From positions 124,001 to 188,000 of the forward strand of contig JAHHIE010000002.1 in assembly GCA_019358945.1 (NCBI GenBank): 64,000 bases of DNA, read 5' to 3'. The notes below the pieces were generated by a model. That model made no database searches and was not told the origin of the DNA. It saw only the letters and a program-made list of their open reading frames with translations. Shown here piece by piece: positions 1 to 64,000 of this stretch (the stretch's first letter is position 1; each line of letters begins with the position of its first letter). The DNA comes from Stenomitos rutilans HA7619-LM2 (lineage in GTDB: Bacteria > Cyanobacteriota > Cyanobacteriia > Leptolyngbyales > Leptolyngbyaceae). A program made the translations under genes and the position numbers.

Positions 1-203
1 GTCTTGTCGCTCAGGCGAATATCGGTTGGGTTGCCAGGATGCTCCATGGAGCGGACGGGTTTGTTCTGGTTATTCCAGTACACATAGCCAACTGTGGCAT
101 CCGAAAGAATGCGTACTTTGTTCTTGCCGTCCTGAGGACGGAAGTAGTTGCCACCACCAGAGGTGCGGACGGGGCGAGATTCAACAGCGGGTAAAAAGCC
201 CAT
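1..203 (-). CDS. Partial gene, possible phage ssDNA-binding protein N-terminus
   Basis: Only the first 67 codons lie in the window; the gene runs off the left edge. The start is the ATG at 203, preceded by an AGGAACC purine stretch. The visible protein begins MGFLPAVESRPVRTSGG and then has a KVRILSDATVGYVYW stretch followed by KPVRS. This arrangement resembles the start of phage ssDNA-binding (gp32-like) proteins, which carry a similar K-[VI]-R-[IV]-L-S ... G-Y-x-Y-W pattern. The assignment rests on that pattern alone; it could be another phage protein. It reads in the same direction as the early operon to its right. Confidence 0.4.
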   Translation of the reverse strand, partial: MGFLPAVESRPVRTSGGGNYFRPQDGKNKVRILSDATVGYVYWNNQNKPVRSMEHPGNPTDIRLSDK

Positions 204-366
204 ATGAGGTTCCTGTTGTGAGTGTTGTGAGTAGAACGTTGCCCGTAGGCGATGTCGTTGTACGGCAGGTTTAAGGTTTCAGCCGCTTCAACCTGGATGA
301 GAAGAGAAAAGGGCGATGGCTAAGTCGCCCATTCGTCGCAAAACGAACACTGCAAAACTTGATTAA

Positions 367-765
367 CTAAAACGGGGACTCGTCTTCCCCCCAACTTTCC
401 CGAAAGCACCAGCGCTTGCTCTGGAACTCTGGATGCTGACGTACAGCCTGCATCACTTCCAAAAAACCTGGTGCATTGGTGACGAGATTCACAAGAGCAT
501 CCTCGTCTTCCCATTCGTTTTCCATGAGGATCATTAAGCGCTCGATTTGATCGACAGGTCGATCGAGATGAATCGCTGTGATGTAAAACGTCTGCGGGGT
601 TGTCTTCTCTGGTACGCGCTGCGTCTCGATCACTTGCTGCGCTGCCACCTGTCGGTAAACTCGTAGCGCCTCGTCCGCACGTTGGGCTACGGCTAAAGAT
701 TGGAGTGCCTCGGTTTGTGGGGATGGCGCGATCGGCTCTTGAGTCGTCGTTGCTGCTGTTATCAT
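367..765 (-). CDS. Hypothetical phage protein, 132 aa
   Basis: Acidic 132-residue protein with no family I recognise. The N-terminal third is rich in Thr, Pro and Gln and probably disordered (TQEPIAPSPQTEALQ). The middle is helical and the C-terminus is aromatic and acidic (SKRWCFRESWGEDESPF). It lies between the partial gene at the left edge and a divergent small HTH regulator at 945, so the interval 766-944 must hold promoters for both directions. Confidence 0.6.
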   Translation of the reverse strand: MITAATTTQEPIAPSPQTEALQSLAVAQRADEALRVYRQVAAQQVIETQRVPEKTTPQTFYITAIHLDRPVDQIERLMILMENEWEDEDALVNLVTNAPGFLEVMQAVRQHPEFQSKRWCFRESWGEDESPF

Positions 766-883
766 TTGTAATATCCGTAAGTTGCTTGTAACGGCTTGTG
801 GTAGAAGACCAGCGCTGGAAGCCTCGGAAACTGTCAGCGCTGGCTCTTGTCAATAGGCTTGCTTTCGCTTGCCCTCCTCTATT

Positions 884-919
884 ATTACAAGAAAACTGGG
901 GAATTACAAGAAAACTGGG
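884..919. promoter_or_regulatory. Direct-repeat operator upstream of the HTH gene
   Basis: The 17-mer ATTACAAGAAAACTGGG occurs exactly twice, at 884-900 and 903-919, 19 bp apart. It sits between the divergent genes ending their intergenic space at 766 and 945. A TAGAAT-like -10 element follows at about 929. The likeliest reader is the small XRE protein encoded immediately downstream (autoregulation), but that is inference. Confidence 0.6.
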
Positions 920-944
920 AAATCTGTTGTAGAATAGGGATGTA

Positions 945-1178
945 ATGAAGCTTTCAGGGGGTGAATTTGTGAAGGTGTTTCGGGAAAGAACTGGTAAAAA
1001 CCAGCGCGAATTTGGTGCCGAGATCGGTGTGAGTGACCAGACAGTGAGCAACTGGGAGACAGGGGTTTCTAAACCCAAGTTGAATCCTCCGCAAATGCTT
1101 AAGCTTTGCCAGTTACTTAATTGTTCGTTGGAAGATCTTGCGGAAGCTTTCTCAAGTTCAGATAAATCAGCGGCTTGA
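945..1178 (+). CDS. XRE-family HTH regulator, 77 aa
   Basis: Single-domain Cro/CI-type DNA-binding protein. The HTH occupies roughly residues 8-62: a first helix VKVFRERTGKNQREFG, the turn and recognition helix GVSDQTVSNWETGVSKP, then supporting helices. The Ser/Asp-rich tail is short, so there is no separate oligomerisation or peptidase domain. The two identical 17-bp repeats directly upstream are its probable operators. It is followed on the same strand by a 64-residue gene and then a clear terminator. Confidence 0.85.
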   Translation: MKLSGGEFVKVFRERTGKNQREFGAEIGVSDQTVSNWETGVSKPKLNPPQMLKLCQLLNCSLEDLAEAFSSSDKSAA

Positions 1179-1271
1179 TTAGGAAGGCGACGCACAGACG
1201 TTTCAGAGAGTGTGCGATCGCCCGTCGTTTCAAGAGTGCGATCGCAATTTGAATAGGGAGAGAATATAAAC

Positions 1272-1466
1272 ATGTTTAGACTCACTGAAGAACAGAAGCA
1301 GGGGATTAAAGCGGATGCATTGCGCGAGTGCGTTTTGTTTGCCTATGCTCACGGACGGATCACTGAGGGATGCGGCATGGACTTGCTGGGCATTGATCGT
1401 CTGGGCTTTCGAGGCTTATGGCTGGCGTTTTTGGCGGTCAATCCTGATGTTGAAACGCTGGACTAG
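1272..1466 (+). CDS. Small hypothetical protein, 64 aa
   Basis: Starts at an ATG preceded by GGGAGAGAA, a good ribosome binding site. The product is helical with a compact Gly-rich centre (GCGMDLLGIDRLGFRGLW). I do not recognise a family. It follows the HTH gene by 93 bp on the same strand and is followed by a Rho-independent terminator, so the two genes likely form one short transcript. Confidence 0.6.
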   Translation: MFRLTEEQKQGIKADALRECVLFAYAHGRITEGCGMDLLGIDRLGFRGLWLAFLAVNPDVETLD

Positions 1467-1493
1467 CCTGTTTGTGACCCAGCGATCGCCTAG

Positions 1494-1530
1494 TCCTCCC
1501 TCTGTGTCACCAGATGGGAGGATTCTTTTT
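1494..1530 (+). terminator. Rho-independent terminator
   Basis: Inverted repeat TCCTCCCTCTG (1494-1504) with CAGATGGGAGGA (1511-1522), a 6-nt loop and one bulge, followed by TTCTTTTT. It ends the rightward transcript of the 64-aa gene and lies exactly at the convergent end of the leftward early operon. Confidence 0.8.
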
Positions 1531-2041
1531 AAGGGCTGGACCTAGAAGCTCGATCGAGATACTCCTGCCACTGCGTCCAAACCCCGTTCTGCACAAAACC
1601 CCAATCACGTCGCCGCTTGCCCGTGAAAAACAGGGTCCAGGTTTCACCACCCGCTCTCTCTGGGTCTAGCTCCAACCGATGCAACGCTTCAGCTGATCGC
1701 ATTCGGAACGAACCAGCACCACGCCAAAATTTACCTTCAGGTGTGTACTCCCAATAGCCACCCGTCAGAAGCAGCGAGGCCCAGTGCCAGGGATGGTCAT
1801 GGAGGGCGCGATCGTGGTCTGATCGACAGATGTGATGCAGCAGTAGATTAAAAGGTGGTTCTTGAATGTTGCTGCTGTTTTGCCCATCTTTACGACCCTG
1901 AAACAGCAAGAAGTAGCGTTCCAGGTAGACCGACCCGCTTTGGTCGTCGAGGATGACACGCAGGCGATCGTGCCTTGCCAAGAAGTCAGCTAATCTGTGC
2001 AAGAGCTTGAGCATGGGTTTTGAGTAACGTTTAGGCATCAT
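1529..2041 (-). CDS. Cupin-like phage/plasmid protein, 170 aa
   Basis: The centre has HDRALHDHPWHWASLLL followed by a Gly-Gly-Tyr-Trp-Glu-Tyr strand and, further on, AEALHRLEL. The H-x5-H-x-H spacing plus a later His is the usual metal-binding layout of small cupin barrels. Similar single-domain proteins are common in phage and plasmid early regions, where their substrate is unknown. The ATG overlaps the TGA of the upstream 59-aa gene (ATGA), so translation is coupled. This is the last gene of the leftward early operon. Confidence 0.6.
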   Translation of the reverse strand: MMPKRYSKPMLKLLHRLADFLARHDRLRVILDDQSGSVYLERYFLLFQGRKDGQNSSNIQEPPFNLLLHHICRSDHDRALHDHPWHWASLLLTGGYWEYTPEGKFWRGAGSFRMRSAEALHRLELDPERAGGETWTLFFTGKRRRDWGFVQNGVWTQWQEYLDRASRSSP

Positions 2042-2220
2042 CAGGACTTGCGATAGAGCGTTTCAAGGGTTTCTTTCTGCGTTTCCAGGTCTAGTTCGCG
2101 TTCAAGTTGGCGGCATTTCTTGTAAGTAGTGATCGCGCTTTTGGTAGCAGCAACGAGGTCAAACATTGACTTGACAGTGAAGCTCAGAGAAATTGCTGTT
2201 AACAGGGCCAAGCTCATCAT
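2041..2220 (-). CDS. Small single-TM protein, 59 aa
   Basis: Short gene embedded in the leftward operon. It starts at the ATG at 2220 after a GGAGG site and ends in a TGA overlapping the next ATG. Residues 1-25 form a hydrophobic segment (MMSLALLTAISLSFTVKSMF) and the rest is a charged Lys/Glu/Leu helix, so it looks like a membrane-anchored coiled-coil peptide. Size and layout are reminiscent of small phage membrane effectors, but no function can be assigned. Overlaps at both ends support it being a true gene. Confidence 0.6.
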   Translation of the reverse strand: MMSLALLTAISLSFTVKSMFDLVAATKSAITTYKKCRQLERELDLETQKETLETLYRKS

Positions 2221-2330
2221 TGCCTCCGCTGAACGGGAGATTGAGCCGCTTGCTCTCTTTGCCAGAGCACTGCCAGTCGCAGCAGCTTGAGATGGAACGG
2301 GGGGTAGGTGGGGTAGTAGGTGAGTTTCAT
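2217..2330 (-). CDS. Very small ORF, 37 aa, overlapping neighbours
   Basis: Start ATG at 2330 preceded by AGGAGGTAGAGGC, one of the strongest Shine-Dalgarno sequences in the operon. It overlaps the stop of the upstream 165-aa gene and its own TGA overlaps the ATG of the next gene. The peptide (MKLTYYPTYPPFHLKLLRLA at the start) is basic and aromatic. It may be a real peptide or a translational relay for the downstream genes. Confidence 0.45.
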   Translation of the reverse strand: MKLTYYPTYPPFHLKLLRLAVLWQREQAAQSPVQRRQ

Positions 2331-2824
2331 GCCTCTACCTCCTGATACTCAACCGCCACCACCACCGCTTTCACGATCGACCCAGGTTCGTTGTCCTGAA
2401 AAACATGCCAGTGTGGCGGGATCATAAAAGCGTGGTTGGCGTGAAAGCGAAACCAGACAGAGCCAGGCTCAACGCCATCACCCAGCTCCAGCAGGTCAGT
2501 GCCGATTTGCAGCACAACACCTGGATTCTGTTGGCAGAAAAGCGGGCACGGCTCCCAGACAGCGCTGACGATGTAGGCTTCTTCCAAGCGATAGGTCAGT
2601 ACACCGCCGTGCTGCAACGTGATTTTGAGCCAACAACCGCGCAGCGCTGTTTGCACGCCCTTTGCTTTGGCAGTGGGCAATGGTAGCGCGATCGGCAGCA
2701 CATCCTTACCTGAGAAGGCATACCATTCACGTGAAAGGTGATTGAAGAAAGGTTCGCTGTAGTTGTGTTGCTGACAGTAATGCCAGACTAGAGCGGGAAC
2801 GGAAGAGAGAGGAGTGTGGGTCAT
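2327..2824 (-). CDS. Hypothetical phage protein, 165 aa
   Basis: Mostly beta-strand by eye, with several aromatic/His motifs (HANHAFMIPPHWHVF) near residues 128-142. No family recognised. The ATG overlaps the stop of the DUF2811-like gene upstream by 4 bp, so it belongs to the coupled leftward operon. Confidence 0.65.
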   Translation of the reverse strand: MTHTPLSSVPALVWHYCQQHNYSEPFFNHLSREWYAFSGKDVLPIALPLPTAKAKGVQTALRGCWLKITLQHGGVLTYRLEEAYIVSAVWEPCPLFCQQNPGVVLQIGTDLLELGDGVEPGSVWFRFHANHAFMIPPHWHVFQDNEPGSIVKAVVVAVEYQEVEA

Positions 2825-3039
2825 GCCTCCCCTCCCGCCGATCGCTTAAACAACGCATCTAAATACACCCGCGCTGCCGCCCTCGACTCCCCCACATCGC
2901 CAGTGCGGTTCTGCAACAGAAACAATGCCAAGGCAGCGGCAAAGACCCGATCGGTGTCGTAGCCAGGTCGTAACGCCAGAAACGCCCTCAGCGAGTCGTG
3001 AAGATGCTCTGGCACTTCAATCAGTAGGGAGACTGTCAT
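2821..3039 (-). CDS. DUF2811-like small cyanobacterial protein, 72 aa
   Basis: Matches from memory the small cyanobacterial DUF2811 family: an N-terminal [SVIL]-x-E-[IV]-P-E-x-L-H strand (here LLIEVPEHLHDSLRAFL), a D-x-D-R-V-F-x-A-A-L-x-L-F-L-L-Q-N core, and a closing AARVYLDALF. The family is of unknown function and is a good indicator of a cyanobacterial host. It overlaps both neighbours by 4 bp. Confidence 0.75.
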   Translation of the reverse strand: MTVSLLIEVPEHLHDSLRAFLALRPGYDTDRVFAAALALFLLQNRTGDVGESRAAARVYLDALFKRSAGGEA

Positions 3040-3611
3040 CGCGTTACTCCTGCCGTTAGCTCAAAACGGCTGCTGGGCAAGTAAAAGACCCAACTTGATT
3101 CGCCAAACTCCAGCGTGAAATACTTTCGTGCCCACTCTTCGCGCATGGTGCGGTTAGGTGCAATCTTGAGCAGGTGTTCGCGGTAGTGCGTGCGATCGTT
3201 GCCTCGATCGGCAAACAACACCCCTCGAAACCATTCAGGACGCGGTTCGATCCGTGATCGCCTGAAAGTGTGGATAAACGTGTGCAAATGCAACCCAGGG
3301 AAAGCGTCACTCAAGCAGGTGCGATGGTATGCACCTTGCCACCCTTGTTTAAATTCGCGCTCCCACCTTGGTAGTTTCTGAGCAAGGTAATCACTCCACT
3401 TTTGCCCGTTGTCCGCCTCTACGCTGGCAACGGCTTCTAGCAAGTCGTAAGCGGCATTAAGATCTTGCGCGACCTCGGTTGCTTTTTGTAAGCGTTGAGG
3501 GTTTAAGTCTGGGTGCCACTGCCGGATCATTCGCCTGTAAGCATCCTTAAGCTGAATCAAGGTAAAGGGTGATTCCAGCGCTAAAAGATTGATAGCCTCT
3601 TCAAAAGTCAC
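3036..3611 (-). CDS. J-domain (DnaJ-like) protein, 191 aa
   Basis: Residues about 1-62 form a J domain: helix II LKDAYRRMIRQW, the invariant HPD at 33-35, and helix III with ATEVAQDLNAAYDLL. J domains stimulate Hsp70 (DnaK) ATPase. The remaining 120 residues carry no Gly/Phe or zinc-finger region, so this is a type III J-protein with a private C-terminal domain. Phages use such proteins to recruit host DnaK, for replication or virion assembly; which applies here is unknown. It overlaps both neighbours by 4 bp. Confidence 0.8.
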   Translation of the reverse strand: MTFEEAINLLALESPFTLIQLKDAYRRMIRQWHPDLNPQRLQKATEVAQDLNAAYDLLEAVASVEADNGQKWSDYLAQKLPRWEREFKQGWQGAYHRTCLSDAFPGLHLHTFIHTFRRSRIEPRPEWFRGVLFADRGNDRTHYREHLLKIAPNRTMREEWARKYFTLEFGESSWVFYLPSSRFELTAGVTR

Positions 3612-3868
3612 GCTTCTACCTCCTCGCCTACAATCTCCAAGTATTGAAAATGCACCGTCTCCAGTCGTGCGCCAAACTCGATGTCGATGTAGTACTGCGC
3701 TTTGCCGCCTAGCTTGAGGACATCAGCAGGCTTCAGGTAGGGCAGCGACCTGATTACCCCTTCTCGCTGCCTCTGCCTTGGGCTGCAAGCGCGAGGTATG
3801 GTGCGGACTTTAAGACCGATGCAGACGTTGAGCTTGGTCAGTTTGATGAGTGCTTGAGTAGTTGTCAT
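3608..3868 (-). CDS. Hypothetical protein, 86 aa
   Basis: I choose the ATG at 3868 because it overlaps the TGA of the upstream gene (ATGA) as elsewhere in this operon; an upstream in-frame start would overlap 120 bp of the neighbour. The product has a basic centre (RACSPRQRQREG) and an acidic C-terminus (FQYLEIVGEEVEA). Family not recognised. Confidence 0.6.
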   Translation of the reverse strand: MTTTQALIKLTKLNVCIGLKVRTIPRACSPRQRQREGVIRSLPYLKPADVLKLGGKAQYYIDIEFGARLETVHFQYLEIVGEEVEA

Positions 3869-4281
3869 GCTGCTGCCTCCGCCTTTGCTAGAGATCCAAC
3901 AATTGGCTCTAGTCTTTCGATTTGCTGCTCGATCGTGAGGTGTCTTGCATAAAAAGGCCCTGTATCCCCAACTTTCCGAGGGCTGAAACACAGGCGCAGA
4001 TAACGACTACTTGCACCACTGATTTCAAGTCGCACACCATAGCGATGGCAGAGCAGTACAAGCAAAGTGAGACCATCGTCGTCATAGGTGGATAGGGTGC
4101 CATAGAAGACAATTTCAATCCAGCGATCGCTACTCCAATCAACTTTTTTGTTGGCAACGGCACTTTGCTGATGGTAAAGACCTCGAAACGCCTGCCCTAA
4201 AATGTCTGCAACGAGCTTGCCAAACTCGCTTAAATCGTCACGGTAATAGGTAAGCCATTCAGCGCCAGAGAACTTAGTCAC
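3865..4281 (-). CDS. Hypothetical protein, 138 aa
   Basis: Mixed alpha/beta protein beginning MTKFSGAEWLTYYRDDLSEF. No family recognised. Overlaps both adjacent genes by 4 bp, which indicates translational coupling within the leftward early operon. Confidence 0.65.
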   Translation of the reverse strand: MTKFSGAEWLTYYRDDLSEFGKLVADILGQAFRGLYHQQSAVANKKVDWSSDRWIEIVFYGTLSTYDDDGLTLLVLLCHRYGVRLEISGASSRYLRLCFSPRKVGDTGPFYARHLTIEQQIERLEPIVGSLAKAEAAA

Positions 4282-4487
4282 GCTGCTTCCTCCTCAACCA
4301 ACTTTGCTTCATACGCTTCGGCCCGCTTAAACCAGTACCACAGCTCGTCCTCACTGCGACTACTGGGCACATGGCGACGGCATTCCTTCGCTAGACGCTT
4401 CCATTCCTGCTGTTGTGTGCTGAGTTGCTGTGTCGATCGCGCCGCTGTTCTCCAACCAGTACTTTCATCCATGCCCCGCTTCTCCAA
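4278..4487 (-). CDS. Small charged protein, 69 aa
   Basis: Highly charged helical protein (QEWKRLAKECRRHVPSS and YWFKRAEAYEAKLVEEE). It overlaps the 153-aa gene upstream by 23 bp and the next gene by 4 bp. No family recognised. Confidence 0.55.
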   Translation of the reverse strand: MEKRGMDESTGWRTAARSTQQLSTQQQEWKRLAKECRRHVPSSRSEDELWYWFKRAEAYEAKLVEEEAA

Positions 4488-4926
4488 AACGTTGACGGTT
4501 TACTTCATCCCAATGAGCGCGTCTACTCACACGTTCGCGACCGTTCGGTAGGCGGTCAGACCGTGGAGCACCCTTAAAACTGGGGTCAACCCACGATCGG
4601 TAAGGCGCATAGACCCGATCGACAGGCCGTGGTTTGGGCTGATAACCAGCCGGAAACACCCGCATCTGTGGGTAAAGCACGCATGGCTCTACCAGGTTGA
4701 TCACACCCTCTACCTTTAACTGCTCAAACGCTTTGAGGGTGTGCACACCCAGGCGACGGCGACCCACGATCGGTAGCCGACAAGCCACAGCCAATCGCAT
4801 GACATCAATACCAGGGCGTTGTGCGACAATAGCGGCGACTTGGGCTTTGATGGCCTCAAACGGACGGTCTAAAACTGGTTCCCGACATTTGCGCCGAGAT
4901 TTGCGTGGTACAGTGGTTCTAGTCAT
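4465..4926 (-). CDS. Basic hypothetical protein, 153 aa
   Basis: The ATG at 4926 is favoured (AGAGAGAA upstream); a start 120 bp further up would overlap the methyltransferase gene. The N-terminus is strongly basic (VPRKSRRKCREP). A helical segment AIVAQRPGIDVMRLAVACRL followed by HTLKAFEQLKVEGVINL looks like a winged-helix DNA-binding fold, with the segment after it as the wing. This is inference; no family recognised. Confidence 0.55.
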   Translation of the reverse strand: MTRTTVPRKSRRKCREPVLDRPFEAIKAQVAAIVAQRPGIDVMRLAVACRLPIVGRRRLGVHTLKAFEQLKVEGVINLVEPCVLYPQMRVFPAGYQPKPRPVDRVYAPYRSWVDPSFKGAPRSDRLPNGRERVSRRAHWDEVNRQRFGEAGHG

Positions 4927-4990
4927 AAGTTCTCTCTGGTAGGGGAACGCTGGAGCGATCGTTTGCGGGGGCAGCGATCGCTTTTTGCTG

Positions 4991-5545
4991 TTAAAGCAGT
5001 AACGCAGGCGCAAAAATCTTTCCCTGCTGAGCAAAGACTTCGGCAAAGCGTTGATAATTTGAACCTAAATAGAAAATTGTTGATCCTGGAACAGGTGAGT
5101 TGTTCCAAGTCGTGCCTTTAGCTTTAGCCTCACTCTGCTTCTGGGCTAGTAATGCAGCTGATGGTACAAACCGAATGCGTTTGCTACGGCAGTGGTAGGC
5201 ATGATCAAACAGTGCTTCCATTGCTGCACTGTCACCACGCACAAGCGCGATCGCCTGTTCAAAATCGCCTCGTTTCCAATCGGCTAACAATTTGGTGCAG
5301 AACCGACTACCAATATTGCCATATGGCGGATTGAGCCAGATTGTTTTTGCCGTCCAGGATTGCGCTAAACCGTTTGTCTGTTCAGTGAAATACCGATCGG
5401 CCTGAATCCATTCTTGAGCAACAATGTTAGAGGCCGGGTCTAGCTCGATGCTGCCCATCACAGTACGGGCAAGTGCAATGATTTCAGGTGGTGTATACCA
5501 CTCGTTTGATTTAGACGAGGTTAAAACCTCAAAGGCTGCGTTCAC
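4991..5545 (-). CDS. Phage DNA N-6-adenine methyltransferase, 184 aa
   Basis: Residues 14-20 NEWYTPP, 34-40 ELDPASN and 71-75 LNPPYG give the pattern of phage Dam-type enzymes (DNA N-6-adenine-methyltransferase family): WxTP start, DPAS acidic loop and the catalytic NPPY. The C-terminal part has FVPSAALLAQKQSE and PGSTIFYLG, also usual. It methylates adenine in DNA, probably protecting phage DNA or affecting its packaging or expression. The length is normal for the family. It overlaps the upstream gene by 4 bp. Confidence 0.88.
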   Translation of the reverse strand: MNAAFEVLTSSKSNEWYTPPEIIALARTVMGSIELDPASNIVAQEWIQADRYFTEQTNGLAQSWTAKTIWLNPPYGNIGSRFCTKLLADWKRGDFEQAIALVRGDSAAMEALFDHAYHCRSKRIRFVPSAALLAQKQSEAKAKGTTWNNSPVPGSTIFYLGSNYQRFAEVFAQQGKIFAPALLL

Positions 5546-5985
5546 TGCACACCTCCTGCTACCGTTGTCGTCTCTGTCTCAATGGCAGCTAGGTACGCAG
5601 TGAGGAGTACGATCGCCGCTTCAGTTCGATCCCCATCCCATCCCCGATCAAGGGTGCGAATGTCGTCGGCTGCTAGGAACAAAACAGCCGTATACGACTT
5701 ATCGTCTGGATAGTAGTCGAGTGCCAGCCGCAATCCTTTGACCGCGATCGCACTCATCAATGCTGACAGCAGCATCGCTAACCCACTGCTGGAGATGGCA
5801 CCAAGGGTCGTGGCCCAAATGGTGAACCAGGTATCACCTACCCGCACGTCAATGTCATGCCCACCACTAAAATTGGTGCGCTCGAGGCGGCAAAACTCAG
5901 GGTCGTGCTGGCTCCAGGTGCGGAGTTGTGCGAGGATGCGATCGGCTTCGGTAGTAGGCGCGATCAGGTGTTCTGCGTTTGTCAC
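5542..5985 (-). CDS. Hypothetical protein, 147 aa
   Basis: Alpha/beta protein with a hydrophobic small-residue helix near residues 63-88 (TTLGAISSSGLAMLLSALMS) that may be a buried helix or a membrane segment. The C-terminal LDRGWDGDRTEAAIVLLTAY is helical. No family recognised. It overlaps both neighbours by 4 bp. Confidence 0.6.
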   Translation of the reverse strand: MTNAEHLIAPTTEADRILAQLRTWSQHDPEFCRLERTNFSGGHDIDVRVGDTWFTIWATTLGAISSSGLAMLLSALMSAIAVKGLRLALDYYPDDKSYTAVLFLAADDIRTLDRGWDGDRTEAAIVLLTAYLAAIETETTTVAGGVQ

Positions 5986-6161
5986 GCGACCACCTCCTTA
6001 GTTTTTGTTTTCGAGGCTTTGACCCAGCGCCAGACAGTTGTGTAGTCAACGACCAGTCGCCCGTATTCGCGCTTCAAAGCGTCTTCCACCTGCCTGTAAC
6101 TCAGCCCCTCCCCGTAAAGAGCAAGAGCTTGTTTGCGGTATTTCGTTGTTTCAGCTGCCAT
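5982..6161 (-). CDS. Small HTH protein, 59 aa, first gene of the early operon
   Basis: The ATG at 6161 has a GAGGA upstream; a GTG at 6182 lacks any ribosome site. The sequence KYRKQALALYGEGLSYRQVE followed by VDYTTVWRWVKA is a transposase-like/Sigma-70-region-4-like HTH (helix, S-[YF]-[RK]-x-[IV], turn, T-x-x-R-W recognition helix). As the first gene after the operator region it may regulate the operon or assist replication. Confidence 0.7.
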   Translation of the reverse strand: MAAETTKYRKQALALYGEGLSYRQVEDALKREYGRLVVDYTTVWRWVKASKTKTKEVVA

Positions 6162-6196
6162 AAATTGTTGTGTCCTCAACACTCAAGAACTTAAAG

Positions 6197-6217
6197 AACC
6201 CGCTCAGATGGCGGGTT
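6197..6217. promoter_or_regulatory. Hairpin in the leader of the early operon
   Basis: AACCCGC (6197-6203) pairs perfectly with GCGGGTT (6211-6217) around a 7-nt loop. It lies just upstream of the first leftward gene, between it and the operators at 6281-6361. It could be a leader attenuator; reading rightward it lacks a strong U-run. Confidence 0.4.
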
Positions 6218-6280
6218 GGATTTATTAAGGAGTAACGCGGTTCAAGCAGGGATTGCTTTGATTAGCCTCAGCATAGTTTT

Positions 6281-6361
6281 AGATCAGTGATCTTGTCAAT
6301 TAGATCACTGATCTATTTAAGATTGGCAAACAAATCGACTAAGCTCAGTTCAGTGATCTGA
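6281..6361. promoter_or_regulatory. Three palindromic operators between divergent phage operons
   Basis: Near-perfect 13-bp palindromes: AGATCAGTGATCT at 6281-6293, AGATCACTGATCT at 6302-6314 and TTCAGTGATCTGA at 6349-6361. Three copies of one dyad in the space between the leftward early operon and a rightward regulator gene is the layout of a lambda-like OR/OL operator. A TACAATTAG -10-like element follows the third site at 6364. Confidence 0.75.
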
Positions 6362-6398
6362 CCTACAATTAGAGTGAAGTTAGTCTTTGAGTCCGAAA

Positions 6399-7100
6399 AT
6401 GTTAGATGATGCTGTTTTTAACGATCGGTTTAGGAAGCTTGTGCTTCGTATCTGGGACGCAAGGAAGAACAGTGAAGACATTGAAGCGTTTGCACGTGAG
6501 CACTTCAACCTTTCAGAATCTGGTTTTAGGAATTGGTTGCGGGGAACTAATGCCACGAGAGATTTCCTCATGATTGAGGCGCTTGGCCGCCTGGACGGTA
6601 TGACCTTAGAAGAAACAAAAGCTTATTTCTACGGCAAAGAGGTTTCAGACAATTTAGAGGATAGAAGCTTGGGGGAGTCTAAGGCGTTGCTGTGCATCGC
6701 AGCAGCGCCAGTGGAAAGCCTTTCTAAATACCTTCAAGCAATTACTGATCGTTTGGCTCTCATCGCTAGGGATAACTTGCAGCACATTACTCCTATTAAC
6801 AAGGTGGCGGCAGAATTTAGTCGTTCGCTCTGCACGGTGCTAGTCGAGCAAAAGATGACCCTTGAAGAGATATCGGTCAAATGCGAGATTGAATTACCTT
6901 GTCTTAGAGCAGTGGCAGCAGGTCAGAAGGTGCCAAGCCACCGAGTAGCGATCGCGCTTCAAGGCTTGCTAAAAGATTTTCAAGGGCGGGTTTACGAAGG
7001 AGAAGATCTGCTCGAAATCTTAGAGCAAGTAGAGCCACAGATTGTTAAAAACGTGAAAACGCCGCCTCAGCAGAAGCGGCGTAAAGCAAGTCAAAGTTAA
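6399..7100 (+). CDS. Two-HTH phage regulator, 233 aa
   Basis: The ATG at 6399 is preferred to a TTG at 6387. The N-terminal region contains IEAFAREHFNLSESGFRNWL, an HTH. The C-terminal region has a second HTH-like unit, MTLEEISVKCEIELPCLRAV followed by AAGQKVPSHR. Two DNA-binding units in one chain would suit binding to the paired dyads directly upstream. It probably represses the leftward operon and itself. It converges on the 375-aa gene, with a hairpin over its stop. Confidence 0.65.
   Translation: MLDDAVFNDRFRKLVLRIWDARKNSEDIEAFAREHFNLSESGFRNWLRGTNATRDFLMIEALGRLDGMTLEETKAYFYGKEVSDNLEDRSLGESKALLCIAAAPVESLSKYLQAITDRLALIARDNLQHITPINKVAAEFSRSLCTVLVEQKMTLEEISVKCEIELPCLRAVAAGQKVPSHRVAIALQGLLKDFQGRVYEGEDLLEILEQVEPQIVKNVKTPPQQKRRKASQS
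7059..7082. terminator. Hairpin at the convergent gene ends
   Basis: ACGCCGC (7059-7065) pairs with GCGGCGT (7076-7082) over a 10-nt loop, located in the last codons of the rightward regulator and 24 bp from the stop of the convergent leftward gene. No U-tract follows, so termination would be weak. Confidence 0.4.
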
Positions 7101-7105
7101 TCAGA

Positions 7106-8233
7106 TTAGACAACTGTCATGTTGGCTTTAGCAATGTCCAGGACTTTGGCAATTCGCATCCATTCACCGTCGCAGAAAATACGCTGGAATGATGTGTACC
7201 AATTCGTTACTTCATCGTAATCATGTAAGTAAGCTTTGTATTCGTAGTTCTGTAAAAAACCATCTCGCTCAAGATAGGTCTGCATTTTTTCAAGCTCACC
7301 TGGTGCCCAACCTGCCTTATTGATTGAGCCTGCTCCAACCCAGTAACTGATTGTTTTTTCGGTCAACTTGGCATATTGGCGCGAAACAATAATCGGTTTA
7401 CTTTCTGCCTCTGTCACCAATGTCATTACATCCGGCGAGTGTAAGATGCTGTTGTATATTTCGGTGAAAGTTAGATCACCTGGTAATAACAACTCTTTCT
7501 TATGACCGTTTCCATTTACTTGTTCAATCATGTTCTGCACTTCCCTGCGCTGTAGTCGCCCTGCCAGTAATGCTTCTTTTGCAGAGAACGCTTTGTACAG
7601 GCAAGGGACTTGATCCTTAACCTGATAATAAAACTCAAAGTTAGTCTGTGGATACAGCAAAAAAGCGCATTCTGCTATATCCCAACGACCTTCATGTAGT
7701 GCGATTGCGTCTTCTTTGGACGTACAATAAATCCGAATTTTATCGGACGGCTCCAGGACACTGCGCTCCAGGATTTCCTTATGCGTCAATAGCGGTAAGC
7801 GCTTGAAAGCGTTCTGAGCGGCTAGGCGCAATAATTCAGGGGTCATTAGGTCAGGAACACTTAGATTGATATTGTCATTTTGCCCTAACTTTGAGCAGCT
7901 ATCAGTTCTATTGTCAGCAATCGCCGTGATTGCGGTCACAGGGTCAGCAACTAGCAGCGTTCCGTGCAAACAATCATCTTGAAATTGCCACCGGGCATTG
8001 ATAGTTAACACTTGGTCACGTCCGATCGGCTTAGCCACGTACCGCAGCTTGACGGTGCCCTGCGTTTTGGCAGCAGCGACGATCTTCAACCATTGCTCTA
8101 GTGGTATCCAGTTGGTGATCGGTTTGTGCAGACAGAGTGGTACTGCCTCATCTGGTTCCCATTGTTGGGTGATCGTGCCTGATAATGTTACTGTGCACCG
8201 GGGCATTTGCATGTTCGGTTGTATCTGAGACAT
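7106..8233 (-). CDS. Hypothetical protein, 375 aa
   Basis: Large mixed-fold protein with no family I recognise. The first 115 residues are beta-rich (RCTVTLSGTITQQW), and the middle and C-terminus are helical with repeated aromatic/acidic stretches (WYTSFQRIFCDGEWMRIAK). It is transcribed alone, upstream of a 160-bp gap holding its promoter. There are no visible catalytic motifs or membrane segments. Confidence 0.65.
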   Translation of the reverse strand: MSQIQPNMQMPRCTVTLSGTITQQWEPDEAVPLCLHKPITNWIPLEQWLKIVAAAKTQGTVKLRYVAKPIGRDQVLTINARWQFQDDCLHGTLLVADPVTAITAIADNRTDSCSKLGQNDNINLSVPDLMTPELLRLAAQNAFKRLPLLTHKEILERSVLEPSDKIRIYCTSKEDAIALHEGRWDIAECAFLLYPQTNFEFYYQVKDQVPCLYKAFSAKEALLAGRLQRREVQNMIEQVNGNGHKKELLLPGDLTFTEIYNSILHSPDVMTLVTEAESKPIIVSRQYAKLTEKTISYWVGAGSINKAGWAPGELEKMQTYLERDGFLQNYEYKAYLHDYDEVTNWYTSFQRIFCDGEWMRIAKVLDIAKANMTVV

Positions 8234-8394
8234 GTTTATGCTTTGACTAGAAGGGTTTAAGGGCTTGATGCACCGCCATTAACTCTTCACCTGAGTCAAA
8301 AATTATACATCAACAAAGGTTTTGAGTGGTACATCTGTACGACTATAAAGCCGCTCAAAAATTGGCGATGTCTGTTGCAGCTTCGATTGAACAG

Positions 8395-8871
8395 TCAAAA
8401 AACTAGCCCAAACGGGTGTTTAACGAGGCTGGGTGGACGGCTTTTGCGTACTTGCACACACACTGGCACTGTCAGAACTTTTTCTTCAGCCCAGCCAGCC
8501 TTCAGGCGTGTTTTAATAACATCTCTAGGAATGCCGCGAAGCTCGACCCATTCAGCAATTGTCTTGCTTTCGCCGCGCAATGTTAAGAGTCTGTTGTTTC
8601 GCCTGTTTCTTGCTTGCTCTGCCCATGTTCCCCAAATAACGTTACCTGGCTCATAGTTGCCATCGTTATTCTTGCGCTCAAGCGTGTGCTGTGGCGATGG
8701 CTTGCCACCCATGTCTTGCAGAAAAACCGCAAAACTTTTGCGCCATTGAGGGCAAACTTTAATGCCCCTGCCGCCGTAGTGCTTGTAGCTTGGGTGAGCA
8801 GGATTAGTGCAGCGCTGAATCATTCCAGACCATGTGTCGTAGAGCGGATGCTTCGATCGCTTCTGTATCAT
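8395..8871 (-). CDS. Phage HNH/AP2-type putative homing endonuclease, 158 aa
   Basis: Begins with PLYDTWSGMIQRCTNPAHPS followed by YKHYGGRGIKVCPQW, then LERKNNDGNYEPGNVIWGTW and EQARNRRN. That order (W-x2-M-x2-R-C, YGGRGI, [LD]R-x-[ND]N-x-G-Y-x-P-x-N-x-[RIV]-W, EQ-x2-N-x-R) is typical of phage proteins annotated as HNH or AP2-domain homing-type endonucleases. A C-terminal helix-turn-helix-like segment may recognise DNA. The start overlaps the 166-aa gene upstream by 4 bp. Confidence 0.7.
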   Translation of the reverse strand: MIQKRSKHPLYDTWSGMIQRCTNPAHPSYKHYGGRGIKVCPQWRKSFAVFLQDMGGKPSPQHTLERKNNDGNYEPGNVIWGTWAEQARNRRNNRLLTLRGESKTIAEWVELRGIPRDVIKTRLKAGWAEEKVLTVPVCVQVRKSRPPSLVKHPFGLVF

Positions 8872-9368
8872 TTTTTCGCCTCGCAGCGGCAGCGGTTCAG
8901 CGAGTCTTCGTAAATGAGCGTGTCGTCCTCGTCCACATAAACTGCCTCTAGCGGTGTTTTGCCGAGCGAATAACTCAAGTCATAACGCCATCCAGGTCGT
9001 GAGTTATGCCGTAACGACTCGTAGGGGTTCTCGTATGCCATACCCACGATCGTGCCCTTATGTTTGCCGTAGTAGACCGACTCAAAGAGCTTGAACTTAG
9101 GGGCTGGTACGGCGGCGGGGATGGCTATAATCAGGCGCTCTATTGCGCCTCTTTCGTCTAGCGGGAAAACCTTGCTTTCGTGCAACACATCGCTAAGCTG
9201 GACAGGTTGATAGAAATCGATGTGGTAGTTAAAGCCAGGGTCAAAGCGACAACCATCGGCATCAGTCGTGTAAGTAAAAGCCGTGATCACGCCACACTCA
9301 CCCGCTGCTGACTGGACGTGTTGCCCTGTTTCATAATGCGGCTGCGGAAAATGGTAGGTGTTAGCCAT
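8868..9368 (-). CDS. Hypothetical protein, 166 aa, distant paralogue of 36876-37211
   Basis: The stretch PKFKLFESVYYGKHKGTIVG resembles PQFQLWQKVKHGKHTAMVTG in the 111-aa protein encoded at 36876, and in both cases the gene follows a copy of the 90-aa MTQAVLNAD protein. The domain looks like a small beta-barrel (KOW/SH3-like G-x-V/I-x-G-M/L). No function can be assigned. Confidence 0.6.
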   Translation of the reverse strand: MANTYHFPQPHYETGQHVQSAAGECGVITAFTYTTDADGCRFDPGFNYHIDFYQPVQLSDVLHESKVFPLDERGAIERLIIAIPAAVPAPKFKLFESVYYGKHKGTIVGMAYENPYESLRHNSRPGWRYDLSYSLGKTPLEAVYVDEDDTLIYEDSLNRCRCEAKK

Positions 9369-9403
9369 CGTTCTAGTCCTCTAAATGTGCAGTGGGAAAA
9401 GAA

Positions 9404-9419
9404 GGGGAGAAGGCTCCCC
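9404..9419. promoter_or_regulatory. Intergenic hairpin between the 90-aa and 166-aa genes
   Basis: GGGGAG (9404-9409) pairs with CTCCCC (9414-9419) around AAGG. A comparable hairpin lies between the paralogous genes at 36842-36869, so the pairing may control the downstream gene. Confidence 0.4.
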
Positions 9420-9439
9420 AGTTGCAGCAGGTAGAAGGA

Positions 9440-9712
9440 TTAGAACGGGGTAGTAAGCTGCTCGATTTCAGACTCAGGATCGAGCGTGTAGCCTGTCAGC
9501 TTGTAGAGGTTACGCAGATAAGCGACTTCACGTAGTACGTCGCAAAAGCCCTCTGAGAGCGTCACCACATCTAGCTTCATGGAGCGATCGAGCTTGTGGT
9601 TAATCAACGTCACCCGATGGATGTACTGACGCGGCAGGGTGACATCGAAACGGGTGGCTAACTCGTTGCTGGTGAGGAGGAATGGGTCAGCGTTGAGAAC
9701 GGCTTGAGTCAT
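9440..9712 (-). CDS. Hypothetical protein, 90 aa, close paralogue of 36555-36830
   Basis: The first 25 residues (beginning MTQAVLNADPFLLTSNE) are identical to those of the protein at 36555; similarity continues through HRVTLINHKLDRSMKLDVV and fades at the C-terminus. No known family recognised. It is the first leftward gene across from the RHH regulator at 9901, exactly as its copy is first across from the XRE regulator at 36397. Confidence 0.75.
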   Translation of the reverse strand: MTQAVLNADPFLLTSNELATRFDVTLPRQYIHRVTLINHKLDRSMKLDVVTLSEGFCDVLREVAYLRNLYKLTGYTLDPESEIEQLTTPF

Positions 9713-9805
9713 AATGAGTGCAGATCCTTTTGTAGAAGGGGATTTAGAGAGCCGCTGTGAACTTCTTGGTCGGAGAGAGCAGCGGTTTCTCTATGTCACT
9801 ATCTT

Positions 9806-9865
9806 AGTAATACTGAGTATGCTTGTCAACATATTGAGTAATACTTGTGCTACGATAGTATTAAT
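9806..9865. promoter_or_regulatory. Operator repeats between divergent RHH regulator and 90-aa gene
   Basis: AGTAATACT occurs at 9806-9814 and 9837-9845, and its inverted form AGTATTAAT (8 of 9) at 9857-9865. Short tandem and inverted boxes like these are normal targets of ribbon-helix-helix dimers, and an RHH gene starts 36 bp downstream. Confidence 0.65.
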
Positions 9866-9900
9866 CAAGCGATACTGATGTTGTCGCTTGGGGTTGTTGT

Positions 9901-10227
9901 ATGCCGGAAGGTAAAGAGAAGATGGCTAGAACTTCTATAACAGTTCCAGAAAGTCTGCTAGAGCGATTTAGAAAGTATTGCGATAAACAGCGCCGCTCTG
10001 TTTCATCTCAAATAGCTTTGCTAATGGAGGAGGTGGTTGATGATACAGATGCGCCTGTGCCCGGATCGTTTGCTCAATCCACTCATGTGAAGAGCTTAGA
10101 AGACGCTGACACCGATATCGTGGTTACTGATGTCGGACACGGCAATCCCGGAAATTTTAGTAAGCCGCGTTCCGAGTTTTCGGAACCGAAAATACGAGAC
10201 GCGGGTGAGGAGGAGAGTAATGCTTAA
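9901..10227 (+). CDS. Ribbon-helix-helix regulator, 108 aa
   Basis: Residues 8-45 (ARTSITVPESLLERFRKYCD, then RRSVSSQIALLMEE) form an RHH (CopG/Arc/MetJ) domain: a beta strand with alternating Arg/Thr/Ile, helix A, turn and helix B. The rest is an acidic, probably disordered tail. An internal ATG at 9922 preceded by AGAGAAG is an alternative start. It probably binds the AGTAATACT boxes upstream. Its stop overlaps the start of the GIY-YIG gene by 8 bp. Confidence 0.8.
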   Translation: MPEGKEKMARTSITVPESLLERFRKYCDKQRRSVSSQIALLMEEVVDDTDAPVPGSFAQSTHVKSLEDADTDIVVTDVGHGNPGNFSKPRSEFSEPKIRDAGEEESNA

Positions 10228-10714
10228 CCCATCCACTCTTGATCCTCTGTCCTTGCCATCTTTACCGCTTGAACAGCGATCGCAACTACCCACATCCCCT
10301 TGCATCTACTTCGCGATCGATAGCCGAGGTGTTGTTCAGTGCATAGGCGGCACTGGTAATCTACAGAAGCGATGGCTACAGCATCATCGGTACAAACAAC
10401 TGAAGAACCTCGGTAGCATATCCGTAGCTTACTTGTCCGTTGACAAGCCAGCGCTGTTACGAGAGATTGAAGATGCTCTCATTGCTTGGTTTAATCCACC
10501 GCTGAATGGTTCGGCGGTTGTAGGAGAGATTCGGAGGGTGTCACTCTGCTTGGAGGAGGATCTGAAGGAAAAGCTTGAGCGTTTAGCCAAAGCGCGTAAG
10601 CGTTCGCTAAGCAATCTAATCGAAACTTGCATGGAAGAAATTGCGAAGCAGGCTGAGAAGAGCGGCGAACTTGAGGGCGAAGGCGATCGACCACAGGGCA
10701 AGAAAAAAGACTAA
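10220..10714 (+). CDS. GIY-YIG domain fused to RHH domain, 164 aa
   Basis: The ATG at 10220 follows GAGGAGGAG. Residues 26-97 form a GIY-YIG fold: PCIYFAID (GIY strand), VVQCIGGTGNLQKRW (YIG strand, catalytic Arg51), REIEDALIAWFNPPLN (Glu82, Asn96). The YIG Tyr is Cys here, so catalytic activity is doubtful. Residues 104-145 (RRVSLCLEEDLKEKLERLAK then RSLSNLIETCMEE) are an RHH DNA-binding domain. The paralogue at 35533 keeps the same N-terminus but has an XRE domain at the C-terminus. The fusion suggests a DNA-targeted GIY-YIG module that may cut or simply bind operators of its own family. Confidence 0.8.
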   Translation: MLNPSTLDPLSLPSLPLEQRSQLPTSPCIYFAIDSRGVVQCIGGTGNLQKRWLQHHRYKQLKNLGSISVAYLSVDKPALLREIEDALIAWFNPPLNGSAVVGEIRRVSLCLEEDLKEKLERLAKARKRSLSNLIETCMEEIAKQAEKSGELEGEGDRPQGKKKD

Positions 10715-10801
10715 CCAACGAACGTCTTAAACGCTCGTTGACATATCGCTAGCCGCACGCTTACGGCGCTCAAAGCAGTTTTTGAGAAAGGGTAGACAGA
10801 T

Positions 10802-11623
10802 ATGAATGTGCAAGCGCTCCTACTAGCTCTAAGCCTTGGTGAGGAGAAAGACTGGGAGTTTAAGTCTGCTAAAGGAGGTTTGCCAGGAGCTTTGTGGGAC
10901 ACTTACAGCGCTATGGCTAACACTGGTGGTGGTGTCATTGTTTTGGGTGTCAAGCAAGAAGGAGAAGAGTTCTCTATTGAGGGCTTGGAGAATCCGTCTA
11001 AAATCAAAAAAGCCTTTTGGGACACTATCAATAACAGAGGGAAAGTCAGTTATAACTTATTGCACGATGAAGACGTAACTTTATTGGGTGCTGAAGAGAG
11101 AAATGTCTTAGTGATTAGAGTTCCTAGAGCTACTCGAAGGCAGCGTCCTATTTATACCGGACAAAACCCACTATTTGGCACGTATCGTCGAAATTATGAA
11201 GGAGATTACCGCTGCTCTCCTGATGAAGTCGGAAGAATGCTGGCTGATCAGGCAGAAGAACCCGCAGACAGTCTTATTATTGAGAATTTCAACTTTGACG
11301 ATTTAGATCCGCTTAGTTTGCAGCAATATCGGCAGCGATTTTCTGCGAGATCTCCGGCACATCCTTGGTTGGCAGAGGACTTGAAAGGGTTGCTTACAAA
11401 ACTTGGAGGATGGCGTAAGGATCGTCAAACTCAAGATGAAGGGCTAACGATTGCGGGTTTATTAATGTTTGGTAAGGACGAAGCCATCAAAGCCTCCGAG
11501 GTACTCCCGCCACAGCGAAGCTTGGCGGTGATGGGGGATAGGAGCGGCACTTTCGGGGTTCGATACCCCCGAAAGTGCCAAGCTAGTCGGCGGGCGAAAG
11601 TTGATGCTCCACATACGCTTTAA
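10802..11623 (+). pseudogene. AlbA_2/Schlafen-type ATP-binding protein, truncated by IS605
   Basis: The N-terminus has EEKDWEFKSAKGGLPGALWD then MANTGGGVIVLGVK, the hallmark of AlbA_2 (Schlafen AlbA_2, a divergent ATPase-like domain common in regulators and defence proteins). Normal proteins carry a long C-terminal winged-helix region of 300 or more residues. Here the coding sequence reads into the left end of an IS605-family element at about 11500; the last ~40 codons are IS sequence. The missing part is not found beyond the IS, where a different gene's tail appears, so a deletion accompanied or followed insertion. Confidence 0.7.
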
Positions 11624-11990
11624 GTTGTTCAAGGGTTACACCTCCGGCTGATGCTACGAAATAAGCTCCAGTCCAGAACACAGGCTTGCGGTAGACCTGA
11701 TCAAGTTCTTCTGCAAACTCTTTACGAATTAAACGACTGGACACAGTTTTTAGGTTGTTGACCAACTTGCTCACTTCAACATCAGGTGGATAATCAATCA
11801 ACAGGTGAACATGGTCAGCTTCACCGTTGAACTCAATTACTTTGCTACGCCACTTTTGACAGGTTGCCTTGAGGATCTCTCCCAGTCGATTTAGGATGGC
11901 TTGACTGATGACCTTTTTTCGGTACTTGGTTACAAGCACTAAATGTATGTTGAGCTTGTAAACACAGCGATAGCCTTTGTTGTACTTCAT
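11583..11990 (-). CDS. tnpA: IS200/IS605 Y1 transposase TnpA, 135 aa
   Basis: HUH single-strand transposase. The His-hydrophobic-His motif is H60-V-H62 (EADHVHLLIDYPP) and the nucleophile is probably Tyr125 in LKAYVEHQ. Length and motif spacing are normal for the family, so it is probably intact. It is divergent from tnpB, with 23 bp between the two starts. Confidence 0.95.
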   Translation of the reverse strand: MKYNKGYRCVYKLNIHLVLVTKYRKKVISQAILNRLGEILKATCQKWRSKVIEFNGEADHVHLLIDYPPDVEVSKLVNNLKTVSSRLIRKEFAEELDQVYRKPVFWTGAYFVASAGGVTLEQLKAYVEHQLSPAD

Positions 11991-12013
11991 TGCACTAATG
12001 TTAGACTAGTACA

Positions 12014-13279
12014 ATGCTACTCACATACCAGTACAAACTCAACCCCACTCCGGGACAGGCGGCAATTATGGCGCTCTGGGGCGAGTTACTGCGGCGGCAT
12101 TGGAACTATGCGCTCGGTCAAAGGCTTGACTGGCTGCGACGTACCCGTTGCCAGATTGACCGATGCAGTCTTGTCTCTGAGCCGATTGGTGAGGTTTCTG
12201 AAAAGGTTGATTACTATACTCAAGCATCGGATTTACGCACGACTAAAGAACTGTTCCCGGAATACAAAGACATCTATTCCGATTGCCAGCAGCAGAATTT
12301 AATGAGACTGGACAAAGCCTGGAAGCGCTGGCTGCTTCCCGACAAAAACGGAAAACGTGGCGGCATGCCGCGCTTCAAGAAACGAGGTGATATTTGCTCG
12401 TTTACCTTTCCGCGTGTGAACTGCCCTAAAGCGGGAGCAACACTAACCGGAAATACTTTGAAGCTTTCCAGAATCGGTGAGATGGCAGTGGTTTTGCACC
12501 GCTCAATCCCGAACGGTTTTAACCTCAAGCAAGCTACTATCTTGCATAAAGCGGATGGCTGGTATGTCAGCCTCAGTTTGGAGGACGGGACGGTTCCAGA
12601 ACCGTTACCTGTCGATGCAATCAAATCAGTAGTTGGCATTGATGTTGGGTTAGAAAAGTTTTTGGCAACCTCAGATGGTCAAGCAGTACAGATTCCGCAG
12701 TTTTACCGGAAAGCGCAAAAGCAATTAGCCCGTCAACAGCGCCAACTTTCCCGCAAGCAAAAGGGGTCTAACAACTACCAGAAACAAGCAAATCGAGTGG
12801 CAAAGCTGCATCTGCACATTGCCCGTCAACGCAAAGACTTTCACTACCAGGTTGCACACTGGCTTTGTGATTTGTATGACTTGATAGCGTTTGAGCACTT
12901 GAACATCAAAGGACTTGCCAGAACCCGACTGGCAAAATCGATACTGGATGCCGCCTGGGGCGCATTCCTGAACATCCTGCAAGCAGTAGCGGTCAAACGC
13001 GGCAAGTGGGCAATAGAAGGCGACGCTAGGGGCACCAGTATTGAATGTTCGAGTTGCGGTGAACGGGTTGAAAAAATGCTGAAAGATCGAGTGCATAGCT
13101 GTTGCTGTGGGCTGGTGATTGACCGAGATTGGAATAGCGGCATTAACATCTTGAATCGAGTACAACGGACGCTTGGACTAGCGTTTGCTGGCTGTGGAGG
13201 CTTAGGGGTTGCCCTGCCTGTGAAGCAGCATTTTTCAATTGTGAGATTGGAAGCCCTCGTTACACCGCTCTGCGGTTAG
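12014..13279 (+). CDS. tnpB: TnpB RNA-guided nuclease of IS605, 421 aa
   Basis: Full-length OrfB. RuvC-like motifs: GIDVGLEKFLATSDG (first Asp), FEHLNIKGLAR (Glu) and VIDRDWNSGIN (last Asp). A zinc ribbon CSSC ... SCCCG lies between the second and third motifs. TnpB proteins of this family use an omega-RNA derived from the element's right end to cut DNA at donor sites. The 3' end of the gene and the right-end hairpin at 13264-13290 would encode that RNA. Confidence 0.93.
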   Translation: MLLTYQYKLNPTPGQAAIMALWGELLRRHWNYALGQRLDWLRRTRCQIDRCSLVSEPIGEVSEKVDYYTQASDLRTTKELFPEYKDIYSDCQQQNLMRLDKAWKRWLLPDKNGKRGGMPRFKKRGDICSFTFPRVNCPKAGATLTGNTLKLSRIGEMAVVLHRSIPNGFNLKQATILHKADGWYVSLSLEDGTVPEPLPVDAIKSVVGIDVGLEKFLATSDGQAVQIPQFYRKAQKQLARQQRQLSRKQKGSNNYQKQANRVAKLHLHIARQRKDFHYQVAHWLCDLYDLIAFEHLNIKGLARTRLAKSILDAAWGAFLNILQAVAVKRGKWAIEGDARGTSIECSSCGERVEKMLKDRVHSCCCGLVIDRDWNSGINILNRVQRTLGLAFAGCGGLGVALPVKQHFSIVRLEALVTPLCG

Positions 13280-13290
13280 CGGCGGGAGTT

Positions 13291-13391
13291 GTCACTGAGC
13301 AGATTACCGATCCTCGCTTCGGTAAGGTCAACATCTACCCGCGATCAATCCTGGAGCAGGTGTTTGCAGGAGCGGTCAGCATTCCGAGCTA
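13291..13391 (+). pseudogene. 3' remnant of an antirepressor-like gene
   Basis: Directly after the IS right end an open frame encodes EQITDPRFGKVNIYPRSILE then QVFAGAVSIPS and stops. It is nearly identical to the C-terminus of the 179-aa protein at 24459 (EQIYDPRFGKVNIYPQSILE). The rest of the gene is missing, so the IS605 insertion or a later deletion removed about 0.4 kb or more. By analogy with the two other cassettes, an antirepressor gene once stood downstream of the GIY-YIG gene here. Confidence 0.75.
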
Positions 13392-13452
13392 AGGAAGTCA
13401 CACCAACAGAGCGGTGCTGACAATATGTCATCGTGACTTAATCATGCAGCGA

Positions 13453-13851
13453 CTACGCAAAAACAGGCGTTGTATCTGTATAGAAACGCACTGATTTTAC
13501 TAAACCAGCTTCATTGAGATCCGTGAAAGCGACTGCCCGGATAGAAACTTTCTTTTCATCTAAACGAGTGTAATGATTGATGGCTTCTAAAACGTAGTTT
13601 TGGTCGGTTCCGTAGATGTTTAGAAGTTCGTGTTCTAACGCCTTGAAGCTTCGCCAATAAGCGCCAAGTCCTTGCGTAATCGCTTCCTTGCCCTTCATCG
13701 GAGGACTATTGTTAGATTGGACTTCACAATCATCTGCTAGAAAGTTAGCGTAAGCTTCTATATCCAAGCTATCGAGTGCCTGTAAATACTGAAGATAACG
13801 TTCGTAAGCTGACTCAGAGATCTGATTGATTCTCAACGAATTGGTTTTCAC
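13453..13851 (-). CDS. SnoaL-like / NTF2-fold protein, 132 aa
   Basis: Starts with YERYLQYLQALDSLDIEAYA followed by NFLADDCEVQSNN and PPMKGKEAITQGLGAYWRSF; the order helix, F-[LA]-x-D-D-[CV], G-[KR]-E-A-I is typical of SnoaL-like polyketide-cyclase/steroid-isomerase-fold proteins. The substrate cannot be predicted. It looks like chromosomal cargo rather than a phage gene and is next to an efflux pump in the same orientation. Confidence 0.75.
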   Translation of the reverse strand: MKTNSLRINQISESAYERYLQYLQALDSLDIEAYANFLADDCEVQSNNSPPMKGKEAITQGLGAYWRSFKALEHELLNIYGTDQNYVLEAINHYTRLDEKKVSIRAVAFTDLNEAGLVKSVRFYTDTTPVFA

Positions 13852-13935
13852 TTCTATCTCCTTCTGTAGCCGTAACTTTACACAGGGTACGGCATAGTTG
13901 CAACATTATCTATTCCCAGTGCCATCTGTAAGACA

Positions 13936-13952
13936 GCGTTGGGAGTATGTCA
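13936..13952 (+). other. Solo IS605-type right-end signature
   Basis: GCGTTGGGAGTATGTCA matches the GCG...GGGAGT(A)TGTCA pattern seen at the right ends of the IS elements at 13277-13292 and (reverse strand) 32294-32312. No tnpA or tnpB is attached. It abuts the stop of the MFS gene. The match is short, so it may be coincidental. Confidence 0.4.
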
Positions 13953-13954
13953 AC

Positions 13955-15532
13955 TCATGAGCTTATTTTCTCACGCTGCTCAATCATCAACGCTGCGGTG
14001 ACTGCACTTGCGATCGCCAAGCCCGCCGACAGCCACATCACCCAACGAAAGCCATCTAAAAACGCTGCGGCGATCGCCGCTTTCAAGGCGGCTGCCACTT
14101 CAGCCCGCAAGCCGGGAGGGATGCTTGCTGCCGCCAAGTTGATACGTTGGGTGTCTAAAAACTGCTGTGCCTCTGAAGGTAGTTGTAGTGGTACAAGACG
14201 TTGGTTCAGGCTGTGGTTGAACCGATTTAGCATCACCAGACCAAAGACAGCGATTGCCATCAGGCTAGCAATCCGAGAAACAGCGTTATTAACCCCTGAG
14301 GCGACTCCCACATAACGCCCATCGACAGCGTTCATCACCGCAGTCGTTAGAGGAGCCACACAGATTGCCATGCCCAAACCCAAAATGACGACGGCGGGAA
14401 AGAAGGTAGTCCAATAGCTACCACCAATACCAGGGCGTGTCATGAAGCCGAGACCAACTGCTGCAATCGCTGTACCAATAATCAACGGTTGTCGGGCACC
14501 GTAGCGATCAACCAGTCCTCCTGACCACCGTGAGAGGAGAAACATAATGATCGGAAAGGGCACGAGAGCGGCTCCAGCACCTGTGGTTGAGTAGCCCTGC
14601 ACTTGAATGAGATTGAAGGGAAGAAAGAACAATGCACCGCCTAAGGCAGAGTACAGCAAAAAGGTGAGCAGATTGGCACCACTAAAGGTACGAGAACGAA
14701 ACAGGGCTAACGGCAGCATGGGCGAAGCGAGGCGAGCTTCTACCCAAAAAAAGAGACCTGAAATTACTACCCCTACCGTGAGCGCGCTTATAACAAAGAG
14801 ATTAAACCCCATACTGGCAGACTCTAGCAAGCCATAAATCATGCCACTCAACCCTATGATCGCTAATAGTGCTCCCAGCCAGTCCAACTGCAAGGCTTCA
14901 GCATCACGGCTTTCGGGAACACGCCAAAGGCTAATTAGAATGACAATGGCTGCTAGCGGCAGATTAATCAGAAAGATCCAACGCCACGATAAAGCTTCAA
15001 TTAACCACCCACCAAGTATGGGGCCAGCGGCTGAAGTCATGGCTGTGAACCCCGACCATAGCCCGATGGCGGCTCCGCGTTGTGCATCGGTAAAGGAAGC
15101 ACCAATAATTGCTAGACTGCCAGGGATCAGCAACGCTCCACCGATGCCCTGAATGCCACGAGCAATGATCAGTTGCTGGATCGTGGGAGCTAAGCCACAC
15201 CAAGCAGAGGCGATCGCAAAAAGTGCCACGCCTAAGATAAAAATTCGTCGTCGTCCAAAATGGTCACCCAACGAACCACCGACCAGGATCAGCGCCGCTA
15301 CGAATAGAGCATACGCTTCTACCACCCATTGCACATCTGCAACCGTTGCCTTTAAGCCTGTTTGCAATACGGGTAGAGCCACATTCACCACCGTACTGTC
15401 AATGAAAGCCATGCTAGAGCCAAGAATTGTAGCCGCCAGCACCCATGCTCTAGCATTTTGCCGACAAGGGGTAGAAGGTTTTTTTGAACGAATAACTCCT
15501 TCATCACACGGCGGTTTGATTGTATGTGTCAC
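13955..15532 (-). CDS. DHA2-family MFS efflux transporter, 525 aa
   Basis: Fourteen-helix drug:H+ antiporter (EmrB/QacA type). Visible motifs: motif D1 FIDSTVVNVALPVLQ after the first helix, motif A GGSLGDHFGRRRIFI in loop 2-3, and motif C SAAGPILGGWL in helix 5. The protein lies in the inner membrane and would export hydrophobic or cationic compounds; the substrate is unknown. Length is normal and there is no frame disruption. It lies between two same-orientation IS605 right-end signatures (13936 and 15611), suggesting it was acquired as cargo. Confidence 0.9.
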   Translation of the reverse strand: MTHTIKPPCDEGVIRSKKPSTPCRQNARAWVLAATILGSSMAFIDSTVVNVALPVLQTGLKATVADVQWVVEAYALFVAALILVGGSLGDHFGRRRIFILGVALFAIASAWCGLAPTIQQLIIARGIQGIGGALLIPGSLAIIGASFTDAQRGAAIGLWSGFTAMTSAAGPILGGWLIEALSWRWIFLINLPLAAIVILISLWRVPESRDAEALQLDWLGALLAIIGLSGMIYGLLESASMGFNLFVISALTVGVVISGLFFWVEARLASPMLPLALFRSRTFSGANLLTFLLYSALGGALFFLPFNLIQVQGYSTTGAGAALVPFPIIMFLLSRWSGGLVDRYGARQPLIIGTAIAAVGLGFMTRPGIGGSYWTTFFPAVVILGLGMAICVAPLTTAVMNAVDGRYVGVASGVNNAVSRIASLMAIAVFGLVMLNRFNHSLNQRLVPLQLPSEAQQFLDTQRINLAAASIPPGLRAEVAAALKAAIAAAFLDGFRWVMWLSAGLAIASAVTAALMIEQREKISS

Positions 15533-15610
15533 GTCCTAGCTTTCCTGACAGTTGCCTTCGCTATCTTAGAATTGCTTTGCTATCGATGGTAGTCTCATTT
15601 CAAAAAACAA

Positions 15611-15631
15611 AGAGCGGCGATGGGAGTATGT
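15611..15631 (+). other. Solo IS605-type right-end signature
   Basis: A run of 20 bases beginning AGAGCGGCGATGGGAGTA is shared, apart from one C/T difference, with the right end of the tnpB element at 32297-32318 (reverse strand). No transposase gene is adjacent. It is a decayed or solo IS right end, of the type from which omega-RNA is made. Confidence 0.6.
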
Positions 15632-15640
15632 TCACAACTG

Positions 15641-15673
15641 ACTGCCATCTTATAACGGTTATAAGATGGCAGT
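15641..15673. promoter_or_regulatory. 33-nt perfect palindrome upstream of toxin-antitoxin genes
   Basis: ACTGCCATCTTATAAC (15641-15656), one G, then its exact reverse complement (15658-15673). It lies between the divergent MFS gene and the antitoxin gene, 67 bp before the latter. It could be the operator of the toxin-antitoxin pair, or an IS-related cruciform next to the solo right end at 15611. Confidence 0.55.
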
Positions 15674-15739
15674 GAGCACTGAATTGTATTTTCATGCAGC
15701 CGCTCGCACGGTTACGACACCCAACCAAGACACCCGACC

Positions 15740-15955
15740 ATGACCACTGTTAAAGAGCAGCTTTTGCAAGCGCTCGATCGAGCGCCGGATTCGGTGCTCG
15801 AAGAGGCGCTACACTATGTGCAGTATTTAACCGATCGACACCTTGACGCGATCGAACTACGCGAAGACTTAGAGGCTATTCGTGCTGCCCGACAAGAAAG
15901 GGAGACTGAAGGCACCGTGTCTTGGGAAGAACTTAAAACGGAGATCGGCTTGTAG
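15740..15955 (+). CDS. Type II antitoxin, 71 aa
   Basis: Acidic helical protein: KEQLLQALDRAPDSVLEEAL then HYVQYLTDRHLDAIELREDLEA, ending in EGTVSWEELKTEIGL. The D-S-V-L-E-E-A-L-x-Y-V-x-Y-L element (DUF2281/RHH-like dimerisation) and terminal WEELK motif are typical of cyanobacterial antitoxins paired with RelE/ParE toxins. It overlaps the toxin start, so the two are co-translated. Confidence 0.85.
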   Translation: MTTVKEQLLQALDRAPDSVLEEALHYVQYLTDRHLDAIELREDLEAIRAARQERETEGTVSWEELKTEIGL

Positions 15956-16218
15956 TGGTTTACCGCATTGAGTTCATCAAAAGGGCAGCAAAAGAGCTTA
16001 AAGCGTTGCCCTTAGACATCCAGTTGCAGCTCAAGCCTAAAATCGACGCACTAGCTGAAAACCCGCGACCTCCTGGGGTGATCAAATTAGAGGGTGAGGA
16101 CAACGCGTATCGTCTGCGTGTGCGAGACTATCGCCTAGTCTATGAAATTTATGATGACAGGCTCGTTATTTCTGTCGTTAGAGTGGGACATCGCCGCGAG
16201 GTTTACCGACGACTATGA
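15955..16218 (+). CDS. RelE/ParE-family toxin, 87 aa
   Basis: GTG start overlapping the antitoxin stop. The sequence YRIEFIKRAAKELKALPLDI, then GVIKLEGEDNAYRLRVRDYR, then VYEIYDDRLVISVVRVGHRR is a complete RelE fold with the usual R-x-R-x-x-D-Y-R and V-x-x-V-G-H-R-R-E-V-Y motifs. RelE toxins cleave mRNA on the ribosome. The pair stabilises the element or acts in abortive defence. Confidence 0.92.
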   Translation: MVYRIEFIKRAAKELKALPLDIQLQLKPKIDALAENPRPPGVIKLEGEDNAYRLRVRDYRLVYEIYDDRLVISVVRVGHRREVYRRL

Positions 16219-16304
16219 CCAACCAAACACCCGACGATTTTGAAACGATTCGTCAGCTTTTAGCGTTTGCTAGAGGCAGCAGCAGCTTGATCGGCGTTTG
16301 CTAG
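16215..16304 (+). pseudogene. 29-aa ORF fragment with tandem duplication
   Basis: The ATG overlaps the toxin stop (ATGA). The frame reads MTNQTPDDFETIRQLLAFAR then GSSSL and stops shortly after. The 29-bp unit at 16263-16291 is repeated at 16294-16322; both spans end in AGCTTGAT. The repeat offset (31 bp) is not a multiple of three, so neither copy extends the frame. It is probably the start of a third gene in the toxin-antitoxin operon, truncated. Confidence 0.45.
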
Positions 16305-16321
16305 AGGCAGCAGCAGCTTGA

Positions 16322-16558
16322 TTAGGGTTGCAATGCTTTCTCAGCCTCCTGGATATCGGCTTTAACCTGATCGCAAGCCTTGATCGCGCTGCCACTGCAA
16401 GAAGTGCAGGTTTTGAGTTGAGCTGCAACATTGGTAAGCGTCCCTTTCACTGCTGCGGTAGAGGGGATGGTATCGATCTGTACCTCCATCCAATAGTCGA
16501 TGATTTTGTGATAGTCTCGCATTTGCTCACCACACGCCTGCACCTCGTCTCGATCCAT
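16322..16558 (-). CDS. Cys-containing small helical protein, 78 aa
   Basis: Helical protein with four to five Cys residues (QACGEQ, KTCTSCSGS, KACDQ). No family recognised. Its start is 10 bp from the stop of the next leftward gene. The tandem duplication at 16263-16322 touches its stop codon. Confidence 0.5.
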   Translation of the reverse strand: MDRDEVQACGEQMRDYHKIIDYWMEVQIDTIPSTAAVKGTLTNVAAQLKTCTSCSGSAIKACDQVKADIQEAEKALQP

Positions 16559-16568
16559 GCATTGATCC

Positions 16569-16841
16569 TCAAACCTCCTTCGCTGTTGTAGTTAGTTCTT
16601 CTGCCAAAATCAGGCTCTGTGCCAGCAACCGATCGCTCACATCTTGCAACCGTTTCAGGTAAGCCAAACGAGCGGCGATCGCTACTCTGATGCGATCGGG
16701 TACAGGTTGCCCTTTGCGGGTGTAGTTCTCGGCTGAGTTGAGCAACGCCAGGTAATTGGCATACTGCGATCGGCTGGTGTGGTGAAAGTTGTCCAGTTTT
16801 TGCTCTAACTGGGTCAGAGCGTCCGGTTCTGAATAATTCAT
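16569..16841 (-). CDS. Helical hypothetical protein, 90 aa
   Basis: Start taken at the ATG at 16841 (MNYSEPDALTQLEQKLDNF); a longer frame up to 16928 is possible but begins with an atypical basic segment. The body is all-helical (RVAIAARLAYLKRLQDVSDR). No family recognised. Confidence 0.5.
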   Translation of the reverse strand: MNYSEPDALTQLEQKLDNFHHTSRSQYANYLALLNSAENYTRKGQPVPDRIRVAIAARLAYLKRLQDVSDRLLAQSLILAEELTTTAKEV

Positions 16842-16951
16842 GATCTCTAGGTGACGAAGGAACACAGGAAAACCGACAGCGTGACGGCATTGGTTTGGCA
16901 GCTTCTGCTGCTTCATTGGCCTTAACACGCCCTAGATCGATGCCGTTTCTC

Positions 16952-17359
16952 TTACGGTAGTTTGAGCCAAAAACCATGCTCTACTTTTTGTCGCCGTTCA
17001 AGTTCTCTGATTTCAGCAATTGTTTTGACTTCGTTTTCCTCTCTCCATTGCTTCCATGAGTCGTCAGTGGCGATCCATTTAACCCATTCTTCTGTATCTG
17101 GCTTTGGCTCGAAGGATGGCTTCAGCTCATAAAACTCTTTGTTTTGGTTCTCTTCGCAGCGTTCGCAAAGCCATCCACCACCATGTTTCATGCAGAAATG
17201 TAAACCGCATCCTTTATTGCCGCCGTATGGTTCCCCGCCACAGACGTAACTGATGCCGCGATCGATTTCTTCTTCACATCCCGGATGATCACAAACTGCG
17301 GGCACGGCATAGCCAATGAACCGCGTAAAAGTTGAATCGTAACCGATACTCCAACCCAT
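16952..17359 (-). CDS. Zinc-finger-like phage protein, 135 aa
   Basis: Contains CDHPGCEEEIDRGISYVCGG then GCGLHFCMKHGGGWLCERC: a run of Cys and His with spacing suited to two treble-clef/ribbon zinc sites. The C-terminal half is acidic with several Trp. Proteins of this form occur in phages as uncharacterised zinc proteins. No catalytic motif is seen. Confidence 0.6.
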   Translation of the reverse strand: MGWSIGYDSTFTRFIGYAVPAVCDHPGCEEEIDRGISYVCGGEPYGGNKGCGLHFCMKHGGGWLCERCEENQNKEFYELKPSFEPKPDTEEWVKWIATDDSWKQWREENEVKTIAEIRELERRQKVEHGFWLKLP

Positions 17360-17411
17360 AATTTTGCTCCAAGGCTATCGTTCAACAGAAAGAACACACG
17401 ACGAACCGAGT

Positions 17412-17699
17412 TTAAGCGTTGCGCGTACCAGAGCCACTCGATCGACCGGGCCCACCAACGCGACCCGGATCGAAGTCCGCCATCAGCTTGCGGTGTCCTC
17501 CTTTTTCTGGCGGCACATCAACGGCTGCAATTTCTTGCTCAGAAGGATTGTGGCAGGGGATGCAATCCTGGTAATCCCCACTGCTAACAACGCGGCCAAT
17601 ACGACCGTTACGGTAGCAGCCACCGCACCCCGCGATCGTGCAGGGTTTGACGTTCAAAACAACAGACAACGAGAGCGTAAACAAAGTTGATACGATCAA
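17412..17699 (-). CDS. Putative exported Cys-rich protein, 95 aa
   Basis: A TTG start at 17699 with AATAGGAGA upstream is favoured. Residues 1-18 (LIVSTLFTLSLSVVLNV) form a signal-like hydrophobic segment. This is followed by CTIAGCGGC and DCIPCHNPSEQE, giving two C-x2-C-type sites. A similar C-x-x-C-H spacing could bind a metal or a c-type haem, but only one such motif exists. The C-terminus is Gly/Arg/Ser-rich. Confidence 0.4.
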   Translation of the reverse strand: MIVSTLFTLSLSVVLNVKPCTIAGCGGCYRNGRIGRVVSSGDYQDCIPCHNPSEQEIAAVDVPPEKGGHRKLMADFDPGRVGGPGRSSGSGTRNA

Positions 17700-17791
17700 A
17701 GCGAGTCTCCTATTAGTAGTGGGTGATTCAGGCGATCGCAAGTCTTGCAGGAGGAGCGATCGCCAAAACCGATTATCAACAGGGAAGGGAG

Positions 17792-18007
17792 CTAGAACCA
17801 GCGACGGCGTGCATGTCCCCGCACATCAACGCCACCGTCCTCGTCTCTTTCTTCTCGTCCGTCCTCACTGTTGAGCGAGACTTCGTACTTTGGCTGCTGA
17901 CCTTGGCTCCCAGCTTCGCCGTTCATCTCGGTAGCAAGACGTGTTGCGCCTTTGAATGACATGCCATCAGTGACGGTTTGACCTTCGTACTTAACTCTGT
18001 AGCCCAT
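17792..18007 (-). CDS. Small hypothetical protein, 71 aa
   Basis: The ATG at 18007 has AGGAAGAAC upstream. The N-terminal half (MGYRVKYEGQTVTDGMSFKG) looks structured and the rest is acidic and disordered. It lies immediately downstream of the right end of the IS element at 18038, which may separate it from its former promoter. Confidence 0.5.
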   Translation of the reverse strand: MGYRVKYEGQTVTDGMSFKGATRLATEMNGEAGSQGQQPKYEVSLNSEDGREERDEDGGVDVRGHARRRWF

Positions 18008-18068
18008 GATTGTTCTTCCTTTTTCTAATTGAGCCACTCCCACTTCTAAAGAGAGTGGGATTCAGGCT

Positions 18069-19193
18069 TCAGACAGCGATAGCAGGCAAAGCCGGTCTGA
18101 CATCGCCTAAGCCTATGGTTGAACTCCCAACCTTTTTGATATTTACTGAAGCATTTTCGTCCCGGGCATGTCCCGCATGGCACTCAGGACAACGCCACCA
18201 ACGGGTAGAAAGGTCTAGAGACTTCAGCACATGACCGCAATGAGAGCAGGTCTTAGAGGATGGATACCAGCGGTCTACATAGATAACCTGCTTGCCTTTC
18301 TTTTTGGCAACCCACTCTAGAATTTGCAAAAACTCTCCCAGCGCCAAATCACTAATCTTGCGCCCCCACAGACGTTGCATCCCTTTCAGGTTCAACGTTT
18401 CAAAGCACAAGACATCAAACTGGTCTGTCAGTCGATGAGCCAACTTCCAGAACCAATCAGACCGTCTGTTAGCAATGTCCTCATGCTTTCGTGCCAGGTT
18501 AAGCCGTGCTTGTTCGCGGTTGTGCGAACCTTTCACCTTACGGGAAAGCTCACGGTTAGCCTTCTTCACGGCATTCAAAGATTGCTTGAAGAACTCTGGT
18601 GCGTCAAGGCTGAAACCCTCAGAACACGTTAAAAACCGCTTCAACCCAAAATCAAAGCCAGCGACACGACTCGACTCGACCTTAACTTGTGGGACAGGTT
18701 CAGTGTCAACGACCACAGCCATAAACAACTCCCCCAACGGAGTGCGTTTGATGGTGACGGTTTTGACGGTGCCTTCGATGGGTCTGGAGTTCCAGTACTG
18801 ATACACCCGCTTGCCGATCTGGATGCGATTGCCACCCAGAAACTTATAGCCAGCTTGCTTGAGGGTGAACGATTTATACTTTCTGACTTTCTTGAAGTTG
18901 GGCGGTCTGACTCCTTTGGTGTGGTGCTTGAAAAACAGTTGATAGGCTTTCTCGATCCGCTGGCAGATGTCTTGCACCGCTTGGGAACCGACCTGCTGCC
19001 AGAAGGCAATTCGCTTGCGTTTCTTGGCAATATGAGCCTGAAGCCTCGCACAGTTCAAGTGCTTGCCATACATCCGGTAGTACCGCTTATGAATCGCGAT
19101 GCAGCGGTTGTAGATGATCCCAGCGACGTTGATGACGCGCTTGAGATACCGATTCCGCTTGTGGTTGTACAGCTTGAACTTCAGAGTCTTCAT
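18069..19193 (-). CDS. tnpB: TnpB RNA-guided nuclease, 374 aa
   Basis: Motifs: VAGFDFGLKRFLTCSEG (first Asp), CFETLNLKGMQRLWG (Glu), zinc ribbon CSHCGHV ... CPECH and GHARDENASVNI (last Asp). The RuvC triad appears complete, so it is probably active. The 3' end plus the hairpin at 18038-18060 would supply the omega-RNA. Confidence 0.93.
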   Translation of the reverse strand: MKTLKFKLYNHKRNRYLKRVINVAGIIYNRCIAIHKRYYRMYGKHLNCARLQAHIAKKRKRIAFWQQVGSQAVQDICQRIEKAYQLFFKHHTKGVRPPNFKKVRKYKSFTLKQAGYKFLGGNRIQIGKRVYQYWNSRPIEGTVKTVTIKRTPLGELFMAVVVDTEPVPQVKVESSRVAGFDFGLKRFLTCSEGFSLDAPEFFKQSLNAVKKANRELSRKVKGSHNREQARLNLARKHEDIANRRSDWFWKLAHRLTDQFDVLCFETLNLKGMQRLWGRKISDLALGEFLQILEWVAKKKGKQVIYVDRWYPSSKTCSHCGHVLKSLDLSTRWWRCPECHAGHARDENASVNIKKVGSSTIGLGDVRPALPAIAV

Positions 19194-19219
19194 GCAAACA
19201 ATTGTACTACAATGTGTCT

Positions 19220-19615
19220 ATGAGTAGCAACTATAGACATAAGATCACATCGGTTTCGCTGGTCAACTATCACTTTGTTTGGATTGTCCGTAGACGCAGA
19301 AGAGTTCTGACGGGCAGTATCAAGCAACGGTTAGAGATATTGATCCATGACGCTTGCAGGGAATTAGACTGCGAGGTTTTGAGCCTTGCGGTGGAACCTG
19401 AACACGTTCATCTTTTTCTAAATTGCCCGCCAACTTTCGCGCCATCTGATTTGATGCACCGCATTAAAGGACGGACGGCGCGTTATCTTAGGCAAGCGTT
19501 CCCTGAGTTGATGAAATTGCCGAGTATGTGGACGAGAGCTTATTTCGTCTCTACGGCTGGCAACGTCTCTAGCAGTACCATTCAGAAATACATTGAAGCT
19601 CAAGGGAAAGGGTGA
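19220..19615 (+). CDS. tnpA: IS200/IS605 Y1 transposase TnpA, 131 aa
   Basis: HUH transposase with H62-V-H64 (VEPEHVHLFLNCPP) and probable catalytic Tyr124 (IQKYIEAQ). Start taken at the ATG at 19220 (MSSNYRHKITS). Length is normal. Paired with the divergent tnpB. Confidence 0.95.
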   Translation: MSSNYRHKITSVSLVNYHFVWIVRRRRRVLTGSIKQRLEILIHDACRELDCEVLSLAVEPEHVHLFLNCPPTFAPSDLMHRIKGRTARYLRQAFPELMKLPSMWTRAYFVSTAGNVSSSTIQKYIEAQGKG

Positions 19616-19729
19616 CGGCGCTTAAAAGCGCTAACGCTACATCCCACCCATAAATGAGGTGGGCTTTGCTTCAACTACCGCTGTAATTTAAGCGCGATCG
19701 CCTTTGACGAGCATCAACAGGGAAAAGAA

Positions 19730-19999
19730 TTAGAACTTGTCGCGGGTCAGTTGCACTTCTAGCACTTGCCAACCGTCGCCCAACTCTTCGCGGATTACCC
19801 GTTGACGGCAGGTAAGGCTGGTCAAGGAACAGACCATATCCAGCGGATGTCTCACGCCACTGGGCGACATGATGCGGCCTACAAAGCGAAAGCTCGGTGT
19901 TTGAGCAGTAACAGCACGATCGGTCAAATAAACGATGCCAGGTTGAATTGCGGGCGGCTGCCTGTCAAGTTCGAGTGATGTTGGAGCACTCTTTGACAC
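19730..19999 (-). CDS. Hypothetical protein, 89 aa, possibly 5'-truncated by an IS
   Basis: The C-terminal half (FRFVGRIMSPSGVRHPLDMV then CSLTSLTCRQRVIREELGDG) looks like a real folded domain. The only start, a GTG at 19999, is provided by sequence at the right end of the neighbouring tnpB element, so the native 5' end may be lost. Flanked on both sides by IS elements. Confidence 0.4.
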   Translation of the reverse strand: MSKSAPTSLELDRQPPAIQPGIVYLTDRAVTAQTPSFRFVGRIMSPSGVRHPLDMVCSLTSLTCRQRVIREELGDGWQVLEVQLTRDKF

Positions 20000-21290
20000 T
20001 CCCCGCGCTTAAGCGACGGGGATTTTTAAGAGTTCCAGAAACGGATTCTTAAAGGCGAAGTCAATGCGCCCCTACTGACTCCACTAAGGTCAAGCCCCAA
20101 TGTTGCCGCTACTTTAGCGATACAATTAGCCGCCCCATTGCAATCAGCGTTGAGATACCAGTTCATTGCGGTTCTGAACAAACCCCGCTTGACTCGTTTC
20201 CCTGACGACTGCCACCCTTCGGGTTTTTCACCGTGAGCAGGTAGGCTATCGCCATCCAGGAAACTAGCGGCTGAGGTGTTGGCTTCCTCATGCTCAATCA
20301 ACTCCATGCCGTACTGTTCGCACAGTTGAGCAACCCGAGTCTTAAGCCGTGCTGTGGGGATTTGGACAAACTTTTGATTTGTCTTGCGTCCCATGTTGGC
20401 ATTCTGCTTTTGTCCCTGGTTCCAACCGAACACAATCCGACCGATACCATGCTTCAGGCAGTGATCAATCACTAGCCTTGCTGCTTTGTTCACAGCATCC
20501 CGCATCTGTCGATTGCGCTTTTCAGTGATGTTCGCAAGCTGCTTAGACCAGAAACCTTGAGGCTGATTCTTTTTGAGCGTGGCAATCCGCTTGTTGTACC
20601 ACTGGTTTAAGGCTTTCAGGTGCTTGCCATCCACAATAAAACTTGTGCCAACATTGCTTACACAAGTCAGCCAGTTGTTAATGCCGTGGTCAATGCCAAG
20701 CACTTTAGCAGGGTCTAGCTGAGTGACGACTTTCTGCACTGGATAGACAAACTCAGCGTAGAAAGCCCCATTTCTAGGTAGAATGCGAACCTCTTTGATC
20801 TGCTGCCAATCCAGGTTGGACGGCATTGGGAGAAAGATTTCCTCAATACCAAACCACGCCTTAACCTGAGCACCAAGCGGGATTCTAATGCCTTCCTCAA
20901 ACAGTTTGAGCCATCGCTTAGGATAGCTGACCGTGAAGAGTCCAGCCTTGCGATAGTTAGGCAGTGATGGCTTTTCAGCCAGTTCACCCCGTCTCCATAA
21001 CTTCAGCAGTTCACGGAACGACCGGAAAGCTTCAGCCACAGAGTTGCAGGTCTGCTGTGCCGATGAAACGTACATCGCTGTGAAATGGCGGTTCTTAGAT
21101 CGTGCCATCTCCTCACAAATTGCCGCTCGCCCCACGTACTTCTTTGTTTTGAAGTAGATCTGACGAGCGTAGTAGAGAGAGCAGTTGTAGACCTTGTTGG
21201 ATTCAGAGCAAAGATACTCAAGAATTGCCTGAGTACCTGCGTCTGGATGCAACAGAACTGGTTGGCATCCAAATTTAGTATTCGACATCA
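19996..21290 (-). mobile_element. tnpB-only IS200/IS605-family element
   Basis: Carries a single tnpB. After the stop there is a hairpin CCCCGCGCTT/AAGCGACGGGG (20001-20021) followed by ATTTTT, the usual right-end structure. No tnpA is present, so movement would depend on a transposase in trans. The left end overlaps the 3' end of the 126-aa gene at 21275. Exact ends are estimates. Confidence 0.65.
20026..21288 (-). CDS. tnpB: TnpB-like protein with atypical RuvC centre, 420 aa
   Basis: Start taken at MSNTKFGCQPVLLHPDAG (ATG 21288). The first RuvC motif is intact (LGIDHGINNWLTC). The second motif region reads IVFGWNQGQKQNANMGRK, with Asn where other TnpB proteins in this window have Glu (E-x-L-x-x-K-G). 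A later EHEEANTSAASFLDG segment, the equivalent of an E-S-Y-T-S motif in this subgroup, offers alternative Glu residues. The last motif is NADCNGAANCIA. It belongs to the G-x-N-x-x-x-K-Q subgroup of TnpB. Whether it cuts DNA is uncertain. Confidence 0.85.
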   Translation of the reverse strand: MSNTKFGCQPVLLHPDAGTQAILEYLCSESNKVYNCSLYYARQIYFKTKKYVGRAAICEEMARSKNRHFTAMYVSSAQQTCNSVAEAFRSFRELLKLWRRGELAEKPSLPNYRKAGLFTVSYPKRWLKLFEEGIRIPLGAQVKAWFGIEEIFLPMPSNLDWQQIKEVRILPRNGAFYAEFVYPVQKVVTQLDPAKVLGIDHGINNWLTCVSNVGTSFIVDGKHLKALNQWYNKRIATLKKNQPQGFWSKQLANITEKRNRQMRDAVNKAARLVIDHCLKHGIGRIVFGWNQGQKQNANMGRKTNQKFVQIPTARLKTRVAQLCEQYGMELIEHEEANTSAASFLDGDSLPAHGEKPEGWQSSGKRVKRGLFRTAMNWYLNADCNGAANCIAKVAATLGLDLSGVSRGALTSPLRIRFWNS

Positions 21291-21655
21291 GCCCACCAAT
21301 CGCCATCTTGCATATACATTTCAAACCCTGGATTATTGACCTCAATAAAGGCTTCTAGCTCAGATTTCATTACGGAGTTGCCAGTTTCGTAATCAGGGCA
21401 CACTTGAGCCGTTGCAAAAGCCTGTTTATTTGCCGCAATCGCCTTGTTGGTGACATCAATTAAGCCCTGCCAAAAATCAAGTTCATCTTTTAACTTCTCT
21501 GGCTCGTCACTGTAAACAACCCTTGATGAAGCAATCTCAAATCTATAAGCCTGAGCAATCCGGGTCATCAACTCTTCAAAGCAAGTTGCTTCCCTCGCTT
21601 TAGATTGAGCTTGATTTGCCCTATTTGAAAGGCTCACAACATAATCCGTTGTCAT
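21275..21655 (-). CDS. Helical hypothetical protein, 126 aa
   Basis: All-helical N-terminal two thirds (RANQAQSKAREATCFEELMT, then KLKDELDFWQGLIDVTNKAI) followed by an aromatic acidic C-terminus (PGFEMYMQDGDWWADVEY). No family recognised. Its 3' end overlaps the start of tnpB by 14 bp. Confidence 0.55.
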   Translation of the reverse strand: MTTDYVVSLSNRANQAQSKAREATCFEELMTRIAQAYRFEIASSRVVYSDEPEKLKDELDFWQGLIDVTNKAIAANKQAFATAQVCPDYETGNSVMKSELEAFIEVNNPGFEMYMQDGDWWADVEY

Positions 21656-21769
21656 ACTTTGTTGTCTCCTTTATACTTATCGACGAGGTTGTCTGCCTTC
21701 TGTAATAGTTGGATGGGCTTTGTTGAGAGCGCTTCCGATTGCAGTCGGGGCGCTCTTTTGCTTTGGGCG

Positions 21770-21937
21770 TTAATCTTTAGTCGCTTCTTCTACCTCCTTT
21801 TTCGCTTCCTCATTTCTGGTTTCCACCCACAGGGTTTTATCGTGCTTGGCAATTGTGTAGCGACCCCCTTGAGGGCTTTCGTAGTCTGTGTTCTCGCCTT
21901 CTTCCAACTTTGATGCCGCAATAAAAAGGCCTAACAT
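21770..21937 (-). CDS. Small hypothetical protein, 55 aa
   Basis: The ATG at 21937 follows GAGGAGAAAACA. Sequence LGLFIAASKLEEGENTDYES then GGRYTIAKHDKTLWVETRN suggests a short beta-rich domain and an acidic tail. No family recognised. Confidence 0.5.
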   Translation of the reverse strand: MLGLFIAASKLEEGENTDYESPQGGRYTIAKHDKTLWVETRNEEAKKEVEEATKD

Positions 21938-22018
21938 TGTTTTCTCCTCGTAGTGAATAGTGCTTGAAGCGCGATCGCTCACGCTGTTCGCAGGCAGCAG
22001 CAAAATGACTGAGACGGT

Positions 22019-22318
22019 CTAGCTTTGCGGGTTTTCCCATTCCTGAATGACTGAGATTGCATTGCCCGTCACTTGCCCGACCTTTCGCCACCCGTCAGTA
22101 GTCCTAAGCAAAATTCGCTCTTGATGGCTAGAGTAACCGGGGTCAAAACTACACTTCAGTGTTTGGCAGATAGTTTTTGCCTGCTGTACTTGATCTGGCG
22201 CAGCGTGAACAGCCACACCGCCAGCAGTGATATTTGCTTCAATACCAACTTGGGTAAGAAGCTCGATGAGATCAAGTGCGGTTTGATAGCCGCAGCATTC
22301 AGCCGTAAACAAAGCCAT
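22019..22318 (-). CDS. Hypothetical protein, 99 aa
   Basis: Start at the ATG at 22318 (AAGAGG upstream). The core TALDLIELLTQVGIEANITA followed by VAVHAAPDQVQQAKTICQTL is a ferredoxin-like alpha/beta unit resembling signal-transducing or peptide-inhibitor small domains. The C-terminus RILLRTTDGWRKVGQV adds beta strands. No function assigned. Confidence 0.55.
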   Translation of the reverse strand: MALFTAECCGYQTALDLIELLTQVGIEANITAGGVAVHAAPDQVQQAKTICQTLKCSFDPGYSSHQERILLRTTDGWRKVGQVTGNAISVIQEWENPQS

Positions 22319-22360
22319 TTTTGAACCTCTTGGGCCGGGTGAATCGGAACGCAACTCTCG

Positions 22361-22822
22361 TTAGTGCACGCTGACGGGCTGAAACCCTTTAGCCTTGCGA
22401 TGGCGACGCTTGACGGGTGCATCGGCGTAGATTGGCTTAGCCATGATGGCATCAGCCTGAGCGAAGAGTTCGACAAGCAGTGCGCATCCCTCTTCAGCGA
22501 TTTCGTTACCAACCAGAAATTCGGAGGGATGCTCTAGATGGGAGGCGATGAAACGATCGCGCCAGTCAATGCACTGATCAAACTGTTCGCGGGTACGGTT
22601 GCCTAACCAGACGGCAGCGAAGGCGCTCATCCAGGCTAGGGCGATGACTGAGAGGATGAGGAATTCGTAGCAGCGTTGGGCCTCTTCGCTGGAAACCAAC
22701 TGCCAGAAACGGACGGCGTAGGGCTTGACGCTCGCGTAGACCAATTTGAGGGCGACGTAGCCGGAAGCGAGGGTGACGATGAGCTGATGGCGGACGTTGT
22801 AGTGATTGAGTGTGGCTTGCAT
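22361..22822 (-). CDS. Two-TM membrane protein, 153 aa
   Basis: Hydrophobic segments at about residues 13-33 (LIVTLASGYVALKLVYASV) and 51-74 (FLILSVIALAWMSAFAAVWL), then a cytoplasmic-type helical region and a basic tail (RRHRKAKGF). No family recognised. It may be a phage-encoded inner-membrane protein such as a superinfection-exclusion or holin-like factor, but nothing specific supports this. Confidence 0.55.
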   Translation of the reverse strand: MQATLNHYNVRHQLIVTLASGYVALKLVYASVKPYAVRFWQLVSSEEAQRCYEFLILSVIALAWMSAFAAVWLGNRTREQFDQCIDWRDRFIASHLEHPSEFLVGNEIAEEGCALLVELFAQADAIMAKPIYADAPVKRRHRKAKGFQPVSVH

Positions 22823-22869
22823 GGCGGGTCTCCGTGCGGTGGATGAATGGTATGCAATAAGTGGTCAAA

Positions 22870-22908
22870 AGGGCGCGCGGGAATCGAACCCGCTGAACCG
22901 ATCGCCCT
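22870..22908 (-). other. tRNA-like acceptor/T-arm element
   Basis: Read leftward: AGGGCG, an 8-10 nt linker, GCGGG-TTCGATT-CCCGC, then GCGCCCT. The T-stem is a perfect 5-bp pair around a canonical TTCGATT T-loop and the flanks can form a 6-bp acceptor stem. No D-arm or anticodon arm is present. It may be the 3' end of a tRNA carried as an attachment site, a decayed tRNA, or a minihelix. No CCA is encoded. Confidence 0.4.
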
Positions 22909-22913
22909 AGTTG

Positions 22914-23087
22914 TCAGACAGCGATCGCAAGAAAAGTGCCGTTTTTGTAAAGGGCGGCGATCGCCGCAGCAAAAGCATCAGCCTCTAGCTGAGATTCAAA
23001 GCGCTTGGGGTGGCGATCGTAGCGAGAATCGAAAATCTGTTCGTATTTGCCGTTGTCGTAGATTTCAATGCGGTAATCTTGCGCCAT
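22914..23087 (-). CDS. Small hypothetical protein, 57 aa
   Basis: Start taken at the ATG at 23087 (MAQDYRIEIYDNGKYEQIF). The order beta-beta-helix with DAFAAAIAALYKNGTF suggests a small alpha/beta domain. No family recognised. Confidence 0.5.
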   Translation of the reverse strand: MAQDYRIEIYDNGKYEQIFDSRYDRHPKRFESQLEADAFAAAIAALYKNGTFLAIAV

Positions 23088-23132
23088 TGGTTCCGCGTGT
23101 GGTGTACGCTCCTCCGTCTTTCTCTCCTGCAA

Positions 23133-23420
23133 CTTGGAATGCAGCGTTGGCGCGTTAGCGTAATTTCAGGACTGAGGACGGTTAAGCCGTTTCTGTTATC
23201 CGATTTCCATTCGGCTACCCAGCAACCCTGTGACGAACCCGACGTCGTGGTGCCCCTTTGGTGACGGCGGGCGCTTGGCGTGACCGTGTGATTGAGTTGT
23301 CTTGAGTGTGGGTGAGGTGCCGAGCCGTGAGTGCCTGGTTAGCGAGTGTTCTCAGGCGGCGTGTCGGGGGCGTAGTGTCAGTGAAGTTCTCTGTTCCCCG
23401 TCCCTCACCCATGAATCTAA
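23133..23420. other. Non-coding G/T-rich tract
   Basis: No credible gene in this interval. From about 23230 to 23390 the top strand is strongly G/T-rich with seventeen GTG trinucleotides at irregular but often near-5-bp multiples. It precedes the operators of the HTH gene at 23575. Tracts of similar flavour lie at 58538-58619 and 60441-60508 (bottom strand). Confidence 0.45.
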
Positions 23421-23541
23421 TATAGCGTTCAACGCCACACATGTCACTATCAAAGATATACTTATCGCTTACAGCGCAGGTGGCTAAGAATAAGATGTTC
23501 TGATAGCGTTTAATGCGTTATGTATTGCTTTCAACGCTATA
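23421..23541. promoter_or_regulatory. Operator repeats upstream of the HTH gene at 23575
   Basis: Boxes TATAGCGTTCAACGC (23421-23435), ATAGCGTTTAATGCGTTAT (23503-23521) and TCAACGCTATA (23531-23541, reverse of the first) share the half-site TAGCGTT. The last two are directly upstream of the HTH gene and would overlap its promoter. Confidence 0.65.
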
Positions 23542-23574
23542 TTAGTAGCAACTACCCACTAACAGGAGATACTT

Positions 23575-23847
23575 ATGGATGCAGTGTTAATGCAACCCGA
23601 AGTGAGTAGAGTGTCTTGGTTACTGCGTCAAGTGATGGCGCACCGAAAAATCACTAACAAAGCCTTAGCTGAGCGTCTGGGAAAACATCCCACCACGATC
23701 GCTCGGCTGAAGGCTCAAGATACTCTGCCAGAGATCGGCAACGCTGCGATTGAAGAGATTCGCGTAGCAATTACCGAGCTGAGTAAAGATAGGTTTGGGA
23801 TCTGCCCTCTGTCTGAATTGCTTCAACTTGAAGAGGATCAGCCATGA
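23575..23847 (+). CDS. Cro/CI-type HTH regulator, 90 aa
   Basis: HTH at about residues 15-60: VSWLLRQVMAHRKITNKALA then ERLGKHPTTIARLKAQDTLP. The start has a good AACAGGAGA site. The rest is a short acidic tail, so no separate dimerisation domain is visible. The TAGCGTT boxes upstream are its probable operators. It is the first gene of the second regulator/GIY-YIG/antirepressor cassette. Confidence 0.8.
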   Translation: MDAVLMQPEVSRVSWLLRQVMAHRKITNKALAERLGKHPTTIARLKAQDTLPEIGNAAIEEIRVAITELSKDRFGICPLSELLQLEEDQP

Positions 23848-23915
23848 CCTGCGGTATCTACTGCGTCACCAACACGGTGACTGAAGTGGGGCATCGCAAA
23901 AAGATCTACCGTTAG
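23844..23915 (+). pseudogene. 23-aa remnant of a GIY-YIG gene
   Basis: The ATG overlaps the stop of the HTH gene. The peptide is MTCGIYCVTNTVTEVGHRKK then IYR; the start C-G-I-Y-x-[IV]-x-N is the usual first strand of GIY-YIG domains, but the frame closes before a YIG motif. It sits exactly where intact GIY-YIG genes stand in the other two cassettes. Confidence 0.5.
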
Positions 23916-23948
23916 CCACAAAAATTAAAGCGATTGCGAAGAACAGCT

Positions 23949-24458
23949 ATGAACATTTCAGAAGCTTTAGCGAGATACCCGTACAACTCAACACAATGGA
24001 AAGAGCTAGATTTCGAGTCGGAAATAGATTTAAAGATGGTTCTGTTTTTATCTCCTGCCAGTTATGGAATTGATTGCATGGACGCAATTCTTGTGACAGG
24101 GAAACGAGTGACGCTGTTTAATGAATTTGCTAAAAATTATCTTTTGTTTTGGCACCAAGCATTATCTGAAGTGAGACACAAAGAATCAAAGACTACTCCT
24201 GGGACAGGTGGCGCAAGAGCGGTTTACTTTTTATTTGACGACCTTCGTCAGTCTATAAAAATAGGCACTTCTCTTTGTGTAAAGCAAAGGATTAAAGACC
24301 TGCAAATGGGCACTTCAGCAAACCTTCAATGTTTGAAAACAATAAAAGGAGGTCGAGAAAAAGAGCATCAATTACATAAAAAGTTCGCTCATTTACATAT
24401 TAGGGGCGAGTGGTTTAGAGCTACCTCAGAACTGATTAGTTTCATTGAGGGGTGCTAG
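23949..24458 (+). CDS. T5orf172/Mug113-type GIY-YIG-superfamily protein, 169 aa
   Basis: Start at the ATG at 23949. The C-terminal 75 residues read RAVYFLFDDLRQSIKIGTSL then KQRIKDLQMGTSANLQCLKT, with EKEHQLHKKFAHLHIRGEWF: the V-Y-[FLI] strand, K-I-G strand, R-x-x-x-L-Q, E-x-x-L-H-x-x-F and G-E-W-F motifs of the T5orf172/Mug113 branch of the GIY-YIG nuclease superfamily. The N-terminal 90 residues are unknown. Neighbours make a role in phage regulation more likely than restriction. Confidence 0.75.
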   Translation: MNISEALARYPYNSTQWKELDFESEIDLKMVLFLSPASYGIDCMDAILVTGKRVTLFNEFAKNYLLFWHQALSEVRHKESKTTPGTGGARAVYFLFDDLRQSIKIGTSLCVKQRIKDLQMGTSANLQCLKTIKGGREKEHQLHKKFAHLHIRGEWFRATSELISFIEGC

Positions 24459-24998
24459 ATGCTAATTGAGTCGGCTCCTGGTGGAGGTTCTACGCATTCT
24501 GAGCAGATTTACTTAACCGTTGACTGCTTCAAATCACTGGCAATGATGGCAGGCACAGATCGAGGCAAAGAAGTCCGGCAGTATTTTCTTAATTGCGAAC
24601 GTGACTTGAAGAGCAGAACGTTGGCACCAACGCAACCTCTCTCTGAACTGGAAGCGTTGCAAATTGCTGTTGGCAAGCTGGTGGAGCAAGAGCGTCGTGT
24701 GAGGCAATTAGAAGCCGCAAAAGAGCAGGCTGACCAGCGCCTGAGCGCGATCGAAGCTGAGCAGGATCGCTACCAAGCTCCTTGTGGTCACAAGTACACG
24801 GTGCTGGCGTATGCCAGTCTCAACAAGCTGGAACTATCCCGCAATGGGGCAGCAGTACAAGGTAAACGAGCGACTGCTCTGTGTCGCCAGCAACAGCTTG
24901 AGATCGAGCAAATCTATGATCCTCGGTTTGGCAAAGTCAACATCTACCCACAGTCGATTTTGGAGCAGGTGTTTACGGGAGTGTTAAGCCATGATTGA
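24459..24998 (+). CDS. AntA/MSV199-type antirepressor-like protein, 179 aa
   Basis: N-terminal SEQIYLTVDCFKSLAMMAGT then RGKEVRQYFLNCERDLK matches the AntA/MSV199-type motif (L-T-x-D-x-x-K-x-L-x-M-x-x-x-T-x-x-G-x-x-x-R-x-Y-F-x-x-C-E). It starts right at this motif, so the usual N-terminal part may be missing. A coiled coil follows (VEQERRVRQLEAAKEQADQR) and then a C-terminal domain ending DPRFGKVNIYPQSILEQVF. The same C-terminus is preserved as a remnant at 13291-13391. Phage antirepressors inactivate CI-type repressors. Confidence 0.75.
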   Translation: MLIESAPGGGSTHSEQIYLTVDCFKSLAMMAGTDRGKEVRQYFLNCERDLKSRTLAPTQPLSELEALQIAVGKLVEQERRVRQLEAAKEQADQRLSAIEAEQDRYQAPCGHKYTVLAYASLNKLELSRNGAAVQGKRATALCRQQQLEIEQIYDPRFGKVNIYPQSILEQVFTGVLSHD

Positions 24999-25134
24999 CT
25001 CAACCAAAGCGACTCGTGCTGATGTGCTGATTGGCTCTTTTATTGCCGGTGGGTTTAAGCTACCTGATCAAACTTATCGAATGTCACTAGCGCCCTTGAC
25101 ATTGCCGATCGCCTCTCGCCCGATTGGGGCTTAG
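24991..25134 (+). CDS. Small ORF, 47 aa
   Basis: The ATG overlaps the last codons of the antirepressor-like gene. The peptide is MIDSTKATRADVLIGSFIAG then GFKLPDQTYR and a short tail. In another frame the same DNA to 25204 encodes DWGLVVFAVFFVAVCAWLVW, a transmembrane helix, without an ordinary start codon; the two parts may once have been a single gene now split by a frameshift. Confidence 0.35.
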   Translation: MIDSTKATRADVLIGSFIAGGFKLPDQTYRMSLAPLTLPIASRPIGA

Positions 25135-25201
25135 TCGTCTTTGCCGTGTTTTTTGTAGCAGTATGCGCGTGGCTGGTGTGGAAGTATGGAGATAAGGACG
25201 A

Positions 25202-25552
25202 ATGAGTATTGAAGATTTAAAGTACAACGATTTTTGGAAGCACAAATGTTTGACTGTTGGATGTTCGTTTGAAACGTTCGATCGTCACCAGTCCATCGCT
25301 CTCAAATTGGCTCAGACACAGCTTGCTTACTCAAATACCCAAGTGGTCAAAGCTGGGGCTGAGACTATCTACCAGTGGTTTGCTAAAGGTAAAACCAAGT
25401 TGCCGCAAACTGAACAGGAAGCATTGGAATGGGCTAAAGATCTTTTGCTCAACTTGAGCGGCGATTTGCTTATTGGTGCTGCCATGATTCAAGCTTCTGC
25501 TCCTGGTTGGTTTGACGAGGCAAAGAAGGTTTGGGTTGGCGATCGCCCATAA
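25202..25552 (+). CDS. Hypothetical protein, 116 aa
   Basis: The ATG overlaps the TGA of the preceding transmembrane frame (ATGA). Mostly helical, with KAGAETIYQWFAKGKTKLPQ and EALEWAKDLLLNLSGDLLIG. No family recognised. Followed by a strong hairpin at 25555. Confidence 0.6.
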   Translation: MSIEDLKYNDFWKHKCLTVGCSFETFDRHQSIALKLAQTQLAYSNTQVVKAGAETIYQWFAKGKTKLPQTEQEALEWAKDLLLNLSGDLLIGAAMIQASAPGWFDEAKKVWVGDRP

Positions 25553-25554
25553 AA

Positions 25555-25580
25555 ACCCTTCGATCGTGCGATCGAGGGGT
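25555..25580. terminator. Hairpin after the 116-aa gene
   Basis: ACCCTTCGATCG (25555-25566) pairs with CGATCGAGGGGT (25569-25580) around TG. It is preceded by AAAAA rather than followed by a U-run, so it could also terminate leftward transcription. Confidence 0.5.
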
Positions 25581-25643
25581 GAAGGGAGTTTGGTTTCAGG
25601 TTTATAGGGCATATCCCGCTACAGTTCCTATTAGGTACTTTTT

Positions 25644-26030
25644 ATGAAACACAAGGTTCAATGCTTGCTATATCGCAACGGTAATCGCTGCAAAACCTTA
25701 GTTGTGGTCGAGCCTCCGTTCACCAGTGGCGGCATATCGAAAGCCATTTGGCAAGCAAAACGACTCTTGGAAGAAAAACTTGATCAGGAGGGTTGGGATC
25801 TTGCCATTACAACGGGTGTCTCGGTTGGCAATGAAGTTGCCGAAGAGTTAGAACCTGGGGCAAGTTTGGTTGACGGTGATGTTACAGCAACTGAGTATGT
25901 CACCGTCAACACTTCTTACGAATGGGTGTTTGAACGCCTTAAAAAACTTCATGAGTCTGTAGGCAGAGGGCAATTGCCTGGTGATGTTGGCTTTTTCCGC
26001 AAGAAACTAACAGAAAGCGATCGCTCATAA
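25644..26030 (+). CDS. Hypothetical protein, 128 aa
   Basis: Alpha/beta protein: KHKVQCLLYRNGNRCKTLVV, then SKAIWQAKRLLEEKLDQEGW and a Val/Thr-rich strand region. No family recognised. Its stop overlaps that of the convergent 42-aa gene. Confidence 0.6.
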   Translation: MKHKVQCLLYRNGNRCKTLVVVEPPFTSGGISKAIWQAKRLLEEKLDQEGWDLAITTGVSVGNEVAEELEPGASLVDGDVTATEYVTVNTSYEWVFERLKKLHESVGRGQLPGDVGFFRKKLTESDRS

Positions 26031-26153
26031 AATATTCTTGATCGCGAGATCGAGCCCTCGGTTGGCAGACTCAGCGTACCGTGCCGCACTACCAAGCAAC
26101 TGCTTGACCGTTTCAAATTCATCTCTGGTCACTAAATCTGCTTGGTTGCTCAT
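26025..26153 (-). CDS. Small helical protein, 42 aa
   Basis: The ATG at 26153 gives MSNQADLVTRDEFETVKQLL then GSAARYAESANRGLDLAIKN. The pattern V-T-R-x-E-F-x-x-V-x-x-L-L-x-x-x-A is common in small cyanobacterial coiled-coil phage proteins. Confidence is limited by size. Confidence 0.4.
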   Translation of the reverse strand: MSNQADLVTRDEFETVKQLLGSAARYAESANRGLDLAIKNIL

Positions 26154-26278
26154 AGCGTTGAAGCTTGCAGAGGGGTCTACGCAAAAGGGTATCGGTATAC
26201 CCAAGGTACTCCACAAACCCGTCACGGTAAAGCCACCTTATGACGGGTTTGCATGGCAGAGCTTCGCAATCTCAAACA

Positions 26279-26530
26279 TTACGCCGATCGCCGTTGCTCC
26301 CACCGTTGTTCTTCCTCACTCTTTGGCATCACCTCGCCCGATGGCAGGAGTGCAAAGCCTCGCTTAAGTAGGGCCTGCATCGTCGCAAAGCCTTTGGACG
26401 CACCAGGAATGCGGTAATCGGGTACCTGGTACTGGGGAAACTGCGTGTACGGCTTCCAGCCGTCACCAATGTTGAGGTACAAAAGCTTGGGTTGGTCTGG
26501 AGTTGGCGATCGCCATTGCATTTGTTGCAT
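26279..26530 (-). CDS. Hypothetical protein, 83 aa
   Basis: Start at the ATG at 26530 (GAGGCC upstream); a longer version from 26623 would begin inside the terminator-like hairpin at 26607. Sequence QPKLLYLNIGDGWKPYTQFP then SKGFATMQALLKRGFALLPS. No family recognised. Confidence 0.5.
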   Translation of the reverse strand: MQQMQWRSPTPDQPKLLYLNIGDGWKPYTQFPQYQVPDYRIPGASKGFATMQALLKRGFALLPSGEVMPKSEEEQRWEQRRSA

Positions 26531-26606
26531 CGGGTAGGCCTCAAATTTTTGCCATGTTAGCGCATGAATGATTTTACGGCGATCGCTTTGCCTGTTACCG
26601 CAGACA

Positions 26607-26636
26607 AAAACTCCTGTCTTCACTGGCAGGGGTTTT
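26607..26636. terminator. Bidirectional-type terminator hairpin
   Basis: AAAACTCCTGTC pairs with GGCAGGGGTTTT around a 6-nt loop, ending in a T-run rightward and an A-run leftward. It separates the small genes at 26.0-26.5 kb from the partition region. Confidence 0.55.
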
Positions 26637-26729
26637 AGTTTGACTATCTAGATTCGTCAGGCTCTGCGGTTTGTCGCCTAAGCTTGCGATTCACTAAGAC
26701 TTTGTTGCTCTTCTCAGCATGCTTATAAA

Positions 26730-27086
26730 CTAGCTGCTCTTGCGTTTTTCATATGAGTCAAGCCCCCATGCAAGGCAGAACGCCTCGGAAGCATCATCCA
26801 GATTCAGATACTCGCCGTACTTCTGCTCTTCCAGAAATTGTGTCACCACTTCTTTAGGCGTGATTCCAAGCAGCTTGGCTCTGACCTTGACCGCTGTAGC
26901 GATCGCCTGAATATTCTCAGGCACCGTTGCCCAATCCATCAAAAATTGCTCCATCGTGCGAGTCTTTGAGGTGTCACGCACGAACACGCCTTGAGCCGCG
27001 TAAAAAATCTCAACCTCGATCGGGAGGCGCATTGGGATCGGGCGATCGCGCGGGTCTATCGACTTTGGACTCACAGACTCAACCAT
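26730..27086 (-). CDS. Hypothetical protein, 118 aa, divergent from parM
   Basis: Begins MVESVSPKSIDPRDRPIPMR, then helical (TMEQFLMDWATVPENIQAIA, KEVVTQFLEEQKYGEYLNLD). No family recognised. It is divergent from parM with 11-bp direct repeats in between, so it may regulate the partition locus or be regulated by ParR. Confidence 0.55.
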   Translation of the reverse strand: MVESVSPKSIDPRDRPIPMRLPIEVEIFYAAQGVFVRDTSKTRTMEQFLMDWATVPENIQAIATAVKVRAKLLGITPKEVVTQFLEEQKYGEYLNLDDASEAFCLAWGLDSYEKRKSS

Positions 27087-27134
27087 TGGTGACTACCTAG
27101 CAACATCTTAAAGGCTTTCACTCACATCTTAGTT

Positions 27135-27168
27135 CTGGTTGCTAATTGGTTACCAATTTGGTTACTAA
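27135..27168. promoter_or_regulatory. Three 11-bp direct repeats upstream of parM
   Basis: CTGGTTGCTAA (27135-27145), TTGGTTACCAA (27146-27156) and TTGGTTACTAA (27158-27168) are tandem near-identical boxes one helical turn apart. They lie between the divergent genes and upstream of the phased CCAC repeats. Confidence 0.65.
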
Positions 27169-27194
27169 ATGGAAACCATGTGCTACAGTTCTAC

Positions 27195-27240
27195 TTGTAT
27201 CCACAGGTAGCCACGAGTCACCACCTGACACCACGAGCTA
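27195..27240. repeat. parC-like phased repeat, copy 1
   Basis: CCAC occurs at 27201, 27211, 27221 and 27231, exactly 10 bp apart, in units such as TATCCACAGG, TAGCCACGAG and TCACCACCTG. A 33-bp stretch (27195-27227) is identical to 28506-28538 downstream of parR. Helically phased ~10-11-bp repeats beside parM are characteristic of ParR-binding centromeres (parC). Confidence 0.75.
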
Positions 27241-27262
27241 CAACTACATGTTTTGGAGGGCT

Positions 27263-28246
27263 ATGGGAGCTACTACGGCAAGCAAGCCGAGAACTGAAAA
27301 TTTGACACGAGAAACCGTTGTCTTTGACGGCGGTAATCGCACGATTCAGTGGATTGATGCTCTGGGGATGGTGCATACTATCCCTTCGTTTATCAAGTTC
27401 ATCGACCCAACTTGGCAAGAAATCGAGCCATCGCTGAATAGCGTGGTGATTGAGCACGAAGGGCAAACTTTTGTGCTGGGGCAAGCTGCTAAAGAAGAGA
27501 ACGGTAAGCCCATTTTTGAGGCGGGCAAGATCAGTCTTGCCCCGAAGCTTGTACTGGCAGCCTTAGAGCCAAATCGAGGCGAGACTGCTGTCCGCATCGA
27601 GCGGTTATTGTTGGCGCTGCCCAGTTCTCGTGTCGCTGAAGATTTAGAGATCTTGAAGTCGATCGAAGGGACGCATGAGTTTAGCCGCAACGGACAGTCT
27701 ATTGTCGCGACGGTGGTTCAGGTCGTGCCAGTTGATGAGACAAAAGCTGCTTATGCGGCGGCAGCGAGAGACCGCTTGTTTCGGTCAGAGAGCAAGTTGA
27801 ACGGTGTCTTAGATCTGGGTGGTGGAACCGCGATCGCCCGTCTCTACAAGACCGATGGCTCAATCAAGCGCGATATGGATGTCATCCTGCAAGGCACTGA
27901 TGCCTTGGCTGAGGCGATTTCGGCACGCATCACTCACATGCTGGGGCACACAGTGCCAGCGTGGGCAATCATGGATGGCATTGAGCGCGGCGATTACGCG
28001 ATCGGGGAAGGTGGGCAGAGCTTTAAGCCTGCTTTTGATTTTGCCCACGCAGAATGGTTGACCAACATCCGGCAAAAGATCGGTAGCAAATGGAAAGCGC
28101 TTAATCAGTCTGGTCAGATTGGAGAAGTCATGATCATTGGTGGCTCGGCACCTTTGGCAAAACCGTTGGAAGAGCTTACCAAGGGTCGGTTTTTTGTGTC
28201 TGATATGCCTCAAGTGATTTCTATTCGTTCGATGCCTCTGTTATGA
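27263..28246 (+). CDS. parM: ParM-like actin homologue, 327 aa
   Basis: Start at ATG 27263 (GGAGGG upstream), since in-frame upstream codons read through the parC repeats. Actin-fold motifs: phosphate 1 TVVFDGGNRTIQW (residues ~18-30), phosphate 2 VLDLGGGTAIARL (~182-194), adenosine MIIGGSAPLAKP (~290-301). A second-domain catalytic-type glutamate/aspartate region is present between. Length fits ParM/Alp proteins (about 320-360). ParM filaments push plasmids apart through ParR bound at parC. The stop overlaps the next ATG by 4 bp. Confidence 0.85.
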   Translation: MGATTASKPRTENLTRETVVFDGGNRTIQWIDALGMVHTIPSFIKFIDPTWQEIEPSLNSVVIEHEGQTFVLGQAAKEENGKPIFEAGKISLAPKLVLAALEPNRGETAVRIERLLLALPSSRVAEDLEILKSIEGTHEFSRNGQSIVATVVQVVPVDETKAAYAAAARDRLFRSESKLNGVLDLGGGTAIARLYKTDGSIKRDMDVILQGTDALAEAISARITHMLGHTVPAWAIMDGIERGDYAIGEGGQSFKPAFDFAHAEWLTNIRQKIGSKWKALNQSGQIGEVMIIGGSAPLAKPLEELTKGRFFVSDMPQVISIRSMPLL

Positions 28247-28494
28247 CTTTGCCGTTGCGTGTTCAGTTCTCAGGGGATAAAGCTGAGTACGCTCGGCACC
28301 TAGCCAAGGTTGCGGGGTTAGACGATGACGTACACCGCTTGTTTTGCCAAATGATGCATCTCTACGGCGCGGATTGGGAAAGCCGTTGGGCAGCAGACAG
28401 CAATCAGTTTCAACCGCGATCGCCCAAGCTTCTGCCTCCAGAGTTTGAGTCTGTCTCACATGAGTCGTCGATTGATTCTATTCCAGGGTTGTAA
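28243..28494 (+). CDS. Candidate ParR adaptor, 83 aa
   Basis: Small protein immediately after parM with an ATGA overlap. N-terminal PLRVQFSGDKAEYARHLAKV followed by helical GLDDDVHRLFCQMMHLYGAD would suit a short strand plus helices (RHH-like), as in ParR. The C-terminus is Pro/Ser-rich and acidic, possibly the ParM-binding tail. Sequence similarity cannot be judged by eye since ParR proteins are divergent; position, size and flanking phased repeats are the evidence. Confidence 0.6.
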   Translation: MTLPLRVQFSGDKAEYARHLAKVAGLDDDVHRLFCQMMHLYGADWESRWAADSNQFQPRSPKLLPPEFESVSHESSIDSIPGL

Positions 28495-28505
28495 CTGATG
28501 GTTGT

Positions 28506-28550
28506 TTGTATCCACAGGTAGCCACGAGTCACCACCTGTCACCACTTGTT
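28506..28550. repeat. parC-like phased repeat, copy 2
   Basis: CCAC at 28512, 28522, 28532 and 28542, again every 10 bp; the first 33 bp are identical to copy 1. Together the two copies bracket parM-parR. Confidence 0.75.
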
Positions 28551-28852
28551 GTTTTGAAGCTATTCCTCTTATTTTGCTTCCGCTTAGCCTACGCATCTAC
28601 CTGCACACCCATGCAGATCAACTAGACGTCTATTACGTTGCCTGGAGTCCAGCGTTAAATCTAAGAGTTTATTTACCCATCTGCAACCCGCTTGGAGACG
28701 GCGATGCAGACGATAGCAAGGTTGAATCTACAAGAATCGACCAGTTGGCCTACCCGTCTGCCTACCCGCCTGCACAGCTTCCCTAGCACCGTCGCCAATG
28801 CTTTTCATTTTTGGTAGACCGACAGAAGTTTCACTCACTCTCTCACTCAGCC
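28551..28852. other. Non-coding stretch after the second parC copy
   Basis: No convincing gene. The 12-mer CCTACCCG(T/C)CTG is tandemly repeated at 28749-28760 and 28761-28772. The rest carries no clear motif; it presumably includes the promoter of the membrane-protein operon. Confidence 0.4.
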
Positions 28853-29380
28853 ATGAAAGATTCACTTCCCGCACTTTTAGTTTTTGGCACGATCGTCGCC
28901 CTAGTCATCGTCACTCAGAAAGACAACTTGACCAAACAAGCCAAAGCCTCCAGTCAACTACGACAGCAGGGTCAGCAAGCAGAAATTGCTGCTGCTGCTG
29001 CTGACCTCCGACGCATGAGCTTGGAGCAGGCGCTGACGGACAAGCAAACGGCTCAGCCGTTGGAGGCAGCAAACGCACAGGAGGGCAACAAGATTGCGAC
29101 TGGGCGTTATCTGTCCAACTGCCGATCGCCGCGTGCTGCTGATGGTCAGGGTATTGCGATCGCGCCTGGGATGTCCCTTAACGATCCATTGACCGGGTTC
29201 TTCATCCCAGACAATACGCCCGTTTGCGATTCGTCAGGCAACACGGGCATCATGCTCAACGGTGTGGTGATTCAGTTTGCCCGTTTGACCGATTCACCCA
29301 AGCGCGTCTTGCCCAAGGAAACGTTTGAGACCTATTTCAAAGCTGTCCCGGCTGCCAAAATTTCACGAGGTTCGCTATGA
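28853..29380 (+). CDS. Membrane-anchored protein, 175 aa
   Basis: Start at ATG 28853: MKDSLPALLVFGTIVALVIV is an N-terminal TM anchor. A Gln/Ala-rich coiled coil follows (SSQLRQQGQQAEIAAAAADL). The C-terminal domain has a Cys pair (SNCRSPRA ... PVCDSSGN) and probably lies outside the cytoplasm. No family recognised. First gene of a five-gene rightward operon with overlapping or nearly overlapping ends. Confidence 0.6.
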   Translation: MKDSLPALLVFGTIVALVIVTQKDNLTKQAKASSQLRQQGQQAEIAAAAADLRRMSLEQALTDKQTAQPLEAANAQEGNKIATGRYLSNCRSPRAADGQGIAIAPGMSLNDPLTGFFIPDNTPVCDSSGNTGIMLNGVVIQFARLTDSPKRVLPKETFETYFKAVPAAKISRGSL

Positions 29381-30129
29381 GAATACTGGATGGTTGTTTG
29401 AAAGGGTTGCAGTGGGCGATCGTCGCTGCTGCTCTGTTGTTGATCTGGTTTATCGCCTATTTCAATGTGGTGGAGTACCAGCGCGTCTTTCTGGGTCTGG
29501 GCTTAGGCGGGTTTGCGGTATGGGTTGGTATGGCTGTTTTTTGCTTGGTGCAAGCAATGGAGATCCGACCCATCCTGCTGAAGCACAAACACAATCGTTG
29601 TAGTGAGATGATTGCGTTTGCTGAGAAGCAGGGCTGTGATGCCAAGCCGTTAATCGTGCAACTGAAAGAGGAAGCAGCGATACGTACCAAGCGCATTCGG
29701 CGCGCCGTGTGGATGGCCTACTTGTTTACGTTTATTGATCTAGCTTTGTGCGTCTTTCTTCTGTTTACGCCCATCATCAAGCCTGGTGTCAGTCTGATGA
29801 CAGTGCTACTCACAATGAACATGAGCCTCATTGTGTGGCCGAATGTGTTCAAGACCTTGGGTACGGTTTGGCTACTGCCAGCGCTTACCAAGATGTTGAT
29901 CAGTGAGTCGAATGAAACGGGGTTGCCTAATCTATCCGGGGCTTTTGCCGCACTCAAAGCCAAGATGAAGCCAGTGCAGGGCGAAAAGAGAGAAGCGCAA
30001 TTGCAAGCGAGAACTGTGCGGCGGCAAGCACCACAGTCTCAACCTGGGTTCGTGGTAGTGCCCTACGCCCAACCACAAGCGCCTAAAGCTGAATCAAATG
30101 GCAAACATCCTGAACCCGTAAACAATTGA
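29377..30129 (+). CDS. Four-TM membrane protein, 250 aa
   Basis: Hydrophobic segments near residues 12-31, 41-60, 112-132 and 137-160, with a cytoplasmic helical loop between TM2 and TM3 and a Gln/Pro-rich tail (QARTVRRQAPQSQPGF). No family recognised. It overlaps the upstream stop by 4 bp and precedes the ATPase by 8 bp, so it may form the membrane platform for it. Confidence 0.65.
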   Translation: MRILDGCLKGLQWAIVAAALLLIWFIAYFNVVEYQRVFLGLGLGGFAVWVGMAVFCLVQAMEIRPILLKHKHNRCSEMIAFAEKQGCDAKPLIVQLKEEAAIRTKRIRRAVWMAYLFTFIDLALCVFLLFTPIIKPGVSLMTVLLTMNMSLIVWPNVFKTLGTVWLLPALTKMLISESNETGLPNLSGAFAALKAKMKPVQGEKREAQLQARTVRRQAPQSQPGFVVVPYAQPQAPKAESNGKHPEPVNN

Positions 30130-30137
30130 GGTAGATC

Positions 30138-31547
30138 ATGCAGGAACGACAACCAACCGTAGCCGACTTGTGTGAACGTGCCACTCTCAACCAGGTTGCT
30201 GCTGATTGTATTAACCCCTGGAGCTTTTACGGTCTGACCGCTGGCAGTTTTGGTTTAGCGTTTGTTTCTGGGCTGTGGTGGCTGGCTCCATTAGGTATAG
30301 CTGTAGCTGCTTATGATGCCTGGAACCACACCAAAGCATCGGTACGCAAGGAGCGAGACATCAAGGCAAACCCCGGCGCGTGGATGAAGTATGCCGATGT
30401 GCCGTTGGCAGAATTGAAGCGTAAAGAGCGACTATTGGCGACACCGTTACAAGCTTTGGATGTACAGAATCGTGTTAGATCCTCGCAGGCGATTACTGCA
30501 TTGCCTGCCACTACTTCTAAAGATTCTGAAGCAAAACCACTCAGCCAGTATTTTGAATTGTTTCGTTACCGCCCTCTGTTAATTTGGGGGCCACAAGGTA
30601 GTGGTAAATCAACGATCGCTCGTGCCATTGTGCAGATGAAGCGGGAGCATCACCAAGAGACCCCGATTATTAATCCACATGGTTCACCAGTGGAATGGGG
30701 TGATTCTCAAGTGATTGGACAAGGGCGTAACTATGATCGCATTAACGAATTCCTTGCTCAGTATCTTGGTGATCTTGACAATCGCTATAAAGAATTTGCA
30801 GATTCAGGTTTAACGGAGCAAAAATTTCTAGAGCATCTGGTGGCAACTAGTCGTGTCATGTCTCCCGTCTGCGAAGAGATGTCAGGGTGGGCACACAATC
30901 TTGATAAGGATTTGCTCGGCTCGTTTTCTTTAGCCTGTCTTTCAGAATCTCGCAAAGTGGCAATGTGCCCTGTTTTTATTTCACACGATCGCGCCCTTGA
31001 TTTTCTAGGGTTGAAACGTGGTGCCAACTTACGAGATTCTGGGCTGATTGAATTAGAGCTAATGCCACCCAATCACCATCCTGATACAGGGTTGCTCTGT
31101 TCGTCTGGTTTGGGTGTGCTACGCATTCCGGGCGGTACTTCGTTCAGAGTGCATTTCGACGATTTCCAACAACCAGAACTGAGCTGTGTTGCCTATCCAC
31201 AGGGAGAACTGCAAGCGTCGATCGGCTCTAGATTTGTTGCTGCTGCTCAATCGGTGCGAACAAAAATCCAAGATGCGGTCGGTGCGCGTGACGACAATGA
31301 AGTGATGGTGGCTAAATACGCTGAGATTTTGCCTGAATGCGAAACCTATAGCGATGTCCTGGAACGCATCGGCACCCTCTTGCATCGGCGGGGGCTGATT
31401 AACGAGCGCAAGGTTGGGCACCTGAAAGGCTGGCTGACGCGCAACAACCTGATGCACCCTGGTCAGACGATCGATGTTGAGCCTGAGGCAGAGAACTGCG
31501 ATCCGTTGCCACCACCCAGACCATACAGGAGAAATGGCAATGGCTGA
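30138..31547 (+). CDS. Membrane-anchored P-loop ATPase, 469 aa
   Basis: Residues ~33-61 form a hydrophobic hairpin, the Walker A motif is GPQGSGKST (151-159), and a Walker B-like segment is MSPVCEEMSGW (~241-251). The region after it (SLACLSESRKVAMCPVFISH) looks like the sensor strand of additional-strand ATPases. A C-terminal winged-helix-like part (LERIGTLLHRRGLINERKVG) could bind DNA. Overall architecture recalls membrane-linked DNA-translocating or coupling ATPases, but it is not a typical VirD4, FtsK or terminase. Its location after parMR suggests a role in DNA positioning or transfer. Confidence 0.65.
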   Translation: MQERQPTVADLCERATLNQVAADCINPWSFYGLTAGSFGLAFVSGLWWLAPLGIAVAAYDAWNHTKASVRKERDIKANPGAWMKYADVPLAELKRKERLLATPLQALDVQNRVRSSQAITALPATTSKDSEAKPLSQYFELFRYRPLLIWGPQGSGKSTIARAIVQMKREHHQETPIINPHGSPVEWGDSQVIGQGRNYDRINEFLAQYLGDLDNRYKEFADSGLTEQKFLEHLVATSRVMSPVCEEMSGWAHNLDKDLLGSFSLACLSESRKVAMCPVFISHDRALDFLGLKRGANLRDSGLIELELMPPNHHPDTGLLCSSGLGVLRIPGGTSFRVHFDDFQQPELSCVAYPQGELQASIGSRFVAAAQSVRTKIQDAVGARDDNEVMVAKYAEILPECETYSDVLERIGTLLHRRGLINERKVGHLKGWLTRNNLMHPGQTIDVEPEAENCDPLPPPRPYRRNGNG

Positions 31548-31740
31548 CCCTAGAGACAATGGCAGCATTGTGACAGGTTTTTGGATGGCAATTTTTCTAG
31601 TGATCTGGTCGATCGTTGTCTTTTGGCTAGGCTACAAGGTGAGAGATGACGGTAATATCTGGCGCTTCCCTTTTACACATCAACCTACCCGCCAAGAAAT
31701 GCGCGATCAGCTTTACCCTTCACCTGGAATCCAGCCATGA
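31534..31740 (+). CDS. Single-TM small protein, 68 aa
   Basis: The ATG at 31534 has CAGGAGAA and overlaps the ATPase gene by 14 bp. TM segment at ~15-35 (GFWMAIFLVIWSIVVFWLGY), then a basic/aromatic cytoplasmic tail. Overlaps the next gene by 4 bp. Confidence 0.6.
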   Translation: MAMADPRDNGSIVTGFWMAIFLVIWSIVVFWLGYKVRDDGNIWRFPFTHQPTRQEMRDQLYPSPGIQP

Positions 31741-32171
31741 CCGACTACCGCAGTTACATCACCTCTGACGAATGGCGTGAAAGACATCCAGACTGGCTTA
31801 AGGAAGCTGGTTATAGATGTTCGCTTTTCCCTTGGGTTAAAGTAGGGCGCAAGCATCATTACGCCATGCACCATCTCGATTACCGCAACTTGGGACACGA
31901 GACCTATTGGTGGGATGTTCTGGTTCTATCGCCTGCCGCGCACGACTGGCTGATTCATGGGTTGCTTTCAGGCTGGAAGCGTCCTCACCAGCAGAAGCAC
32001 TATCCCAACCTGCCCCAGCGTCTTGCCCACAATTGGGGGCGTTTGCCCTACTTCCTGAAGATGTTGCTTGTCGCTGCTATCTTTGTGGCGTTGGGCGCAG
32101 CCCTGTCCAGCAACCACATTTTCGGTGGGGGACTTGGTGTCTTGATTTTTATCCTTGTCTTGTGGGTCTAA
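31737..32171 (+). CDS. HNH-like protein with C-terminal TM, 144 aa
   Basis: Residues 41-74 read HYAMHHLDYRNLGHETYWWD then VLVLSPAAHDWLIHG, matching the phage HNH layout H-H-x-x-Y-x-N-L-G-x-E ... D-[VIL]-x-x-L-x-x-x-x-H-x-x-x-x-H. The usual C-x-x-C pairs are incomplete (one Cys at YRCSLF), so metal binding or activity is uncertain. Residues ~104-143 are two hydrophobic segments. A nuclease-like domain fixed to the membrane is unusual; with the ATPase it may process DNA at the envelope. Confidence 0.6.
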   Translation: MTDYRSYITSDEWRERHPDWLKEAGYRCSLFPWVKVGRKHHYAMHHLDYRNLGHETYWWDVLVLSPAAHDWLIHGLLSGWKRPHQQKHYPNLPQRLAHNWGRLPYFLKMLLVAAIFVALGAALSSNHIFGGGLGVLIFILVLWV

Positions 32172-32181
32172 AAGAACAGGT

Positions 32182-32297
32182 TTACACTCTCGGATGCAAC
32201 GTCTCCTCGATCGCAGCCCTGATCCTGGTCAGCAGCGCGATCGCTCCTTCCAATTGCCGCTTAGCTTTGCCTGTCTCGCCTTGCAACTCGCGTGACG
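32182..32297 (-). pseudogene. C-terminal remnant of a coiled-coil gene cut by an IS
   Basis: Leftward open frame ending at 32182 that encodes RELQGETGKAKRQLEGAIAL then LTRIRAAIEETLHPRV. It has no start; the frame runs into the right end of the tnpB element at 32297. It converges on the HNH-like gene. The remainder of the gene was not recognised upstream of the IS. Confidence 0.5.
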
Positions 32298-32313
32298 TAC
32301 TCCCATCGCCGCT

Positions 32314-33534
32314 CTACGAGACGGCGTGGGCTTCTCTGTGACTCCCAGCTATTGCCAGGACATTTCCAGAGCGATTAAGAACGGGATGACCCACCGCCCT
32401 TATCTTCATATTCCTGGCTGCATTGTGGTCACGGTCATAGACTGCCCCACATGAGCAGCTATGCACCCTATCAGCCAGTGTCTTAGGCACTGCTGCACCG
32501 CAGTCTGAACAGTCAATCGTTGACCTGGCTGGATTCTTTGGTAATGTCCCGCCCCCGGCTCTTTCAGCCTTGTAAGCGGCAATCTTCAAGAATTGACTCC
32601 AGCCAGCATCATTGATCGATTTGGCAAATCTTGTCCTTGCCAGTCCTTTGATATTTAAGTCTTCATGGGCAATGTATTGGTATTGCAAGAGAAGCTTGTT
32701 AACCGTCTTGTGGTGAAAATCTCTGCGCTGATTAGCCACTTTCAAATGAGCTTTGGCAACTCGTTTTACTGCTTTTCTGCGGCGATTTGAGCCTTTCTTT
32801 TTCCTGGACAGTTGACGCTGTAACCGCTTCAGTCGCTTCTCTGCTTTGCGGTAATGTTGGGGGATGCCTACTGGTTCCCCGTCACTCGTGACCAGAAAAG
32901 ACTTCAACCCCATATCAATCCCAACGGTATTCTCCCAATTGGGCGCATCGGCAGTCAGTTCTGGCACTGATAAATCTTCAAGGCTGAGGCTCACATACCA
33001 ACCATCGGCTTTATGGGTAATCGTAGCAGTCTTAAGCTTGAACCCATCGGGTAGGGGACGATGCAGAATCAGCTTGACCTTACCGATTTTAGGCAGAGTG
33101 ATGAATTTGCCATCAACGCAGTCTTGCTTGATCTGAGGAAAGGTGAAGCTGCGATATCTGCCTTTACCCTTAAAGCGTGGCTTGCCTGAGCGTTTCCCAC
33201 TGCTATTGCCCTTCAACCACCGCTCAAAGGTCTTCTTGACCCGCTCGACGCAGTTCTGTAGCACTTGTGAATGGATGTCTGCATAGTCGGGGAACAAAGC
33301 TTTACTGTTCACCAGGTCGCGCTTCTGAGAGTAGAAATCGGGTTGATCTTTGAGTTCTGGCAGATGACAGACTTCAATCGAGCAACGGTCAATGTCACAG
33401 CGGTTTTGCTCCCACCAATTGAAACGCTCTGCCAAGCGATAGTTGTATTGCCGTCGCAGCAGTTCCAGCCAGTTGTCAATCGTGGCTTGCTGTTGAGCGG
33501 TTAGGCGTAAGCGGTATTGGTAAGCGATTCTCAT
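32314..33534 (-). CDS. tnpB: TnpB RNA-guided nuclease, 406 aa
   Basis: Motifs: VGIDMGLKSFLVTSDGE (first Asp), HEDLNIKGLARTRFAKS (Glu), zinc ribbon CSDCG ... SCSCG and VYDRDHNAARN (last Asp). Similar throughout to the TnpB at 12014. The catalytic residues are intact. The start is coupled by ATGA overlap to a 46-codon upstream ORF. Confidence 0.93.
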   Translation of the reverse strand: MRIAYQYRLRLTAQQQATIDNWLELLRRQYNYRLAERFNWWEQNRCDIDRCSIEVCHLPELKDQPDFYSQKRDLVNSKALFPDYADIHSQVLQNCVERVKKTFERWLKGNSSGKRSGKPRFKGKGRYRSFTFPQIKQDCVDGKFITLPKIGKVKLILHRPLPDGFKLKTATITHKADGWYVSLSLEDLSVPELTADAPNWENTVGIDMGLKSFLVTSDGEPVGIPQHYRKAEKRLKRLQRQLSRKKKGSNRRRKAVKRVAKAHLKVANQRRDFHHKTVNKLLLQYQYIAHEDLNIKGLARTRFAKSINDAGWSQFLKIAAYKAERAGGGTLPKNPARSTIDCSDCGAAVPKTLADRVHSCSCGAVYDRDHNAARNMKIRAVGHPVLNRSGNVLAIAGSHREAHAVS

Positions 33535-33671
33535 GCGGCTGGTTCAGAGGTGTGCTTGAGTTGTTTGCGCGTGATTACGAACCATTGATTGCGGATACGC
33601 TTAGAGGTGCTGTGGGAGGGGAGATTAAAATCCTTTATCGACTTGATTAGAACACTATTACGCTTCTTCAA
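33531..33671 (-). CDS. Small basic ORF coupled to tnpB, 46 aa
   Basis: TTG start at 33671; TGA overlaps the tnpB ATG. The peptide contains IKSIKDFNLPSHSTSKRIRN then QWFVITRKQLKHTSEPAA and is strongly basic. Size, charge and overlap suggest an IS-borne accessory peptide. The opposite strand of the same DNA is also open (reading toward LFARDYEPLIADTLRGAVGG), which could instead be a 3' gene remnant; I favour the tnpB-linked frame. Confidence 0.4.
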   Translation of the reverse strand: MKKRNSVLIKSIKDFNLPSHSTSKRIRNQWFVITRKQLKHTSEPAA

Positions 33672-34414
33672 TTTGATGCTGGGATATCACGAAAATGAAT
33701 CGTAAAGCTTCCTTGGTCTTGCAAACTAGCCGCGACCTCAACCAAATCAAGATGATTTATTTGAGTTGGCACATCCTCAAAAGTAATGAGTGCAGTTAAG
33801 CCAATACCTCGAGCAAGTTTTTGGCATACATAAGCCTTGTTTTTTTTGTTGCCAAAAGTAACACTTTTGGCAACATACTGCTTTCCTTGGTTAGTTATTG
33901 CACTGCTATTAGTATATTTACCGTAGATACAGAGATCCCTATTTTGTGTTTGGTCAGTTACCAGGAATTCGCACTTCAAAGCTTCATTGTCACTCCTACA
34001 TTCTTGCAGGTGAAAAAGGACATCCTCATTTGACTGAGTAACTAATGGAGAATTAGTAGGAGGTGGGTTAAGTCTAGGTGATATAGAAGGGGAGATTGTA
34101 GGACTAGAAGAAGGATTTGGTGTTGAAGTAGACGAAGAAGGTGAGACTACTGCATTGGGAGGCAAGGATGAAGACGACTGAGGTAGTTGAGTAACTGGTA
34201 TTCCACTTGGACTTCGAGTAGGAGTAGAATTGAGCACTAAACCAAGAATTAGAAGTATTAGTCCAAGTGGAATAGTTAATCGCTTTTGATTTGGTTGTAC
34301 TTCAATCACTCCTCCAAGCTTACTTACAAAGCTTAAAATGAGAAAGAACAAACCTGCTAAAACAAGCAAGGTAGGAATTGGCGTATCTTTAAGTGCATTA
34401 ATGATATCTTTCAT
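33668..34414 (-). CDS. Two-TM surface protein with Ser/Pro linker, 248 aa
   Basis: Start at ATG 34414 (MKDIINALKDTPIPTLLVLA). TM segments at ~12-32 and ~48-65, a Ser/Pro/Thr-rich linker (~70-125) and a C-terminal domain of ~115 residues with several Cys (LQECRSDNEALKCEFLV, RDLCIYGKY, AYVCQKLARG) likely outside the cytoplasm. Lower G+C than its neighbours by eye. No family recognised; it lies between the tnpB element and a solo IS right end, like a cargo gene. Confidence 0.6.
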   Translation of the reverse strand: MKDIINALKDTPIPTLLVLAGLFFLILSFVSKLGGVIEVQPNQKRLTIPLGLILLILGLVLNSTPTRSPSGIPVTQLPQSSSSLPPNAVVSPSSSTSTPNPSSSPTISPSISPRLNPPPTNSPLVTQSNEDVLFHLQECRSDNEALKCEFLVTDQTQNRDLCIYGKYTNSSAITNQGKQYVAKSVTFGNKKNKAYVCQKLARGIGLTALITFEDVPTQINHLDLVEVAASLQDQGSFTIHFRDIPASN

Positions 34415-34477
34415 TAGATTCTTTTGTCGCGTCTTGTTTAACACAGCTCATCTTACTGACCATCGTCTTGCCGTCGT

Positions 34478-34496
34478 GACATACTCCCAGCCGCTA
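34478..34496 (-). other. Solo IS605-type right-end signature
   Basis: Top strand TGACATACTCCCAGCCGCTA; on the bottom strand it reads TAGCGGCTGGGAGTATGTCA, aligned with TAGCGGCGGGAGTTGTCA at the right end of the element at 13290. No transposase gene is attached. Confidence 0.55.
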
Positions 34497-34618
34497 TCAG
34501 TCAAGTGAAAAAGGGCAACAATAGGAGCCGCAAGCGTCACAGCATACTCAAAATTCAACACGGTCAGTTTTTCGCACTCAAAACTCTGAATCATGACTAC
34601 CTTCCCTAGCAAACACCT

Positions 34619-35533
34619 TCATCCACAATCGGACTCCTCTAACTGACCAGGCGCAGCCCTCCCACTCAGCGCCTTCTGCTGCATCCCCCAGACAAAGAGG
34701 TTTGCTGCTGCGTTGTCCTGCGTCAGGATACGCCGCGCTTCTTCGTATTTGGTTTCTGAGATGACGTAGTGCTGTCGCAAGTAGGCAGCTTCCTCTAAGC
34801 CGTCACCTGTGTCGTAATCAATCCCGATCGCCTTCAACCGCTCTTTAGCCTTGCTCACATCCTTCTTTGAACTGGGGTTTAGTCCGGCATCCTTCAGAAG
34901 CGCTGTCATTGTGCGACCGTTAGCTGACTTACCAACGACTTGATCGGTGCCCTGTTCAATGAAGACAAATTCGGTTTTAGCTGGAGCTAGCTGGATCGGT
35001 GCTTCGCCTCGCGCCTCAGCCATGATGCGCCGACCAGCCTCTTCGCCCATCGTGGCTGTTACGGCAAAGAAGGCGGTTTCACGATCGCGCTTCACCTTTT
35101 CCAGGTCTGCCAGTAACCGCAGGTTCTCGTTTTGCAGCCGTAACCGCTCTAATTCTGCTGCTTGAGCAGGGATGACCACTTCAGCTTCGCGTGTTTTCAC
35201 TGCGAAGTAAGACTGTGCAGCAGAGATCTCCGGTTTGCGAGGATCACCATTCATTGCCACCAAGTAGGCACCCAGTCGCGAAATTTTCCAATCTTCCATC
35301 GGTCTACCACCAGAAGGGTTTTTTCCGGTAGCGCGGCTAAAGTGCTCTACGACTAAGTTCCCAGTGTTTTCACAAGCTAGTTTGGCTCGACTGATGACAG
35401 GACTAAAGTGCTTCCACTCGGAATAGCCAAGCAAAGGCATTAACTCACGCCCTGTCCAGTACTCGTTACCCGCTTCGTCAGTCCGGCAGATTGAGTCAAA
35501 GAGATTAGAAGACGCACGAGAAAGGCTAGTCAT
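34619..35533 (-). CDS. BRO-N/DinD-like antirepressor, 304 aa
   Basis: N-terminal BRO-N fold: FDSICRTDEAGNEYWTGREL then MPLLGYSEWKHFSPVISRAK, with NLVVEHFSRATG and ISRLGAYLVAMNGDPRKPEI; this order is that of DinD/BRO-N antirepressors. A coiled coil follows (ELERLRLQNENLRLLADLEK) and a C-terminal domain of about 110 residues with RTMTALLKDAGLNPSSKKDV. Related phage proteins relieve lysogenic repression. The ATG overlaps the GIY-YIG/XRE gene stop (ATGA). Confidence 0.8.
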   Translation of the reverse strand: MTSLSRASSNLFDSICRTDEAGNEYWTGRELMPLLGYSEWKHFSPVISRAKLACENTGNLVVEHFSRATGKNPSGGRPMEDWKISRLGAYLVAMNGDPRKPEISAAQSYFAVKTREAEVVIPAQAAELERLRLQNENLRLLADLEKVKRDRETAFFAVTATMGEEAGRRIMAEARGEAPIQLAPAKTEFVFIEQGTDQVVGKSANGRTMTALLKDAGLNPSSKKDVSKAKERLKAIGIDYDTGDGLEEAAYLRQHYVISETKYEEARRILTQDNAAANLFVWGMQQKALSGRAAPGQLEESDCG

Positions 35534-36180
35534 CACGCATCCTCCTCGTCTGCTTGCAGCAGTGACGCTTGAACGCGATCGGTATCACTCCCCTTTGGTC
35601 GATCGGTGGTAATAGCGCTATTAACAGGATCGGTTAAAAAAATTACTCCTAATGCAGACTCAATTGCGCTGAGTGTCGTCTCAGGGAGGACATCGACTTT
35701 CCCACCTTCAATTCGATACCAGTTAGCGACACTCATTCCAGCCTCAGCCGCAAGCTCGGTTACAGATTTTGGGGAATCTAGACGAGCTTTCTTAATCTGA
35801 ATCTCAAGGTTGGGAATGTCGTAGTCGGTAAAACGCCTAATCTTCACTGCTCCAACTCGCTTAGGACGAGCGCTGGTAACAGTTCTGTTCAGTACAGGGT
35901 TGAACCAAGCAATCAAAGCGCTTTCAATCTCAGACAAGAAAATGGCATCGTCAACAACTAGATGGGCAAGCCTCACTCCGCCCATTGTCAGCAGGTTTTT
36001 ATAGCAATGATGACTAGACCCTATCCACCGCTGCCTAGCATTCTTTGCTTTGCCTATGTACTGAACCACTCCTTGCGCGTCGATCGCAAAGTAAATGCAT
36101 GGCGTGGTGGGTAGTTGCGATCGCTGTTCAAGCGGTAAAGATGGCAAAGCAGAGAAGTCGATCGTCTCAAGGTTCAGCAT
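35533..36180 (-). CDS. GIY-YIG domain fused to XRE HTH, 215 aa
   Basis: Start ATG 36180. Residues 26-98 are GIY-YIG: PCIYFAIDAQGVVQYIGKAK then ARQRW (Tyr41, catalytic-type Arg), SEIESALIAWFNPVLN (Glu84, Asn98); all key residues are present, unlike the copy at 10220. Residues ~122-183 form an XRE HTH (SVTELAAEAGMSVANWYRIE). The N-terminal segment LPSLPLEQRSQLPT is identical to that at 10220, and 41 bp of DNA are identical (36107-36147 against 10253-10293, reverse strand). Confidence 0.85.
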   Translation of the reverse strand: MLNLETIDFSALPSLPLEQRSQLPTTPCIYFAIDAQGVVQYIGKAKNARQRWIGSSHHCYKNLLTMGGVRLAHLVVDDAIFLSEIESALIAWFNPVLNRTVTSARPKRVGAVKIRRFTDYDIPNLEIQIKKARLDSPKSVTELAAEAGMSVANWYRIEGGKVDVLPETTLSAIESALGVIFLTDPVNSAITTDRPKGSDTDRVQASLLQADEEDA

Positions 36181-36397
36181 CTTTCTCAACCTCTATAGAT
36201 TCATAAAGGTCTGAAGGTTGGCAGCCGAAAAGCTTACAAAGCCCATCGACTCGAACAAACATTTTTACGCCATCTCGACTTTTCTCCCAATTCCGAACTG
36301 TTGAAACGTCAATCCCCAACGTTTCTGCAATTTGGCGTTGAGTCAAGCCCTTCTCTTCTCTGAGCTTGGCAATTCTGGACACGTGTATTTCTCCCAT
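36167..36397 (-). CDS. XRE-family regulator, 76 aa
   Basis: Canonical Cro/CI HTH: VSRIAKLREEKGLTQRQIAE then TLGIDVSTVRNWEKSRDGVK. Small single domain with an acidic tail. It is divergent from the 90-aa gene at 36555, with repeated GTGAAC boxes between. Its 3' end overlaps the GIY-YIG gene by 14 bp. Confidence 0.9.
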   Translation of the reverse strand: MGEIHVSRIAKLREEKGLTQRQIAETLGIDVSTVRNWEKSRDGVKMFVRVDGLCKLFGCQPSDLYESIEVEKDAEP

Positions 36398-36437
36398 GCG
36401 TTAGTTCATAGCATTATGTTAGCACGAGTTTCTTCAT

Positions 36438-36468
36438 GTGAACTAGTTGACAGTGTGAACAAGTTAAC
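36438..36468. promoter_or_regulatory. Promoter with direct-repeat operators, rightward
   Basis: GTGAACTAGTTGAC (36438-36451) and GTGAACAAGTTAAC (36455-36468) are 17-bp-spaced direct repeats; a reversed related box GCGTTAGTTCATAGC lies at about 36398. TTGACA at 36447-36452 could be a -35 with a CATCATAG -10 region 17 bp later. The XRE protein at 36397 is the likely ligand. Confidence 0.65.
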
Positions 36469-36554
36469 GCATCATAGAGATAAGGAAAGGCGCTCTATCC
36501 CGCGAAGAAGAAAGCGCCCCTCCCACAAAGTCCCATCACTGGAACCCCTCAATT

Positions 36555-36830
36555 ATGACTCAAGCCGTTCTCAACGCTGACCCCTTCTTGCTCACCAGCA
36601 ACGAGTTAGCCACCCGTTTTGATGTCACCCCACCGCGTCAATTCATCCACCGCGTGACACTGGTGAACCACAAGATCGATCGCTCCATGAAGCTCGATGT
36701 GATTACGCTATCCGAGTCATTCACTGACATCTGCCGGGAGATTTCTTACCTCCGCGACCTCTATAAGCTTGGCGGCTACACCCTCTGTTTAGAGGCTGAC
36801 ATCGAACTTATCAGCGGCGATCCGTTCTAA
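36555..36830 (+). CDS. Hypothetical protein, 91 aa, paralogue of 9440-9712
   Basis: First 25 residues identical to the protein at 9440, then PRQFIHRVTLVNHKIDRSMK with conservative changes and a divergent C-terminus. Function unknown. It leads the transcript from the operator region at 36438. A short hairpin GGCGCT/AGCGCC lies in its leader near 36487-36514. Confidence 0.75.
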   Translation: MTQAVLNADPFLLTSNELATRFDVTPPRQFIHRVTLVNHKIDRSMKLDVITLSESFTDICREISYLRDLYKLGGYTLCLEADIELISGDPF

Positions 36831-36841
36831 TCAATCTCTCT

Positions 36842-36869
36842 GGGCACTCCTCCACTTCAAGGGGTGCCC
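36842..36869. promoter_or_regulatory. Hairpin covering the ribosome site of the next gene
   Basis: GGGCACTCC (36842-36850) pairs with GGGGTGCCC (36861-36869) with a 10-nt loop. The AAGGGG that would serve as Shine-Dalgarno for the ATG at 36876 is inside the stem, so folding would reduce its translation. It is also terminator-like, but without a U-run. Confidence 0.5.
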
Positions 36870-36875
36870 ATTCTC

Positions 36876-37211
36876 ATGCCCTTCATTCTGAGCAACATCA
36901 TGGTTAAGCACGGTACTGACGCAGTTGCGTCCCTCCTTCCCGCTGACATTTATCAACGCTTAAGCACCTTTGAGCTTGAGATTCTCGGTCACATCCTCCA
37001 GCGCCCTGAACCCCAGTTCCAGTTGTGGCAGAAGGTCAAGCACGGCAAACACACCGCGATGGTGACGGGACTGCGCTATCAGTCCCTCAAAGCTCGGTTT
37101 ACGGAAGAGGATGATTTCATCGGCTGGTACTACTATGTCGAGCACGAAGACGGTCAGGTGGATATCTGCTACGAGAACAACCTCACAGCACTGGAGGAGG
37201 AGCAGTCATGA
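36876..37211 (+). CDS. Hypothetical protein, 111 aa, distant paralogue of 8868-9368
   Basis: Start at ATG 36876 (a GTG at 36864 is inside the hairpin). Central PQFQLWQKVKHGKHTAMVTG corresponds to PKFKLFESVYYGKHKGTIVG of the 166-aa protein, and the C-terminus keeps Y-x-Y-x-V-E. Function unknown. Overlaps the next gene by 4 bp. Confidence 0.6.
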   Translation: MPFILSNIMVKHGTDAVASLLPADIYQRLSTFELEILGHILQRPEPQFQLWQKVKHGKHTAMVTGLRYQSLKARFTEEDDFIGWYYYVEHEDGQVDICYENNLTALEEEQS

Positions 37212-37678
37212 ACACGACCACACTAAGTCCAGTTACCCAAACCGAGGGCACCTACTACGGCTTACCCTCCTTCAAGCTTGACGGTGAAGAATACATTGTT
37301 GGCACCCTGGCACAAGCCACTACAGCGGCAGCAGCCTGCATCAGGGAGTGCGCCATCTCCTCTGGTCTGATTGACGCAGAAATGCTCTTAGCCTATTCCT
37401 GTCTGCCACCACAAGCGCTGGCACTCATGCGCCATCTGCAAGGGGGTTGCTACACCATCGCTGAAGAACAGGCGTTAATGCAAGTGCTGGATGTCGAGGC
37501 ACTGACAGAGGCAGCATTGTCCCGCTATGGCATCGCCCGGTTTCTCTGTGCGGGGTATGGCGATACTGCTGTGGGTCGCACGCTTAGCAGCTTTCCGGCT
37601 CATGTGGGAGAGTTCATTCTCCAAGCGTTGGGGCTGACTGCTGAACAGGCGGCAACGGCCAGACTCTATCGGGTTTAG
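37208..37678 (+). CDS. Hypothetical protein, 156 aa
   Basis: Ala-rich, mostly helical: GTYYGLPSFKLDGEEYIVGT then AAAACIRECAISSGLIDAEM, ending ALGLTAEQAATARLYRV. No family recognised. Last gene of the rightward operon from 36438. Confidence 0.6.
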   Translation: MNTTTLSPVTQTEGTYYGLPSFKLDGEEYIVGTLAQATTAAAACIRECAISSGLIDAEMLLAYSCLPPQALALMRHLQGGCYTIAEEQALMQVLDVEALTEAALSRYGIARFLCAGYGDTAVGRTLSSFPAHVGEFILQALGLTAEQAATARLYRV

Positions 37679-37817
37679 ACGGCATGAATTGTGCATTGAA
37701 TTGTTGATGTTTTGGGCACTGCCCAACATGGTTAACCTTAATTGCCGTAAGGCTAATCCCTATACCACCATTATCGCTATGTTTTAGGGTTGGCAGGGCA
37801 AAATAGAAGCACCCTGA

Positions 37818-38570
37818 ATGTTTGTCACCGTGTCCCATCCTCTCACCTGGAATGAACGCATTGAGACTGCGATCGCGTCTAGTGCCTTAGTTTTTTACTG
37901 CCAACCGATTTACAAATGCGGTCATACAACCCCATCTCTGTATGAGGTGCTTGTTCGCCTTCGCGGGGCAGACAAAGAGGTTATTCCGGCCTGTCAGTTT
38001 ATTAATGAAGCCTCAGCAGAGCAGTTAAAGGCTATCGATCGCCTTGCGGTCATTGGCACTTTGAAGCACCTACAGCAGACCGATACCCCTCACGCCATTA
38101 ATTTATCAGGGCACACGCTCAACGATTTACAGTTCCCTGTCTTCCTATCAGAGCAATTACAGAAGAGCGGTGTCGATCCACGAAAATTGGATGTCGAGAT
38201 TACTGAGCAAACGGCGTTGCTACCACTTTCTGTACAAGTTATTGCTGCTCTGCGCGAGTTGCGTTTAGCTGTCGGCCTGGACGATATTGGCTCTGGGTAT
38301 GCAGCAATTCCGGCTATCTTGGCTGTTGCGCCCGACTTCATTAAAGCCGATGGGTCAATTGTGCGTTTGCTCGCTACCGACCACTGGCGTGAGTGCATTG
38401 TATACGGCATTATGGCTGGTGCCCATCACCGGGGGCTTAAGCTAATTTTGGAGTGTATAGAGTCAGGACTAATTGAGTCGAGAGCGCTAGAGCTAGCTGA
38501 AGACTTCCCTGGCTTGAAACTTTATTTCCAAGGGTGGCTGTATGGGAGACCAGAACCGTGCCTAAACTAA
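37818..38570 (+). CDS. EAL-domain c-di-GMP phosphodiesterase, 250 aa
   Basis: Stand-alone EAL domain with the key residues visible: E43-V-L-V-R47 (ExLxR), N95 (INLSG), E127 (EITE), D155-D156 (LDDIGSGY), K176 (DFIKADG), E212 (ECIES) and Q238-G239 (QGWLYGRP). It should hydrolyse cyclic di-GMP. No sensory domain is present. It overlaps the GGDEF gene by 13 bp, so both are co-translated. Confidence 0.9.
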   Translation: MFVTVSHPLTWNERIETAIASSALVFYCQPIYKCGHTTPSLYEVLVRLRGADKEVIPACQFINEASAEQLKAIDRLAVIGTLKHLQQTDTPHAINLSGHTLNDLQFPVFLSEQLQKSGVDPRKLDVEITEQTALLPLSVQVIAALRELRLAVGLDDIGSGYAAIPAILAVAPDFIKADGSIVRLLATDHWRECIVYGIMAGAHHRGLKLILECIESGLIESRALELAEDFPGLKLYFQGWLYGRPEPCLN

Positions 38571-39976
38571 GTCTGATTGCTAGCTTCGGTGCTAACATCC
38601 TTGCTTTCGCACTCTTAGGCACCAGCTTTTATCAGCAGGAACGGGCGCGATCGTCCGTGCAACATTCGATCGCTGTCATAGAAGCTATGCAGCAGCTTCG
38701 TAGCACAGTTGTCAGAGCCAGAAAAGACTACGATGATTATTTACTAAACTCATCTTTGCTGCCTGCTTACCGTCACAGTCTAGAAGCGGTAGGAGCTGAG
38801 ATTAAGGAACTTAAACAGATTACTGCTGATAATGCCACACAGCAAAAACGGTTGAACAGCTTAGCAGAGATGATGAGGTTTGACCCGCGATCGCCCAAGC
38901 AACTCTTGTTCACAGATTCAGAGCGACGGTCACTGCTAGCAATCTCAGATGAGGAAACTGCCTTGCTAGGGCAACGACAGGAAGCGGCAGAGGTGCAGTC
39001 TCGTTTTCTGTCTGGCATGACATTGCTATGTTCCTTGGGCATTTTTGTTGCCACTGCTCAATCATGGCGCATATCCAGTCTCAAGACGAAAGCCTTGCGA
39101 ACCTTGGCAGACCGCACTACCCAACTAGAAACAGTGCTTAGTCGCATACCTGCTGCTGTGCTGATCCGCAATCGGGCTGGTGTTTGCTTGGAGATCCTGA
39201 GTGAGGGTAACAGTCTGCTGTTTGATCCGCAGCGCATGGTGGGTACAACACCGTTTGATGTGGCACCAATCAAGGTGGCGACACAGTTGATGAATGGGAT
39301 TGAGCGAGCGCTAGATACCCAACAGACGGTAGAAGCAGGGTACGAGTTCAGACTGTCGAGCGGACGCTTAGTTTGGTTTGACACATCCATCAATCCACTA
39401 CCGGGCGATCGAGTGTTGATTATGGCTGCCGATGCTACACAAGAACACAGGATGACTCGGCAGTTAATCAGATTGGCAACTCAGGACGGCTTGACCAACC
39501 TCTACAACCACAACACCTTCGTCAAATTGGTGCAGAGTGAAATTGCTTTGCGATCGCGTCCTCGACAATCAACGCAATCGTTTGCGTTGTGTTTGTTTGA
39601 CCTTGATTACTTCAAAGCAATTAATACCACTTATACGCATAGTGGCGGCGATTTGGCTTTGCAGGCAGTAGCACGATCGCTACAAGAAAATGTTCGCGGT
39701 GAGGCTCATGTTGCTCGTCTTGGTGGTGACGAACTGGCTGTCTTGTTAAGAGAGATTGATGCGTCTGCTGCTACTAAAGTGGCAGAACGGTTGAAGGATG
39801 CAATTGCCAAGCTCTGCATCCCTAGCCCAAAAGGTGAGATTCGGGTGACAGTTAGTGTTGGCATTGCCCTCTACTCAAATACTTGCAATACTTTTGAGGC
39901 GTTGCACCAATCCGCATCAGAAGCATTGCTTGAAGGAAAAGCGGCGGGGCGCGATCGGGTATGTGTGGCTGAGTAG
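38558..39976 (+). CDS. Membrane diguanylate cyclase (GGDEF), 472 aa
   Basis: GTG start at 38558 with GGGAG upstream. TM at ~4-25, a periplasmic helical CHASE3-like region (~26-150), TM at ~152-170, a PAS-like domain (~190-295: SRIPAAVLIRNRAGVCLEIL), and GGDEF (~300-470: TQDGLTNLYNHNTF, FDLDYFKAIN, RLGGDELAVLL at 389-393). The signature is GGDEL rather than GGDEF and the RxxD inhibitory site reads RGEA, so product inhibition is probably lost. It should synthesise c-di-GMP in response to an external or periplasmic signal, opposed by the EAL protein. Confidence 0.88.
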   Translation: MPKLSLIASFGANILAFALLGTSFYQQERARSSVQHSIAVIEAMQQLRSTVVRARKDYDDYLLNSSLLPAYRHSLEAVGAEIKELKQITADNATQQKRLNSLAEMMRFDPRSPKQLLFTDSERRSLLAISDEETALLGQRQEAAEVQSRFLSGMTLLCSLGIFVATAQSWRISSLKTKALRTLADRTTQLETVLSRIPAAVLIRNRAGVCLEILSEGNSLLFDPQRMVGTTPFDVAPIKVATQLMNGIERALDTQQTVEAGYEFRLSSGRLVWFDTSINPLPGDRVLIMAADATQEHRMTRQLIRLATQDGLTNLYNHNTFVKLVQSEIALRSRPRQSTQSFALCLFDLDYFKAINTTYTHSGGDLALQAVARSLQENVRGEAHVARLGGDELAVLLREIDASAATKVAERLKDAIAKLCIPSPKGEIRVTVSVGIALYSNTCNTFEALHQSASEALLEGKAAGRDRVCVAE

Positions 39977-39977
39977 C

Positions 39978-40271
39978 TCAACACTTCCCAATCCACAAAG
40001 TAAGCGCCCAATCTTTGCCAGTATGCACCCACTCACCTAATGCTCCCGGCCTGCGATAATCATCTGTCCGCCCGGTTGTGGGATAGCTCACAATTTTCAC
40101 CCAGCGTTGGCCGTTATAGCAGGGAATGGGGTCTAAGGCGGAAGCGCGATCGTAGTCAATCTCGCGACCAGGCTCTACAGGAAAACTGATTTCAGGTGCA
40201 GGTTCCACACCCGGCTGTGCATCCGGTGGATACCCATAGTGAGCGGCGTAAGCTTGGAGGTCGATCGCCAC
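39978..40271 (-). CDS. Hypothetical protein, 97 aa
   Basis: Starts MAIDLQAYAAHYGYPPDAQP, Pro/acidic centre, then YNGQRWVKIVSYPTTGRTDD and a Trp-rich end (EWVHTGKDWALTLWIGKC). No family recognised. Last gene of the 44-40 kb leftward operon. Confidence 0.55.
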   Translation of the reverse strand: MAIDLQAYAAHYGYPPDAQPGVEPAPEISFPVEPGREIDYDRASALDPIPCYNGQRWVKIVSYPTTGRTDDYRRPGALGEWVHTGKDWALTLWIGKC

Positions 40272-40316
40272 TGCCCGTAGATCGGATTGAATTTGTACGT
40301 CACGCGCTGTAGAGAC

Positions 40317-40925
40317 TTAGCCATTTTTGCCGCCTCGCAAGCCATACCCGCGCACACTATCAAGCGGCGCACGCTCCTGCACTATGCCAGCCTCAACGTA
40401 GAAACTACGGACGCGGCTGAACGCAAACACTAACCAACTTTCGGCTGTGTAAATCTTGGTGCTGACCAGCAACCCTGGCAGTTTTTGATCAAGCACTACA
40501 AACGTTAGAAATTCGCCCACCGACCGTGCTACTGAATCTTTATCAAACCCTCTGATATTGAGATTAAGCCACACATGCAAGAGCTCTTTAGCGGGTGCTG
40601 TTGGCGTACTGACAAGTTGATAGGAAAACCTTAAATAGTGAGTGGGATATCCTTGGAGGAGCGATCGCCAAATCACTTTGTCCTCTTCTCTAGTCCCATC
40701 TGTTGACAAAATCTTTTGTGATAGTAGCTTCCCAGGCGATAGCGATCGCGTGTAGCCAGTCGCGCTTGAAAGCCTGCCAATGGTAAGCCGATGCACCAAT
40801 TGAGGAGTGAGAGCTTCAATGCTGCCATACGCCTCGTAAACCACTGGTAGTGCAGGATGCGCGATCGCATCAAACTTTGGGATTGAAGGTGGCTTCGGTT
40901 GCTGTTTTTTGAATCTGAACCACAT
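40317..40925 (-). CDS. Hypothetical protein, 202 aa
   Basis: Start at ATG 40925 (MWFRFKKQQPKPPSIPKFDA), 17 bp after the LuxR-type gene. Beta-rich C-terminal part (LLVSTKIYTAESWLVFAFSR). No family recognised; similar small basic-N-terminal proteins occur in cyanobacterial plasmids. Confidence 0.55.
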   Translation of the reverse strand: MWFRFKKQQPKPPSIPKFDAIAHPALPVVYEAYGSIEALTPQLVHRLTIGRLSSATGYTRSLSPGKLLSQKILSTDGTREEDKVIWRSLLQGYPTHYLRFSYQLVSTPTAPAKELLHVWLNLNIRGFDKDSVARSVGEFLTFVVLDQKLPGLLVSTKIYTAESWLVFAFSRVRSFYVEAGIVQERAPLDSVRGYGLRGGKNG

Positions 40926-40941
40926 CGATCGCCCATCCTTC

Positions 40942-41151
40942 CTACCCCACTGTTTCTTGTGTTCGCACCCAAAGCAAAGCAGCTTCTGTCCTGTTTCGCA
41001 CGTCCAGTTTGTCGTAGATAGTGTGGGCATATGAGTCGATCGTGCGTACTGCCAGTCCAAGCCGGATCGCAATCTCAGGATTACTCAGTCCCAGGCTGAG
41101 CAAAGACCATACCTCATGCTCTCGTGGTGTCAGTGGCTCAAGGTCGATCAT
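40942..41151 (-). CDS. Stand-alone LuxR/GerE-type HTH, 69 aa
   Basis: Only the DNA-binding domain: PLTPREHEVWSLLSLGLSNP then EIAIRLGLAVRTIDSYAHTI with YDKLDVRNRTEAALLW. All usual positions are present (T-x-R-E-x-E-V, G-x-S-N-x-E-I-A, L-x-x-x-x-x-T-[IV], K-L-x-V-x-N-R-T-E-A). Lacking a sensor domain, it acts constitutively or through partners. The stop of the upstream gene overlaps its start by 14 bp. Confidence 0.88.
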   Translation of the reverse strand: MIDLEPLTPREHEVWSLLSLGLSNPEIAIRLGLAVRTIDSYAHTIYDKLDVRNRTEAALLWVRTQETVG

Positions 41152-41509
41152 TGGCTACTGTTTTATCTGTTCGACTGGTCTTCTGTACAGTCATTCCTTG
41201 CTGATATTCAGCCATCAGTCTCTTTGTTTCAGCAACCACGTCTGGATGAATAGATGGTAGTTTTAACTTGTGTGTGGCTATTGCAATGGCAATAAACCAG
41301 GCTTCGCTATCGTCCTCTTCAGCGTCTACATTCTCATCTTGGAAAACGAAGGCAATAATTTGATCAAGTGCTTGCCCCAGTCCATCTAAAATTTTCTGAG
41401 AGACACGGTAATGCCACCACTTCCAAAACTTCCATGTTTGACCAATTACAAGTGCTAAAGGGAAAGTGAGCCAAGCTCGGAGGTAAACACCGGGCGATCT
41501 TTTTGTCAT
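41138..41509 (-). CDS. Membrane-associated protein, 123 aa
   Basis: Start at ATG 41509 (MTKRSPGVYLRAWLTFPLAL). Hydrophobic/aromatic segment ~8-30 and an acidic centre (DENVDAEEDDSEAW). The remaining helices are amphipathic. No family recognised. Confidence 0.55.
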   Translation of the reverse strand: MTKRSPGVYLRAWLTFPLALVIGQTWKFWKWWHYRVSQKILDGLGQALDQIIAFVFQDENVDAEEDDSEAWFIAIAIATHKLKLPSIHPDVVAETKRLMAEYQQGMTVQKTSRTDKTVANDRP

Positions 41510-41910
41510 TTTCGCCTCTTGAATAAATGACACGTTGAAGGTATTGCACCCATTGGGACATATGCTAAACCCCAAACTTGAGCAGTTAAAACCAGCCTTG
41601 CTCCAAATTGATACCTTAACGTCTTGAAAATACTTCTAACGTCTGCTTCAAAACGTCGATAGACATAACTTGGCAAAGGCAAATCTGTGCGACAAACAGT
41701 GACAGTATTATCAAACCAATCACGGCTAACAACTTCTAAGCGCCAAGGGTTAAGATGCTGAACGCAGTCCCATTCTCTGTGATCAAGCCTTACTACTCCT
41801 CGTGGATCACCATGCCATTCGCATCTTGAAAGATACATACCGTTAGTTAATGGATTGCGATCGTACTTCAGCTCAATCCAAGGCTCTGCTTCAGTCATTA
41901 TTTTTTTCAT
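41506..41910 (-). CDS. Hypothetical protein, 134 aa
   Basis: Trp/Arg-rich beta protein (WIELKYDRNPLTNGMYLSRC, RLVLTAQVWGLAYVPMG). The ATG at 41898 is an alternative start. No family recognised. Overlaps the next gene by 4 bp. Confidence 0.55.
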   Translation of the reverse strand: MKKIMTEAEPWIELKYDRNPLTNGMYLSRCEWHGDPRGVVRLDHREWDCVQHLNPWRLEVVSRDWFDNTVTVCRTDLPLPSYVYRRFEADVRSIFKTLRYQFGARLVLTAQVWGLAYVPMGAIPSTCHLFKRRK

Positions 41911-41914
41911 TTTG

Positions 41915-42247
41915 TTACGGCTTTGCCTTCTTCTGCACCGTTACCGCGATCGCCCCTCCAGTACCCACAGCAGGCACGACGATCGACAGCAATTGCCCGA
42001 TCGTGTCAGGGCTTAACCCGAACTTGAGCGAACTGTTGTCGCTTTTGTATTCCCAAGTGAACCCAGCCAACGCCCCGATCGCCAGTGCTCCACCTAAAGC
42101 CAGCGAAGCGCTTAGCAATTTCAGGCGGATGTCTAGCTGTTGTTCTAGCCCTTGTACTCGGTTCTGCAAGTCGGCGATCGTCTCTTCTTGATTGCTCTGG
42201 CTCCTCATTTGAGAAGTGGCGAGATCGGGCTTCAGGTGTTCAGTCAT
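41915..42247 (-). CDS. Coiled-coil two-TM protein, 110 aa
   Basis: N-terminal coiled coil (EETIADLQNRVQGLEQQLDI), then TM segments ~44-66 (LSASLALGGALAIGALAGFT) and ~84-104 (GQLLSIVVPAVGTGGAIAVT) with a short basic tail. Size and topology are compatible with a phage holin, but no lysin gene is visible nearby. The ATG overlaps the upstream stop by 4 bp. Confidence 0.6.
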   Translation of the reverse strand: MTEHLKPDLATSQMRSQSNQEETIADLQNRVQGLEQQLDIRLKLLSASLALGGALAIGALAGFTWEYKSDNSSLKFGLSPDTIGQLLSIVVPAVGTGGAIAVTVQKKAKP

Positions 42248-42549
42248 AGCTGTTCACTTCCTTGGGCTTCAAAGGTTTGAAGATCGCCAACAGTTAGTGC
42301 CCATCTCCAGACGATAATCTGAAAACCGTAGTAAGTGCCTTCTTCAAAATCGCGATCTACAATGGCTACATTAAATATTTGGTGCTGCTTTGACCCATCT
42401 TTGCAATAGACAAACCATAGCCCGTCGTCAGACCATTTAGAGTGAATGATGAATCGCTTAAATAGAACCATTTTCAACTCCGACTGGTGGATCATCACCG
42501 GGATGGCAATGGCAGCAACGGCAAAGGCGATCGCAACAGTCCAACTCAT
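42244..42549 (-). CDS. Single-TM protein, 101 aa
   Basis: Starts with MSWTVAIAFAVAAIAIPVMI (TM), followed by a small beta domain with aromatic residues (SKWSDDGLWFVYCKDGSKQH). No family recognised. Confidence 0.55.
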   Translation of the reverse strand: MSWTVAIAFAVAAIAIPVMIHQSELKMVLFKRFIIHSKWSDDGLWFVYCKDGSKQHQIFNVAIVDRDFEEGTYYGFQIIVWRWALTVGDLQTFEAQGSEQL

Positions 42550-42552
42550 ATC

Positions 42553-42780
42553 TCACCACATCTTGTGTTTTTGGGTTCTGTCAGTTAGCGATGTTGCGAT
42601 GTGCAGTCGAGAACTATCTATGACTTCACGATGATAAAGCTCCCACAAGATGTGGTTAAAGAGCGGTTTCCATATAGGATACGTCAAACGCAGAAGAGGC
42701 TTACGCCAATACTGGTATGGGTTGTAACAAAAAACATGCTTACAAATTTCTTGAGACTGCTGCTCATTAATAGCTTGCAT
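42553..42780 (-). CDS. Hypothetical protein, 75 aa
   Basis: Aromatic, basic helical protein (NPYQYWRKPLLRLTYPIWKP). No family recognised. Immediately downstream of the candidate Acb2 gene in the operon. Confidence 0.5.
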   Translation of the reverse strand: MQAINEQQSQEICKHVFCYNPYQYWRKPLLRLTYPIWKPLFNHILWELYHREVIDSSRLHIATSLTDRTQKHKMW

Positions 42781-42836
42781 TGTTAAACTCCTGTAAATTA
42801 AAACAAACGGCGGCTCATCTCATAGCGGTAATTTAC

Positions 42837-43025
42837 TCAATCGAGTTTTGCCTGGATAAAACAATCTTTTGCTTCAAGCAACTTCCGCATCCCTGCTGAT
42901 TTTTCAGCGCCATCAGGCAATGTTGTATCCATTAATCTGGCTAAATCAGCGATCGGTCTGCTTACATCTTGCAAGTGCTGTGGCAGGTGGTCATAGACGA
43001 AATATTTGTCAACAATGGCTACCAA
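42837..43025 (-). CDS. Candidate Acb2-type anti-CBASS nucleotide sponge, 62 aa
   Basis: Small all-helical protein: LQDVSRPIADLARLMDTTLP then DGAEKSAGMRKLLEAKDCFI. The core L-x-D-x-x-L-P-D-G-x-E-K-x-x-x-x-x-K-L-x-E-A-x-x-x-x-x-x-[AK] is the signature of the Acb2/Tad1-hairpin family (DUF7681), hexameric phage proteins that sequester cyclic oligonucleotides made by CBASS and so block host immunity. The length (62) fits the family (about 60-100). Assigned from memory of the motif, not by search. It is within a leftward operon of phage genes. Confidence 0.7.
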   Translation of the reverse strand: MVAIVDKYFVYDHLPQHLQDVSRPIADLARLMDTTLPDGAEKSAGMRKLLEAKDCFIQAKLD

Positions 43026-43039
43026 TGTTGTTCCTCCAA

Positions 43040-43342
43040 TTAAACATCCTTACTGATCATGTTGTCAGGCAAAGCCTTGTCACCCTGAGCGGCAATTGTG
43101 GCAGCACCCATCATGGCCGCGATCGCATCTGCGTCACTGATGTCAGCTTGATCCACGGCTTCAGCAGACAGCCTGAGTTGTTCAGCTTGGGGCAGATACG
43201 CCTGAAGGTGAGCCACAACCGTCTCAAGTGCTTCTACTCGCCCTTCTAAGTGGTCGTGCATCCCTGCCAGTGCTGCTAGTTGCTGTTCTAGAAGGGTAAG
43301 GCGATCGTGCGCTAAAGCCGCATTCGGTTCGTTCAAAGGCAT
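43040..43342 (-). CDS. Coiled-coil protein, 100 aa
   Basis: Start at ATG 43342 (MPLNEPNAALAHDRLTLLEQ). Long heptad region (LLEQQLAALAGMHDHLEGRV then EALETVVAHLQ) and a helical Ala-rich C-terminus. No family recognised; small coiled coils next to membrane proteins are common in phage lysis or tail-chaperone regions. Confidence 0.55.
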   Translation of the reverse strand: MPLNEPNAALAHDRLTLLEQQLAALAGMHDHLEGRVEALETVVAHLQAYLPQAEQLRLSAEAVDQADISDADAIAAMMGAATIAAQGDKALPDNMISKDV

Positions 43343-43343
43343 G

Positions 43344-43568
43344 CTATTGCCCTCCCTGTGGCGGCTCGTAAGGCGCGTAATTACCTTGAGGTGGTCGGTA
43401 AGTTGGAGCCGTTGGAGGCTTCTGAGTAAACCAGGAAAAGACGCTGCCCAAAACACCCGCGATCGGGATCGTCATGTGTGGCGCTACACCAAAGCCGGCT
43501 AGCGTACCAGAAACGGAAGCACCCACGCCAGAAATAGTTGTAATCACATCGAGAGTCGGTTGACGCAT
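43344..43568 (-). CDS. Small hydrophobic protein, holin-like, 74 aa
   Basis: Start at ATG 43568 (MRQPTLDVITTISGVGASVS). A Gly/Ala/Ser-rich hydrophobic stretch (~8-45) could form one or two TM helices, followed by a Pro/Tyr-rich tail (RPPQGNYAPYEPPQGG). Its length and composition resemble holins, but that is inference. Confidence 0.5.
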   Translation of the reverse strand: MRQPTLDVITTISGVGASVSGTLAGFGVAPHMTIPIAGVLGSVFSWFTQKPPTAPTYRPPQGNYAPYEPPQGGQ

Positions 43569-43683
43569 GACTTTCAAGAAGGGAGTAGTACACCCATATT
43601 TTGCCCTACTGTCAACAAAAGGGGGCGATCGAGTACCCGATCTCCCCAGCATCATTCATGCTTCAATCTGTTTCCAAAATACG

Positions 43684-44007
43684 TCATGCGGACGGAGTCG
43701 CTGCTTCCAGGTAGGTGATCAACTCCTGAATTTGCCCCTCCTCTTCCACATCTTGCTGCTTCACCACTGCTAAATCAGCCTTGGCGGTCTCGGCTTCTGC
43801 CTTGGCTGTTGCCGCCTCTTGCAACAGGGCTTGAATGCGTTCTTCAGTCTCAGCAGGTAGCGCTGCTGTATCGGCTGGCTTTTGTTTGAGATCAGCGTTC
43901 TCTGCCTTCAGCGCTACGTTTTCCTCCTGGTACTCTGCTAGGGATGCGATCGCGGCTTTCAAGCGACTCACGATCCCATCAATCAATTCTTTAAGTCTTG
44001 CAAGCAT
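43684..44007 (-). CDS. Coiled-coil protein, 107 aa
   Basis: Start at ATG 44007 (MLARLKELIDGIVSRLKAAI). Almost entirely a coiled coil with alternating Lys/Glu/Ala (EENVALKAENADLKQKPADT). First gene of the 44-40 kb leftward operon; the promoter must lie in 44008-44150. Confidence 0.55.
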   Translation of the reverse strand: MLARLKELIDGIVSRLKAAIASLAEYQEENVALKAENADLKQKPADTAALPAETEERIQALLQEAATAKAEAETAKADLAVVKQQDVEEEGQIQELITYLEAATPSA

Positions 44008-44112
44008 TGTACTGATTCCATTAGTACAGGACGACTCTATTAAGCCATGAAAAACCCGTCGCGGCATTTACACGAGGGGAAAGAGTGACTTCGATCGTCC
44101 CAGACAATAGAA

Positions 44113-44146
44113 CTCAATATAGAACTTCTGTATTAGCTCAATATAG
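44113..44146. promoter_or_regulatory. Direct repeat in the divergent promoter region
   Basis: CTCAATATAG occurs at 44113-44122 and 44137-44146 (24 bp apart) between the leftward operon and the rightward tail-fibre module. It is a candidate binding site for a late regulator. The region 44008-44480 otherwise contains no intact gene. Confidence 0.45.
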
Positions 44147-44279
44147 TTGCTCAACTTGGTTTCGCATCGCCGTAATTGCCACCTTTGCTGACGGTCACGC
44201 TGGGCACCACGCCGCCGCTGGCAATACCACCACCTGTGCTGATTAATTTAGCGCTGAGCGATCCGTTAGCTGGTATGCC

Positions 44280-44438
44280 GTGTCGCTGGGTGAGCTAACG
44301 GAAGCGCAAGCCCTGGTCGCCAACCGCTCTGCTGACCCTCGCGCCCGCATCGGCAGCGGCATGGGGAGCTACGGTCTAGCCCCGGCACTGGCAGCACAAC
44401 TGCGGAGCGCCGTCCGCCAGGTATGGCTGCAAGCTTGA
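44280..44438 (+). pseudogene. Fragment encoding a helical C-terminus, 52 aa
   Basis: GTG-initiated frame: SLGELTEAQALVANRSADPR then ARIGSGMGSYGLAPALAAQL and RSAVRQVWLQA. The frame is closed upstream by a stop and lacks a ribosome site, so it looks like the decayed end of a longer gene. Higher G+C than its surroundings by eye. Confidence 0.35.
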
Positions 44439-44489
44439 CAATTTTGAGCCACGAAGACACAATCGGGCTGTAAGCACCAATTGATCGCC

Positions 44490-44765
44490 ATGCTTGTTGA
44501 CGCGGCTTCGCTCTATTTTGGCTACTTTGACCGCCCCAACCAGGACGCTCCGACTTATGATCCGGGCATGGCGGGCGGGAAGTGTCTGCTTTGTGGTAAT
44601 CCGCTAGCGCGCCCGGTCAAGACCATCAGCCTCATGCGGGATGGTGATTCTCGCTCCTATTTCTACCGGGCACATAAAGCCTGTTACGAAGGCGCGGACG
44701 CAGCGACCATTACCCAGTACGAATCAGCGCTCATTGATGCTCCCCTGAGCAGTGAGCCGCTTTAA
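44490..44765 (+). CDS. Zn-ribbon-like protein, 91 aa
   Basis: Start at ATG 44490. Contains GKCLLCGNPLARPVKTISLM (C-x-x-C) and FYRAHKACYEG (H-x-x-C) spaced as a single treble-clef zinc site. The rest is helical. No family recognised. Confidence 0.5.
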   Translation: MLVDAASLYFGYFDRPNQDAPTYDPGMAGGKCLLCGNPLARPVKTISLMRDGDSRSYFYRAHKACYEGADAATITQYESALIDAPLSSEPL

Positions 44766-44777
44766 CCTTTTTGCACC

Positions 44778-44937
44778 ATGACCAATACTTTTTGATGACC
44801 CGCTGGCTGACGACCCAGAGCCTAGTGCGATCTTTTCGCTGAGCGATGCGGACGCGCTGGCGGCATCGCTGAGTTATATAGGTCAATATTTGTATATGGA
44901 AATCGATTTTAGCAAAGAGGCGTTTAGTAATGGCTAA
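44778..44937 (+). pseudogene. Frameshifted small gene (T5 run)
   Basis: ATG ACC AAT ACT then a run of five T at 44789-44793 causes a stop two codons later. If one T were missing, the frame would continue DDPLADDPEPSAIFSLSDAD then ALAASLSYIGQYLYMEIDFS and end exactly overlapping the next ATG at 44930. Either a pseudogene, a slippage-dependent gene, or a sequencing indel. Confidence 0.5.
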
Positions 44938-45127
44938 TACAGCAGATGACGCATTACTGAAGGCGCTGCAAGACTACCGCGATCGCGTCACTGTACAGGT
45001 AGAGACAATTGCCTCCGATGCGCGACAAAACGGGACATTTCTTGCCGCGTCTTTGCAGGGACGGCAACAGTTCACGGTGCCTGTGTTGGACTCATCGGTG
45101 AGTAGAAGTTCAGGCACAATCGGTTAG
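44930..45127 (+). CDS. Small hypothetical protein, 65 aa
   Basis: AGAGG precedes the ATG. Sequence MANTADDALLKALQDYRDRV then a polar C-terminus (LQGRQQFTVPVLDSSVS). Upstream of the tail fibre in the same direction; probably a minor virion or chaperone protein. No family recognised. Confidence 0.5.
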   Translation: MANTADDALLKALQDYRDRVTVQVETIASDARQNGTFLAASLQGRQQFTVPVLDSSVSRSSGTIG

Positions 45128-45162
45128 CCAAGGCATAATGAGAGTAGTTTGTCAACGCTTCT

Positions 45163-48100
45163 ATGACTGCTGTTTACGCCACCCTTCGATCGCAAGCCTC
45201 TAACATCACCTTCAGTGCCGTTTCCGGTGGTTCCCTCACTGGTAGCGGCACTTTGTATTTCTGTGCCCAACTGCGATCGCGCGCTGGCTTAAACTTACCT
45301 ACTACACCCGTTAGTGTCAGCTATACCGCAGGGCAACGCATTGCCGTGACGATCGCGTCTTCTGCTATTTCAGCAGTCGAAGCGGGGTCAGCCCATGCCG
45401 TTGTGATTAGTGCAGCGACAACGAATGATGTCACCCAAATGGTCAAGTTGGGGTCATTCAGTTTGCTTCAGTCTGATCAGATAACACAAGTGACGCTGCC
45501 ACAGACGTTCTACTTGTCCACCCCTGCTCAGATTGCCCTGGCTCAAGCGATCGCCACTCAAGCTTCTCTGCCAACGGGTAGTGATTTGCTTCAGGGAATG
45601 GTGCGACAAATTACGGCACCGACCGGGGGAGTAGCAGCAGGCTATTACAAATACGAGCCAAATGCGACGAGTGGCGCGATCGCGGCTTCTCCTAACGGGT
45701 ACTGGGTTAGCTCTTACCCCTGGATCGATGCGCCCAACGGTTTTACGACATACATTGGTATCAGCACGGACAACCCTGGAGGATGCGACTATCCTTTGCA
45801 GGCGGTAGGCAGCGATGCTCTGTTGTTACCTGCTTACAACCCAGTAGCAGGTGCCAGCACACCACTGAGAATAGCCATTGAAAACGGGCTGACTGAGGAT
45901 GGTGGAAACAGTGTTGAGGCGCTTTCGCCAATTGGCATGATCGTGCTTGCTAACGGGGTCAATTTATCAGCAGCATTTAGTGGCGCGATCGATGTCACTT
46001 ATCTGGGTTTGGCGCGTAAGTCCACCGGGACGCTGGACACTTCCGATCCAAATGTGGGAGTCAACAAAACCGTAACGCTCTTTGCGGGCGCTGCCAATGC
46101 TCAGCAGAACGCCCAGGGCAACTCAACACTGAGTAGCTATGCCTCAACTAACCTGACCTTTCCGCAAGCAGTGCCGCGCGGCTATTTTGCGCTGTTCACG
46201 GTGCGCTTCAATGCTCAAGCAAACAAAGTTAGCCAGTTTATCAATGGTGAAGATATCACGCTTTATCTGGATGCTGTGGGTGACGTGGGTGAGTATTCAG
46301 CCCTAGCAGAAGCGATCGGGGATACCGTTCTGCGATACTCTGACTTGCCGAATGATGGTTACCTGCGGGTGCTACCTGCGGCCAACTCGATCGTCTCTCA
46401 ACCTGGTCTGGGCGTTTTCCAGGGGTATATTGCCAGACGGGCAGGGACACGATCGGCTTCACTTTCTGTGGCAGACACCGCAGGGCAAAAGGTAGCGATC
46501 GCGGGTACCAGCAACGGTCAAATTATTGTTCGTCAACCGTCAGACACGCTACTACCCACTGAAGCGCTACGAACCAAAGTCAGCACCTCCCCAGGAACAG
46601 CAGACGCTACGGCGACGGGGGCAGCGTTCAGCAGCGCAATCAGTGTCGGTACGTCCGGCACGCTTAATATTGCGTTGACATATCCGACAAGCATTCGGGC
46701 AAATTACCCGGATGAGATCGCAGGCACCACAGCCCCTTACAATGTGCCCCGGCTCAAGGTCTACCTGAAGGTGGGCGGGGTGATCACTGAGCAATCAGTG
46801 TTGATCACAGTAACACCGGGCGGCGGTACGCAGAACATTGTTGTTAGCGCTAACTCTGGCTCTACAGTAGGCACTCTGCCAACAAACGCTGATCCTGCTT
46901 TCTGCTTGTTCAACGCACCTTCAGCATCGGGCAGTGCCGGGACGGGCGGCAGTCTGGCAGCGGGCAGCTATCAATATGCGGTAGTGCCACACTTCCCTAC
47001 CGGGAATATGCAGGCGACAGCGCTTAGCCACAAAGTCAGTGATGGCTGTGTCCCTGAGATTCTGACTGATTTAGCAACGGCGATCGGTGGGGCAAAAGGT
47101 TACACCACGCTCGCGGCAAGTTTTGTGCAACCAGCAGTCGGTGGCACGGTTATTGCTTATCCTGGCGTGACGGATTTCTTTGGTGTGGGGCAACCTGTCT
47201 TTGTCGCGGGTGGGGGTGGTTACACGCTGCAAAGCAAGACTGCAAGCGCGCTCACATTGCTCAGAGCGATCGACAATGGCAGTGCCTATGCAGCGACGGG
47301 CGGCACAGTAGCCAGCGGTGGGTTAGTTGTGCCCGGTGGTCAGCCAGGGTTGACGGGTGCAACGGGGTCAATTAATGGGATTGGTTACAGCTTCAGCAAT
47401 GCGATAACGGGTGCCCCTGCCAGTGGTGGGTTATTGCTCAACAACGCAACACCTGGTAGTGCCACAACGATCAGAGTGTCAGAGAGCGATCGTCTCGCAG
47501 CGAGTACTGTCAATTTTCTCAATGCTCTCACTGCTAACAGCTTGTTGCAACTTGCTAGTGATGCCGATAAGAGTGTTTACCACTGGTACACGTATGTTAG
47601 CCAAGTGGACAACGGCACAGACAGATCTCTGACCGTTACTTACTTGTTTGGTAACGGGTCGCTGGTGAATGCGTCTAATGTGACGGTGGGACTGGTGCTG
47701 GCAGGGGCAACGGGTGCAGCAGGTACGAATGGCGCTAATGGAACAAATGGGACAAACGGTACCAATGGGGTGAATGCCTATACCGCTACTACTGCCAGTT
47801 TCACTCAGCCTGCAAGCGGCAGTACTGTTCCAGTGGCGGTTGGCTCAACTGCCTGGATGGTAAATGGAGAGGTTCTGGTCGTTGCCACGGGGGGCTATTA
47901 CTCTGTCGCGTCTATCACAGACGCGACCCATGTTGTGCTGACCAATCTTGGCTACACAGGCAATGCTTCAACCAGTAGCACGATCGCCTCTGGCTCTGCG
48001 ATCTCACCGGGGGGCGTTAAAGGGCAAGATGGCACGGGGGCTGGGACTGTCACGAATTTTAGCGCAGGTGATCTCTATCCCTTTTTTACAACCACAGAAG

Positions 48101-48180
48101 CGACTCCGACAACTACGCCTGCACTGACATTTACGCTGACAAAAGCAGATTTATACAAGTGGAATCTTTTTTACGGATAA
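45163..48180 (+). CDS. Tail fibre/receptor-binding protein with collagen-like segment, 1005 aa
   Basis: Long Ser/Thr/Gly/Ala-rich protein typical of fibres. Residues ~725-745 (GGQPGLTGATGSINGIG) and ~845-865 (GATGAAGTNGANGTNGTNGT) are collagen-like Gly-x-y repeats, as in many phage side fibres. The N-terminal ~430 residues are beta-rich. Extracellular, probably trimeric, for host recognition. It is followed by a lectin-like protein and an O-acyltransferase. No cleavage or chaperone domain was seen. Confidence 0.75.
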   Translation: MTAVYATLRSQASNITFSAVSGGSLTGSGTLYFCAQLRSRAGLNLPTTPVSVSYTAGQRIAVTIASSAISAVEAGSAHAVVISAATTNDVTQMVKLGSFSLLQSDQITQVTLPQTFYLSTPAQIALAQAIATQASLPTGSDLLQGMVRQITAPTGGVAAGYYKYEPNATSGAIAASPNGYWVSSYPWIDAPNGFTTYIGISTDNPGGCDYPLQAVGSDALLLPAYNPVAGASTPLRIAIENGLTEDGGNSVEALSPIGMIVLANGVNLSAAFSGAIDVTYLGLARKSTGTLDTSDPNVGVNKTVTLFAGAANAQQNAQGNSTLSSYASTNLTFPQAVPRGYFALFTVRFNAQANKVSQFINGEDITLYLDAVGDVGEYSALAEAIGDTVLRYSDLPNDGYLRVLPAANSIVSQPGLGVFQGYIARRAGTRSASLSVADTAGQKVAIAGTSNGQIIVRQPSDTLLPTEALRTKVSTSPGTADATATGAAFSSAISVGTSGTLNIALTYPTSIRANYPDEIAGTTAPYNVPRLKVYLKVGGVITEQSVLITVTPGGGTQNIVVSANSGSTVGTLPTNADPAFCLFNAPSASGSAGTGGSLAAGSYQYAVVPHFPTGNMQATALSHKVSDGCVPEILTDLATAIGGAKGYTTLAASFVQPAVGGTVIAYPGVTDFFGVGQPVFVAGGGGYTLQSKTASALTLLRAIDNGSAYAATGGTVASGGLVVPGGQPGLTGATGSINGIGYSFSNAITGAPASGGLLLNNATPGSATTIRVSESDRLAASTVNFLNALTANSLLQLASDADKSVYHWYTYVSQVDNGTDRSLTVTYLFGNGSLVNASNVTVGLVLAGATGAAGTNGANGTNGTNGTNGVNAYTATTASFTQPASGSTVPVAVGSTAWMVNGEVLVVATGGYYSVASITDATHVVLTNLGYTGNASTSSTIASGSAISPGGVKGQDGTGAGTVTNFSAGDLYPFFTTTEATPTTTPALTFTLTKADLYKWNLFYG

Positions 48181-48183
48181 GCT

Positions 48184-48501
48184 ATGCCAGTCACCAATAA
48201 AGTCAAGACAGTTGTACTTACAACAACCCTCACGACCGCTCTCTTGACGGCTGGAAGTGCTGAAACAATCCGGGTGACTCATATTATTGCGAGTTGCGGT
48301 ACAACTGCGGGTTCGCTTACGCTTTCACTCAACGACAACTCTGGTAGCGTACTGGCACGTCTCTGGAACGCCAAGGCCATTAACGCTAATGCAAATCTGG
48401 AAATATTCGACCTGTTTCTTGAGTCGAACGACGAATTGAGAGGCGGTTACACAACTGCCTCCAGTGCTGAGCTTACAATTTGTTACCAGGTGGAAACCTG
48501 A
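48184..48501 (+). CDS. Small structural protein, 105 aa
   Basis: Thr/Ala/Leu-rich beta-sandwich-type sequence (VKTVVLTTTLTTALLTAGSA then LTLSLNDNSGSVLARLW). Proteins of this size and composition follow fibre genes in phages as attached head/tail decorations. 3 bp after the fibre gene, sharing a base with the next ATG. Confidence 0.55.
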   Translation: MPVTNKVKTVVLTTTLTTALLTAGSAETIRVTHIIASCGTTAGSLTLSLNDNSGSVLARLWNAKAINANANLEIFDLFLESNDELRGGYTTASSAELTICYQVET

Positions 48502-49307
48502 TGCCGTTTTATCGCTTGCCAATGGACGGCGTGCCCAACAGGATGCGATCGCCGATCGCTGTAGAAAGCGCAGTTACAGGCATGATTGCTGCTCTAGCAA
48601 CAACAAACCTTGCTCTGCGTCTTGTTGCCAAAACTGATTACGTCACTTTAGCGAGTGGTGTAGTAACTCAAATTCTGGACATTTCAGGCAATAGCAATAC
48701 CGCAACACAAAGTAGTAGTGGTGTTCGTCCTGTATGGAACGCTACGGCTGTGGCGGACAGCAAACCCGCGATCGTGTTTGATCGCTCCACTTATCTAGAC
48801 ATTGCCAACTCAAGCTCAATGCAAATTAGTGCGGGCATGACCTATTACGGGGTTGCACGCTATGACAATTTTGCAGACAGTCAGCACAACACCATCATTG
48901 AGAAAGGGCCGCATGGTGTAGGGGCGAACTACGTCTTTGGTAAAGGCAACAGCGCACTCAGCAACGCATTGAAGTTTACCTATGTTGATTCAAACTTCAG
49001 AGACGTAGTTGAGTCGACTCATTATCAAGGTGCTGACAATACTTTCTATGTTTACTGTGTTGTTGTGAGACAAAGCGCTGGACAGGTGGATTTCTATGTC
49101 AATGGAAGCCTGAAATCTACAGTTTCCGACTCTTATGGGCTGGACTATGGAGCCACATCAACAACGGGTGCTCGTATCGGACTAAACAATAGTGATGACG
49201 AAGGGTTAGCAGGCGCGATCGCAGAGTTAGTGATTGATCGTGCGGAGCATACCTCAACTGTTGTGAGTAATAACACAACAGCACTACGCGCATATTGGGG
49301 CATTTGA
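48501..49307 (+). CDS. LamG/concanavalin-like tail protein, 268 aa
   Basis: Start ATG 48501. After ~45 residues comes a jelly-roll lectin pattern: TQILDISGNSNTATQSSSGV (D-x-S-G-N-x-N), KPAIVFDRSTYLDIANSSSM, then TYYGVARYDN, VDFYVNGSLKSTVSD and AELVIDRAEHT. These are the strand signatures of the LamG/concanavalin A superfamily, used for glycan binding. Probably a receptor-binding tip protein. Confidence 0.7.
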   Translation: MPFYRLPMDGVPNRMRSPIAVESAVTGMIAALATTNLALRLVAKTDYVTLASGVVTQILDISGNSNTATQSSSGVRPVWNATAVADSKPAIVFDRSTYLDIANSSSMQISAGMTYYGVARYDNFADSQHNTIIEKGPHGVGANYVFGKGNSALSNALKFTYVDSNFRDVVESTHYQGADNTFYVYCVVVRQSAGQVDFYVNGSLKSTVSDSYGLDYGATSTTGARIGLNNSDDEGLAGAIAELVIDRAEHTSTVVSNNTTALRAYWGI

Positions 49308-49308
49308 T

Positions 49309-50331
49309 TTGCGGTATTCTTTCCTGGACGCAGTTCGAGCTTTGTCAGCACTTTATATTCTTGCCCATCATGCCTACATTTTGCAGTTTGGTGAAGGTGC
49401 GACGGGTCAACTGACTGATGCGTTGCTCTACGGACATCTGGGTGTTACCACGTTTATTGTGCTAAGCGGGCTTTGCTTGGGGCTACCGCTGAGACAGAAC
49501 AAACCGATTTTTTATCGGCAATGGTTCAAACATCGCTGTCAGCGCATCATGCCGCCTTACTATGGGGCGATCGCGGTGATTGGTCTAATCACTGCAACCA
49601 AAGCCTCACTGCTGGGCTTTTTTATACCGATTACAATAAATGGTATGTTAGCCAATCTGTTACTGCTTGGGGATGTCTACCCCAACTTGGCAAAGCAGTT
49701 CAGCATTACTTTCTGGAGTGTCTGTGTTGAATTTAAAATATACATGTTCTTTCCACTGCTGGTAGCTGCGTGGCGGCGGTGGAACATATTGGGACTTTTA
49801 GTATGCTCCACTTTTTGTGCCAGTGTTGCCGCGATCTCTCAAAACCTTTTACAGATACCGCTTGATTATGCTTGCCCTTGGTACGTGATAATTTTTGCTG
49901 TTGGCATCGCAATTTCTCAGTCTAATAGCAAGTGCTGGCATCTTGTTTCACTGCTTGGTTTTACCTGTCTAGCGTCACTGCTCTACTGCTTCCCCTACAC
50001 CCAAACCGGGGCTTTAGAACTATTCAAACCACACCTTCTGCCCATTGATCTTGCATTCGGATTAAGCGTTGGGGCATTGATGGGATGGCTGATTTCTAAA
50101 AATTCAAATAGATGGCTTGATTTTAAATTATTTAAATGGTTAGCGGCATGGAGCTACAGCCTCTATCTCATTCACTATCCTTTGTTGAAACAAGTTAACT
50201 TTCTGTTGTCACTGGTGGAGGTAAGAGGTTGGCAAGCGATCGCTTTTGAAACCATCCCTGTCCTCGCTTGCTGTTACCTTTTCTCGCTGGTGTTTGAGCG
50301 GCGATATGCCATAAAGGAACCATGCCACTAG
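49309..50331 (+). CDS. Acyltransferase-3 (OafA-like) membrane O-acyltransferase, 340 aa
   Basis: TTG start 1 bp after the upstream stop. The N-terminus SFLDAVRALSALYILAHHAY is the D-x-x-R-x-x-[AS]-x-x-x-V/I-x-x-x-H motif of acyltransferase family 3, with catalytic-type His. Then F-x-x-R-[CI]-x-R-I-x-P-x-Y (KHRCQRIMPPYYGAIAV) and ten hydrophobic segments. Such proteins O-acetylate surface polysaccharides; phage versions change the receptor (seroconversion) and block superinfection. Its place inside the tail-fibre module fits that role. Confidence 0.85.
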   Translation: MRYSFLDAVRALSALYILAHHAYILQFGEGATGQLTDALLYGHLGVTTFIVLSGLCLGLPLRQNKPIFYRQWFKHRCQRIMPPYYGAIAVIGLITATKASLLGFFIPITINGMLANLLLLGDVYPNLAKQFSITFWSVCVEFKIYMFFPLLVAAWRRWNILGLLVCSTFCASVAAISQNLLQIPLDYACPWYVIIFAVGIAISQSNSKCWHLVSLLGFTCLASLLYCFPYTQTGALELFKPHLLPIDLAFGLSVGALMGWLISKNSNRWLDFKLFKWLAAWSYSLYLIHYPLLKQVNFLLSLVEVRGWQAIAFETIPVLACCYLFSLVFERRYAIKEPCH

Positions 50332-51176
50332 AAGACGACCTCCCCAAAGCCCTGACTCCGCTCTCGCCGATCAAGCAGGGAAGGTTGCTCACAGCGCGCG
50401 GCGGGATGCCTGGTGAGCAAGTTTGGGTTGAAGTGGAAGGATCGCCGATTTCGCAACGACTGACCTGTGCCACCGTAGTCAACTCTGAGCGCGTGACCGT
50501 GATTGGAGACAGGGTTTTTTGTGCGTCAGTGCCCAGGACATTACTTTCACGCACGTTAGAGTACAGTCGGTATCGACCGATCGGGGCACCCGTAAAGAAC
50601 CCTGGCTTTGTTTTCTGGACAGACACTCAATGGCTAGATCCGCAGCTAAGTACAGATGTTTTGTACGAGATCATCAGGCTGTTTAACACAAACACAATTT
50701 ACGGTTTAAGTGCCAGTGCTACTGGTTTTAATCGAGTACAAAACCTTTTGGGTGTGCCTGCTGTGTCCAGCGCCCTTGCGGCTAAAAATATTCAAATAAA
50801 AACAGTAGCAAGCATTGCAGAAGCGGTCGGTAAAGGTCTGTTCCTTCTCGACTTAATGGCTACGTTTACCATCTTCAGCAGTGATGACTTTAATTCCTTG
50901 CGTCAGATCGCTCAAACAAATGGATTATTAGTTTCTGGTGAGCGCTTTTCTTGGCTTGCTTACAACAATCGCATCCTACGCGGCATGGGTATAAGAGATG
51001 AGGTCACAATCGAAGTACCACCGATCGAGGATTCAGACTTTAGGACGGTGGGTAGATTGCCAAGTCTTTCTTTTCTTGGTAGTGGTAACTGCAAATTCGT
51101 CGGTTTGACCGCTTCCGAAATACTTGTGAAGAACGGTTTAGACGATAACGTTTTCGCCTTTTTTGATGTTACCTAA
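50322..51176 (+). CDS. Hypothetical late protein, 284 aa
   Basis: Mixed protein, MPLEDDLPKALTPLSPIKQG at the start; a central helical region (IYGLSASATGFNRVQNLLGV) and beta C-terminus. No family recognised. It overlaps the acyltransferase by 10 bp and converges on the 797-aa tail gene with a 4-bp overlap of the 3' ends. Confidence 0.55.
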   Translation: MPLEDDLPKALTPLSPIKQGRLLTARGGMPGEQVWVEVEGSPISQRLTCATVVNSERVTVIGDRVFCASVPRTLLSRTLEYSRYRPIGAPVKNPGFVFWTDTQWLDPQLSTDVLYEIIRLFNTNTIYGLSASATGFNRVQNLLGVPAVSSALAAKNIQIKTVASIAEAVGKGLFLLDLMATFTIFSSDDFNSLRQIAQTNGLLVSGERFSWLAYNNRILRGMGIRDEVTIEVPPIEDSDFRTVGRLPSLSFLGSGNCKFVGLTASEILVKNGLDDNVFAFFDVT

Positions 51177-53566
51177 ACCTGCAACGGTACTTTTAGTACG
51201 GAAACAGGTATCCGTAGATAGCGACCCAGAGTGAGTTGCATCCCCTCACAATCCACGCGCCCAGGACTAAGCTTTTCGCTCCAACTGATGTCAAAGATCA
51301 CAAACAACTGCCCTTTACGCCACAGCATATCGCCTTCCTGGTAGGCAAGGTTGCGGCGCACGGTTAGATTCACCACTTCACTCCCCTGAGAGTTGACGAT
51401 CGCCAGATCACATTCTGCTGCCCTCACACCTCTTTGCAACACAGGCGTAGGGTACGATTCACTGCCCTGCTGTGGTTTTAGGTTAGCGTAGCTGCCATAC
51501 TGCGAGAAGGTATCGCCCAAGTCGCCATAATCTGAACCTTGAACGTTGAGCAGGTACTTGATCTTTTGACTGGCTAAAGTATCACTCGTGTTGCCAAGGT
51601 TAAAGGTGAATAATTCAGTTGCCGTGTCCGCCCAGGTATGTGGTGAAGGCTTGCCCAGCTTTTTCTCAGTGATGGATTGCTTCGCCCCCTGCTTATAACC
51701 AGTACCCTCACTGTTTTGCGTTGTGGTGGTCAAATCAAAGGCTTCTTTACCCTGGATTGTACTGGTGATATTGACCGTCTTCTGCTGAAAGAAAATTTTA
51801 CCAGTGGTAATAGGCGGCAATGGCTTAGAGGTTGTCGAAGCTGGATCGGGTGCTGTGGTTTCACTGCGCTCTGTCGTTGTTTCAGTCAAGCAAAAGTAGC
51901 TGGGGACTTCGACATCGATCGGGGTGTCCGAAAAAAGGGTGTCCATGCGGGCCAACTCATAGGTGGTGTTCTTCTCCGTAGGAGCGATGATATTAAATTT
52001 GTAAGCCGCAATCTGAGCCGTCAGCGCATCGGCGACGGCACCAGAGGCCGTAAGCCGAGACTTAGCCAGTTCAAGCGTCTCTCCGTTCTGCTCCTGCTTT
52101 AAGCGACAGGTGCGCGTGCCTGTTTCGGTAATACCTGTCAGATACCCGTATTGGTTGTAGGTAAAGGTCGTCGTCGTGGACTCGATCGGTATCCAGAAAG
52201 CAGCGGGGTTAATGGCGCTGTTATAAATTGCTTGTGTGCCCTGACCAGATACACTAGCGATCGCGTACACATCGCTCAACGCAAAGGCAAAACCCCATTT
52301 CACTTTGGTGCGGGCAAGCTCCGTATTACTGATAGCGGTGATAAATGATTGCTCTTTCGTGATGCCACCGTTGTCAAACGCTAAGCCACTCTCGCGTAAT
52401 TCTTTGATTTCCGGTGGCGGGATGCTGGGGTTTTGCACCGGATCGTAGTAAGTGTGTCTGCCCTGCCCTTGCTGAATCTGGCTAAAGTCAAAGTTCAGTA
52501 CGGTATTCTTGTAAACCTTGACCAGTTGCCGTCCCTGGTAGATGAGTTCTTTTCCTGGCAGCGATGTTTCTGGTTCATTCAAAATATCGGCTTCGCTCAG
52601 GTAATGTTGCGTCGTCTGCCCAAAGGTACGCACCTCAACTGTGTTGGGGCTGCTGAGGAATTGAAAGCCATTATCGATTCTGATGTACTCCTGCAAGGCT
52701 CCTGCCAGCGTTGTTGTAGCGTTATGCGGTGCATTGGCAGGGATGAAAAATTGGGCACTTGTTCCGGTCAGTGTTAGCCCAGCACGACTGACAATATCAG
52801 TGAGCGGTACATATTGAGCCAGCCTACTTGTCACATTGGGAGGTCGCTGCTTGATCGGCTGCGCCATCAAATACTGGTATTTGCCTGTAAACGGAATGGT
52901 TACAACCATCCGCCCTTCCGGGTACAGGCTCAGGCTTAACTCTTTGAATTTAGGGGCATTGACCTCTAACCCCATTTGGTAGAACAGCGCGGGTGTGCGA
53001 TTCCTGAAGGTGTTGATAATTGCTTCTTTGTCGCGGATCAGCGCATAGTAGGCGATTGTAGCTGATGGATGTCCTTCAAAACTGCGCTTGTAAGTGACAA
53101 CCGCTTCACCGATCGCATTTAGTTGCCCATACAGATCAGGGTAAGGCGGGGGTACATAAGCCGTAGGGATGCGTGTGAGAGGATAACTACCTGCCAACCC
53201 AAAGTAGGTGATATGTCCCGGGTTCTCGCCGCTCCTAAGCGTAATGGTGACGCTATTCCCCGCTTGCACATACTCGCCTGACTGTGGGTTGGTCGCATCG
53301 ACAGCAGGGGTGTAAGGTGCTGCACCAGGAGCAACGATCGTAGTGGGTGTCGTGCCCGCTGGTAGTGTCACCGTCACCACTCCAGCGGTGGGCGTCACAG
53401 GCAAACTTCCAGAGGTAGCAAGAATGGCATTACCAGCGGTGTAATCGATCGTCGCTAACTTCGCACCACTGAACGCTGTGCCTGTATTGATGCGCCCCAA
53501 AGAAGCCCCACCGCGATCGGGGTAGGGTGTGGAGGGTAGAGAGGAAGCGGCGATCGTCTGCACCAT
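51173..53566 (-). CDS. Tail-associated structural protein, 797 aa
   Basis: Third large gene after the tape measure in the leftward tail module. N-terminal ~125 residues have Ig/beta character (GVVTVTLPAGTTPTTIVAPG), the rest is beta-rich with a central coiled linker (SYFCLTETTTERSETTAPDP) and ends QLTLGRYLRIPVSVLKVP. Size, order and composition fit a tail hub/baseplate or tip-attachment protein of a siphovirus. The ATG shares one base with the end of the next gene's stop. Confidence 0.6.
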   Translation of the reverse strand: MVQTIAASSLPSTPYPDRGGASLGRINTGTAFSGAKLATIDYTAGNAILATSGSLPVTPTAGVVTVTLPAGTTPTTIVAPGAAPYTPAVDATNPQSGEYVQAGNSVTITLRSGENPGHITYFGLAGSYPLTRIPTAYVPPPYPDLYGQLNAIGEAVVTYKRSFEGHPSATIAYYALIRDKEAIINTFRNRTPALFYQMGLEVNAPKFKELSLSLYPEGRMVVTIPFTGKYQYLMAQPIKQRPPNVTSRLAQYVPLTDIVSRAGLTLTGTSAQFFIPANAPHNATTTLAGALQEYIRIDNGFQFLSSPNTVEVRTFGQTTQHYLSEADILNEPETSLPGKELIYQGRQLVKVYKNTVLNFDFSQIQQGQGRHTYYDPVQNPSIPPPEIKELRESGLAFDNGGITKEQSFITAISNTELARTKVKWGFAFALSDVYAIASVSGQGTQAIYNSAINPAAFWIPIESTTTTFTYNQYGYLTGITETGTRTCRLKQEQNGETLELAKSRLTASGAVADALTAQIAAYKFNIIAPTEKNTTYELARMDTLFSDTPIDVEVPSYFCLTETTTERSETTAPDPASTTSKPLPPITTGKIFFQQKTVNITSTIQGKEAFDLTTTTQNSEGTGYKQGAKQSITEKKLGKPSPHTWADTATELFTFNLGNTSDTLASQKIKYLLNVQGSDYGDLGDTFSQYGSYANLKPQQGSESYPTPVLQRGVRAAECDLAIVNSQGSEVVNLTVRRNLAYQEGDMLWRKGQLFVIFDISWSEKLSPGRVDCEGMQLTLGRYLRIPVSVLKVPLQV

Positions 53567-54087
53567 CAGTACTGGATCCGTCGCGTAAACTCCTGGAATG
53601 TGACCCGCAACCCGCCCGTACTCAATCGCCGCCCAGTGAAACCACTATTGGCAAACATCAGCGTCCCTGCCTCAACTGCAATCTCAGTAAAGATGCCTTG
53701 TCTGACTGTGTACCCCGTTGCATACCGATCGCTCGTCTCCGGTCGCACGTAATCTAATACGGTAATTGCTTGGATTGTTGTCGGGTCAGCGATCGCTGTG
53801 TTCATCAGCGTATTGAGAATGTCCTCAATTTCAACGCGACCATCCGCGATCGTCACTTCAAAGCCTATCCGTCGCGTTGGTGAGAGGGCAAAGGGCGAGG
53901 TAAAACCATCTTTTACCTCGATTTTACCCTCGCTCAACTTTTTGTAAGAGTTTGGCTGCACGGATAACTGCAACCAATTGTTAACACTGTCAAACAGGTC
54001 GCAGGCACCGGGGAGTGAGCCGAAGGAGCCGTAAGCAGTGACGATTGAGGGCGGACAAGGAATGACAATTTGGTTAATTTGCACCAT
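53566..54087 (-). CDS. Distal tail (Dit-like) protein candidate, 173 aa
   Basis: Immediately downstream of the tape measure gene, as is usual for Dit or minor tail proteins. The sequence has an N-terminal strand (INQIVIPCPPSIVTAYGSFG) and a C-terminal TGGLRVTFQEFTRRIQY. No firm family signature was read; the assignment is by position and size. Confidence 0.5.
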   Translation of the reverse strand: MVQINQIVIPCPPSIVTAYGSFGSLPGACDLFDSVNNWLQLSVQPNSYKKLSEGKIEVKDGFTSPFALSPTRRIGFEVTIADGRVEIEDILNTLMNTAIADPTTIQAITVLDYVRPETSDRYATGYTVRQGIFTEIAVEAGTLMFANSGFTGRRLSTGGLRVTFQEFTRRIQY

Positions 54088-57000
54088 TAATTAACTCTCC
54101 CTAGTACGCCGATCAGATTGTCAGTCATGCGTTTAGTAGCAAGGTCAACCACTTGAGAAGCATCAGGCCCCGCGATCGTGTTATTGACCGTTGCTTGAAT
54201 CGGGCGTGCTTGCCCAGCCTCGATCGTTGCATTCAACTTATCCAAGGTTGACTGTAACTGTGGGCTGTTGTTGTTGCTAGTGATGGGCGCGATCGCGGTC
54301 TGCCCTTTGATCAACCCTGACAACTGCTGTTGCAACGCCAGCACCTGTGGCGACGATACAAAAGCTGATGGCGCGGCTAGTGGGTTGAGAATACCCGGTA
54401 AACCTAAATTGCCTTGCCCTGTGATGGCAGCTTGGCGGATACGATCGGTGTTAATATCTCCCAGCGATGTCACGCCAAACCCTGAGCCACTTAAGACTTC
54501 TTGCTGTAAACGAAACCGAGCTTCCTGCTTGGCCCCGTCATCAGGTAGTGCCTCAATTAATGCCGAGCGTGCTTGCTGGGTTTGAGTGCGTTGGGTGATC
54601 TGTAGAGCCTGCTGTTGGGCGGCAGCGGTTTGAGCTTCCACGCGTCCGCGATCGTTTAGTTCAGCACCTTGTAATTGCAGCCCTAGTCCAGCGGCTTGCT
54701 TGGCCTGCAGGTTTAATTCAGCGGCTCGAATCGCTTCAGGATTGAGCCTAGCATTAGGATCAGCTTTCGCTTTAGCAAGGTCAGCAGCAGCCTGTGCTTG
54801 ATCAGCCTGGTTTTGAATCTGACTAATTCTGTTCTGAATTTTTTCGCGTTCCAACGCAGCGGCATTTTGCCTTAGCTGAATGTTTAACGTTTGTTGCTCT
54901 AGCTGTTGCTGGCGTTGCAGTGCCGCGAATTTCTGAGCAGCAATTAAGAGAGTGGCTGTTTGTTGATCTTTCTCACTAGCACCTGACTTTTGTAGCAGCG
55001 CTAAGGAGCTTTCAGCGAACCCAGTCAGCGCATTTTGTAATCCCTTACGAGCCTCTAGTAGCTTGTTCTGATTCTCTAACGACTTACTGAGCGCATCCTG
55101 TAGCTGTAGCTGTGCTTGAAGTGGTTGTACCTGCCCTTCTGCTGCATTCTTAGCAGCTTGTGCTTGTCGATCGAGCCTTTCACTAACGACTCTGAAAAGG
55201 GCTTCCTGCTGTTCAATTTCATTTTTGACTAAGCTATCAGCCAATTCAGCCGTTCTAATCCGGCTTGCCCTGATCTTCTGCTGCCTCTCTTCTTCTTTAA
55301 CCGGGTCAGAAACTTTGGGGAGCTTCTCCAAAGCTGCTGTCTTTTCTTTCTCCAGTTCCAGCTCTTTGGCGATCGTCTGCCGACTGGTTTGTACCCGCAA
55401 TAACCCTGCTTCTGACTCACGAATTTGACGAGCAGCAATAAGCTGATCAATCTCAGTATTGCGACTGATTTCAGACAGTTTGGCAGCATCTTCAGCTTTT
55501 TTCTGGGCGCGTTCGACGATCGCTAGCTTTCGGGACTGAAACTGCTCTTCCGCTGCTTCACGCTTGCTATTAAGTGCCGCCTCTTGCGCGTCGATCGCTT
55601 GCTGTCCCGCTTTATCACCTGGCTTAAGCAGACCGCGTTGTCGTTCAAGTTCTTGCTGCTCCAACGCAAGACGGCGTTTGGTGATTGCCAGTGATTCATT
55701 GGCAAATGCTTCCTCACTCAGCTTGCCGCTGACGCGCTTACCTTCTAAAATTTTGAGTTCATTATCAGCAGCGGTCTGTTCGGCCTGGGCGCGTTTGCGG
55801 TTACCATCCTCAGAGATCGCGCTTCTCTGCCCTTGTAATTCAGCTTCTTCGCGTCGCAGTGCTACCAAACGTGGTGAACTGCGTCCGCCAGTTAGCTCAA
55901 GTTCACGCTTAATACCTTCAGCATTCAAGGCCAGTTGTTTATCAAGCTCCTCAGCTTTAGCGACAGTTAGTTGGCGTTCGCCTTCGATTTGGCTCAAGCG
56001 CCCCGCTTTAAGGTCGGACTCAATCGTCTTCTCTTTAGTTTTAAGTGTGGCTACTTCTTCGTCAGCGCCTTTCTGCAAAAGGTCTGTCAACGCTTTCTGT
56101 GCCGACAACCTAGTCTTCAGTTCTAGTCCCTGGTTGTTTTGCAACGCTTCCAGATTTTTGGCGGCTTCACTTCTGGTAATTCGGCCTGCGTCTAACGCTG
56201 TTTGTGTAAATTCTTGTACCCGTTTTGCCGCATCTTCAGCTTTCGCAGGATTCAAAAGATCAGTCTGGGCACCCTTCAAACTTTGGTCGATCAGATCTTT
56301 GGTTTTACCTAAATCCTGTAGCGCACGATTACCCAGTCCAACATTAGCCTGACCGCTGAGCAGTTTAGCGCGTTGCTCTAGTAAGGCAATTTGTACTTTG
56401 AGGGCATTTGCTTGTTCCTGGTTTGCTGGTTGCAGCGCTTTCAAATCAGCAATTTGTTGTTCGATCGACTGTTTAGTACCAGCGGTCAAGCTTAATAATT
56501 GTTTTTTTAGTGCAATTTGTTCTTCGGTAAGCTTGCCGCCATTCTTCTCAATGTCATTGAGTGACTTCAGGCGCTGAGCGTAGTTCAGTGATTCATCAGC
56601 TAGCCTATTGGTAGATTCGCTCAGTGTTTCGATCGCGTCATTCACCGCTGCCAACTTGACTGCTTCAAACCCTGTCACAATCAACGCTAACGCAGCGGCT
56701 AGGGCGACCAAAGGTGCTGCTGCTAAAGCTGCACTGAGCGCCACGGCCCCTAGACCTGCGGCTGTGGGTGTCAATAGCCCGATCAGGAGTGGTAGCGCTG
56801 TAGAAACGGCTGTAATCGCGCCGACAGCGCTACTCACAACCGCAACGACCGCTAAAATTGTTGGTACCAAAGGCGCAACGATCGCGGCTAACAGCCCGAT
56901 TTGTAGTAATAATCGCCCAATATCCGTACTAGCAAAACTGGCAAAGACTTTGGCGAGTTCGCCCACGATCGACAGCAAAGGCGCGATCGCGGTAGCTGTG

Positions 57001-58451
57001 GCAACAAAAGCATCAGCGAGGCTATTGAGGATACCGCCTAGCGATTCGCCGCCAGCCTTCAAAACACTGCCCAGTGCTTCTCCTAGTGGTTGTAAAGCTT
57101 TAACCAGGATACTGCCTGCGGTTTGCACTTTTTCAGAGATGCCAACTGCGAAATCAGCGACACTGGTCAGCAGCTTTTCAAGTTCTGGCTGAGCTTTCTG
57201 GAGGCTGATGAGAATTCGATTCAGTGGTTCAAGGATAGCATCTAGGATCGGTGCCCCCGCTTTCTGCGTGACGACCTCAAAGACCTCTTGCACGTTTGAA
57301 GTTAGTCCGGCGAAGCCTCTAGCCGCTAATTCCTGCCCTGCTACTAGCGCCTTTGTGCGTTGGTCAATGTACTCGTACAACCTGCCTTGAGCAATGAGCG
57401 ATCGCGCCTTTTCGTTATTCAATTCCAGCGTTTTCGCCAGTGTGTTAAAGGTCGGATCGATTTGTAGGTTCGCAATCTGCGCGATGTATGTCTGTGCCTG
57501 CCCCAGTGGTAAACCTAGCGTGGTAGCAGAGGCATTGAGTTTGATGGTGACTTTTTCGGCTTGCTCCAGGTTGATACCCAAGGCGTTTGCCTGCTGCGCA
57601 ACTAGCTTAAACGACTCCACCAGTTCGGAAGACGTGATGCCGCTAAGCTGTAGTGAATCAAGGCGGATTTGATCAATTTGGCGTTGTACTTCTGGTAGGA
57701 CGGTTTGGATTGCTTTCACCGGATCGGTGACATTCTCGCCACCGATCGACACTTGCTGTACGTTCGCTAGCAGAGCTGACAAACCCAATGTCTGCTCTCT
57801 GAGTCTGACGTTTTGACCAATTAGCAAGTTAAACGCTTGTCCGCCAGTTTGTGCTAGTCGTTGGGCGGCATTGGTGGCCTCGTTAAAAGCAAAAGCCACC
57901 CCTGCGATCGGTGTTTTAGCTAAATTAGCCAGATCGCCAAGACTACTGAACAACCCCTCCACAGGTTTTGTCTTTTCTTCAAGTGACTGTGTTCTTAACG
58001 CTGCTGCTTGCGCTCGTGACTGCGCTGCTGCTGCATTGGCTGTTGCCTGGATCGCCCTTGCCTTTTCCGTTTCCAGCTTCACCGCTTGCTGGTCAACCTG
58101 GATCGCTTCTTTCTGTGTTTTCAGTCGTTCAGTTTCGGTTCTTGCTGCCTGTTGACTAGTTTTCTCTTGTTCGGCAGTGGCTTTAGCTAATTGCTGCGCA
58201 GCCTTGGCAGTCTCAGCCGCAACTTTCGCCCCTTCCTTCGCTGCTCGATTCTGTTCTGTCGTCTGGTTCAGTTTCTGAAACTCTTGAGCAAGCTGGCGAA
58301 TGGAGTCGATCGCGCCGCCAAACGTGAACGGGGTAGTGGCGATCGCGTTAATCTGCGTTTGAATTTGACTCAAGGATTCAATTCCTTGAGTCGATATTTG
58401 CAAAATAAGATCTAAAGTTCTTGAGCTTGCCAAGCTCGAATTCCCTGTCAA
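54087..58451 (-). CDS. Tail tape measure protein, 1454 aa
   Basis: The longest gene. TTG start at 58451, since a stop closes the frame just upstream and no ATG is nearby. The N-terminus (residues ~20-160) is a long amphipathic Ala/Lys/Gln coiled coil, followed at ~505-600 by a strongly hydrophobic segment rich in Ala/Val/Leu (LLLQIGLLAAIVAPLVPTIL), then coiled-coil repeats to ~1350 and a short C-terminal region. This is the classic TMP layout. It sets tail length (about 0.15 nm per residue in other siphophages suggests ~200 nm) and channels DNA into the host. Confidence 0.9.
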   Translation of the reverse strand: MTGNSSLASSRTLDLILQISTQGIESLSQIQTQINAIATTPFTFGGAIDSIRQLAQEFQKLNQTTEQNRAAKEGAKVAAETAKAAQQLAKATAEQEKTSQQAARTETERLKTQKEAIQVDQQAVKLETEKARAIQATANAAAAQSRAQAAALRTQSLEEKTKPVEGLFSSLGDLANLAKTPIAGVAFAFNEATNAAQRLAQTGGQAFNLLIGQNVRLREQTLGLSALLANVQQVSIGGENVTDPVKAIQTVLPEVQRQIDQIRLDSLQLSGITSSELVESFKLVAQQANALGINLEQAEKVTIKLNASATTLGLPLGQAQTYIAQIANLQIDPTFNTLAKTLELNNEKARSLIAQGRLYEYIDQRTKALVAGQELAARGFAGLTSNVQEVFEVVTQKAGAPILDAILEPLNRILISLQKAQPELEKLLTSVADFAVGISEKVQTAGSILVKALQPLGEALGSVLKAGGESLGGILNSLADAFVATATAIAPLLSIVGELAKVFASFASTDIGRLLLQIGLLAAIVAPLVPTILAVVAVVSSAVGAITAVSTALPLLIGLLTPTAAGLGAVALSAALAAAPLVALAAALALIVTGFEAVKLAAVNDAIETLSESTNRLADESLNYAQRLKSLNDIEKNGGKLTEEQIALKKQLLSLTAGTKQSIEQQIADLKALQPANQEQANALKVQIALLEQRAKLLSGQANVGLGNRALQDLGKTKDLIDQSLKGAQTDLLNPAKAEDAAKRVQEFTQTALDAGRITRSEAAKNLEALQNNQGLELKTRLSAQKALTDLLQKGADEEVATLKTKEKTIESDLKAGRLSQIEGERQLTVAKAEELDKQLALNAEGIKRELELTGGRSSPRLVALRREEAELQGQRSAISEDGNRKRAQAEQTAADNELKILEGKRVSGKLSEEAFANESLAITKRRLALEQQELERQRGLLKPGDKAGQQAIDAQEAALNSKREAAEEQFQSRKLAIVERAQKKAEDAAKLSEISRNTEIDQLIAARQIRESEAGLLRVQTSRQTIAKELELEKEKTAALEKLPKVSDPVKEEERQQKIRASRIRTAELADSLVKNEIEQQEALFRVVSERLDRQAQAAKNAAEGQVQPLQAQLQLQDALSKSLENQNKLLEARKGLQNALTGFAESSLALLQKSGASEKDQQTATLLIAAQKFAALQRQQQLEQQTLNIQLRQNAAALEREKIQNRISQIQNQADQAQAAADLAKAKADPNARLNPEAIRAAELNLQAKQAAGLGLQLQGAELNDRGRVEAQTAAAQQQALQITQRTQTQQARSALIEALPDDGAKQEARFRLQQEVLSGSGFGVTSLGDINTDRIRQAAITGQGNLGLPGILNPLAAPSAFVSSPQVLALQQQLSGLIKGQTAIAPITSNNNSPQLQSTLDKLNATIEAGQARPIQATVNNTIAGPDASQVVDLATKRMTDNLIGVLGRVN

Positions 58452-58487
58452 GACTACAATAGACGAGGGAAATTAGAATCTTCTCAA

Positions 58488-58519
58488 TTATGCCCTCTAG
58501 ATTGCTCTAGAGGGCATAA
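58488..58519. terminator. Strong bidirectional terminator upstream of the tape measure gene
   Basis: TTATGCCCTCTAGA (58488-58501), loop TTGC, and the exact complement TCTAGAGGGCATAA (58506-58519), followed by CTTTT rightward. It would also stop leftward readthrough from the IS607 genes. It lies only 37 bp ahead of the tape measure start, so the tape measure must be read from its own promoter or through antitermination. Confidence 0.85.
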
Positions 58520-58537
58520 CTTTTACTGCCATAATAA

Positions 58538-58619
58538 ACCGCACCTCAGCGCACCCCGCCTGACCACTACGCACCACAACTTGCCAGGTCATACCAAACC
58601 CAACAAACCTCGTCCTACC
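58538..58619. repeat. 10-bp-phased ACC array, copy A
   Basis: On the top strand ACC starts at 58538, 58543, 58553, 58563, 58573, 58593, 58598, 58607 and 58617; all intervals are multiples of 5 except one 9-bp step. The bottom strand is G/T-rich (GGT every turn). It lies between the terminator and the IS607 element. The same phasing is found on the other side of the IS at 60441-60508 and at the parC-like repeats. Confidence 0.6.
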
Positions 58620-58667
58620 TGATATCGCCATGCCACAAATATCAGTATGGCTTTTTATAGTCCATGG

Positions 58668-59777
58668 TTATTCAAAACTTTGGCATCTTGAACTTGGAAG
58701 TAAACGGAAACCATAGATTCCCGCCAACCCTAGATATTCAAGATTCTTGGAAGCATTAAAATCAGCATGGTCAGCATGATTGCAATTCACGCACAAGAAT
58801 CTATCGCCTCTACGGTTTCGCCTGTCCCACTTGCCACAAGCGTAGCAGCGCTGCGAAGTCTTCCAGGGGTCTTTGCGTTGAACCTCAATCCCCTTAACTT
58901 CACAATGGCGCTGCAACAAACTTGCAGCATAGGCATACAGCCAATGAGACAACCGCCTGTTAAACCTGCGAGAGAACGTCCCTCGTTTGCCAGATTTAAC
59001 TTTCTTCAAATCTTCAATGACAAGCACTTTGATCTGAGAGAAATCTATTTGCTTAATCGCCTGACCCAGCCAGGATTTAATCTCTGCTCTGGTGTGTTTT
59101 TGGCGCTTTGCAAAGCCTTGAATCAGATGGTACAACTCGGTGCCTACGTTCTGCCCATCCGAGAATACCAATCCATTTTTATAGTTAGAGTCCATCCCCA
59201 CTACCCGTCCTTCAGTCTTGGGTGTAGGTCGTTTTTTCTCCAGCAGAAGGTCGATAAAAAGTCTGCCTTTCCTCATCCCCAGTCGAATTGTTTGCCGCAA
59301 GTTCCAACCATCCGCCAGCTTCTCATTCAGCGGCTTAGTCGATGGAATCGGAACGGTCAACCCTTTGGGAGCGCCAGAGCCAGTGAAGCGAACTGCCCAA
59401 TTAAAGCCATTCCCTCGAAATGGCTCAACGCTAACGAAGTGATAGAACAATGTCACGACTTGGCGCTGCAAATTGGGCTTACGCTTCTTAATCCTCTTAC
59501 GCTGACTGGCAACGACTTCACCGCCCTGTTTTGCCAAAGCCTGACTCAATCGAGTCGTCGCCCCGAACCGCTTCACAGCACGGTGAGCGGTAGACAAATC
59601 AGCCAGCTTGCCGCGAAAGTCTTGCCGCCGCCAATACAGGTCAACGAAGTACTGCATGATGTCATGGCAGCGATGCAGGAAGGCTTTCAAAACCTCTTGC
59701 TTTCCTTGATTCAGGTCATTCAGATAAACCCGATACGACCGAGACATCATTCCTTTGTCACGCCGCGCTGCCATCAC
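58668..59777 (-). CDS. tnpB: TnpB of IS607, 369 aa
   Basis: First RuvC motif GRVVGMDSNYKNGLVFSDGQ, Glu motif VLVIEDLKKVKSGK, zinc ribbon CYACGKW ... CVNCNH and last motif HADFNASKNL. The triad is complete. In IS607 elements TnpB is an RNA-guided nuclease using right-end RNA. Start overlaps the recombinase stop. Confidence 0.92.
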   Translation of the reverse strand: MMAARRDKGMMSRSYRVYLNDLNQGKQEVLKAFLHRCHDIMQYFVDLYWRRQDFRGKLADLSTAHRAVKRFGATTRLSQALAKQGGEVVASQRKRIKKRKPNLQRQVVTLFYHFVSVEPFRGNGFNWAVRFTGSGAPKGLTVPIPSTKPLNEKLADGWNLRQTIRLGMRKGRLFIDLLLEKKRPTPKTEGRVVGMDSNYKNGLVFSDGQNVGTELYHLIQGFAKRQKHTRAEIKSWLGQAIKQIDFSQIKVLVIEDLKKVKSGKRGTFSRRFNRRLSHWLYAYAASLLQRHCEVKGIEVQRKDPWKTSQRCYACGKWDRRNRRGDRFLCVNCNHADHADFNASKNLEYLGLAGIYGFRLLPSSRCQSFE

Positions 59778-60370
59778 TCCGTCTCCTCAATCGCTTTGAT
59801 TGCAGCCTCAGTCTTTTTACGTCCTCTGCGTTGCCCATACAACCTTGCTGCAAAGCTCGTAATCACAGCTACCAAATCTTCCATCAAATCATGGGTGCAA
59901 TTATCTGAAAGGTTCACCACTTCGATTTTGAATGGGCAAAGAGACTCAAACCAACGGAATCCAAAGCGGGTTAAGCGGTCTTTATTTTCAATCAGGAGTA
60001 CGTCAAAGTTTTGGTCTTTCAATAGTTTGTGGAGCTTTTTGCGATCGTCATTCATCCCAGAGGCAAACTCTTTCGTTGTCGAAATGATTTGGTATCCCTT
60101 GGCGATGGCGTACCGGGTTAAGCCGTCTACCTGCGAGTCCATTGCCGCTTTATTTTCAGATGACGACTCTCTGGCATATAGGGCGCATTTAACCCCGCTA
60201 CTGGCAGGGGCTTCACCTAGCTGCTCTGCCAGCCAATATCCAGGAATAAAAACATGCCCTGATTCAGATTTAAGGCTAGGCGCTTTCCCTGCATACACCC
60301 ACCGTCTGAGTGTCCATGGGTTTACGCCTAGCATCTTTGCCGCTTTAGTAAGCTTGTACCTTTGCTCCAT
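59774..60370 (-). CDS. tnpA: IS607 serine recombinase TnpA, 198 aa
   Basis: N-terminal MerR-like HTH (YKLTKAAKMLGVNPWTLRRW) followed by a resolvase domain with Y-A-R-E-S-S (Arg67, catalytic Ser69 or 70), then FDVLLIENKDRLTRFGFRWF (R-x-x-R motif). N-terminal HTH plus small resolvase without a C-terminal HTH is diagnostic of IS607. Intact length. Confidence 0.95.
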   Translation of the reverse strand: MEQRYKLTKAAKMLGVNPWTLRRWVYAGKAPSLKSESGHVFIPGYWLAEQLGEAPASSGVKCALYARESSSENKAAMDSQVDGLTRYAIAKGYQIISTTKEFASGMNDDRKKLHKLLKDQNFDVLLIENKDRLTRFGFRWFESLCPFKIEVVNLSDNCTHDLMEDLVAVITSFAARLYGQRRGRKKTEAAIKAIEETE

Positions 60371-60440
60371 ACCTCAAAGTATAGCAAAGAAAGTCAAAGT
60401 TATGGAGAATTAGTTATCATGCCAAGTCTTAACTCAGCAA

Positions 60441-60508
60441 ACCCGACCCAACCAGATCTCGTCAAACCGGATTTGACCCTGGCAAACCGTACCGAACCTT
60501 GCCAAACC
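60441..60508. repeat. 5/10-bp-phased ACC array, copy B
   Basis: ACC starts at 60441, 60446, 60451, 60466, 60476, 60486, 60491, 60496 and 60506; every interval is a multiple of 5. Units look like AAACCGG/GACCC. It lies just after the stop of the 209-aa gene on the opposite strand. Phasing on this scale indicates a protein that wraps or spans DNA by the turn. Confidence 0.65.
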
Positions 60509-60516
60509 TCAAGTTA

Positions 60517-61146
60517 TCAGTCTAATCCAACTTGAAAACTGGTTACAACAAACCGACCGTAAGTAGGGCGAAAATCAGCAACGCCAATAAGCTTCCCAGC
60601 CATTGTCAGAACATCCATGAAGTCTACAGGTCGAATGTACTCAGGGACATTTACCAAAAAACTAATCTCGCACTTCCAGCCGGCTTTAAGCGCTGGTCTT
60701 GTTCTTGTTATACCAGCCCTTTGCACAGTTACACGGCACTTGTGTTCGTAGTCCCATGCACTTACACCCAAAGGCGCAAGTGGAGTCAACGCAACAATCC
60801 CAGCCTTGTATAAATCCATAGCCGATTTTCGCGGAGATCGTGGGTCTTGCCTGAATTTAGCGGCATTAATTACAGCCATCCTGAAATATTCGCCAGGGAT
60901 GCACAATATACCTTCATCATCTCGATAAACATAACTTTCGATATTGTCTGATTTTTTGGTTTTAGACCCTTTCGCTGCATTCGCTTTTGCCTCTACCTCT
61001 TCACAATTCCAGCGATGAAATAGAATATCAGCCACGCCTTCAAGCTTGACAGTAGCAATATATGGCTGACAAAGCTCCAATACTTCAAGCGCCCCATTCG
61101 TAACTTCAGGGCCAACCGCTGTCGCAACAATACCGTTTTTGACCAT
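60517..61146 (-). CDS. Hypothetical protein, possible RAMP/Cas7-like fold, 209 aa
   Basis: N-terminus MVKNGIVATAVGPEVTNGAL, then VKLEGVADILFHRWNCEEVE, a mobile Lys-rich linker and YVYRDDEGILCIPGEYFRMA. C-terminus KLIGVADFRPTYGRFVVTSF. The V-x-[LI]-x-G-x-[AS]-[DP]-[IL]-L-F-H opening with G-x-A-D-F-R-P-x-Y-G-R-F close resembles small phage proteins often predicted as RRM/RAMP-like. Function unknown. Divergent from an HTH gene, both inserted between tail assembly genes and the tape measure. Confidence 0.45.
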   Translation of the reverse strand: MVKNGIVATAVGPEVTNGALEVLELCQPYIATVKLEGVADILFHRWNCEEVEAKANAAKGSKTKKSDNIESYVYRDDEGILCIPGEYFRMAVINAAKFRQDPRSPRKSAMDLYKAGIVALTPLAPLGVSAWDYEHKCRVTVQRAGITRTRPALKAGWKCEISFLVNVPEYIRPVDFMDVLTMAGKLIGVADFRPTYGRFVVTSFQVGLD

Positions 61147-61174
61147 TGAAAACCTCGCAATTAACTATTAACAG

Positions 61175-61246
61175 TATAGCATTATTATGCCATAGCAGTA
61201 TCGTAGACGTGTTTAATTTAGTGCTGTAGCATGATAGTGGTACTAT
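61175..61246. promoter_or_regulatory. Operator dyads between HTH gene and the 209-aa gene
   Basis: TATAGCATTATTATGCCATA (61175-61194) is an imperfect dyad and ATAGTGGTACTAT (61234-61246) a perfect dyad. They lie in the 106-bp divergent space. The HTH protein at 61253 is the likely ligand. Confidence 0.6.
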
Positions 61247-61252
61247 TTTGAG

Positions 61253-61474
61253 ATGGTCGTGAAAAATCTTGTTGCAAAGGCTCTTCAGGAAAGAGAAATG
61301 ACGCGTTATAGGTTTTGGCAAAAAACCGGATTAGCGCGTGTTACAGCGTATCGTCTGGTAGACGACCCGTTGTATGTACCTGGCGGTGACGTATGGGAGA
61401 AAGTCTGTGCGGCTTTAGATTGCCAGCCTGGCGAATTATTAATTAGAGAAATTGAAAACAATAACTTAAGCTAG
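61253..61474 (+). CDS. XRE-type HTH regulator, 73 aa
   Basis: Small Cro/CI-like HTH: VAKALQEREMTRYRFWQKTG then LARVTAYRLVDDPLYVPGGD with VWEKVCAALDCQPGELL. Start ATG 61253 lies 7 bp after the second dyad. It opposes the direction of all surrounding tail genes and probably controls the divergent 209-aa gene only. Confidence 0.85.
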   Translation: MVVKNLVAKALQEREMTRYRFWQKTGLARVTAYRLVDDPLYVPGGDVWEKVCAALDCQPGELLIREIENNNLS

Positions 61475-61490
61475 TCAATCGCCTAAAGAA

Positions 61491-61907
61491 CTACCGTCGC
61501 TGTCCGCTTTGCACAGGTTTGGGTTTGCCAGCCTTGGGTGTGGTCGTCACTTGCTGCAACTGGCTAAAAACCTGCAAGATTTCCTCAACGGTCAAGTTGA
61601 ACGTCACGTCCTCCTGCTTCGATCCATTGGGCAAGAGGATCAACCGATAGTCGCACAGCAGTGGGTCGAGTTCTGGTATCAACGCTTTAAGGCTGTAGGC
61701 AAGACGATAGTGGTTAGACGGGTCGCTAAGACGCTGTAAGACCAGTTCGGCGTAGTCATTGCCTAAGGGTGTACCCGGTTGAATTGGTCTACCATGTTTG
61801 TCCGTACCTAACACCGTTGCTAAAGGCACCATCTTGATCTCAGAGAGGTTAACGGGCGTGTTGATGGTGTAGGTGCGATCGCGCAACTTCAGTTCAATCG
61901 ACGGCAT
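61491..61907 (-). CDS. Tail assembly protein candidate, 138 aa
   Basis: Begins MPSIELKLRDRTYTINTPVN, a beta start common in tail assembly chaperones; C-terminal VEEILQVFSQLQQVTTTPK is helical with a basic tail. Located between the tail tube and the tape measure as expected of G/GT-type chaperones. Overlaps the preceding gene by 14 bp with its own AGGAG; no slippery sequence seen, so reinitiation rather than frameshifting is likely. Confidence 0.55.
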   Translation of the reverse strand: MPSIELKLRDRTYTINTPVNLSEIKMVPLATVLGTDKHGRPIQPGTPLGNDYAELVLQRLSDPSNHYRLAYSLKALIPELDPLLCDYRLILLPNGSKQEDVTFNLTVEEILQVFSQLQQVTTTPKAGKPKPVQSGQRR

Positions 61908-62619
61908 CTGGTTCTAACTCCTGTGCGATTGCATGTTGTTGGATTAACTTTTGACGTTCGGTTTTGTCCCACCACTTCACCTGATAGGTACGGCGTTCGT
62001 ACTCTTCAGCGTTCTCTTGCTTCCAACCGTCATAACTGCGTTTTAGGCTTTCCATTACCCGTTGTTCAGGGTCTTTCTGAAGTTCGCTATGAGTGTAAAG
62101 GAACTTGTCAAGCCCTTCGATCGGGAAGTGTTCATACAGCCATAAACCCATCTCCCACCCGAACCCATTGGCTAAGTTGGCAATCGTGTCATAGTCGTAG
62201 TCGCCTGACGATGGAAACGGCAGATCATCAACTGTGATCGGGTCGTCTGGGCTTTTGACCCGTTCTGCCTTGGGTTGTGGTGTGAAGGTGTGCAACGCAA
62301 CTAACAACGAAGGCTCTAGCACCTCTGCAACCACTTGCCCAAAAAACAAGCGTTCAAGCAGGTTGATGTCGGTTTTCAACGCTTCCACTTGTAATGGCAA
62401 AGCGTTTTCAGCGGGAATGATGGCTGCGATCGCCTCTACCAAGCCCCACCCCTTTGGGTCTTCTGCGAGCAACTCAGTCATCTGCCCTAACTCCACCCAC
62501 GCTTGCACCAATTCATTGAGGAGCAATTGCATCAAAGTAAGGCGCGATCGCGGTACCGGGTAAATAACCGCAATTGCGCCTGTTTGATAGCGCAGCACAC
62601 AGGGTTGACCAAACGGCAT
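61894..62619 (-). CDS. Tail assembly protein candidate, 241 aa
   Basis: Starts MPFGQPCVLRYQTGAIAVIY. Mostly helical, with an acidic centre (SPDDPITVDDLPFPSSGDYD) and a C-terminal KWWDKTERQKLIQQHAIAQE. Its position right after the tail tube protein and before the tape measure suggests a chaperone role. Start overlaps the tail tube stop (ATGA). Confidence 0.55.
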   Translation of the reverse strand: MPFGQPCVLRYQTGAIAVIYPVPRSRLTLMQLLLNELVQAWVELGQMTELLAEDPKGWGLVEAIAAIIPAENALPLQVEALKTDINLLERLFFGQVVAEVLEPSLLVALHTFTPQPKAERVKSPDDPITVDDLPFPSSGDYDYDTIANLANGFGWEMGLWLYEHFPIEGLDKFLYTHSELQKDPEQRVMESLKRSYDGWKQENAEEYERRTYQVKWWDKTERQKLIQQHAIAQELEPDAVD

Positions 62620-63404
62620 CAGCAGGGGTTGAGTTGGTTCAGAAACAACACATCAGGAGCAGACGAAAGGAAGAAGGCTAACTCTTGACCTGGCTCAGTA
62701 ATGGGGATAGAACCAGTTGAATCGGGTGAAGCATCAAAAATCCATTGCGTCAGCTTGCCATTGGTCAAAATGATGTTGAGCAGCACTGACAGCGAAATGA
62801 ATGGTGTGGATGACTTCACATAGATATTGCTGAGCGCAATCGGCACCTTATAGGAGACGTACTTGCCCCATAGTCCACTGCCCCACTTCTGAGCGTTATT
62901 CTGACCGATCGCAAACTTAAGCTCATTCCCCGCGCCAGACGGATCGAAGGCGTTGTAATCAGTGTCTTGCACCAGGTTGAACAACGATTTATCAACGGTG
63001 GGGTCAAACCACGATGCCTCAGTAATCGCATTTGCTAAGACACCCGTGCCAAACGTACCACTGGTAGAGGCTGCGACTAACCCGTTGGGTGGAACAAGGT
63101 AAGCAGATTTTGCTACAAAGGTCGAGCGGCTGCCAAGCTCAAACTTACGGGCAAACTTCATACCCAAAATATCCATCGTTTTAGAACCAAAGTTGAGGTT
63201 TAGTTTTGGCTCTTCTTTGGTGGGATAACGCAAAGCCACGTTACGAGTGCCCGCGCAATCCACTGTCTCAATGTTGGCAAGCTCGATGCCTGTATCATAA
63301 GCAGCGGTGGACGGTGGCGGGATGACCAACAACTCACCTGTCGTTGCATCAGCTACAACACAATCAACAACACCCTTAAATGCCTGAAAAATTTCCTTAG
63401 CCAT
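62619..63404 (-). CDS. Major tail tube protein candidate, 261 aa
   Basis: Beta-rich protein: MAKEIFQAFKGVVDCVVADA then PPPSTAAYDTGIELANIETV, with KLNLNFGSKTMDILGMKFAR, and C-terminal WIFDASPDSTGSIPITEPGQ. The tube-protein pattern of a K-[GA]-x-V-D-x-x-[VI] start and an E-x-x-L-x-[IL]-x-F turn is compatible. Its place upstream of the chaperones and TMP supports it. It is preceded by a terminator-like hairpin, so it probably has its own promoter. Confidence 0.6.
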   Translation of the reverse strand: MAKEIFQAFKGVVDCVVADATTGELLVIPPPSTAAYDTGIELANIETVDCAGTRNVALRYPTKEEPKLNLNFGSKTMDILGMKFARKFELGSRSTFVAKSAYLVPPNGLVAASTSGTFGTGVLANAITEASWFDPTVDKSLFNLVQDTDYNAFDPSGAGNELKFAIGQNNAQKWGSGLWGKYVSYKVPIALSNIYVKSSTPFISLSVLLNIILTNGKLTQWIFDASPDSTGSIPITEPGQELAFFLSSAPDVLFLNQLNPC

Positions 63405-63461
63405 TGACAGGTATACCTCTGTGTGCTTTCGAGTAAACTAAAACAGAGGGTTTGGAACCCC

Positions 63462-63504
63462 AAAAAGAAACCGTTCCGGCGTGTCTGTTGGGCGGTTTCT
63501 TTTT
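63462..63504. terminator. Terminator between two virion genes
   Basis: AAAAAGAAACCG (63462-63473) pairs perfectly with CGGTTTCTTTTT (63493-63504) around a 19-nt loop. It has U-runs in both directions. It lies between the 120-aa virion gene upstream and the tail tube gene downstream. Confidence 0.75.
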
Positions 63505-63513
63505 GTACCAAAG

Positions 63514-63876
63514 TTAAGTTGAGGCAACGCCCGCTGCTGTCAGTACGGCATCATAGTTGAACGGACTGAGCGTATAAATATTTGGGCTGGTAGCGTTAAT
63601 AGCGGTACTATTGGCAGGGCTGGCACTGCTTACATAAGTGGCACCACCGGCAAACAGATACTCTGTAATCGTAGTTGTCTTCAAACTGCCGTTAAAGCCT
63701 TCTTTGATCAGTAAGCGTCGAGTGAGCTTTTCAACGGTGCCATTGTTGACTGTTTGCGAGAGAATCCATTGCTTATTCGGGGCGTCGATCGCAAAGTTAG
63801 TAGTGATGGCATCACTGGCACTCACTATCTGCGTGACAGAAGGACGCGCACCCATCGTTTGTGTAAAATCAGCCAT
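63514..63876 (-). CDS. Small virion-type protein, 120 aa
   Basis: Ser/Thr/Asn-rich beta protein (VTQIVSASDAITTNFAIDAP, LKTTTITEYLFAGGATYVSS). Position ahead of the tail tube and composition suggest a head-decoration or tail-tube-like structural protein. A terminator after it and a separate transcript indicate high-level expression. No family recognised. Confidence 0.55.
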   Translation of the reverse strand: MADFTQTMGARPSVTQIVSASDAITTNFAIDAPNKQWILSQTVNNGTVEKLTRRLLIKEGFNGSLKTTTITEYLFAGGATYVSSASPANSTAINATSPNIYTLSPFNYDAVLTAAGVAST

Positions 63877-63917
63877 AGGGTGAAAAGTAGTTGTAGCGCT
63901 ACGCCTCCATTAAGCCC

Positions 63918-63959
63918 TTGACAGAGTACAATGATGATGATATATACCGCTTACGGTAT
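63918..63959 (+). promoter_or_regulatory. Strong sigma-70 promoter with operator over the start
   Basis: TTGACA (63918-63923), 17-bp spacer, TATATA (63941-63946). The dyad ATACCG-CTTA-CGGTAT (63944-63959) overlaps the -10 and the start codon at 63958, so a repressor bound there would block transcription. Confidence 0.7.
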
Positions 63960-64000
63960 GACAAGTTCGTCTGAAATACTCGATCGGCTCATTCGCGCAC
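63958..64000 (+). CDS. Partial gene at the right edge
   Basis: ATG at 63958, 12 bp after the -10 element, so the mRNA is nearly leaderless. Only MTSSSEILDRLIRA is visible. The autoregulatory dyad over its start suggests a regulator; too little sequence to identify. Confidence 0.4.
   Translation, partial: MTSSSEILDRLIRA

Follow-up and report, generated by a model that had tools for sequence, protein, structure and literature searches.

The window analysed here, a 64,000-nucleotide stretch of contig C70 in a cyanobacterial genome of 7.28 Mb, carries two genes for GIY-YIG proteins that end in different DNA-binding domains, RHH in the copy starting at 10220 (copy 1) and XRE in the copy at 35533 (copy 2). 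The initial annotation explained the fold of each fused domain by that of the regulator encoded next to it: the two would bind the same operators or dimerise, bringing the GIY-YIG module there. The locus raises the question of whether fused domains follow their neighbours in this way and, if they do not, at what a nuclease with such a domain might be aimed.

The window loci and the two-gene cassette

The features of both loci are listed in Table 1. Pfam confirmed the RHH and XRE assignments of the two C-termini. The N-termini had been described as almost identical, and a 41-bp exact match does join them (10253-10293 and 36107-36147, on opposite strands), but it stands for only about the first 35 residues; over the whole domain the GIY-YIG parts are 57-63% identical. 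The neighbouring and fused domains agree in class at both loci (RHH/RHH and XRE/XRE), but the fused XRE domain of copy 2 and the adjoining free XRE are different, unrelated subtypes. The operator-like repeats proposed at both promoters proved real. AGTAATACT has 10 matches in the window at up to 2 mismatches, compared with 3.75 expected, and its exact copy is found only at the candidate RHH operator, while the candidate XRE operator pair occurs in the genome only at 36437-36468 and in an exact duplicate of the region. A longer mechanical ORF from 10130 was rejected for copy 1, since the start at 10220, with its 8-bp overlap, fits the overlap usual in the family. At the XRE locus, the start of the BRO-N gene overlaps the GIY-XRE stop by 4 bp, making it the third gene of this operon; elsewhere it lies outside the cassette. 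Downstream of the GIY-RHH gene there is a Schlafen AlbA_2 gene (PF04326; 10802-11623 and 11583-13279), apparently interrupted by an IS200/IS605-type element.

Table 1. Features of the two GIY-YIG loci in the window
Feature	Position	Strand	Details
Divergent 90-aa ORF	9440..9712	-	Paralogue of 36555-36830; no family match
Candidate RHH operator	9806..9868	.	AGTAATACT at 9806 and 9837; inverted arm 9857-9868
Free RHH regulator, paired with copy 1	9901..10227	+	Pfam RHH_5 1e-11; 8-bp overlap with next gene, the family's modal value
GIY-YIG protein with C-terminal RHH (copy 1)	10220..10714	+	YIG Tyr replaced by Cys (residue 41, codon 10340-10342)
Fused RHH domain	10535..10636	+	Residues 106-139; Pfam RHH_5 1.8e-6
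BRO-N/DinD-like protein	34619..35536	-	Pfam Bro-N 1.9e-7; PADLOC candidate defence protein PDC-S13 2.4e-42
GIY-YIG protein with C-terminal XRE (copy 2)	35533..36180	-	Active-site residues intact; 14-bp overlap with free XRE gene
Fused XRE domain	35644..35793	-	HTH_31 7.5e-6; residues 123-172 when translation is read from 36159
Free XRE regulator (76 aa), paired with copy 2	36167..36397	-	Pfam HTH_3 3.4e-10
Candidate XRE operator	36437..36468	.	TGTGAACTAGTTGAC and TGTGAACAAGTTAAC, 15-bp near-repeats at 36437 and 36454, 17 bp apart
Divergent 91-aa ORF	36555..36830	+	Paralogue of 9440-9712

Both loci are copies of a two-gene cassette that recurs in the plasmids and accessory regions of cyanobacteria, a small XRE or RHH gene overlapping one that encodes a GIY-YIG protein with XRE or RHH at its C-terminus. 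The family was collected by running a profile built from 13 N-terminal domains through whole cyanobacterial genomes and adding plasmid matches, which gave 118 members of at most 310 aa once near-copies were dropped; the survey covers cyanobacteria, and neighbours were assigned from ORFs. Unsupervised clustering of the C-terminal parts together with the upstream ORFs returned XRE (65) and RHH (59) as two large unlinked groups, and RHH takes the place of XRE in about half of the cassettes. For 50 of the 52 DNA-binding partners, the gene ended at most 62 bp into the nuclease gene or at most 20 bp ahead of it, and 43 partners overlapped it, mostly by 4 or 8 bp. Other arrangements also exist: several nuclease genes have no recognisable partner, four arrays are ordered partner, nuclease, nuclease (L101, L191, L125 and L108), and one protein (L046) appears to be an RHH-GIY-RHH form, its GIY-YIG and C-terminal RHH domains recognised by Pfam and its N-terminal RHH by eye. 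A plasmid setting is evident from the 62 plasmid records matched, and the wider GIY-YIG family is present in 85 of 218 Nostocaceae genomes. A phage origin of the cassette was rejected: the 10220 protein had no match in the 50,697 phage records searched, and one close-relative query had none in IMG/VR, where the search detects close relatives only. We also rejected a conserved third cassette gene, the divergent neighbours falling into several unrelated groups. PADLOC and NCBIfam yielded no specific family for the nuclease, and the open-licence literature searched contains no description of the cassette, which is common yet unnamed.

Pfam scored the GIY-YIG domain below cut-off in both window copies (0.037 and 0.006). 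The assignment is secure because close relatives score above the cut-off, a UvrC profile matches (1.3e-5) and the predicted fold agrees. In the predicted structures, which are of moderate confidence (mean pLDDT about 70), the N-terminal part of copy 1 resembled the UvrC GIY-YIG domain (Z 5.7) and also EndoII, Eco29kI and PD-T4-3; its C-terminal part resembled the RHH proteins TacA2, CopA and CopG (Z 4.7-6.0) and also Arc, and the C-terminal part of copy 2 resembled SinR (Z 9.9), C.AhdI (Z 9.1) and C.Esp1396I (Z 9.0). Foldseek alone gave no hit with E <0.001 for copy 1. Among the 79 members with a DNA-binding domain, the GIY Tyr (Tyr30), the Glu and the Asn are conserved in all 79, the YIG Tyr (Tyr41) and the His in 78 each and the Arg in 75, and the Gly is invariant. 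The family thus has the motif Tyr residues, the catalytic Arg and Glu and the fold by which the GIY-YIG superfamily is recognised, the 10220 copy being without the YIG Tyr. Because the active-site residues are nearly invariant, the family as a whole is probably a working nuclease, a role that the annotation had raised as one option. The single exception at the YIG Tyr is the 10220 copy, in which the substitution by Cys was confirmed, as was the intact site of the 35533 copy. The altered protein may bind DNA without cutting it efficiently.

The fused domain and the neighbouring regulator

A survey of fused folds against neighbouring folds had been suggested, and we carried it out on the 51 non-redundant loci in which partner and fused domain both belong to the XRE or RHH class. 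The partner/fused classes were XRE/XRE in 16 loci, RHH/RHH in 22, XRE/RHH in 11 and RHH/XRE in two, with 13 RHH and three XRE sequences outside the two clusters labelled by eye. Classes therefore matched in 38 of 51 loci and differed in 13 (Fisher p=1.5e-4), and strict labels gave a similar result (44 loci, p=1.2e-4). This raw agreement is above chance, but nothing of it was left once relatedness was taken into account, in a control of little power. RHH/RHH loci cluster by descent in the nuclease-domain tree (97 columns, few resolved branches). Across five independent pairs on well-supported branches, a low-power comparison, the partner class went with the fused class in 1.5, against it in 1.7 and showed no difference in 1.8. 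Within the well-supported clade that holds both window copies (XRE/XRE 13, RHH/RHH 6, XRE/RHH 10 and RHH/XRE 2), 19 of 31 loci matched (p=0.22). The simple matched-fold rule was accordingly rejected as a general rule after the tree control, with the reservation that five pairs give little power.

Mismatches in both directions were confirmed by Pfam. Pfam verified both sides in L043 (partner HTH_26 9.4e-14, fused RHH_5 6e-7) and in L067 (partner RHH_5 7e-10, fused HTH_31 4.6e-8), and L189 combines an HTH_31 partner (3.2e-8) with a fused RHH_5 domain (5.1e-5). One partner type (MRNRIKEFVDSKG...) was found beside four different fused domains, an RHH in L043 and three XRE subtypes in L042/L101, L094 and L095. 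We also compared own pairs with shuffled ones. RHH own pairs were no more alike than shuffled pairs (37.9 vs 38.7, p=0.47), while XRE own pairs were (p=0.006), a result carried by five loci. The window RHH pair ranked third of 22; the window XRE pair ranked 13 of 16, its fused domain resembling the neighbour less than most other loci's fused domains do.

That a fused domain owes its fold to binding the neighbour's operators, or to dimerising with the neighbour, now seems unlikely. The agreement in 38 loci, similar own pairs such as those of L037, L086, L194 and L045, the high rank of the window RHH pair and the need of RHH domains to dimerise, together with the one protein that apparently has RHH at both ends, are all consistent with it; but the association follows nuclease-domain lineage, 13 loci disagree, RHH pairs are no closer than chance and the window XRE pair is unrelated in subtype. 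In a few loci (L037, L086, L194, L180 and L045) the fused domain is nevertheless similar to the partner beside it, and there the two may have operators in common.

Free and nuclease-fused forms of the same domain

Similarity to the partners of other loci pointed in another direction. Fifteen of the 79 fused domains were at least 60% identical to the free partner of a different locus, whereas none of the 79 reached 60% with its own partner (best value 52%); this comparison is biased towards foreign best matches, one own partner being set against many foreign ones, and own matches lie mostly near background. The free XRE regulator of the window shares 58 of 71 residues (82%) with the L094 fused domain and is 79% identical to the second fused domain of L101, while the window's own two fused domains matched free partners elsewhere at 32/59 and 16/47 at best. 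The likeness extends to DNA. Over 1,169 bp starting at the domain boundary, the DNA of L101, where the domain is fused to GIY-YIG, is 94.4% identical to that of L122, where the domain is free and has an upstream region of its own; two Nostocaceae genomes thus carry the same domain in different forms, free in one and nuclease-fused in the other. Likewise, a 254-bp stretch is 89.8% identical between L071 (fused) and L139 (free), and lower values were obtained for other free/fused pairs (L042/L120 79.8%, L094/window 75.9%). L134 and L141 resemble a reciprocal swap, though L134 begins at a contig end, which hides whether its first RHH is free. Judged by these comparisons, the DNA-binding domains are exchangeable, the same domain being free in one element and fused in another, and among close relatives a regulator domain changes between free repressor and nuclease-fused form. 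The DNA similarity is evidence of exchange and is silent on its direction or advantage.

If domains are exchangeable between free and fused forms, it follows that a fused domain would usually recognise something other than its neighbour's operator. We looked for the window XRE motif beyond the window. L174, an orphan GIY-XRE gene with a fused domain of the same subtype as the window's free XRE, has the motif at its own promoter (1 of 2,000 shuffles was equally good). No good site of the window XRE type was found at the corresponding promoter position of L094 and L101, where the domain is fused and the free partner is a different one. The sequences suggest that both the free and the fused forms of this domain subtype bind the motif, and that a fused domain does not always target its own promoter. 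Two further sites resembling the window XRE operator, at L101:1963-1995 and in L122, are located just ahead of the next nuclease gene, within the last part of the coding region for the upstream DNA-binding protein, and may be there by chance.

The L174 promoter and the lost YIG Tyr of the 10220 copy would also fit fused proteins that are regulators only, with the GIY-YIG domain serving as a fold or DNA clamp that does not cut. Near-invariant catalytic residues in 79 diverse members argue against this, and we consider it improbable. The reading that we favour, to which we give about even chances, is a self-regulated, sequence-directed nuclease with exchangeable DNA-binding domains. The first gene would encode a small XRE or RHH repressor acting on the repeats at the cassette promoter. 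The second, overlapping the first and probably translated together with it, would encode a GIY-YIG DNA nuclease, as its active-site residues suggest, which the C-terminal XRE or RHH domain would aim at a DNA site. That site would most likely be an operator or other site of related elements, where the nuclease would nick or cut in the manner of ICP1 Odn. Where the free partner is missing, as in L174, the fused domain could be an autorepressor, as in I-TevI; such a nuclease would occupy its own promoter and need a rule against self-cleavage. The 10220 protein, its YIG Tyr lost, might bind its site with little cutting.

A further step, which we regard as possible though rather doubtful, is a plasmid arms race at operators, in which a repressor domain captured by a GIY-YIG nuclease is turned on the elements that use its free form, and the domains keep moving. 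If the nuclease is indeed aimed by a borrowed repressor domain, origin targeting of the Odn type would be a single instance of a weapon used more generally between mobile elements.

Known systems and surroundings of the cassettes

The annotation had known of no described system of this design. None was found in the open-licence literature, but I-TevI and ICP1 Odn come close in working principle. Odn is a nuclease of the GIY-YIG superfamily that has its DNA-binding domain in common with a replication initiator, being 42% identical to PLE1 RepA_N in this part (PMC8263062). Like the cassette protein, it is a chimeric nuclease with a DNA-binding domain common to the protein of another mobile element, and specificity modules shuffle in both (PMC8263062); that a fused domain can be a close relative of another element's DNA-binding protein is seen here in the 15 of 79 domains and in the L101/L122 DNA. 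Odn, however, is encoded by one phage gene on its own, has a T5orf172 domain and carries its RepA_N domain at the N-terminus, aimed at an origin (PMC8263062), whereas the cassette has a C-terminal XRE or RHH domain, a coupled free regulator, a plasmid setting and putative targets. I-TevI and the T4 intron endonucleases share with the cassette protein an N-terminal GIY-YIG and a C-terminal DNA-binding part (PMC2988022), and I-TevI is a nuclease that also binds its own promoter as an autorepressor (PMC2988022). It differs in having no free partner regulator, in its other DNA-binding parts and in its role in intron homing (PMC2988022). The Tsy transposon (YRec, small HTH, TnsF, GIY-YIG nuclease) is likewise a mobile element in which a small HTH gene accompanies a GIY-YIG nuclease (PMC10293859), but its nuclease works with recombinases, and the portion of the source used here describes no fused XRE or RHH domain (PMC10293859). 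The 2006 survey of the GIY-YIG superfamily, in the portion available, treats HTH fusions in general terms and leaves cyanobacteria and RHH unmentioned.

Two classes of operon have a similar layout. In type II toxin-antitoxin modules, as here, a small XRE or RHH gene comes first and overlaps a downstream nuclease gene, and the cassette could be read as such a module with the upstream protein as antitoxin and the GIY-YIG protein as toxin. The plasmid setting agrees with this, as do the antitoxin-like profiles (HipB, MqsA) that the DNA-binding parts match weakly. The supposed toxin, however, bears its own DNA-binding domain and matches no toxin family, and its partner is exchanged between loci or, for several nuclease genes, not recognisable at all, which leaves this reading little chance of being right. 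Restriction-modification controllers (C.AhdI, C.Esp1396I) are also XRE proteins of about 75 aa with a gene that overlaps the nuclease gene and repeats at the promoter. The small XRE protein as controller (C protein) of a GIY-YIG restriction enzyme has precedents in overlapping C and R genes and in GIY-YIG restriction enzymes, and would fit the match of the free XRE to the Control_protein profile (4.9e-5) and the likeness of the fused XRE model to the two controllers (Z 9.1 and 9.0). Against it, no methyltransferase was found among the genes examined at both window loci or at the annotated plasmid loci, the nuclease carries an XRE or RHH domain of its own and half of the cassettes use RHH, so that we hold it to be very unlikely.

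Some observations concern the surroundings of the cassettes. Contig C70, on which the window corresponds to 21800-85799, repeats itself exactly (100%) and head to tail from about 8059 to 212403, with a period of 102,201 bp, and the whole window falls within the repeat; either the assembly runs twice round a 102-kb circle or the tandem duplication is genuine. The window also contains, at 27146-28246, a ParM-like actin gene that scores 268 bits to the ParM-like genes beside cassettes L071 and L153, with an overlapping 83-aa ORF (28243-28494) in the ParR position. RHH-type cassettes L071, L139, L153 and L145 lie divergently beside actin-like, ParM-like genes, and the free RHH of L071 has a weak ParG match (3.8e-4). 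The cassette is probably not the partner of the ParM-like gene, which has its own partner downstream. The domain that is free beside the ParM-like gene in L139 is nuclease-fused beside the ParM-like gene in L071.
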